The position numbers and the translations under genes were made by a program. A stretch of DNA of 23,881 nt from an uncultured Oscillibacter sp. (GTDB lineage Bacteria; Bacillota; Clostridia; Oscillospirales; Oscillospiraceae). A model generated the notes under the pieces. That model worked only from the letters and a program-made list of their open reading frames with translations, ran no database searches and was not told where the DNA came from. The stretch lies in NCBI GenBank assembly GCA_900542115.1, contig UQMC01000014.1, forward strand, positions 1 to 23,881, read 5' to 3'. Of this stretch, positions 1 to 23,881 are shown in pieces (within the stretch, counting starts at the first letter, position 1; every line of letters starts with the position of its first letter).

Positions 1-27
1 TTTCAGAACTTTTATGAAGTTCTGAAA
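1..27. repeat. AT-rich hairpin at left window edge
   Basis: Perfect inverted repeat: the 11-base arm TTTCAGAACTT (1-11) pairs with AAGTTCTGAAA (17-27) around a 5-base loop. It directly abuts the conserved tail at 25-71 and lies beyond it when read in the direction of gap transcription. It could be part of the same repeated module or the end of a neighbouring transcription unit. The corresponding position next to the right-hand copy lies outside the window, so this cannot be decided here. Confidence 0.6.
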
Positions 28-71
28 ACTTGTTCAGCGGGGAGAAAAGACTTTTCGACACGCTGAGGCGG
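25..71 (-). repeat. Conserved 3'-tail repeat, left copy
   Basis: These 47 bases are the reverse complement of 23834-23881, differing by one base in the length of a T run (T4 versus T5). Read in the gap direction, the tail follows the last arm of a GC-rich hairpin and contains CAGCG and CGCTG, which can pair, and AAAAG / CTTTT, which can pair inside them. Both copies therefore have the same orientation relative to the gene they follow, which suggests a repeated 3'-UTR or terminator-linked element rather than the ends of a transposon. Function is unknown. Confidence 0.8.
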
Positions 72-91
72 CAGACTCTCGTCTGCCGCCT
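66..91 (-). terminator. 3' hairpin of gap (atypical terminator)
   Basis: AGGCGGCAGAC (66-76) pairs perfectly with GTCTGCCGCCT (81-91) around a TCTC loop, 28 bases past the gap stop codon. No T tract follows directly on the minus strand. The conserved tail at 25-71 follows instead and contains short T runs (TCTTTTC and later GTTTT). It is either a terminator that uses that tail or a 3'-end processing or stabilising hairpin. Confidence 0.65.
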
Positions 92-119
92 GTTTTCCGT
101 ATATAGTTGGCTTTCGTGC

Positions 120-1154
<1,035 letters not shown>

Positions 1155-1178
1155 TTATCTACACAAAAAGCCGAAAAG

Positions 1179-1198
1179 AATCGTTTGCGTAAACGATT
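1179..1198. promoter_or_regulatory. Palindromic operator candidate in gap leader
   Basis: The arms AATCGTTT and AAACGATT are perfect reverse complements around GCGT, with CG at the exact centre, as in operators of LacI-family repressors. The site begins a few bases after the predicted gap transcription start (about 1205), where a bound repressor would block elongation. The regulator encoded next door at 1424 is the obvious candidate. The minus strand contains CGTTTACG, also present in the palindrome at 14150. Confidence 0.6.
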
Positions 1199-1211
1199 TT
1201 TTGTTAAAATC

Positions 1212-1240
1212 ATCCTATCATGTCCGGTTAAAAAAGACAA
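1212..1240 (-). promoter_or_regulatory. gap promoter
   Basis: On the minus strand, -35 TTGTCT (1235-1240) and -10 TAGGAT (1212-1217) are separated by 17 bases, and TGA before the -10 gives an extended element. The predicted start of transcription is near 1205, leaving a leader of about 70 bases that contains the palindrome at 1179-1198. Confidence 0.6.
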
Positions 1241-1337
1241 TCAGCATTTTAGATAACTTTTTCCGGATAAATTGTTCAAATTGGCAAGAGGGCTGTAAAA
1301 ATGCCACGGAAAAATGGTCAAGTAAACGAAAAAGGGG

Positions 1338-1367
1338 TTGACGAAAATCATTTACCGGACCTATACT
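1338..1367 (+). promoter_or_regulatory. Promoter of LacI-family regulator
   Basis: TTGACG (1338-1343) and TATACT (1362-1367) are spaced by 18 bases. A second possible -10, TATAAT, lies at 1369-1374. The half-site GTAAACGA (1322-1329), identical to one arm of the gap palindrome, lies just upstream of the -35. Confidence 0.6.
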
Positions 1368-1391
1368 GTATAATGCAAATGATTACGCAAG

Positions 1392-1409
1392 CGAGAAAAC
1401 GTTTTTGCG
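1392..1409. promoter_or_regulatory. Operator candidate in lacI-family 5' region
   Basis: A perfect core AAAACGTTTT (1396-1405) is centred on CG and flanked by outer CG pairs (1392-1393 and 1408-1409) with two mismatched positions between. It lies about 20 bases downstream of the predicted start of transcription and 15 bases before the start codon. It resembles both generic LacI-family operators and CcpA cre sites. Autorepression is an inference. Confidence 0.5.
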
Positions 1410-1423
1410 AAAGAGGTACGTGT

Positions 1424-2413
1424 ATGAAGGTGACAATCAGCGATGTGGCAAAGCTGGCCGGTGTCTCCACCGCCACAGTCTCCCACACCATTAACTCCAC
1501 CCGCTACGTTTCCGGCGAGACCCGGGATAAGGTCTACCGGGCCATTGCGGAGCTGGGCTACACGCCGGACGCCTCCGCCCGGAGCTTCCGCACCGGCAAG
1601 AAAAAGACCATCGGCTTCATCGTTCCCGATATTTCCAACAAATTTTTCGCCACCATGATCGAGGCGGTGGAAAACTGTCTCTCCGCCCACGGCTATCATC
1701 TGATCATCGCCAATACCAAGGAAAACGCGGAGCGGGAGGAAACGAATATCCGCCTGCTGTCCGCCGGATTGGTGGACGGACTGCTCATTGCCAGCACCAT
1801 TGAGGATTTCAGCCGCTTCGAGTCGCTGATTCCCGCGGGCTTCCCGGTGGTACTGGTGGACCGCACCTTTGAGGCCAAGCGCTTCCCCTCGGTGTCCGTG
1901 TCCAATTTCCAGCCTATTTACCGCAGTGTATGCCGCCTTGCGGGAAAGGGCGACAAGCGCATCGGAATCATCGGCGGCCTGCCCCGGCTCTCCTCCACCC
2001 GTGAGCGCATCGCCGCCTACCGGGAGGCGGTGGCGGACTGCGGTCTGCCGCAGGACGAGGCTCTGATTCGCTTTGGCAACTCCATGGAAAACAGCGCCCG
2101 GGCCTGTCTTGACGAACTGCTGGAGCAAAAATGCGACGCCATTGTGGTAGCACAGGGCCTCATGGCCTCAGACACTGTTATCTACCTCCATGAAAAGGGT
2201 CTGCGGTTGGGAGAGGACATTGACCTTGTGACCTTTGTGGACTACGATTCCAATATCAATCATCTCTATTCCAACCAGATGGACTGCATCGTCCAGCCTG
2301 TCGAGGAACTGGGCGAGGCTGCCGGAGAGCAGATTCTCCAGCGCATTGAGTCCCCGGACGCCCCCGTATTCGAGCAGGTGCTCACCTCCGCCTACAAGCC
2401 CTGCGGGGCATAA
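1424..2413 (+). CDS. LacI-family transcriptional regulator
   Basis: A 329-residue DNA-binding regulator of standard LacI/GalR length. The N-terminal helix-turn-helix starts at the first residue (TISDVAKLAGVSTATVSH, about 4-21), followed by the hinge-helix region (TPDASARSFRTG, about 48-59) and a periplasmic-binding-like effector domain starting with KKTIGFIVPDISNKFF. The start is the ATG at 1424, because the HTH begins there and AAAGAGGT lies upstream; the open frame extends further 5' without similarity. It sits divergent to gap, so control of central carbon metabolism and of itself is plausible. The sequence differs enough from CcpA that I do not call it CcpA. The effector sugar or metabolite cannot be read from sequence. 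A strong terminator follows immediately. Confidence 0.93.
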   Translation: MKVTISDVAKLAGVSTATVSHTINSTRYVSGETRDKVYRAIAELGYTPDASARSFRTGKKKTIGFIVPDISNKFFATMIEAVENCLSAHGYHLIIANTKENAEREETNIRLLSAGLVDGLLIASTIEDFSRFESLIPAGFPVVLVDRTFEAKRFPSVSVSNFQPIYRSVCRLAGKGDKRIGIIGGLPRLSSTRERIAAYREAVADCGLPQDEALIRFGNSMENSARACLDELLEQKCDAIVVAQGLMASDTVIYLHEKGLRLGEDIDLVTFVDYDSNINHLYSNQMDCIVQPVEELGEAAGEQILQRIESPDAPVFEQVLTSAYKPCGA

Positions 2414-2427
2414 GCCCGTTTCTCCGC

Positions 2428-2459
2428 CCCCCGGAGCAGGATGCTCCGGGGGATTTTTT
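2428..2459 (+). terminator. Terminator of LacI-family gene
   Basis: CCCCCGGAGCA (2428-2438) pairs with TGCTCCGGGGG (2442-2452) around a GGA loop, followed by ATTTTTT. An 11-base GC-rich stem with a U tract 14 bases after the stop codon makes a classic intrinsic terminator. Confidence 0.93.
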
Positions 2460-2475
2460 CGTATGGCCGGGTATC

Positions 2476-2504
2476 TTGACAACGGAAGCCGGGTATGCTA
2501 TGGT
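2476..2504 (+). promoter_or_regulatory. Promoter of the TM1266-ABC operon leader
   Basis: Consensus -35 TTGACA (2476-2481) and -10 TATGGT (2499-2504) are separated by exactly 17 bases, and TGC immediately before the -10 supplies an extended element. Transcription is expected to begin near 2511, about 150 bases before the first gene. Confidence 0.7.
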
Positions 2505-2510
2505 TGGGCT

Positions 2511-2647
2511 TGTCTCCGGAAAGAAGCCTCTAACCGGCGACCCGCCCCAAATACCGTTCTGCCGGCAAGGATATTCCGAGCCGTAAGCTGAGGATGAACC
2601 GATTTGTCTCCATCCCCTCTGCCGAACGGCAGGGGGGATGATTTTTT
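2511..2647 (+). ncRNA. Structured leader with attenuator: riboswitch candidate
   Basis: The untranslated leader between the promoter and the TM1266-type gene ends in an intrinsic terminator placed in front of the operon: CATCCCCTCTGCCG (2611-2624) pairs over 14 bases, with one G-U, with CGGCAGGGGGGATG (2627-2640), then ATTTTTT. Upstream pairings that I can see include CTCCGGAA (2514-2521) with TTCCGAG (2574-2580), closing an inner CCGGC (2534-2538) / GCCGG (2561-2565) helix. GGATG (2592-2596) can pair with CATCC (2611-2615), which would disrupt the terminator arm. This is the architecture of a transcription-terminating riboswitch or another attenuator. I see no leader peptide that would explain it. 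It lacks the signature cores of TPP, SAM, cobalamin and guanidine-I riboswitches as I know them, so the class and ligand are unassigned. Confidence 0.65.
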
Positions 2648-2664
2648 GAAAGGAGTGCTTTGCT

Positions 2665-2946
2665 GTGGAGCATATGAAAACACGGGTGGCGGTCATTGCC
2701 ATTATCGTCCAGGAGGGAGCCTCTGTCACGCCGCTCAACGAGCTGCTGCACCAGTATGGCGGCTATATCATCGGCCGGATGGGCGTCCCCTATCGGGAAA
2801 AGGGCGTCAACGTCATCAGTGTTGCTATGGATGCCCCCGGCGACGCGATCTCCGCCCTGTCCGGCAAGCTGGGCCGCTTGGAGGGTGTGACCGCCAAGAC
2901 CGTCTATGCCCCGGCAGAGAGCATTGGAAAGGAAGAAACAATATGA
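2665..2946 (+). CDS. TM1266-type iron-only hydrogenase system regulator
   Basis: A 93-residue protein matching the family named for Thermotoga TM1266, small ACT/NikR-C-like proteins found beside [FeFe]-hydrogenase maturation genes and presumed to be regulators. Family-typical stretches are RVAVIAIIVQ, LHQYGGYIIGRMGVPYREKG and VISVAMDAPGDAISALSGKLG. No DNA-binding domain is visible, so it may sense a ligand or act by oligomerisation. The GTG at 2665 is preferred because AAAGGAG (2649-2655) is 9 bases upstream; the in-frame ATG at 2674 would be 18 bases away. Its stop overlaps the next start as ATGA, implying translational coupling with the solute-binding protein. No hydE, hydF or hydG lies nearby; the hydrogenase structural genes are 8 kb downstream on the other strand. 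Confidence 0.87.
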   Translation: MEHMKTRVAVIAIIVQEGASVTPLNELLHQYGGYIIGRMGVPYREKGVNVISVAMDAPGDAISALSGKLGRLEGVTAKTVYAPAESIGKEETI

Positions 2947-4022
2947 ACTGGAAAAAGAAACTGCTGGCATTGGGCCTGTCTCTGGCCCTGACGCTGTCTC
3001 TGGCCGCCTGCGGCCAGAAAACCGCCGCACCGGAGCAAACCGACGAGCCCGCACAGACAGAGGAGCCTGCCGAGGCCCCGGAAACGCCGGATGATACCGC
3101 CGCCTTCAAAATTGCCGCCCTGAAAGGCCCCACCGCCATGGGACTGGTGGAACTGATGAGTCTGAGCGACACAGTCAATGAGATGATGGAGGGCAAGGAG
3201 GATGTGGTATCCACCGGCAATACCTACGAATTCACCCTGGCCGGCTCCGCCGATGAGGTGACACCCCTGCTCATCAAGGGCGAGCTGGACATGGCCTGCG
3301 TGCCCGCCAACCTTGCCGCCGTGCTGTACGGCAAAACGGACGGCGCGCTGGAGGTGCTGGCGGTGAACACCCTTGGCGTGCTGTATATCGTGGAAAGCGG
3401 CGATACCGTGCAGTCCATGGCGGACTTGAAGGGCAAGACCATCGTGGCTGCCGGCAAGGGCAGCACACCGGAATACGCTCTGCGCTATCTGCTGAGTGAA
3501 AACGGCATCGACCCGGATAACGATGTGACCATCGACTGGAAAAGTGAGCACAGCGAGTGCGTCGCGGCACTGGCCAGCGGTCAGGCCGCCATTGCCCTGC
3601 TGCCCCAGCCCTTTGTCACCGTGGCTCAGACGAAGATCGAGGGTCTGCGGATGGCACTGGATCTGACAGCGGAGTGGGATAAGCTGGATAACGGTTCCGG
3701 CCTCATCACCGGCGTCATTGTGGCCCGCCGGGAGGTGGTGGACGCCAACCCCGACGCAGTAGATGCTTTCCTCAAGGACTATGCCGCCAGCGTGGAATGG
3801 GTAAACGGCAACACGGCGGAGGCTGCCCAGCTCATTTCCGAATACGGCATCGTTGAGGCCGCTCCCGTGGCGGAAAAGGCTCTGCCCTACTGCAACATCG
3901 TTTGCATCACCGGCAGTGTGATGAAAGAGAAGCTCTCCGGCTATCTTCAGGTGCTCTCCGACGCCGAGCCCGCTTCCGTGGGCGGTGCGCTCCCCGGCGA
4001 GGATTTCTATTACGGCGCATAA
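2943..4022 (+). CDS. ABC importer solute-binding lipoprotein (NMT1/SsuA-like)
   Basis: A 359-residue extracytoplasmic binding protein. The N-terminus is a lipoprotein signal: basic MNWKKK, a hydrophobic run, then lipobox LAAC with Cys23 as the lipidation site. A Glu/Pro/Thr-rich linker (about 24-50) follows, then a periplasmic-binding type 2 fold of the nitrate/sulfonate/taurine/thiamine-precursor group. Visible blocks are LLIKGELDMACVPANLAAVLY, MADLKGKTIVAAGKGSTPEYALRYLL and LASGQAAIALLPQPFVT. It captures a small molecule and delivers it to the permease at 4139. The substrate cannot be inferred: this family covers sulfonates, pyrimidine precursors, aromatic acids and others. The coupling to a TM1266 regulator and a leader attenuator is the only functional clue. 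Start ATG 2943 overlaps the upstream stop. Confidence 0.88.
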   Translation: MNWKKKLLALGLSLALTLSLAACGQKTAAPEQTDEPAQTEEPAEAPETPDDTAAFKIAALKGPTAMGLVELMSLSDTVNEMMEGKEDVVSTGNTYEFTLAGSADEVTPLLIKGELDMACVPANLAAVLYGKTDGALEVLAVNTLGVLYIVESGDTVQSMADLKGKTIVAAGKGSTPEYALRYLLSENGIDPDNDVTIDWKSEHSECVAALASGQAAIALLPQPFVTVAQTKIEGLRMALDLTAEWDKLDNGSGLITGVIVARREVVDANPDAVDAFLKDYAASVEWVNGNTAEAAQLISEYGIVEAAPVAEKALPYCNIVCITGSVMKEKLSGYLQVLSDAEPASVGGALPGEDFYYGA

Positions 4023-4052
4023 GCGTCCATACAGGCAATTTTAAATCATCGC

Positions 4053-4081
4053 ATCACGGCAGGGCAATGCCCTGCCGTGAT
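4053..4081 (+). promoter_or_regulatory. Intercistronic hairpin after the binding-protein gene
   Basis: Perfect 13-base stem ATCACGGCAGGGC / GCCCTGCCGTGAT with an AAT loop, followed by TAAAATAATC rather than a clean U tract. It sits in the 116-base gap between the binding protein and the permease. Such hairpins often stabilise the upstream message or terminate partially, so that the binding protein is made in excess over the membrane components. That role is inferred. Confidence 0.6.
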
Positions 4082-4138
4082 TAAAATAATCAAAAAATCA
4101 GTAAGCCGGTTCAAATTAAGATTAGAAGGGGGCCGCCC

Positions 4139-4903
4139 ATGGGTCAAAAGAAAAACACGCTCCGCCTGTGGGCGGTGCTGCTCTGGCTTGCCCTCTGGCA
4201 GCTTGCGGCCATGGCGCTGCGCCGCGCCTATCCCCACGGAAATCTGCTGCTGGCCTCGCCGGTCAGCGTTTTAGAGCGTCTGTGGCAGCTTGCCTGCACC
4301 GCCGCGTTCTGGGAAACGGTGGGCCGCTCCGCTGCCCGAATCTTCGGCGGCTTTCTGCTCTCCACGATTTTGGCGGTGCTCTGCGCCGCCCTTGCCGCGT
4401 GGAAACCGCGGTTTCGGGAGCTGCTGGCCCCGCCGGTGGCAGTCATTAAAGCGGTGCCGGTAGCGTCCTTCATCATTCTGGCGCTGGTGTGGCTGGACAG
4501 CCGAAGCCTCTCCTTTTTTATCTCCGCCCTGATGGTGTTCCCTCCGGTCTACCTCAATGTGCTGGAGGGCCTCTGCCGGACGGACCGTCAGCTTTTGGAA
4601 ATGGCCCGGGTATTCCGCGTCCCCCTCTCCCGGCGGCTGCGGTACATCGCCTTGCCGCAGGTGCTCCCCTATTTCCGCACAGCGCTGTCTCTTGCGCTGG
4701 GCCTTTGCTGGAAGGCCGGTGCCGCCGCTGAGGTCATCGGCCTGCCTGCCGGGACCATCGGGGAGCGGCTGTACACCGCCAAGGTATATTTTCAGACGCC
4801 GGACCTCTTTGCGTGGACGCTTGCCATTGTGGCGGTATCGGTGCTGGCGGAGCGGCTGCTGCTGCGTCTGGCGGACGCGGCGGTGGAAAGGTGGTGCGGC
4901 TGA
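4139..4903 (+). CDS. ABC transporter permease (SsuC/TauC-like)
   Basis: A 254-residue inner-membrane protein with about six hydrophobic segments, the standard size for BPD-type importer permeases. The EAA loop that docks on the ATPase is at about residues 154-178 (EMARVFRVPLSRRLRYIALPQVLPYF region), with the SsuC-like stretch VIKAVPVASFIILALVWL before it. It should form the translocation pore for the ligand bound by the lipoprotein at 2943. The start ATG 4139 follows AGAAGGGGG. The stop overlaps the ATPase start (TGATG), so the two membrane-associated components are translationally coupled. Confidence 0.92.
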   Translation: MGQKKNTLRLWAVLLWLALWQLAAMALRRAYPHGNLLLASPVSVLERLWQLACTAAFWETVGRSAARIFGGFLLSTILAVLCAALAAWKPRFRELLAPPVAVIKAVPVASFIILALVWLDSRSLSFFISALMVFPPVYLNVLEGLCRTDRQLLEMARVFRVPLSRRLRYIALPQVLPYFRTALSLALGLCWKAGAAAEVIGLPAGTIGERLYTAKVYFQTPDLFAWTLAIVAVSVLAERLLLRLADAAVERWCG

Positions 4904-5463
4904 TGGAGGTTCAAAAGCTCTGCAAGTCCTATGATGACCGTCCGGTGCTGCAAAATGTATCCTTCACGGCGGAGAACGGCGTCACCGCCCTGTGGGGGCC
5001 CTCCGGCGCGGGCAAGACCACGCTGCTGCGGATTCTCATGGGGCTGGAGGTCCCGGACAGCGGTACATTATCCGGTACCGATGTCCGTTGGAGCGCCGTT
5101 TTTCAGGAGGATCGGCTGCTGCCGGGGCTGGACGCCATGGAAAATCTCCGGTTCGTGCTGGGGCCGGACATGGATAATGACGCCGCTGCCGCGCAGCTCC
5201 GGGCGCTGGGTCTGGACCCGTCCCCCGGTCAGTGCGTCCGGTCATGGTCCGGCGGCATGAGGCGCCGCCTTGCGCTGGCCCGGGCGCTGCTGGCCCCGGC
5301 GGACGCGCTGGCGCTGGACGAGCCCTTCACCGGACTGGACACGGAAAACCGGCAGCGCGCGGCGGCGTGCATCGCCCAAGCGGCGGAACGGATGCCGGTG
5401 CTGTTGGTGACCCATGATCCCCTTGACCTCTCTACCCTCCGCGCCCGCTGCATCAAGCTATAA
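4903..5463 (+). CDS. ABC transporter ATP-binding protein
   Basis: ATPase that powers the importer. In 186 residues it keeps every nucleotide-binding element: Walker A GPSGAGKTT (32-40), Q-loop FQED (Gln68), signature WSGGM (115-119, a mild variant of LSGGQ), Walker B ALALDE (135-140), D-loop GLD, and switch histidine in VTHD (His171). It is shorter than the usual 240-260 residues of SsuB/TauB because the C-terminus ends soon after the H-loop, so it is a minimal nucleotide-binding domain. Start ATG 4903 overlaps the permease stop by one base, with AAAGGTGG upstream. A bidirectional terminator follows directly. Confidence 0.92.
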   Translation: MEVQKLCKSYDDRPVLQNVSFTAENGVTALWGPSGAGKTTLLRILMGLEVPDSGTLSGTDVRWSAVFQEDRLLPGLDAMENLRFVLGPDMDNDAAAAQLRALGLDPSPGQCVRSWSGGMRRRLALARALLAPADALALDEPFTGLDTENRQRAAACIAQAAERMPVLLVTHDPLDLSTLRARCIKL

Positions 5464-5497
5464 AAAACGTCTCTGCCTGGTGGCAGAGACGTTTTTT
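5462..5497. terminator. Bidirectional terminator, ABC operon / exporter operon
   Basis: AAAAAACGTCTCTGCC (5462-5477) pairs with GGCAGAGACGTTTTTT (5482-5497) around TGGT. It carries A6 on one side and T6 on the other, so it can end both the plus-strand ABC operon and the minus-strand exporter operon. Confidence 0.93.
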
Positions 5498-5507
5498 ATT
5501 CCAGCAA

Positions 5508-5942
5508 TCAGCCGTGATGCTTCCAGCTCCGGCGCATATTGGCAAACGCCCAAACAAGGCTGGCTCCCAACGCAATTCCCAGCGCGTATTCCGCTGTCTG
5601 CCGCGCAAAATCCTGCGCCAACTCCGTCTCCTGCCGGACAACGTAATACATGGCGTAATACAGCGGGCGGCCGGGTATCAGGGGAATAAGGAGCGCCGGG
5701 GTGAGGAACAGTGTGGTGGGCGCGCCCATAAGCCACGCTAAAAACTCCGCGTACACCGCCGCAAAGGCGGAGGCCGCCAGCGAGGGCATCAGTATCCCGC
5801 CCCAGATAGACACCGCCGCAAGATACACGCCGCAGGTCAAAAGGCCCCCCACCGGGGCGGCGAACAGATACCGTCCCCGCAGCCGGAACACGAGGCAGAA
5901 ACCCAGCGCCCCGGTAAAGGATGTTACAAGCTGCGTGATCAT
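5508..5942 (-). CDS. Threonine/serine exporter subunit, YjjB/DUF3815-like
   Basis: A 144-residue membrane protein with four to five hydrophobic segments, matching the C-terminal half of ThrE-type exporters. Recognisable is the region FLTPALLIPLIPGRPLYYAMYYVV, similar to the PALIPLVPG-type motif of the family. It is expected to pair with the product of the upstream gene to form a complete exporter of threonine, serine or other small organic anions. Start ATG 5942 overlaps the stop of the partner gene as ATGA, so the two are made together. An in-frame extension to 6005 is open but would overlap the partner by more than 60 bases. Substrate is inferred from the family only. Confidence 0.85.
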   Translation of the reverse strand: MITQLVTSFTGALGFCLVFRLRGRYLFAAPVGGLLTCGVYLAAVSIWGGILMPSLAASAFAAVYAEFLAWLMGAPTTLFLTPALLIPLIPGRPLYYAMYYVVRQETELAQDFARQTAEYALGIALGASLVWAFANMRRSWKHHG

Positions 5943-6727
5943 AAGCCAATTCCTCCCGTCAGCCAGAAGGCGCTCATAAAGCCCAGCGCCAGCGCCGCCG
6001 CCCACAGCAGCGTTTCAATCAGCCGCATAGCCCCGGCAATGGGGGAGCCGATCATGGTATCCCGCACGGCGTTGGTCATGGCCATGCCGGGAATGAGCAG
6101 CATAATGTCCCCTATGGATATTTTGTCCAACTGCAATCCCGGCAGAAAATGCACCCACAAAATGATACTCACGCCCACCGCCATAGAGGACAGCAGATTG
6201 AACACCATGCGGTTGGGGCAGGCCGGGGAAAAATGCCGCTGCAAATAGCAGATGGCAAGGCCAAACAGCGCGGCGGAAAGTCCGTCTGCCGGTGTGCCGC
6301 CGAAAAAGAGCGTGCAACTTCCCGCCGCCAGCATACTGCCGCAATAAGCCCACAGCGGCCGCACGCCGCCTTGGGTCAGCGCTTTGATCTCCGCCGTCAA
6401 TCGCTCTGCCGGCAGCAGGCAGGCGCAGCACCGGCGGCTCAAAGCATTGAGGTCCTCCAGCACCGTCATGTCCGTACCGCCGGGAGAGGGGACGCGCCGG
6501 GTCTGGGTCACATCCCGTCCATCAGGCAGAGTCATCGTCACCACCATGCTGGAGGTAATGACAAATACGTTCATCCGGGCCGCGCCATAGGCCATGCCCA
6601 TCCGAATCAGGGTGTCCTCCACCCGGTTTACATCAGCGCCCACCGTCAGCATGGCCTCGCCCAAGTCCATAAAGCAGTGGAGCAGCGCATCCGGCGTTCC
6701 CATGCCGGGTTCCAATACAGGTGCCAC
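5939..6727 (-). CDS. Threonine/serine exporter subunit, YjjP/DUF1212-like
   Basis: A 262-residue protein corresponding to the N-terminal half of ThrE. A soluble N-terminal portion includes the family signature of a short helix ending in GADVNRVEDTL (about residues 30-40) and NVFVITSSMVVTM; five hydrophobic segments follow, with IPGMAMTNAVRDTM near the C-terminus. It is expected to combine with the YjjB-like protein. The start is uncertain: the GTG at 6727 lies six bases after the preceding stop but has no clear ribosome binding site; the ATG at 6703 (254 residues) is an alternative. Apparently cotranscribed with the upstream FMN dehydrogenase, so export of a product of that enzyme is conceivable but unproven. 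Confidence 0.86.
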   Translation of the reverse strand: MAPVLEPGMGTPDALLHCFMDLGEAMLTVGADVNRVEDTLIRMGMAYGAARMNVFVITSSMVVTMTLPDGRDVTQTRRVPSPGGTDMTVLEDLNALSRRCCACLLPAERLTAEIKALTQGGVRPLWAYCGSMLAAGSCTLFFGGTPADGLSAALFGLAICYLQRHFSPACPNRMVFNLLSSMAVGVSIILWVHFLPGLQLDKISIGDIMLLIPGMAMTNAVRDTMIGSPIAGAMRLIETLLWAAALALGFMSAFWLTGGIGL

Positions 6728-6733
6728 GCGCTT

Positions 6734-7750
6734 TTAGAATCCGAACAGCATGGAGCGCTTGATGTCGGCAAGGCTGCGGGCGCCGCACATGGCCATGGTG
6801 TCCGCCAGTTCGGCCTTCAGCTTGTCCACATAGGCAGCCACGCCCTCTTCGGCGCCGCCGTAGACCATGGTAACGAAGGGCCGGGCAATGAGCACCGCGT
6901 CCGCGCCCAGCGCCAGCGCCTTGAAAACATCCATACCGGAACGGATGCCGCCATCCACGAAAATCTTCATCTTACCGCCCACGGCATCGGCAATGGCAGG
7001 CAGCACCTCGGCGGTGGCGGGACACTGATCCAGCACACGGCCGCCGTGGTTGGAGACAACGATGCCTGCCGCACCGGCCTCCAGCGCCTTTTCCGCACCG
7101 GCCACGGTCATGATACCCTTGAGGATAAAGGGCTTGCCCGCCATGGCGGCGATGTCCTTCAACTGTGCCACGGTCTTGCTGCCTGCAGGCGGCGTCAGCC
7201 CCTTCAAAAACGGCAGGCCAGCGGCGTCAATGTCCATGGCGATGGCGTAGGGGTCCGCCGCCTTGACCATATCCATCTTCTGCCGGATGGTCTCCATGTT
7301 CCACGGCTTCACGGTGGGTACGCCGCAGCCGCCGCAGTGCTTCAGCGCGTCCACAGCGCCCTCCATTACGGCGGGATTCGTCCCGTCGCCGGTAAAGGCC
7401 GCAATTCCGGCCTTGGCACAACCGGCCACCAGCACGTTATTGTAGGAAAGGTCATCGTACTTGTCGCTGTAGTGCATGGCCACCGCGCCCACAGGTCCCG
7501 CCATCACGGGAATGGTCAGCTTATGGCCGAAAAAGTCATAGCTGGTGTCCACCTCCGCATTTTCGCAGATGGTGTCCATGTTGACGCAAAGCTCCTGCCA
7601 CTTCTGATAGTTCCGGATCGCACCGGTGCCAAGGCCCTTGGCGCCGGGGCCGGGAACCATATTCTTGCAGGTCAGGCCGCTGCACACCGGGCAGGCATGG
7701 CACTTTCCCATGCAGGTCCGGGCCTGCTCCAGAACTTCCTGATACGTCAT
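6734..7750 (-). CDS. FMN-dependent alpha-hydroxy-acid dehydrogenase with Cys cluster
   Basis: A 338-residue TIM-barrel flavoprotein of the lactate/glycolate oxidase (FMN_dh) family, oxidising a 2-hydroxy acid to a 2-oxo acid. The diagnostic active-site motif SNHGGR supplies the catalytic His and the substrate-binding Arg; FVDGGIRSGMDVFKALALGADAV is the phosphate-binding end of the barrel. Unusual for the family as a whole, the N-terminus carries five cysteines: Cys13, 17, 20, 23 and 28 (CMGKCHACPVCSGLTC), a spacing that could hold an iron-sulfur cluster or zinc. In an anaerobe an Fe-S relay would fit a dehydrogenase rather than an oxidase. Start ATG 7750 is chosen over ATG 7763-7765 because GGAGG lies 7 bases upstream. 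Substrate unknown; lactate is the simplest guess. Confidence 0.88.
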   Translation of the reverse strand: MTYQEVLEQARTCMGKCHACPVCSGLTCKNMVPGPGAKGLGTGAIRNYQKWQELCVNMDTICENAEVDTSYDFFGHKLTIPVMAGPVGAVAMHYSDKYDDLSYNNVLVAGCAKAGIAAFTGDGTNPAVMEGAVDALKHCGGCGVPTVKPWNMETIRQKMDMVKAADPYAIAMDIDAAGLPFLKGLTPPAGSKTVAQLKDIAAMAGKPFILKGIMTVAGAEKALEAGAAGIVVSNHGGRVLDQCPATAEVLPAIADAVGGKMKIFVDGGIRSGMDVFKALALGADAVLIARPFVTMVYGGAEEGVAAYVDKLKAELADTMAMCGARSLADIKRSMLFGF

Positions 7751-7818
7751 CGCTGTTTCCTCCATATTTTTATCTTTCCTGACTGTCCCCTCTCCGGCGG
7801 CCAGTGATTGGCGCCCCT

Positions 7819-7847
7819 ATTGTACCGCCCCGCGCCGAAAAAGGCAA
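7819..7847 (-). promoter_or_regulatory. Promoter of FMN dehydrogenase / exporter operon
   Basis: On the minus strand, TTGCCT (7842-7847) and TACAAT (7819-7824) are separated by 17 bases. This would give a leader of about 60 bases before the ATG at 7750. Confidence 0.6.
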
Positions 7848-7941
7848 GCCGTGAAATATTTGGAAACTGCGGAACATTTTGGCCGGCTCATACGTCTTAT
7901 TTAATAGAAAGCGGTGCAGGCCGCGAAAAGGAGGATGAATC

Positions 7942-8895
7942 ATGAAAAGAAAGCTCTTTGCCTGTTTCCTTGCCCTGACGATGCTCACCGTCCTGACCGC
8001 CTGCGGCGGCAAGGCTGCAAACAGCTCCGCCTCGGCGTCCGCCGATACGTCTGAAGCCATGGTGCCGGACTATACGGAAAATGACAGCTACGCTTCCTAT
8101 ACCGGCTCGGACTCCGGCTCCGGCGGCTTCGATGAAACCGAGTCTCTCCCCACCGACGCCGCAGAGCAGAAGATTATCTATACCGGTGATCTCAATCTGG
8201 AGACCACGGATTTTGACGCCGCCACCCGCTCCCTGTCCGCGCTGGCGGAGGAGCTGGGCGGCTACGTGGAAAACAGCAGCATCGGCAGCAGCAGCCGGGG
8301 CTACCGCTGGGCGGACTACACCATCCGCATCCCCTCCGGACAATTTCAGCGCTTTTTTGAACAGGCCGGTGAATTGGCCCACGAAACATGGCGCAGCACC
8401 AATCAGGAAAATATTACGGAAGTCTATTACGATACGGCGGGCCGCCTCAAAACCCAGCAGGTGAAACTGGAACGCCTGCAAACGCTGCTGGCGCAGGCGA
8501 AAAATATGGAGGACATCATCACCATCGAGTCTGCCATTTCCGAAACGGAGTGGAACATCGAAAACCTCTCCGGCACACTGCGGCGCTATGATTCACAGGT
8601 GGCGCTCTCCACGATCACCGTCAATCTGCAGGAGGTCTATAAGTATTCCAATACCGAAAACGTCCCGGAGAGCTTCGGTGAGCGCATCGGCAGCGCCCTG
8701 ACCCGTGGCTGGAGCGCCTTCACGGATACCGTGGAGAATATTCTCGTTGCACTGGCCTACGGCTGGACATGGTTGGTGCTGCTGGCGGTCATCGGCGTCA
8801 CCGCCGCTGTCTGCTCCCGCCGCGCACTGCGCCGCCGGCAGGAAAAGCGGAAGGCCTCGGCGGAAAAAACGGATGACAAAACCGGTCAGGTCTGA
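7942..8895 (+). CDS. DUF4349-domain lipoprotein
   Basis: A 317-residue surface-anchored protein. The signal peptide ends in lipobox LTAC with Cys21; a Ser/Ala/Gly-rich linker (about 22-70) follows, then a DUF4349 domain. That domain starts with QKIIYTGDLNLETTDF, contains the coiled-coil-like segment TAGRLKTQQVKLERLQTLLAQAKNMEDIITIESAISETEWNIENL in its middle, and returns to beta strands (VALSTITVNL). A single membrane helix (about 266-286) and a basic C-terminal tail (RRALRRRQEKRK) follow, so the protein is held both by lipid and by a helix. Its function is unknown in the family. Start ATG 7942 follows AAAGGAGGATG. A possible weak promoter is TTGGCC (7879-7884) with TTTAAT (7901-7906). Confidence 0.9.
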   Translation: MKRKLFACFLALTMLTVLTACGGKAANSSASASADTSEAMVPDYTENDSYASYTGSDSGSGGFDETESLPTDAAEQKIIYTGDLNLETTDFDAATRSLSALAEELGGYVENSSIGSSSRGYRWADYTIRIPSGQFQRFFEQAGELAHETWRSTNQENITEVYYDTAGRLKTQQVKLERLQTLLAQAKNMEDIITIESAISETEWNIENLSGTLRRYDSQVALSTITVNLQEVYKYSNTENVPESFGERIGSALTRGWSAFTDTVENILVALAYGWTWLVLLAVIGVTAAVCSRRALRRRQEKRKASAEKTDDKTGQV

Positions 8896-8902
8896 TACAG
8901 TA

Positions 8903-8930
8903 AGGGCGGCGGCACTTCGCCGCCCTTTCC
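8903..8930 (+). terminator. Terminator of DUF4349 gene
   Basis: AGGGCGGCG and CGCCGCCCT pair around GCACTT shortly after the stop codon, followed by TTCCTT. The stem is strong and the T tract short. Confidence 0.8.
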
Positions 8931-8972
8931 TTATGTTCTGAAAATTCATTTCATCCAAAGGGGGAAATTTTT

Positions 8973-9578
8973 ATGAAGCTCACATGGCTGGGCCACGCCT
9001 GCTTTTTGTTGGAGGCGGACGGTTACCGCATTGTCACCGACCCCTATACCGGCGTACCAGGCTACCCATCCCTGTCCGTTTCCGCCCACGCCGTTTTTTG
9101 CAGTCATGGCCATTTTGACCATAATGCCGTGGATCGCGTCACGCTGCTGCCCCATCGGGACAGCCCCTTTACCGTCCGGGAAATCGCCTCATTCCATGAT
9201 GACCGGGGCGGAACGCTCCGGGGCGGCAACACCATCCGGGTCTTCACTGCCGATGGCATCTCCGTGGCCCATCTGGGCGATCTGGGCCATCCGCTGTCGG
9301 CGGAGCAGTTGGCCGCCATTGGTCCGGTGGACGCGGCGCTGGTGCCGGTGGGCGGTGTCTATACACTGGACGCCGCCGGGGCAAAATCGGTGTGCGACGC
9401 CCTGAAGCCCCGCTGCGTCCTCCCCATGCACTACCGCCACGCTCCTTACGGGTTGGCGGAGGTGGGCGGCGTGGAGCCGTTTCTCGCGCTCTGGCCGCAG
9501 GCGGAGGTACACCGTCTGTCCGGCCCGGCCATAGAGCTGACAAAAGCTGTCTCCGGTGTGCTTGTTCCGCAATTTTAA
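8973..9578 (+). CDS. Metallo-beta-lactamase-fold metal-dependent hydrolase
   Basis: A 201-residue hydrolase of the MBL fold, closest in layout to the UlaG/UPF0173 group. It opens with MKLTWLGHACFLLE, has the metal-binding motif HxHxDH as SHGHFDHN (His45, His47, Asp49, His50), further likely metal ligands in HLGDLGH and in LPMHYRH, and lacks the extra domains of RNase J or lactamases. The reaction is probably hydrolysis of a lactone, phosphodiester or similar small molecule; the substrate is not predictable. Start ATG 8973 follows AAAGGGGG. It stands between a terminator and the promoter of the next gene, so it is probably monocistronic. Confidence 0.9.
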   Translation: MKLTWLGHACFLLEADGYRIVTDPYTGVPGYPSLSVSAHAVFCSHGHFDHNAVDRVTLLPHRDSPFTVREIASFHDDRGGTLRGGNTIRVFTADGISVAHLGDLGHPLSAEQLAAIGPVDAALVPVGGVYTLDAAGAKSVCDALKPRCVLPMHYRHAPYGLAEVGGVEPFLALWPQAEVHRLSGPAIELTKAVSGVLVPQF

Positions 9579-9589
9579 CGCTGCGCCTC

Positions 9590-9617
9590 TTGACAAATCG
9601 TCGCAAAGTCATATAAT
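9590..9617 (+). promoter_or_regulatory. Promoter of SGNH hydrolase gene
   Basis: Perfect consensus hexamers: TTGACA (9590-9595) and TATAAT (9612-9617) with a 16-base spacer. The -10 element lies inside the left arm of the palindrome at 9610-9642, so access of RNA polymerase is probably regulated. Confidence 0.85.
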
Positions 9618-9642
9618 ATAGTTTTGAAAACCATATTATATG
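9610..9642. promoter_or_regulatory. 33-base palindrome overlapping -10 to RBS
   Basis: Centred on G9626, 15 of 16 base pairs match. The arm CATATAATAT (9610-9619) mirrors ATATTATATG (9633-9642), one A/C mismatch follows, and then GTTTT mirrors AAAAC. It covers the -10, the start of transcription and the first base of the ribosome binding site GGAGTGAGG. As DNA it looks like an operator; as RNA the 3' part would remain unstructured because transcription starts within it. The cognate repressor is not identifiable here. Confidence 0.7.
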
Positions 9643-9657
9643 GAGTGAGGTGTTTTT

Positions 9658-10374
9658 ATGGAACAGTGCAGACAGGTCACGCTTCTGGGCGATTCCATTC
9701 TCAAGGGGATACAGGTGGACCTCGGCAGCCGGCGCTACCGCGCCCAGAACGAAATGGACACAGCGGCGCTGGAATCGGAGTTCAGGCTCTCCATTCATAA
9801 TGACGCGCACTTCGGCGCTACGGTCCGTAAGGGCAGCCGCCTGCTGGATCGGATGCTGGACCGGGGCGCCGCCTGCGATTTTCTGGTGATGGACTTTGGC
9901 GGCAATGACTGCGACTTCCGCTGGAAGGAAATTGCGGAGGACCCCGCCGGGGAGCACCTTCCCAATGTGCCGCTGCCGGAATTTGTGACGCTGTACCGGG
10001 AGATGATTCGCAAGGTAAGAGCCCGGGGTATCCGACCCATCCTCACCAACCTGCCCCCGCTGGACAGTCAGCGCTTTTTCGACTGGTGGTGCGATGGGCT
10101 GAACAAAAGCGCGGTCATGCGCTGGCTGGGGGACGTCGGCAATATCTACGCATGGCAGGAGCGCTACTCCCGCGCCGTAGAGCATCTGGCCGCTGAGGAG
10201 CAGGTCCCTCTGGTGGACGTCCGGGGTGCGTTTCTGGACCATGGCCATCTGGAGCAGACCCTCTGCGCCGATGGCACTCATCCCAATTCCGAGGGGCAGG
10301 CTCTCATCACCCGCGCCTTTCAGGAATTTGGTCGAGGCCTCCGGCTGCAAAGGGCCGCCCTGTGTGCTCTGTAA
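9658..10374 (+). CDS. SGNH/GDSL-family hydrolase
   Basis: A 238-residue esterase/lipase-like enzyme. Block I is LLGDSIL (Ser13 nucleophile), block III is GGNDCD (81-86, Gly and Asn of the oxyanion hole), and block V is DGTHPNSEG near residue 205-215 with the catalytic Asp and His. There is no signal peptide, so it should act in the cytoplasm, on a small ester or acetyl group. Its ribosome binding site GGAGTGAGGTG abuts the palindrome at 9610-9642, which implies specific regulation. Substrate unknown. Confidence 0.9.
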   Translation: MEQCRQVTLLGDSILKGIQVDLGSRRYRAQNEMDTAALESEFRLSIHNDAHFGATVRKGSRLLDRMLDRGAACDFLVMDFGGNDCDFRWKEIAEDPAGEHLPNVPLPEFVTLYREMIRKVRARGIRPILTNLPPLDSQRFFDWWCDGLNKSAVMRWLGDVGNIYAWQERYSRAVEHLAAEEQVPLVDVRGAFLDHGHLEQTLCADGTHPNSEGQALITRAFQEFGRGLRLQRAALCAL

Positions 10375-10441
10375 GCCTGTAGGGCAGCCAACCGTGGGTA
10401 TAAAATACGGCAACGCGGGTCAAAGCAGTTCAACACATCAA

Positions 10442-10481
10442 AAAACTATCCCGGAAACCGAACGGTTTCCGGGATAGTTTT
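10442..10481. terminator. Bidirectional terminator, SGNH gene / hydrogenase operon
   Basis: An 18-base perfect stem, AAAACTATCCCGGAAACC with its complement around GAAC, flanked by A5 on the left and T4 on the right. It ends both converging transcripts. Confidence 0.93.
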
Positions 10482-10507
10482 GGTTTCGATATTGTGCAAA
10501 GCAGGGC

Positions 10508-12223
10508 TTACCGCTCCCGCTCCGTGTGGAGCAGCTGGAGGGCCCGTTCTCCCAACGGCTTTTTCAGGTATTCCTTGTATAGCGCCTGAACCTCCGGGTT
10601 TTCGTGAGAGAAGCGGAGCTCGGCATCGGCGTCCAGCTTCCACAGCCGGTCGCCCCGAACCGCAGCCATCTCCTGTCCCTCGTGAATGGGCTGACCGCCG
10701 CCGCCGGCACAGCCGCCGGGACAGGCCATGACCTCCACGAAATCGTAGTCCGCACGGCCATGGTCAATGGCCTCCATCAGCGCCCGGACGTTAGAAAGGC
10801 CGCTGACTGCCGCCACCCGCACCTCGCCGGCGCCGGGAATGGTGAACACAGCCTCCTTCCACGGCTTGCTGCCGCGAATTTCCCGGAAGGCGTCCGCATC
10901 GGGATTTTTTCCCGTGACCATGTGGTAGGCGCTGCGGAGCGCCGCGTCCATCACGCCGCCGGTGGTGCCGAAGATCACCGCCGCGCCGGTGCCGGTGCCC
11001 AGCGGGCTGTCAAACTCCATCTCCGGTAGCTCCGTGGGTACGATACAGTCGCTTCGGAACAGGCGGCACATCTCCCGGGTGGTCAGCACAACGTCCACAT
11101 CCGGGTCGCCGCAGGCGGAGGTCATTTCCGGCAGTATGCACTCCGCCTTTTTCGCTGTGCACGGCATCATGGATACCACCATGATCTTATGGGGGTCCAA
11201 CCCCATTTTCTCGGCAAAGTAGCTTTTCGCCACAGCGCCGAACATCTGCTGGGGGGACTTTGCCGTGGAGAGGCTGGAAACGTAGTCCGGGTACTGGGAG
11301 CGCAGGAACCGCACCCAGCTGGGGCAGCAGGAGGTGAACATCGGCCAACGGTAGCGGCTCTTATGGGTAAAGCGCTCCACAAACTCGCTGCCCTCCTCCA
11401 TAATGGTGAGGTCGGCGGCAAAATTCGTGTCAAACACATAGTCAAAGCCGATCTGCTTCAGCGCCGCCACCATGCGGCCGGTGCTGCCCTGCTTGGGAGA
11501 GAGGCCGAAGGCCTCCGCCCACGCCACCCGCACCGCCGGCGCCACTTGGACGATCGTGGTGATGTTCGGGTCCGCCAGCGCGTCCAGAACGGTGTTGGTA
11601 TCGTCCCGGGCTGTCAGGGCGCCGGTGGGGCAGTGGGTCACGCACTGCCCGCAGAATGTGCAGTCCGTGTCCTTCAGGGAACGGCCTCCGGCAACATCCA
11701 CCGTGGTGCGGGAGCCGGTACCCACCACATCCCAGATGTGCATTCCCTGAATTTTATCGCACACCTGAATGCAGCGCATACACTTGATGCACTTGCTGGC
11801 CTCCCGAATCACGGGAACGTCCATGTCCAGCCGGCTCCGCTCCGGCTTCACCGGATAGGGCTGGTAGTGGATGTTCAGGTAATGGGCCAGATTTTGCAGC
11901 TCGCAGTTCCCGCTGCGGATGCAGGTGGTGCAGGTAGAATTGTGCTGGGATAGAATGAGTCGTAGATTTGTCTTCCGTGCCTCCCGGACCCGGGGCGTAT
12001 TGGTGTGAATGGACATCCCCTCCACCACCCGCGTGTTGCAGGCGGGGACAAGGCGCTCCGTCCCCTCTACCTCTACCACGCAGATGCGGCACGCGCCGAT
12101 CTCGTTAATATCCCGGAGATAGCACAGATGGGGAATGGGGATTCCCGCCCGGGCGGCGGCCTGCAAAATGGTGCTGCCGTTCTGTACGGCAATATCTGTA
12201 CCGTTGATCTTGATATTTACCAT
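10508..12223 (-). CDS. hydA: [FeFe]-hydrogenase catalytic subunit (M3-type, HydA/HndD-like)
   Basis: Reversible proton reduction to H2. The 571 residues hold, in order: a [2Fe-2S] ferredoxin domain (Cys34, 45, 48, 62); the His-Cys3 [4Fe-4S] site (His94, Cys98, 101, 107); two [4Fe-4S] clusters (CIKCMRCIQVC at 145-155, CTFCGQCVTHC at 188-198); and the H-cluster domain with L1 TSCCPSW (Cys299), L2 MPCTAKKAE (Cys354/355 region) and L3 ACPGGCAGG (Cys501, Cys505). All H-cluster ligands and the proton-path cysteine next to Cys299 are present, so it should be active. The true start is ATG 12223 (MVNIKINGTD), overlapping the stop of the flavoprotein gene by 7 bases. Maturases HydEFG are not in the window. 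An electron-bifurcating or simply NAD(P)H-coupled role depends on the partner subunit. Confidence 0.96.
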   Translation of the reverse strand: MVNIKINGTDIAVQNGSTILQAAARAGIPIPHLCYLRDINEIGACRICVVEVEGTERLVPACNTRVVEGMSIHTNTPRVREARKTNLRLILSQHNSTCTTCIRSGNCELQNLAHYLNIHYQPYPVKPERSRLDMDVPVIREASKCIKCMRCIQVCDKIQGMHIWDVVGTGSRTTVDVAGGRSLKDTDCTFCGQCVTHCPTGALTARDDTNTVLDALADPNITTIVQVAPAVRVAWAEAFGLSPKQGSTGRMVAALKQIGFDYVFDTNFAADLTIMEEGSEFVERFTHKSRYRWPMFTSCCPSWVRFLRSQYPDYVSSLSTAKSPQQMFGAVAKSYFAEKMGLDPHKIMVVSMMPCTAKKAECILPEMTSACGDPDVDVVLTTREMCRLFRSDCIVPTELPEMEFDSPLGTGTGAAVIFGTTGGVMDAALRSAYHMVTGKNPDADAFREIRGSKPWKEAVFTIPGAGEVRVAAVSGLSNVRALMEAIDHGRADYDFVEVMACPGGCAGGGGQPIHEGQEMAAVRGDRLWKLDADAELRFSHENPEVQALYKEYLKKPLGERALQLLHTERER

Positions 12224-14052
12224 TTTTCCACACGCCCCCCCTTGAAGATTCCGTAGCCGAAGTGGTCGCAGCGCAGGCACCGTCCGGCCTCCTGCGCCAC
12301 CTCCTCGTCCGTCATGGAGCATTCCATGCAGTCAAAGTCGCACTTGCGCTCACTGGCCTCCCGCTCCCGGCAGTCCACCCGGCCTCGGGGCCGGATATCC
12401 TCGCACCGGGGCGTGGGAATCTCCACATCGGCCTCGATCTCATGGTGGAAGCCCAGATAATCGTCAATATTGTCGGCAGCGGCCTTACCGGCCGCAATGG
12501 CCCGCACTACCGTGGCAGGGCCGCTGACACAGTCGCCGCCAGCAAACACACCGTCCAGCTCCGGAAGCTGTGTGCTGGAATAGGCCAGCAGCGTGCCGCC
12601 CCGCTGAATCTTGATGCCCGCCTGCTCAAAGCCCTTGGACTCAATGCCCTGTCCGATGGCAACGATGATGATGTCCGCCGGAATCCGCACTGGCTCCACA
12701 GAGGCCGTGTTGGGCCGGGGACGTCCCGCCTTATCCACCTCGCCGATGAGCTGGGGCTGCGCCCAAAGAGCCGTGGCGCGGCCATCCTCCACCTCCACCC
12801 GGAGAGGCGCGTGGAGAGTCAGAATCTCGGCACCCTCGGCAATGGCGCCCTCTACCTCCTCCACCTGCGCGGTCATATCCTCCTGCCGGCGGCGGTATAC
12901 ACACGTTACCCGCTGGGCGCCGAGGCGGACGGCGCTGCGGGTCACGTCCATGGCAACGTTGCCGCCGCCGATGACCGCCACGTTCATGCCGGTGAAGTCC
13001 GGCATCTCGTTATCGCCGATATGCCGCAGCATATCCACGGCGGACATGACGCCGATGGCATCCTCGCCCTCGATACCCACCTTTTTATCCGTGTGGGCGC
13101 CGATGGAAAGATACAGCGCGTCATACTGGCCCCGGAGCTGCTCCAGCGTCAGATCGCCGCCGATGTCCACCTCGGTATGTACCTCGATGCCAAGGGAAAG
13201 GATGGAACGAATTTCTCCGTCCAGCTTTTCCCGGGGGAAACGGTAGCTGGGAATGCCGTAGCGCATCATGCCGCCAAGCTGGCGGCGCTTTTCATACACC
13301 GTGACCTTATGGCCCATGAGGGACAGGTAATACGCGGCGGAAAGGCCGCTGGGGCCGCCGCCCACCACGGCCACCCGCTTACCGGTGGACGGCGTGGGGA
13401 CAGGCTGGGGCACCTCTCCCGCCCGGTCCACGGCGGCCCGCTTCAGGCCCCGGATGTTGATGGCGTCGTCCACCATGTTCCGGCGGCAGCGGGACTCGCA
13501 GGGGTGCTCGCAGATATAGGCGCAGGCCGTGGGGAAGGGATTGTCCTTGCGGATGAGCCGCACGGCGTCCGCAAAGCGGCCCGCCTTGACCAGGGCAATA
13601 TAACCCGGGATGTCCACCCCGGCGGGACACATGGCTACACAGGGCACAGGGTTTCGCAGCGTACCGAGGCAGCGGTGGTGGAGGATATGCTCCTCAAAAT
13701 CCTCCCGAAAGCCCCGGACACTGGTGAGAATCAGGTTTGCGGCGTCAATGCCGATGGCACAGTCCGCCGTGTCCACAATGACCTGTGCGGTCTCCTCCAG
13801 ATGCCGCAGCATCCGCAGATCGGAGTGTCCGTCCAGAATCTCCGAGAGCATATCGGACAACTGGGTCAGTCCGATGCGGCAGGGAACGCATTTGCCGCAG
13901 GTCTGCGCCCGGCACAGGTCCAGTGAGTTCAGCGCCATGTCCACGGGGCACAGACCCGGAGGGCTGGCGGCGATGCGCCGCTCCATATTGCGGTACATCT
14001 GCTCTACAACCGCCTGAGCCCGGTCCGGTGTTTTTACTTCCAGCCTGCTCAT
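12217..14052 (-). CDS. GltD-like flavoprotein with NuoF-type Fe-S domain, hydrogenase partner
   Basis: A 611-residue electron-transfer subunit encoded first in the hydrogenase operon. The N-terminus is the C-terminal [4Fe-4S] domain of NuoF/HydB (TCGKCVPCRIG with Cys52, 55, 58 and a fourth at Cys98) without its FMN domain. The rest is glutamate-synthase-small-subunit/NfnL-like: Fe-S cysteines at about 138-189 (CVAMC, CAYICEHPCESRC), FAD motif GGGPSGLSAA (231-240), second dinucleotide site IGGGNVAMD (361-369) followed by VYRRR, whose arginines in relatives contact the NADP phosphate, and an FAGGD flavin motif. A C-terminal extension adds more cysteines (CDFDCMEC, RCLRCD). It probably passes electrons between NAD(P)H and the hydrogenase; NADPH preference is an inference. 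Start ATG 14052 is preceded by GGAAAGGATG. Confidence 0.9.
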   Translation of the reverse strand: MSRLEVKTPDRAQAVVEQMYRNMERRIAASPPGLCPVDMALNSLDLCRAQTCGKCVPCRIGLTQLSDMLSEILDGHSDLRMLRHLEETAQVIVDTADCAIGIDAANLILTSVRGFREDFEEHILHHRCLGTLRNPVPCVAMCPAGVDIPGYIALVKAGRFADAVRLIRKDNPFPTACAYICEHPCESRCRRNMVDDAINIRGLKRAAVDRAGEVPQPVPTPSTGKRVAVVGGGPSGLSAAYYLSLMGHKVTVYEKRRQLGGMMRYGIPSYRFPREKLDGEIRSILSLGIEVHTEVDIGGDLTLEQLRGQYDALYLSIGAHTDKKVGIEGEDAIGVMSAVDMLRHIGDNEMPDFTGMNVAVIGGGNVAMDVTRSAVRLGAQRVTCVYRRRQEDMTAQVEEVEGAIAEGAEILTLHAPLRVEVEDGRATALWAQPQLIGEVDKAGRPRPNTASVEPVRIPADIIIVAIGQGIESKGFEQAGIKIQRGGTLLAYSSTQLPELDGVFAGGDCVSGPATVVRAIAAGKAAADNIDDYLGFHHEIEADVEIPTPRCEDIRPRGRVDCREREASERKCDFDCMECSMTDEEVAQEAGRCLRCDHFGYGIFKGGRVEKW

Positions 14053-14098
14053 TTCCTAATCATCCTTTCCTGTCAGCTTCCTGTACTGAGTGGAATCT

Positions 14099-14126
14099 AT
14101 TATAGTCTTTTGTAAGCAAAAATCAA
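14099..14126 (-). promoter_or_regulatory. Hydrogenase operon promoter
   Basis: Minus strand: TTGATT (14121-14126) and consensus TATAAT (14099-14104) with a 16-base spacer. The start of transcription should be near 14092, giving a leader of about 40 bases to ATG 14052. Confidence 0.7.
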
Positions 14127-14149
14127 GTTTTGCTTCCCTTTTGACAATC

Positions 14150-14161
14150 GTAAACGTTTAC
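14150..14161. promoter_or_regulatory. cre/LacI-type palindrome between hydrogenase and HMA genes
   Basis: GTAAACGTTTAC is a perfect 12-base palindrome centred on CG and fits the CcpA cre consensus (TGTAAACGTTWNCA-like) as well as general LacI-family operators. It is centred about 63-65 bases upstream of both divergent predicted transcription starts (near 14092 and 14220), where such sites more often activate than repress. It shares CGTTTACG with the gap palindrome. Confidence 0.6.
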
Positions 14162-14184
14162 CCATTGTCCTGCAAAAGATTTTC

Positions 14185-14213
14185 TTGCAGTTGCCGCGGT
14201 GCTGTGCTACAAT
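14185..14213 (+). promoter_or_regulatory. Promoter of HMA-domain gene
   Basis: TTGCAG (14185-14190) and TACAAT (14208-14213), spaced by 17 bases with TG at -15/-14. The leader of about 105 bases ends in the hairpin at 14291. Confidence 0.65.
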
Positions 14214-14290
14214 ACCGGCAGGCAAGTGGGAGGCTCTTTTCTTTTGCCTTGCGGTTAGAGTTATCTTACTTGCGTTTGACAGTCTATTTC

Positions 14291-14306
14291 GCGGGCGCGA
14301 GCCCGC
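14291..14306 (+). promoter_or_regulatory. GNRA-capped hairpin upstream of HMA RBS
   Basis: GCGGGC and GCCCGC form a 6-base all-GC stem closed by the stable tetraloop GCGA. It ends 6 bases before the ribosome binding site GGAGG (14313-14317), so it may protect the 5' end or shape translation initiation. Confidence 0.5.
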
Positions 14307-14325
14307 CGATCTGGAGGTAATTTTT

Positions 14326-14586
14326 ATGACACAGACCACTTTGAAAATTGACGGTATGATGTGCGGAATGTGCGAGAGCCACATCAACGATGCCATCCGC
14401 AAGGAGTTCCCGGTCAAAAAGGTCACGGCTTCTCACAGCAAGGGGATCTGCGTGATTATTTCCGACGCGCCGCTGGATGAGGCAAAGCTCCGCAAGACCA
14501 TTGACGATACCGGCTACACGCTGCTGGAGGTCCAGTCCGAGCCCTATGAGAAGAAGGGCGGCCTGTTCGGGCTGTTCCATCATTAA
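14326..14586 (+). CDS. Heavy-metal-associated (HMA) domain protein
   Basis: An 86-residue single-domain cytoplasmic protein with the ferredoxin-like HMA fold. The metal-binding loop GMMCGMCESH carries CxxC (Cys13, Cys16), the arrangement used by CopZ/Atx1 to hand Cu(I) to a P-type ATPase; DEAKLRKTIDDTGYTLLEV completes the fold. The tail EKKGGLFGLFHH ends in two histidines, which could add metal affinity. No copper ATPase or CsoR-type repressor is adjacent, so the metal and partner are uncertain. Start ATG 14326 has GGAGG 8 bases upstream. The gene is monocistronic, ending at the terminator at 14673. Confidence 0.88.
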   Translation: MTQTTLKIDGMMCGMCESHINDAIRKEFPVKKVTASHSKGICVIISDAPLDEAKLRKTIDDTGYTLLEVQSEPYEKKGGLFGLFHH

Positions 14587-14672
14587 CGCAGTTTTGCTCC
14601 CGCAGCTTCTCACGGCTTCTTTGCAGCTCCGAAAATTTGAAGCGGCGGCACGAACCGGTTTCCACTTTGTCG

Positions 14673-14700
14673 AAAAGAGCGCCCTTCGGCGCTCTTTTTT
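14673..14700 (+). terminator. Terminator of HMA gene
   Basis: AAAAGAGCGCC (14673-14683) pairs with GGCGCTCTTTT around a CTTC loop and runs into T6. It is a strong intrinsic terminator. Confidence 0.92.
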
Positions 14701-14701
14701 G

Positions 14702-14730
14702 TTGTAACTGCCGCCGCTGTGCTGTATAAT
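14702..14730 (+). promoter_or_regulatory. Promoter of SPFH/zinc-ribbon operon
   Basis: TTGTAA (14702-14707) and consensus TATAAT (14725-14730) with a 17-base spacer, starting right after the terminator of the HMA gene. The leader to ATG 14778 is about 40 bases. Confidence 0.7.
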
Positions 14731-14777
14731 GGGCTTAGATCGCGCACAGCAGCGCGGCCACGAAAGGAGAACGTACC

Positions 14778-16103
14778 ATGGGACTGATCAAAGCGGCATC
14801 CGGTGCCGCCGGCGGCGTGCTGGCGGACCAGTGGAAGGAATATTTTTACTGTGAGGCGCTGAGCGCCGATACGTTGGCGGTGAAGGGCCGCAAAAAGATC
14901 ACGGGCCGTTCCAGCAACTATAAGGGCGATGAGAACATCATCACCTCCGGCTCTGTCATTGCCGTGGCGGACGGACAGTGTATGCTCATTGTGGATCAGG
15001 GCAAGGTGGCGGAGGTCTGCGCCGAGCCCGGCGAATTTGTCTATGACGCCTCCACGGAGCCCAGCATTTTCGCCGGCCATCTGGGTGAGAGCATCGGAAA
15101 GGTGTTCCAGAACATCGGCAAGCGCTTTACCTTCGGCGGCGAGGCCCCCAAGGACCAGCGCGTCTATTATATCAACACCAAGGAGATCACCGGCAATAAA
15201 TACGGCACCGCCAGTCCCGTTCCCTTCCGGGTGGTGGACCAGCGGGCCGGTATCGACATGGATGTGGGCGTTCGCTGCTTCGGCGAGTACAGTTACCATA
15301 TCTCCAACCCCCTGCTGTTTTACACCAATGTCTGCGGCAACGTGACGGAGGACTATCCCCGCTCCACGCTGGACAGCCAGTTGAAAACGGAGCTGCTCAC
15401 CGCCCTCCAGCCCGCCTTTGCCAAAATCAGCGAACTGGGCATCCGCTACTCCGCCCTCCCCGGTCACGCCATGGAGCTGGCCGACACGCTGAACCAGATT
15501 CTCAGCGCCAAATGGCGGGAGCTGCGGGGCGTGGAGATCGTCTCCTGCGGCGTTTCCAGCGTCACCGCCAATGAGGAGGACGAAAAGACCATCAAGGAGC
15601 TCCAGCGCAATGCGGCCTTTATCGACCCCGCCCGGGGCGCCGCGCATCTGGTGGCCAGTCAGGGCGACGCCATGAAAATGGCGGCCTCCAATCCCAATGC
15701 CGGTCCCGCCATGGCGTTCATGGGGATGAATATGGCCGGTCAGGTCGGCGGCACCAACGCCCAGACACTTTATCAAATGGGACAGCAGCAGGCGGCACAG
15801 GCCCAACAGGCCCCGCAGGCCGCCGCTCCCGCAGCGGAGTGCTGGCGGTGCGCCTGCGGCGCGGAGAACACCGGAAAATTCTGCGTGGAATGCGGAAAGC
15901 CCCGGCCCGCTGCCGGTTGGAAATGCAGTCGGTGCGGCGCGATGAACGAGGGCAAATTCTGCGCCGAATGCGGTGCGCCCCGCCCTGCTGAGGAGCGCCG
16001 GTACCGTTGCAGCAAGTGCGGCTGGGAACCGAAGACCCCCGGCAACCCGCCCAAGTTCTGCCCGGAGTGCGGCGATCCCTTCAACGATGGCGACATGATC
16101 TGA
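14778..16103 (+). CDS. SPFH-domain protein with zinc ribbons (YdjI-like)
   Basis: A 441-residue protein of the YdjI/'virion core protein' group. An SPFH (stomatin/flotillin-like) domain spans roughly residues 20-290, with DQWKEYFYCEALSADTLAVKGR near the start. A Gln/Ala-rich linker (about 320-352) leads to three consecutive zinc ribbons built from CxCG / FCxECG pairs: ACGAENTGKFCVECGKPRP, CGAMNEGKFCAECGAPRP and CSKCGWEP with FCPECG. The first two are near-duplicates, indicating recent internal repeat expansion. In B. subtilis, YdjI helps recruit the membrane-stress protein PspA. No transmembrane helix is evident. Start ATG 14778 follows GAAAGGAGAACG. First gene of a four-gene operon. Confidence 0.88.
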   Translation: MGLIKAASGAAGGVLADQWKEYFYCEALSADTLAVKGRKKITGRSSNYKGDENIITSGSVIAVADGQCMLIVDQGKVAEVCAEPGEFVYDASTEPSIFAGHLGESIGKVFQNIGKRFTFGGEAPKDQRVYYINTKEITGNKYGTASPVPFRVVDQRAGIDMDVGVRCFGEYSYHISNPLLFYTNVCGNVTEDYPRSTLDSQLKTELLTALQPAFAKISELGIRYSALPGHAMELADTLNQILSAKWRELRGVEIVSCGVSSVTANEEDEKTIKELQRNAAFIDPARGAAHLVASQGDAMKMAASNPNAGPAMAFMGMNMAGQVGGTNAQTLYQMGQQQAAQAQQAPQAAAPAAECWRCACGAENTGKFCVECGKPRPAAGWKCSRCGAMNEGKFCAECGAPRPAEERRYRCSKCGWEPKTPGNPPKFCPECGDPFNDGDMI

Positions 16104-16136
16104 GCCGGCACGGCACAGATCTGAAAGGAGGGACTT

Positions 16137-17261
16137 ATGTCCACACAGGTTACAGAATTTAAATGTCCCGCCTGCACGGCGCCTCTGCGCTACGCGCAGG
16201 ACACTGGGCGGTTGGAGTGCGATTACTGCGGCAGCAGCTATACGGTGGAGGAGGCCGAGGCCTTCAGCGAGGAAAAGCAGAAGCAGGCGGAGGAAGCCTT
16301 TCAAAAGGAGGCCGAGGCAGCCAAGGCGGACGCCGGACAGTGGGACGCGCCGGAGGCGCAGGGCGATTGGGGCGCTGACGCCGCCCACCTGAAAACCTAC
16401 CACTGCCCCTCCTGCGGCGCGGAGCTGATCTGCGACGAGGCCACCGCCGCCACCTCCTGTCCCTACTGCGGCAACAACACTATCATCCCCGGCCAGTTCA
16501 CCGGCGCACTGAAGCCCGATCTCGTCATCCCCTTCAAGGTGGGGCGGGAGGAGGCCCTCAGCACCCTGCGGGCCCACTACAAGGGCAAGCGGCTGCTGCC
16601 CAAGCGCTTCTCCGATGAGAACCATATTCAGGAGATCAAGGGCGTCTATGTGCCGTTCTGGCTCTTTGACGGACAGGCGGAGGCGGATGTGGATTTCATG
16701 GCCACCCGCAGCAGCGTCATTGTCACCGGCCGGGAGCGCATCACCACCACCCGGCACTTTGCTCTGCGCCGGGCGGGGACCGTGAGCTTTGAAAAAATTC
16801 CGGCGGACGCCTCCCGGAAAATGCCGGACGATTACATGGACGCGCTGGAACCCTTTGACTACGGCGAGCTGAAGGAATTTTCCACCGCGTACCTCCCGGG
16901 CTTTTTCGCGGATATCCCCGATGTCAGCATTGAGGAATGCAGCCCCCGGGCGGAGCAGCGGGCGGAGAGCACCGCCATCGACGCCATGGAGCGTCAAGCC
17001 GTAGGCTATGAGACCTGCATGCCGGTGAAAAAGGAGGCCCATCTGCGCCGGGGCAAGGTCCGCTGTGCGCTGATGCCGGTCTGGCTCCTCAGTACGCAGT
17101 GGGAGGGGAAAAACTTCCTTTTTGCCATGAACGGCCAGACCGGGAAGATGGTCAGCGACCTGCCGGTCTCCCGGAAGCGGTACTGGACATGGTGGGCCGG
17201 AATTACGGCGGGCATTTCCGCGGCGGTGGCCCTTGTGGGCGCCGTGGCGGCGGCATTGTAA
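16137..17261 (+). CDS. Zinc-ribbon membrane protein (YdjG-like)
   Basis: A 374-residue protein starting with two TFIIB-type zinc ribbons: CPAC/CDYC (Cys10, 13, 28, 31) and CPSC/CPYC (Cys90, 93, 108, 111). A highly charged Glu/Lys/Ala segment (about 38-66), probably helical coiled coil, separates them. A conserved beta-rich domain of unknown function follows (LVIPFKVGREEAL, GVYVPFWLFDGQAEADV, DYMDALEPFDYGELKEFSTAYLPGF), and one transmembrane helix (about 350-374) closes the chain, so the zinc domains face the cytoplasm if the tail is anchored. It resembles B. subtilis YdjG, a partner of the PspA system. ATG 16137 has AAAGGAGG upstream, 33 bases after the SPFH gene. Confidence 0.86.
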   Translation: MSTQVTEFKCPACTAPLRYAQDTGRLECDYCGSSYTVEEAEAFSEEKQKQAEEAFQKEAEAAKADAGQWDAPEAQGDWGADAAHLKTYHCPSCGAELICDEATAATSCPYCGNNTIIPGQFTGALKPDLVIPFKVGREEALSTLRAHYKGKRLLPKRFSDENHIQEIKGVYVPFWLFDGQAEADVDFMATRSSVIVTGRERITTTRHFALRRAGTVSFEKIPADASRKMPDDYMDALEPFDYGELKEFSTAYLPGFFADIPDVSIEECSPRAEQRAESTAIDAMERQAVGYETCMPVKKEAHLRRGKVRCALMPVWLLSTQWEGKNFLFAMNGQTGKMVSDLPVSRKRYWTWWAGITAGISAAVALVGAVAAAL

Positions 17262-17274
17262 GGAGGTGGGACGC

Positions 17275-18117
17275 ATGAAACGCTTTTTCGCGTATGCAAC
17301 GCTCCTGCTTCTATCCCTGTGCCTCACTGTACCGGCGCTGGCGGCAGGCCCCGCCATAACAGAGGGCGCAGCCGTTACCGACCTTGGCGGCGTCCTGACA
17401 GCGGAGGAGCTTGCCTCGCTGGAGGATACCGCCCAGAGCCTTGCCGATGAATACGGCTGCGGTGTTTACGCTTTGCTGCTTCCGGATTTCACGGTCTACG
17501 GCTACGAGGATATTTTTGATTTCGCGCAGGATGTCTTTGAGGAAAACGCGCTGGGACTGGGTGATAGCCAAAACGGCGTATTGCTGGCGGTGAGTACGGA
17601 GACCCGGGACGTCAGCATTGCCGTACACGGCGATAGCGGCAACACGGCCTTTACGGATTACGGCCGGGAGGAGGTGCTCTATGACGCCTTTCTCTCCGAC
17701 TTCGGAAATGACGATTGGTACGCGGGTCTGGAGCATTATCTGGACACCTGCGGCTATCTTCTCTCCGAGGCCGCAAACGGCACGCCGGTGGATGTGGAGC
17801 CGGAGGAGCCTGTGAGCTTCGGCGCGGCCTTCGCTTCCTTCTTCGCCATGGCCCTGATTCCGGCGGCGATCATTGCCTTCATTGCCTGCGGCATTATGAA
17901 GGGACACATGAAGACCGCCCACCGGGCGGTAAACGCCGGAGCGTATATGACCAGCGCCGTGCAGCTGAAGGTGCGGACGGACCACTACCTCCACTCCACC
18001 ACGCTGCGTACCCCCATTGCCCCGCCGCCCAGCAGCAATCACCGCCCCAGCGGCGGCTACCGGGGTGGCACCACTGTCAACAGCCGAGGCTTTTCCGGCA
18101 GCAGCCGGAAGTTTTGA
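17275..18117 (+). CDS. TPM-domain membrane protein (YdjH/YgcG-like)
   Basis: A 280-residue exported membrane protein. A cleavable signal peptide (MKRFFAYATLLLLSLCLTVPALA, about 1-23) is followed by a TPM domain (about 30-165) beginning AAVTDLGGVLTAEELASLEDTAQSLADEYG, the form seen in YgcG/TLP18.3 proteins. A transmembrane helix follows at about 183-206, then a cytoplasmic tail rich in Gly, Ser, Arg and Pro that ends SRGFSGSSRKF. The TPM domain therefore lies outside the membrane while the tail meets the zinc-ribbon and SPFH partners inside. ATG 17275 follows AGGAGGTGGG, which overlaps the preceding stop codon. It is the third component of the ydjGHI-like set. Confidence 0.86.
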   Translation: MKRFFAYATLLLLSLCLTVPALAAGPAITEGAAVTDLGGVLTAEELASLEDTAQSLADEYGCGVYALLLPDFTVYGYEDIFDFAQDVFEENALGLGDSQNGVLLAVSTETRDVSIAVHGDSGNTAFTDYGREEVLYDAFLSDFGNDDWYAGLEHYLDTCGYLLSEAANGTPVDVEPEEPVSFGAAFASFFAMALIPAAIIAFIACGIMKGHMKTAHRAVNAGAYMTSAVQLKVRTDHYLHSTTLRTPIAPPPSSNHRPSGGYRGGTTVNSRGFSGSSRKF

Positions 18118-18146
18118 GGATAATTTTTTTAAAGTAAAGGAGAACA

Positions 18147-18377
18147 ATGATGGACGACCCTATTCTTGAGATTGAGCTGGAGGACTGCCCCGTGTGCCGA
18201 GGTGTCGGCGCCATTGAGGATGAGCAGAACTGGTGCGTTTACGTGATGTGTATGGACTGCGGCACAGAAACGGCCCATGTCGATTACAAGACGCCAGAGG
18301 AACGGCTGATCGCCGCTCAGCAGGCCGCTCACCTATGGAACATCGGCAAGGTGGTACACACCGGTGCCTGCGACTGA
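18147..18377 (+). CDS. Lar-like zinc-ribbon small protein
   Basis: A 76-residue protein with the layout of Lar-family restriction-alleviation proteins: LEDCPVC (Cys14, Cys17), a second pair VMCMDCG (Cys35, Cys38) and a C-terminal alanine-rich helix ending in HLWNIG, like the family's AIxxWN. Lar proteins are typically carried by phages and modulate type I restriction. Here it is the fourth gene of a chromosomal operon with no phage context, 29 bases after the TPM gene and before the operon terminator. It may therefore be a domesticated zinc-ribbon protein with another role. ATG 18147 (or ATG 18150) follows AAAGGAGAACA. Confidence 0.75.
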   Translation: MMDDPILEIELEDCPVCRGVGAIEDEQNWCVYVMCMDCGTETAHVDYKTPEERLIAAQQAAHLWNIGKVVHTGACD

Positions 18378-18433
18378 CGCAAAAACACACTGCGCGAGGC
18401 AGACAGCCAAAGCACGGCGTAATCTATCGAAAT

Positions 18434-18461
18434 AAAAGGAGGGCCAACGGCCCTCCTTTTT
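18434..18461. terminator. Bidirectional terminator, zinc-ribbon operon / bioY
   Basis: AAAAGGAGGGCC (18434-18445) pairs with GGCCCTCCTTTT (18449-18460) around AAC and continues into further T residues. On the other strand it follows the bioY stop codon directly. Confidence 0.92.
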
Positions 18462-19019
18462 TTATGACCGCGTATAGCCCGCCTTTTCCAAGCAGCGCAG
18501 CAGCGGCGGCGCAGCCAGCGTGACGATGGCCAGCTTGATGAGATCGCCGGGGATGAACACCGCCATTTTCATCACCAGCGCCGCCAGCGTGGCGTCCGAG
18601 CCGAGGTACAGCCGCATAATAAGGTACATATACGGCACGCCGACAAGGTACAGCACAAGGTCTCCCACCAGCGCCGCCAGAAAAACGGCGGGATGGCTGT
18701 GATGACGGGCTGTCAGCGCGCCGATGACCGCCGCAGCGGGAATCAGCCCCAGCAAAAAGCCGAAGCTGGGCTGAAGCACATAGCCGATGCCGCCGCCCTG
18801 CGTAAAGACCGGCAGGCCCAAAAGGCCGATAGCTACATACAATAGCTGGGACACCGCTCCCCATTTCCAGCCCAGCAGCACACCGGCAAACGCGGTAAAG
18901 AGGAACTGAAGCGTGATGGATGTAATGCCCACCGGAATCTGAAGCCACGCGCCGATGGCGGTCAGCGCCCCTAACAGAGCGGCTAAAATCAGGCTGCGTA
19001 GGGTACGATGTTGGTTCAT
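18462..19019 (-). CDS. bioY: Biotin transporter BioY
   Basis: A 185-residue integral membrane S-component of an ECF-type biotin importer, with six hydrophobic segments. Family signatures are ITSITLQFLFTAFAGVLLGWKWGAVSQLLYVAIGLLGLPVF in its first half (the TLQ/GLPVF region) and GFLLGLIPAAAVIGAL in the middle. No ECF ATPase or T-component genes are next to it, so it either works alone or shares the energising module with other S-components. No biotin synthesis genes are present here, which agrees with biotin auxotrophy or salvage, though the rest of the genome is unseen. Start ATG 19019 follows GGAGGCAGTTT. Divergent from birA across the operator at 19065. Confidence 0.95.
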   Translation of the reverse strand: MNQHRTLRSLILAALLGALTAIGAWLQIPVGITSITLQFLFTAFAGVLLGWKWGAVSQLLYVAIGLLGLPVFTQGGGIGYVLQPSFGFLLGLIPAAAVIGALTARHHSHPAVFLAALVGDLVLYLVGVPYMYLIMRLYLGSDATLAALVMKMAVFIPGDLIKLAIVTLAAPPLLRCLEKAGYTRS

Positions 19020-19049
19020 AAACTGCCTCCAAAGAGTGAATTTGCTTGC

Positions 19050-19078
19050 AGTGTAGCAGAGCGCGCCCCGATTGTCAA
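19050..19078 (-). promoter_or_regulatory. bioY promoter
   Basis: Minus strand: TTGACA (19073-19078) and TACACT (19050-19055) separated by 17 bases, with TGC just before the -10. The -35 lies inside the left arm of the BirA operator, so bound BirA would exclude RNA polymerase. Confidence 0.8.
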
Positions 19079-19110
19079 CCATTTTTTAAAATTAAGTTGA
19101 CAATCGGGGC
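19065..19110. promoter_or_regulatory. BirA operator (divergent bioY-birA)
   Basis: GCCCCGATTGTCAAC (19065-19079) and GTTGACAATCGGGGC (19096-19110) are perfect 15-base inverted repeats separated by 16 AT-rich bases. The core TTGTCAAC-N16-GTTGACAA has the arm sequence and spacing expected for the biotin operator of bacterial BirA repressors. It covers the -35 hexamers of both promoters, so biotinyl-AMP-bound BirA would shut off uptake and its own synthesis together. Confidence 0.88.
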
Positions 19111-19125
19111 GATATTTGCTATGAT
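19097..19125 (+). promoter_or_regulatory. birA promoter
   Basis: TTGACA (19097-19102) and TATGAT (19120-19125) with a 17-base spacer and an extended TGC. The -35 is part of the right arm of the BirA operator. Confidence 0.8.
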
Positions 19126-19150
19126 GTGGAGTATGGGGAGGTATATCATT

Positions 19151-20143
19151 ATGACAAAGGATACGATTCTGAGTTTGCTGCGCCAAAGCCCCGGGGAATT
19201 TGTCTCCGGTGAGGTCATCCGGCAGGCAGCGGGTGTCAGCCGTGCGGCGGTGAGCAAAGCCGTGGCTGTGCTGCGGCAGGAGGGCCACGAGATCGAATCC
19301 GTGACCAACCGCGGCTATCGCCTGATATCTCTTGCTGACAGTCTGCGGCCGGAGGAGCTGCGGCAGCGGCTTACAGGGCACCACATCGGTCAGGAGATCG
19401 TGTGTCTCCCCACCATCGACTCTACCAATAACGAGATCAAGCGCCGGGCCGTCAGCGGCTCCGTGGACGGTCTCGTAATTCTTGCCGATCAGCAGACCGG
19501 GGGCCGGGGCCGCCGGGGGCGGAGCTTCGTTTCCCCCGCCGGCAAGGGGCTGTACCTTTCGGCGGCGCTAAAGCCCTACTGCCCCCTGGAGCGGGTCAGC
19601 AGCCTTACCGCTTGGACCGCCGTGGCCCTGTGCGACGCCATTGAACAGGTGTGCGGCGTCCGCCCCGGCATCAAGTGGCCTAACGATTTAGTCTTGCGGG
19701 ATAAAAAGCTCTGCGGCGTGCTGACGGAAATGGAGCTGGAGGCGGAAACCGGCAGTCTTGGCTATGTCATCATCGGCATTGGAATCAATCTCCGGCAGAA
19801 TGAGGCGGATTTCGGCCCGGGGGTAGCCCCCACCGCCATTTCCCTTCAGCAGGCGTTGGGCCGCGCCCCGGACCGGACGGAACTGGCCGCCGCCGTGCTG
19901 CTATCGCTGGACAAGCTGTACCAGGATTTCCCGGAGCGGGCACAGGGGTATTTGGAGCGCTTCCGCCGGGACTGCCTGACACTATGCCGCCCTGTACGGG
20001 TGCTGTATCCTGGCGGCACCAGAGAGGGCACGGCGGTGGACATAACGGAGGACTTCGGCCTCACTGTCCGCTGGCCGGACGGAACGGTGGAAGCCGTGAC
20101 CTCCGGGGAGGTCTCCGTCCGAGGGCTGTACGGGTACGTATAA
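19151..20143 (+). CDS. birA: Biotin--[acetyl-CoA-carboxylase] ligase / biotin operon repressor BirA
   Basis: A 330-residue bifunctional protein: it activates biotin to biotinyl-5'-AMP, attaches it to carboxylase carrier proteins, and represses biotin genes. A winged helix-turn-helix fills residues 1-60 (FVSGEVIRQAAGVSRAAVSKAVAVLRQEGH), so it is the repressor type. The ligase domain has the biotin/ATP loop GGRGRRGRSF at 117-126 and KWPNDL at 175-180, with the lysine of KKLCG at about 186; the BPL C-terminal SH3-like domain follows (VRVLYPGGTREGTAVDITEDFGL). The usual Trp of GRGRxGRxW is Phe here. Start ATG 19151 has GGGGAGG 9 bases upstream; in-frame sequence further 5' would run through the promoter and is rejected. 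Confidence 0.96.
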   Translation: MTKDTILSLLRQSPGEFVSGEVIRQAAGVSRAAVSKAVAVLRQEGHEIESVTNRGYRLISLADSLRPEELRQRLTGHHIGQEIVCLPTIDSTNNEIKRRAVSGSVDGLVILADQQTGGRGRRGRSFVSPAGKGLYLSAALKPYCPLERVSSLTAWTAVALCDAIEQVCGVRPGIKWPNDLVLRDKKLCGVLTEMELEAETGSLGYVIIGIGINLRQNEADFGPGVAPTAISLQQALGRAPDRTELAAAVLLSLDKLYQDFPERAQGYLERFRRDCLTLCRPVRVLYPGGTREGTAVDITEDFGLTVRWPDGTVEAVTSGEVSVRGLYGYV

Positions 20144-20203
20144 GAGAATAAAATTTGGCTGCAGACCTGTGGGCCCACGCTGAAAGGTGAAAGGAGCGCC
20201 ATT

Positions 20204-20995
20204 GTGAAAATCGCATTGGCACAAATGAGCATGACCGCCGATATTGCGGAGAACCTGAAAAAAAGCCTTGCGTACTGCGATGAGGCAGCAGGCTGCGACC
20301 TGCTGTTCTTCCCGGAAATCCAGCTCTCGCCGTTTTTCCCGCAGTATGAAAAGGAAAATGTGGACGCCTACGCCATGGGCGAGGACACGGAGGCTCTCCG
20401 CCTGCTGGCGCAGAAGGCCGGTGAGCATCATTACTATCTTTCCCCCAACGTCTATCTGGAACGGAACGGCCATCGGTACGATGCTTCGCTCTGGATCGGG
20501 CCGGACGGTCAGGTGCAGGACATTGCCAAAATGGTGCACATCGCGCAGGCAAAGCAGTTTTACGAGCAGGATTACTACACGCCCTCTGAAGATGGCTTCA
20601 AGGTGTTCGACACCCCCTTCGGCAAAATCGGCATCGTGATCTGCTATGACCGCCACCTGCCGGAGAGCATTCGTACCTGTGTCCTGATGGGTGCGGAGCT
20701 GGTCATCGTTCCCACAGCCAACACCAAAGCGGAGCCGCTGGAGATGTTTGAGTGGGAAATGCGGGTGCAGGCCATGCAGAATCAGGTGTTCATCGCCATG
20801 TGCAACCGGGTGGGCACTGAGGGCGATATGGACTTTGCCGGCGAATCGCTGGTAATTCATCCCAGCGGCGCCGTGCTGAAAAAGGTGGACGATACCGAGC
20901 AGTTACTCACCTGCGATATTAATTTGGCCGAGGCCAGCTCACTGCGGAAAAAGATTCCGTATCTTGCCACCCGCCGTCCGGAATGCTATCTTTAA
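20204..20995 (+). CDS. Carbon-nitrogen hydrolase (nitrilase superfamily)
   Basis: A 263-residue amidase with the complete Glu-Lys-Cys triad of the nitrilase superfamily: Glu38 in FFPEIQLSPFF, Lys109 in IAKMVHI and Cys147 in IVICYDRHLPE. The ICYDxxxPE form and overall length recall N-carbamoylputrescine amidases and omega-amidases, but residues that would settle the substrate are not decisive, so only hydrolysis of an amide or carbamoyl bond is claimed. It starts with GTG at 20204, with AAAGGAG upstream. It lies 60 bases after birA in the same direction with no terminator visible between them, so it may be cotranscribed with birA; a biotin-related amidase role is possible but speculative. Confidence 0.88.
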   Translation: MKIALAQMSMTADIAENLKKSLAYCDEAAGCDLLFFPEIQLSPFFPQYEKENVDAYAMGEDTEALRLLAQKAGEHHYYLSPNVYLERNGHRYDASLWIGPDGQVQDIAKMVHIAQAKQFYEQDYYTPSEDGFKVFDTPFGKIGIVICYDRHLPESIRTCVLMGAELVIVPTANTKAEPLEMFEWEMRVQAMQNQVFIAMCNRVGTEGDMDFAGESLVIHPSGAVLKKVDDTEQLLTCDINLAEASSLRKKIPYLATRRPECYL

Positions 20996-21049
20996 ATCGT
21001 GTTTTCATCCGTCAAAGGGCTGTCGCAGTCTGACAGTAAGAAAAAATAC

Positions 21050-21080
21050 GTGCGGGGGACCCACATTGGGTCCCCCGCAC
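21050..21080. terminator. Hairpin terminator between nitrilase gene and pyk (1)
   Basis: GTGCGGGGGACCC (21050-21062) pairs perfectly with GGGTCCCCCGCAC around ACATT. On the plus strand AGCTTTT follows; on the minus strand ACGTATTTTTT follows, so it serves as a terminator for pyk and perhaps for both directions. Confidence 0.8.
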
Positions 21081-21131
21081 AGCTTTTGAACAAACGCTTT
21101 TCATGGATCGAAAAAGCCCTTCGGCAAAAAG

Positions 21132-21162
21132 AAAGTGTGGGCCGCGACGAGGCCCACACTTT
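21132..21162. terminator. Hairpin terminator between nitrilase gene and pyk (2)
   Basis: AAAGTGTGGGCC (21132-21143) pairs with GGCCCACACTTT (21151-21162) around a 7-base loop. GCGTTTTTT follows on the plus strand and CTTTTTGCC on the minus strand. It is the first barrier after the pyk stop codon and the second after the nitrilase gene. Confidence 0.8.
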
Positions 21163-21186
21163 GCGTTTTTTCCTGTTTTGATTTCA

Positions 21187-22929
21187 TCAGGGCATGGTGC
21201 TGACAAGCCCCCGGGCGCAGTCCACGCAGACGGTGACCCCGTCCTGAAGCCGCCGGGTCGCGCCGGAGGCGCCGATGATGACCGGCTTGTTCAACGTCAG
21301 CCCCACGGTGGCGGTGTGGCAGTCCGCACTGGCCTCCTCGGTGATAACGGCGGCGGCCTGCCGGATATAGGGCAGCAGCTCATTGGTGGTATAGGGCACC
21401 ACCAGCACATCGCCGGGGCGCAGCTTCTCCGCTACCTCCTCAATGCGACGGCAGACACACAGCGGGCCGGAGGCTTTGCTGTCCCCCACGCCCACGGCAT
21501 TTACCAGCGCGCCGCCCACCTGCTGCACGCGGATCATATTCGTGGTGCCGGAGATTCCCACCGGTACGCCGGCGGTAACTACCACCAGATCTCCCTGCCG
21601 GACAAGGCCCGCCGCCTCGGCGGATTCCACCGCGTGGCTCACCAGTTCGTCCGTGCTGTTGACATAGGGCATCATAATGGGCTCCACGCCCCAGTAGAGG
21701 GCCATCTGCCGCTGAACCTGCCGGCTCAGAAGGCAGGCAATAATGGGCGTGCCGGGATGGAAGCGGCTCACCAGCCGTGCGGTGGTGCCGCTCTGGCTGA
21801 CGGTGATGATGGCGTCCGCACCGATCTCCTGCGCGGTGGTGCAGGCGGCGTGGGCCGTAGCGGCCGCCACGGAAAGGCGGCCCCGGCCGCTGGACTGCAT
21901 GGCCATGCGCTTTGCGTGGTTGATGTCCGCCTCCGTCCGCAGGGCGATGGCGTTCATGGTCTTCACGGTCTCCACCGGATATTTGCCCGCCGCCGTTTCG
22001 CCGGAGAGCATAATGGCGGAGGTCCCGTCATAAATGGCGTTGGCCACATCGGTGATCTCCGCCCGGGTAGGCCGGGGATTTTCCATCATGGAGTCCAGCA
22101 TCTGCGTGGCGGTGATGACCGGCTTGCCGCAGGCGACGCACTGGGCGATCATGTTCTTTTGAATCACGGGAATCTCTGTAAAGTCGATCTCCACGCCCAT
22201 ATCGCCCCGGGCTACCATGATTCCGTCCGCCGCGTCCAGAATTTCGGCAAGGTTGGAAACACCCTCCTGATTTTCGATTTTAGCGATAATGCGAATGGAG
22301 GAACCTACGGAATCCAACAGGGCTCGCAGCTCCCGGATATCCGCCGCGGAGCGGACAAAGCTGGCAGCCACAAAATCAAAGCCCTGTTCCGCGCCGAAGA
22401 GAATATCCTCCCGGTCCTGCTGGCTCATGTAGGGCATATTCAGCCGCACACTGGGGACGTTGACACCCTTGTGGTTTTTCATGTCCCCGTCATTTTCCAC
22501 CCGACAGCGGATGTCCGTGTCTGTGGTCTCCAGCACCGTCAGGCGGACGAGGCCGTCATCCAGCAAAATCGTATCGCCGTGCTTGACATCCTCCGGCAGC
22601 TCGGAATAGCTGATGGCACAGCGGGTTTCATCGCCTAAAATATTGGCGGTGGTCAGCGTAAACTCCTGTCCCGCAGTTAAGCGAACCTTTCCGTCCTTGA
22701 AATCCCGCAGACGGACCTCCGGCCCCTTGGTATCCAGCATGGCGGCCACCGGGCGGTCCAGCTCCTCCCGCAGTGCCTTCAGCTTTTCCAGCCGGGCCAG
22801 ATGCTCCGGGTGCGTCCCGTGGGAAAAGTTGAAGCGGGCTACGTTCATCCCCGCCTGAATCATCCCCCGCAGGACCTCCTCACGGTCCGTGGACGGTCCC
22901 AATGTACATACGATCTTTGTCTTTCTCAT
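21187..22929 (-). CDS. pyk: Pyruvate kinase with C-terminal PEP-utiliser domain
   Basis: Final glycolytic step: phosphoenolpyruvate and ADP to pyruvate and ATP, in the cytosol. In 580 residues: N-terminal KTKIVCTLGPS, substrate segment MLDTKGPEVR, active-site signature IIAKIENQEG, VARGDMGVE and ATQMLDSM, then the regulatory C-domain to about residue 475. A further 105 residues match the phosphohistidine swivelling domain of PEP-utilising enzymes (TEEASADCHTATVGL, retaining a histidine), an extension also found in Bacillus-type pyruvate kinases. Start ATG 22929 (MRKTKIV) is chosen because AAGGAG lies 11 bases upstream and the family begins there; an in-frame extension to 22971 is rejected. Divergent from thrH, and transcribed alone. 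Confidence 0.96.
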   Translation of the reverse strand: MRKTKIVCTLGPSTDREEVLRGMIQAGMNVARFNFSHGTHPEHLARLEKLKALREELDRPVAAMLDTKGPEVRLRDFKDGKVRLTAGQEFTLTTANILGDETRCAISYSELPEDVKHGDTILLDDGLVRLTVLETTDTDIRCRVENDGDMKNHKGVNVPSVRLNMPYMSQQDREDILFGAEQGFDFVAASFVRSAADIRELRALLDSVGSSIRIIAKIENQEGVSNLAEILDAADGIMVARGDMGVEIDFTEIPVIQKNMIAQCVACGKPVITATQMLDSMMENPRPTRAEITDVANAIYDGTSAIMLSGETAAGKYPVETVKTMNAIALRTEADINHAKRMAMQSSGRGRLSVAAATAHAACTTAQEIGADAIITVSQSGTTARLVSRFHPGTPIIACLLSRQVQRQMALYWGVEPIMMPYVNSTDELVSHAVESAEAAGLVRQGDLVVVTAGVPVGISGTTNMIRVQQVGGALVNAVGVGDSKASGPLCVCRRIEEVAEKLRPGDVLVVPYTTNELLPYIRQAAAVITEEASADCHTATVGLTLNKPVIIGASGATRRLQDGVTVCVDCARGLVSTMP

Positions 22930-23000
22930 TTCCGCGCTCTCCTTCCAACGCTCCGCTTTGAGCGTTTGCACTTTCCTGTATCATTCATTTTCCGTTTTTT

Positions 23001-23029
23001 ATTTTAGCACAGCCCTCCGTGTGTAAAAA
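23001..23029 (-). promoter_or_regulatory. pyk promoter
   Basis: Minus strand: -10 TAAAAT (23001-23006) preceded by an extended TGC. The -35 is weak: TTTTTA (23024-23029) at 17 bases, or TTTACA (23022-23027) at 15. The -10 is more convincing than the -35. Confidence 0.45.
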
Positions 23030-23115
23030 GACGCAGAATCGTAAAATTTACCGCCCGATTTTTGCCTTTTTGCAGAAAAATCTTGGAAATTTGCACAGCA
23101 CCTCCGCCGCGGCAC

Positions 23116-23144
23116 TTGCCCCGGCGGTCCCCACGTGCTATAAT
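23116..23144 (+). promoter_or_regulatory. thrH promoter
   Basis: TTGCCC (23116-23121) and consensus TATAAT (23139-23144) with a 17-base spacer and extended TGC. Transcription should begin near 23151, leaving a very short leader of about 25 bases before ATG 23176. Confidence 0.7.
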
Positions 23145-23175
23145 TCCGGCAAACAAGCAACAGGCGGAACCATGT

Positions 23176-23775
23176 ATGAATATCGTCTGTCTGGACTTAG
23201 AGGGTGTGCTGGTGCCGGAGAGCTGGATCGCCTTTGCCGAGGCCAGCGGCATCCCGGCTCTGCGCCGCACCACCCGGGACGAGCCGGATTATGATAAGCT
23301 GATGCGCTGGCGGCTGGAGATTTTGAAGGAGCACGGCCTCGGCCTGAAGGAAATTCAATCCGTCATCGACCAAATTGATCCCCTGCCTGGGGCGAAAGCG
23401 TTTTTAGACGCGCTGCGGGAGCGGACGCAGGTCCTGATTCTCAGCGACACCTTTGAGGAATTTGCCAAGCCCCTCATGCGGAAGCTATGCTGGCCCACCA
23501 TTCTCTGTAATTCACTGGAGGTCTCGCCGGAGGGCACCATTACCGGCTTCCGGATGCGCTGTGAGCAATCCAAACTCACCACCGTCAAGGCCCTGCAGTC
23601 CATCGGCTATGATACCATTGCCAGCGGGGACAGCTATAATGACCTTGGCATGATTCGCGCCGGTAAGGCGGGCTTTCTGTTCCGCAGCACGGAGCAGATC
23701 AAGGCGGATAACCCGGACATTCCCGCATACGAAACCTATGAGGAGCTGCTAACCGCCATCACGGCGGCGCTGTGA
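23176..23775 (+). CDS. thrH: Phosphoserine phosphatase / homoserine phosphotransferase ThrH
   Basis: A 199-residue HAD-superfamily enzyme. Motif I is LDLEGVLVPE with nucleophile Asp7 and Glu9 in place of the usual second Asp, the signature of ThrH rather than SerB. Motif II is ILSDTFEEF, and the C-terminal motif is SGDSYNDLGM. In Pseudomonas, ThrH dephosphorylates phosphoserine and transfers the phosphate to homoserine, bridging serine and threonine synthesis; the same reactions are inferred here. Length and nearly every conserved block agree with the family. Start ATG 23176 has only a weak AGGCGGA upstream; another ATG at 23172 is out of frame. It is transcribed alone and followed by the hairpin-plus-tail module. 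Confidence 0.93.
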   Translation: MNIVCLDLEGVLVPESWIAFAEASGIPALRRTTRDEPDYDKLMRWRLEILKEHGLGLKEIQSVIDQIDPLPGAKAFLDALRERTQVLILSDTFEEFAKPLMRKLCWPTILCNSLEVSPEGTITGFRMRCEQSKLTTVKALQSIGYDTIASGDSYNDLGMIRAGKAGFLFRSTEQIKADNPDIPAYETYEELLTAITAAL

Positions 23776-23809
23776 GCGCGGCGGACATCGTTTCAACAAT
23801 ATTGATTAA

Positions 23810-23839
23810 AGGCGGGAGCTGTATCTACAGCTCCCGCCT
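23810..23839 (+). terminator. 3' hairpin of thrH (atypical terminator)
   Basis: AGGCGGGAGCTGT (23810-23822) pairs perfectly with ACAGCTCCCGCCT (23827-23839) around ATCT. As at the gap end, no T tract follows directly and the conserved tail begins within the last arm. The stem sequence differs from that of the gap hairpin except for the outer AGGCGG/CCGCCT. Confidence 0.7.
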
Positions 23840-23881
23840 CAGCGTGTCGAAAAAGTCTTTTCTCCCCGCTGAACAAGTTTT
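23834..23881 (+). repeat. Conserved 3'-tail repeat, right copy
   Basis: Inverted counterpart of 25-71, identical over 47 of 48 positions apart from one extra T. It follows the thrH hairpin in the transcript sense. Internal pairings CAGCG/CGCTG and AAAAG/CTTTT could fold it into a second stem-loop. The window ends inside or at the end of this element. Confidence 0.8.

Follow-up and report, generated by a model that had tools for sequence, protein, structure and literature searches.

An uncatalogued cis-regulatory RNA ahead of [FeFe]-hydrogenase maturation genes and a TM1266-linked importer operon

The sequence analysed here, referred to as the window, is a contig stretch of 23,881 nucleotides from an uncultured Oscillibacter sp., in which a leader separates a lacI-type gene from an operon encoding a TM1266-family protein, a substrate-binding protein, a permease and an ATPase. 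This leader is a conserved, covarying cis-regulatory RNA element which had not previously been catalogued; the element precedes genes for assembly of the H-cluster iron cofactor in many anaerobic bacteria and perhaps also genes which import parts of that cofactor. Our favoured reading, to which we would assign a probability of roughly 45%, is that the window leader is a transcription attenuator belonging to an [FeFe]-hydrogenase maturation regulon, with the TM1266 protein as its most likely effector. The name of the TM1266 family says no more than that it is a putative regulator; through the RNA module described below its function becomes directly testable, and the module also ties an uncharacterised importer to the puzzle of organisms with an [FeFe] hydrogenase and no maturases. 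A passage of PMC3226654 describes a few species which have an [FeFe] hydrogenase and lack the three maturases.

Architecture and conservation of the leader

The consensus promoter of the original prediction (2476..2504, plus strand) was borne out, with TTGACA at 2476-2481, a 17-nt spacer and TATGGT at 2499-2504 preceded by TG; this matches the consensus at 10 of 12 positions. Counting the window, 19 of 22 leaders have a promoter match of at least 9/12 at the corresponding position, and L017, L018 and L025 fall below that value. A second strong terminator of 11 pairs (2428-2460, plus strand) ends the upstream lacI-type gene just before this promoter. Downstream on the same strand lie two hairpins which share a purine internal-loop module: P1 (2512..2541), made up of GUC/GAC, a one-base internal loop, CCGG/CCGG, a purine internal loop and AG/CU, and P2 (2559..2587), the movable module, which reads CU-GC-CGGC-AA-GGA-UAU-UCC-GA-GCCG-UA-AG. 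An intrinsic terminator (2611..2647, plus strand) follows and directly precedes the GTG start at 2665. It had been described as a 14-bp stem with U6 ahead of the first gene; the terminator, the U6 (2642-2647) and the position stand, whereas the stem has 13 pairs (2611-2623/2628-2640), nine of them G-C, closed by the loop GAAC and separated from the U6 by an A.

The leader had also been predicted to be pairable, and at 2504-2648 its folding energy is -63.2 kcal/mol against -44.5 (sd 3.7) for shuffled sequences (z -5.06), with the terminator contributing much of this excess stability. GC-rich leaders fold readily, which would fit a GC-rich leader with a constitutive terminator and no regulatory element; this explanation is contradicted by the comparison between genomes, both by covariation and by the near-exclusive placement before the genes of one pathway, and we give it next to no credence. 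Related leaders were collected with the binding protein as query against genome contigs, the relatives lying in the Oscillospiraceae, and a recognisable TM1266 gene was found in 26 of the best 80 of 113 loci. Unguided RNAalifold recovered P1 and P2 from the aligned TM1266 leaders, and for seven of the 14 pairs in its structure there was one sequence or more in which both partners had been exchanged. When a 19-pair structure was scored over 19 aligned leaders, 10 pairs had changed on both sides, compared with a mean of 3.7 in shuffled alignments (none of 500 scored as high), and the signal was destroyed when the pairing partners were slid; covariation was thus judged by RNAalifold and pair counts rather than by R-scape. 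Orthologous leaders are therefore both conserved and covarying, and the 5′ leader holds a conserved covarying domain of the kind expected of a riboswitch sensor.

A covariance model built from the 19 leaders (R1) gave matches at E<1e-6 in 22 of 81 sources, all upstream of TM1266, which comprise the 19 training sequences and three new ones (L010, L012, L014). It also matched L080 (E 9e-4) and L079 (E 0.06) immediately 5′ of the binding-protein gene; both of these operons end with TM1266, and their modules overlap the Shine-Dalgarno region. Over 300 genomes of the family, 14 had a match at E<=0.01, including nine at E<1e-5 which were all upstream of TM1266, and one weak match (L101) proved to be two P2-type modules and a terminator ahead of TM1266 and hydG. 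The L014 leader (about 2387-2501) holds two copies of the CCGTTCTAAGAG stretch on the 5′ side of P2.

The original prediction that the leader holds no common riboswitch core agrees with a search of 4227 Rfam 15 families, in which no family matched the element at gathering score in the window, 20 relatives or 11 hydG regions; only yjdF and a tRNA were matched, both elsewhere, and at E<=10 nothing credible appeared in window 2400-2720. The two outcomes that the original prediction had set as refuting, an Rfam match and a lack of conservation or covariation among orthologous leaders, thus did not occur. The yjdF (azaaromatic) riboswitch was matched with 63.9 bits at 6311-6442 of L017, a relative in which it lies some 3.8 kb downstream of the leader. 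Neither Rfam nor the open-licence PMC literature searched yielded an RNA regulator of [FeFe]-hydrogenase maturation; in the latter no paper on TM1266 is apparently about RNA, and the riboswitches treated in the relevant part of PMC3543383 are other ones.

A terminator was found in each of the 22 leaders, that of L017 being weak and those of L011 and L019 being assigned by hand. As its competitor the original prediction had named GGATG (2592..2596, plus strand), which is complementary to CATCC at 2611-2615. The complementarity is present, but over the 22 leaders the pairing between the terminator 5′ arm and the segment 3′ of P2, GGATG included, does not exceed that of shuffled sequence (mean -9.19 kcal/mol, shuffles -9.18; Fisher p 0.56), and this competitor was rejected. 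The comparison points instead to a candidate antiterminator strand, AAUACCGUUC (2550..2559, plus strand), within which CCGUUC (2554-2559) is complementary to GAACGG of the terminator (2624-2629). For the ten-base segment that closes with the first base of P2, pairing to the terminator loop and 3′ arm has a mean energy of -10.35 kcal/mol, compared with -8.11 for shuffled sequence (Fisher p 5.2e-5, a value overstated because the 22 leaders are related) and with -9.04 for the arms of other leaders. In the window alone p is 0.06. All ten bases are paired in L003, L008, L011 and L013, with an A-U change in L011, and the pairing is absent in at least six of the 22. What survives of the predicted riboswitch or attenuator is a conserved, covarying leader which is a candidate attenuator without the competitor that had been named, and a small-molecule riboswitch is a candidate as well.

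Placement of the P2 module

P2 is a covarying hairpin in which two purine internal loops flank a 4-bp helix, with the consensus CU-GA-N4-RA-n3-loop-n3-GA-N4-RA-AG. A model of P2 only (R2) was built from 23 rows, including modules of L021, L032 and L058 found by eye; eight of its 10 pairs were changed on both sides, a value reached by one of 500 shuffles, and it scores 42.8 bits at window 2556-2592, the window being part of its training set. Across 291 Clostridia genomes, R2 matched at E<=0.01 in 27 genomes and 28 places. At 24 of these places a homologue of TM1266, HydG or HydA is encoded within about 1.5 kb on each side; none was present over that distance in L123, L126, L129 and L130. A strong module (36.8 bits) at 1529-1567 of L091 (G002:C35) stands before a hairpin and just 3′ of what appears by eye to be an [FeFe]-hydrogenase gene, the HydA match ending shortly before it.

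The hydG regions were then taken as all 112 places, in 111 of the 291 genomes, with HydG at E<1e-230. Here R2 at E<=1 gave 68 matches, which a 400-nt rule assigned to TM1266 (39), hydG (21), hydE (5) and elsewhere (3), so that 65 directly precede one of the three genes; by a 500-nt rule, R2 places a module in 56 of the 112 hydG loci. A strict descriptor derived from the consensus found 32 matches in 2.53 Mb strand-bases, of which 31 lie before TM1266, hydG or hydE as against 0.05 expected, and added five loci. Near-exclusive placement before these genes makes the element a so far unlisted RNA that regulates [FeFe]-hydrogenase maturation in cis; it is not private to the window operon. An RNA tied to the ABC transporter as such was rejected, since L001 and L022 have the transporter with neither a TM1266 nor an RNA match and most modules precede hydrogenase-maturation genes instead.

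Segmentation of 108 module rows, a few of them plainly chance matches, gave a CU start in 103, an AG end in 99, GA in the first internal loop in 84 and GA in the opposite second loop in 73, the purine internal loops thus being conserved and the terminal loops variable. The central four pairs form in 65, 71, 82 and 73 of 82 distinct modules with a 4-bp centre, compared with 58, 45, 52 and 55 in the best of 500 shuffles.

Further afield, a 32.9-bit module before TM1266-ABC in Vescimonas fastidiosa MM35 was missed by R1 and detected by the P2 model only, Monoglobus pectinilyticus carries a 38.5-bit module before TM1266-hydG, and the Coriobacteriales assembly OH1046 and an Actinomycetes-titled assembly each have one before hydG (24.4 bits, E 0.0125); the module search gave no match in Acetoanaerobium noterae. 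Modules occur in tandem in L101, L138/L202 and L155/L243, and in L121, L127 and L131 one is also found 5′ of a more distant HydG-type protein (41-44% identity). Three weak matches were discarded: in L090 within an apparent phosphoglycerate mutase gene (by eye), in L278 in what resembles coding sequence, and at window 19799-19881 within an ORF.

The importer operon and the H-cluster

The operon had been called a hydrogenase-regulator/importer operon, and its genes, all on the plus strand, accord with that name. The first (2665..2946) is a TM1266-family gene (PF21699, TIGR03959) scoring 110.7 bits against TIGR03959, the cut-off being 60.8. It is followed by domain matches to a substrate-binding lipoprotein of the NMT1/SsuA type (2943..4022), an ABC permease (4139..4903) and an ABC ATPase (4903..5463). 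The binding protein has an invariant PYCNIVCI motif, with its two invariant cysteines, over 13 aligned members. On the minus strand of the window, at 10508-14052, is an NADH-dependent [FeFe] hydrogenase of group A6 (767.8 bits, cut-off 765) whose NAD(P)-binding partner has NADH dehydrogenase-type domains; the pair lies about 5 kb from the importer operon.

Genomes with the importer tend to have the hydrogenase and to lack its maturases. Among 40 importer genomes, all 40 matched TIGR02512 (HydA), 34 over its cut-off, while HydG at E<=1e-60 was present in four and missing from 36, and HydF exceeded its cut-off in eight. In the 26 genomes with TM1266 beside the importer (L002-L021, L025, L032, L045, L058, L079, L080), HydG and HydF were both absent and HydA was over cut-off in 20; for the genome of the window itself, absence of HydG and HydF is inferred from these relatives. 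In whole genomes the maturases searched for were HydG and HydF, and many of the genomes are metagenome assemblies. In the 291-genome sample the binding protein was found at E<1e-85 in 60 genomes and HydA at about E<=1e-100 in 249. Within those 249, the binding protein occurs in 30 of 85 HydG-less genomes against 22 of 164 HydG-positive ones (p 1.2e-4), HydG status counting both matches at E<1e-230 and a more distant HydG which is the sole HydG match in 71 of the 291, and 55 have neither HydG nor the binding protein. As 22 HydG-positive genomes have both, the data show an anticorrelation and not mutual exclusion.

A different transporter component appears in the same context in three HydG-less genomes, G419, G364 and G442 (L109, L122 and L132 respectively), where a small membrane protein is encoded after a module and TM1266. 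In Pfam the L109 and L132 proteins match an ECF substrate component; the L122 protein has no such match, but is 80% identical to its counterpart in L109. In L109 and L122, hydA precedes the module and TM1266.

Where HydG and HydF are missing from a genome, the importer thus probably provides something used in H-cluster assembly, and the module would control the making or importing of something for the H-cluster. However, the module precedes a TM1266-ABC importer operon in one lineage group, and most importer loci beyond the TM1266-linked ones are without it; in 36 of 40 importer genomes chosen for TM1266 not standing ahead of the importer (L079 having it at the operon end) there was no R2 match at E<=0.02, and the substrate is for this reason a guess. 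It is possible, though we think it rather unlikely, that what the importer carries (a sulfonate, for example) has nothing to do with the H-cluster and that the RNA answers to the general redox or iron state. The nearest folds to the binding protein (3hn0, TauA, PqqT, SsuA), the HydG-positive genomes which carry it and the module-free importer loci without TM1266 would fit such a view, whereas the anticorrelation with HydG, the linkage of importer to TM1266 and the ECF-type component in HydG-less genomes argue against it.

A bolder proposal, which we put forward as speculation, is that the [2Fe] half of the H-cluster or an Fe-CO-CN synthon behaves like a shared vitamin, either made via HydE/HydG/HydF or imported via a TM1266-linked ABC or ECF transporter, with one RNA sensing the supply, alone or together with TM1266. 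If true, this would explain [FeFe]-hydrogenase genomes without maturases, and if the importer does bring in an H-cluster precursor, the gut bacteria concerned would rely on cofactor sharing for their hydrogen metabolism.

Candidate readers of the module and comparison with known systems

TM1266 was the most constant companion of the module among the genes tested. Of the 61 hydG loci that bear a module, 59 lie in a genome with TM1266, compared with 27 of the 51 other loci (p 2.8e-8); when only modules at hydG or hydE are counted, the figures are 25 of 27 against 61 of 85 (p 0.034). Neither p value is corrected for relatedness. In the 40 importer genomes without TM1266 in front, it was present in all four with an R2 match (one match being coding sequence) and in seven of 36 without (one being below cut-off). 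These co-occurrence figures are inflated by relatedness and by joint loss of leader and gene; in addition, no module was seen at 27 hydG loci whose genomes do have TM1266. The P2 hairpin is plain and quasi-symmetric, a shape to be expected of the site of a dimeric protein. TM1266 is therefore our most likely, putative reader, a leaning with a riboswitch close behind, and a protein-read attenuator suits the data no less than a small-molecule riboswitch does. It is improbable, in our judgement, that the module is read by some other factor acting in trans, be it a small RNA or an unrelated RNA-binding protein, and that TM1266 is a regulon member only; a solved relative of TM1266, 2nzc, is annotated only as a hypothetical protein, which would fit such a view, yet no other gene tested follows the module as constantly.

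If TM1266 is the effector, it would bind and stabilise P2. In the window, the stabilised hairpin would prevent the strand just 5′ of it from engaging the loop and 3′ arm of the terminator; termination would therefore be favoured and the operon turned off, the TM1266 protein thus feeding back on its own operon. Before hydG, where the end of the module adjoins a purine-rich Shine-Dalgarno sequence in 16 loci, a stabilised module would block ribosomes and expression would likewise be off. TM1266 may perhaps itself sense an H-cluster intermediate, iron or the redox state.

The same layout could serve a small-molecule riboswitch, a real possibility short of even odds, in which P2, often in tandem or with P1, directly binds a metabolite or ion of H-cluster biology and the genes are turned off; candidate ligands would be a product of HydG or HydE, iron or the importer's substrate. 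Placing synthesis and importer genes under one RNA is the usual logic of cofactor riboswitches, and the invariant purine internal loops, the tandem modules, the terminators as expression platform and the hydG modules of G502 and G323, where TM1266 has no match at E<=0.001, are all consistent with it. Against a riboswitch stand the strong co-occurrence with TM1266 and the shape of the RNA, which revealed neither a junction nor a pseudoknot that could make an obvious pocket.

Three known systems bear comparison. The Moco RNA motif is a type of cofactor riboswitch. As with that motif, one RNA stands ahead of the synthesis, transport and regulator genes of one cofactor system and control would be by terminator or ribosome site; the sequence and fold differ, there is no Rfam match, and ligand binding is here only putative. 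A passage of PMC5651825 places a Moco motif before a hydrogenase cluster. The present element also resembles guanidine-II in its small, often paired hairpins, each with the same conserved core. Guanidine-II (mini-ykkC) riboswitches consist of small hairpins, often two in a row, with conserved ACGR loops, whereas here the purine internal loops are conserved and the terminal loops vary over the 108 rows (UAU in P2 of the window), again with no Rfam match. PyrR, HutP and TRAP are protein-read attenuators. Here the RNA site, the protein and the pathway are others, and the PyrR family of Rfam reaches 18.1 bits in the window against a gathering score of 54; the arrangement is nonetheless alike, in that a putative regulator is encoded in the operon which follows the leader and that terminator and candidate antiterminator would be alternatives.
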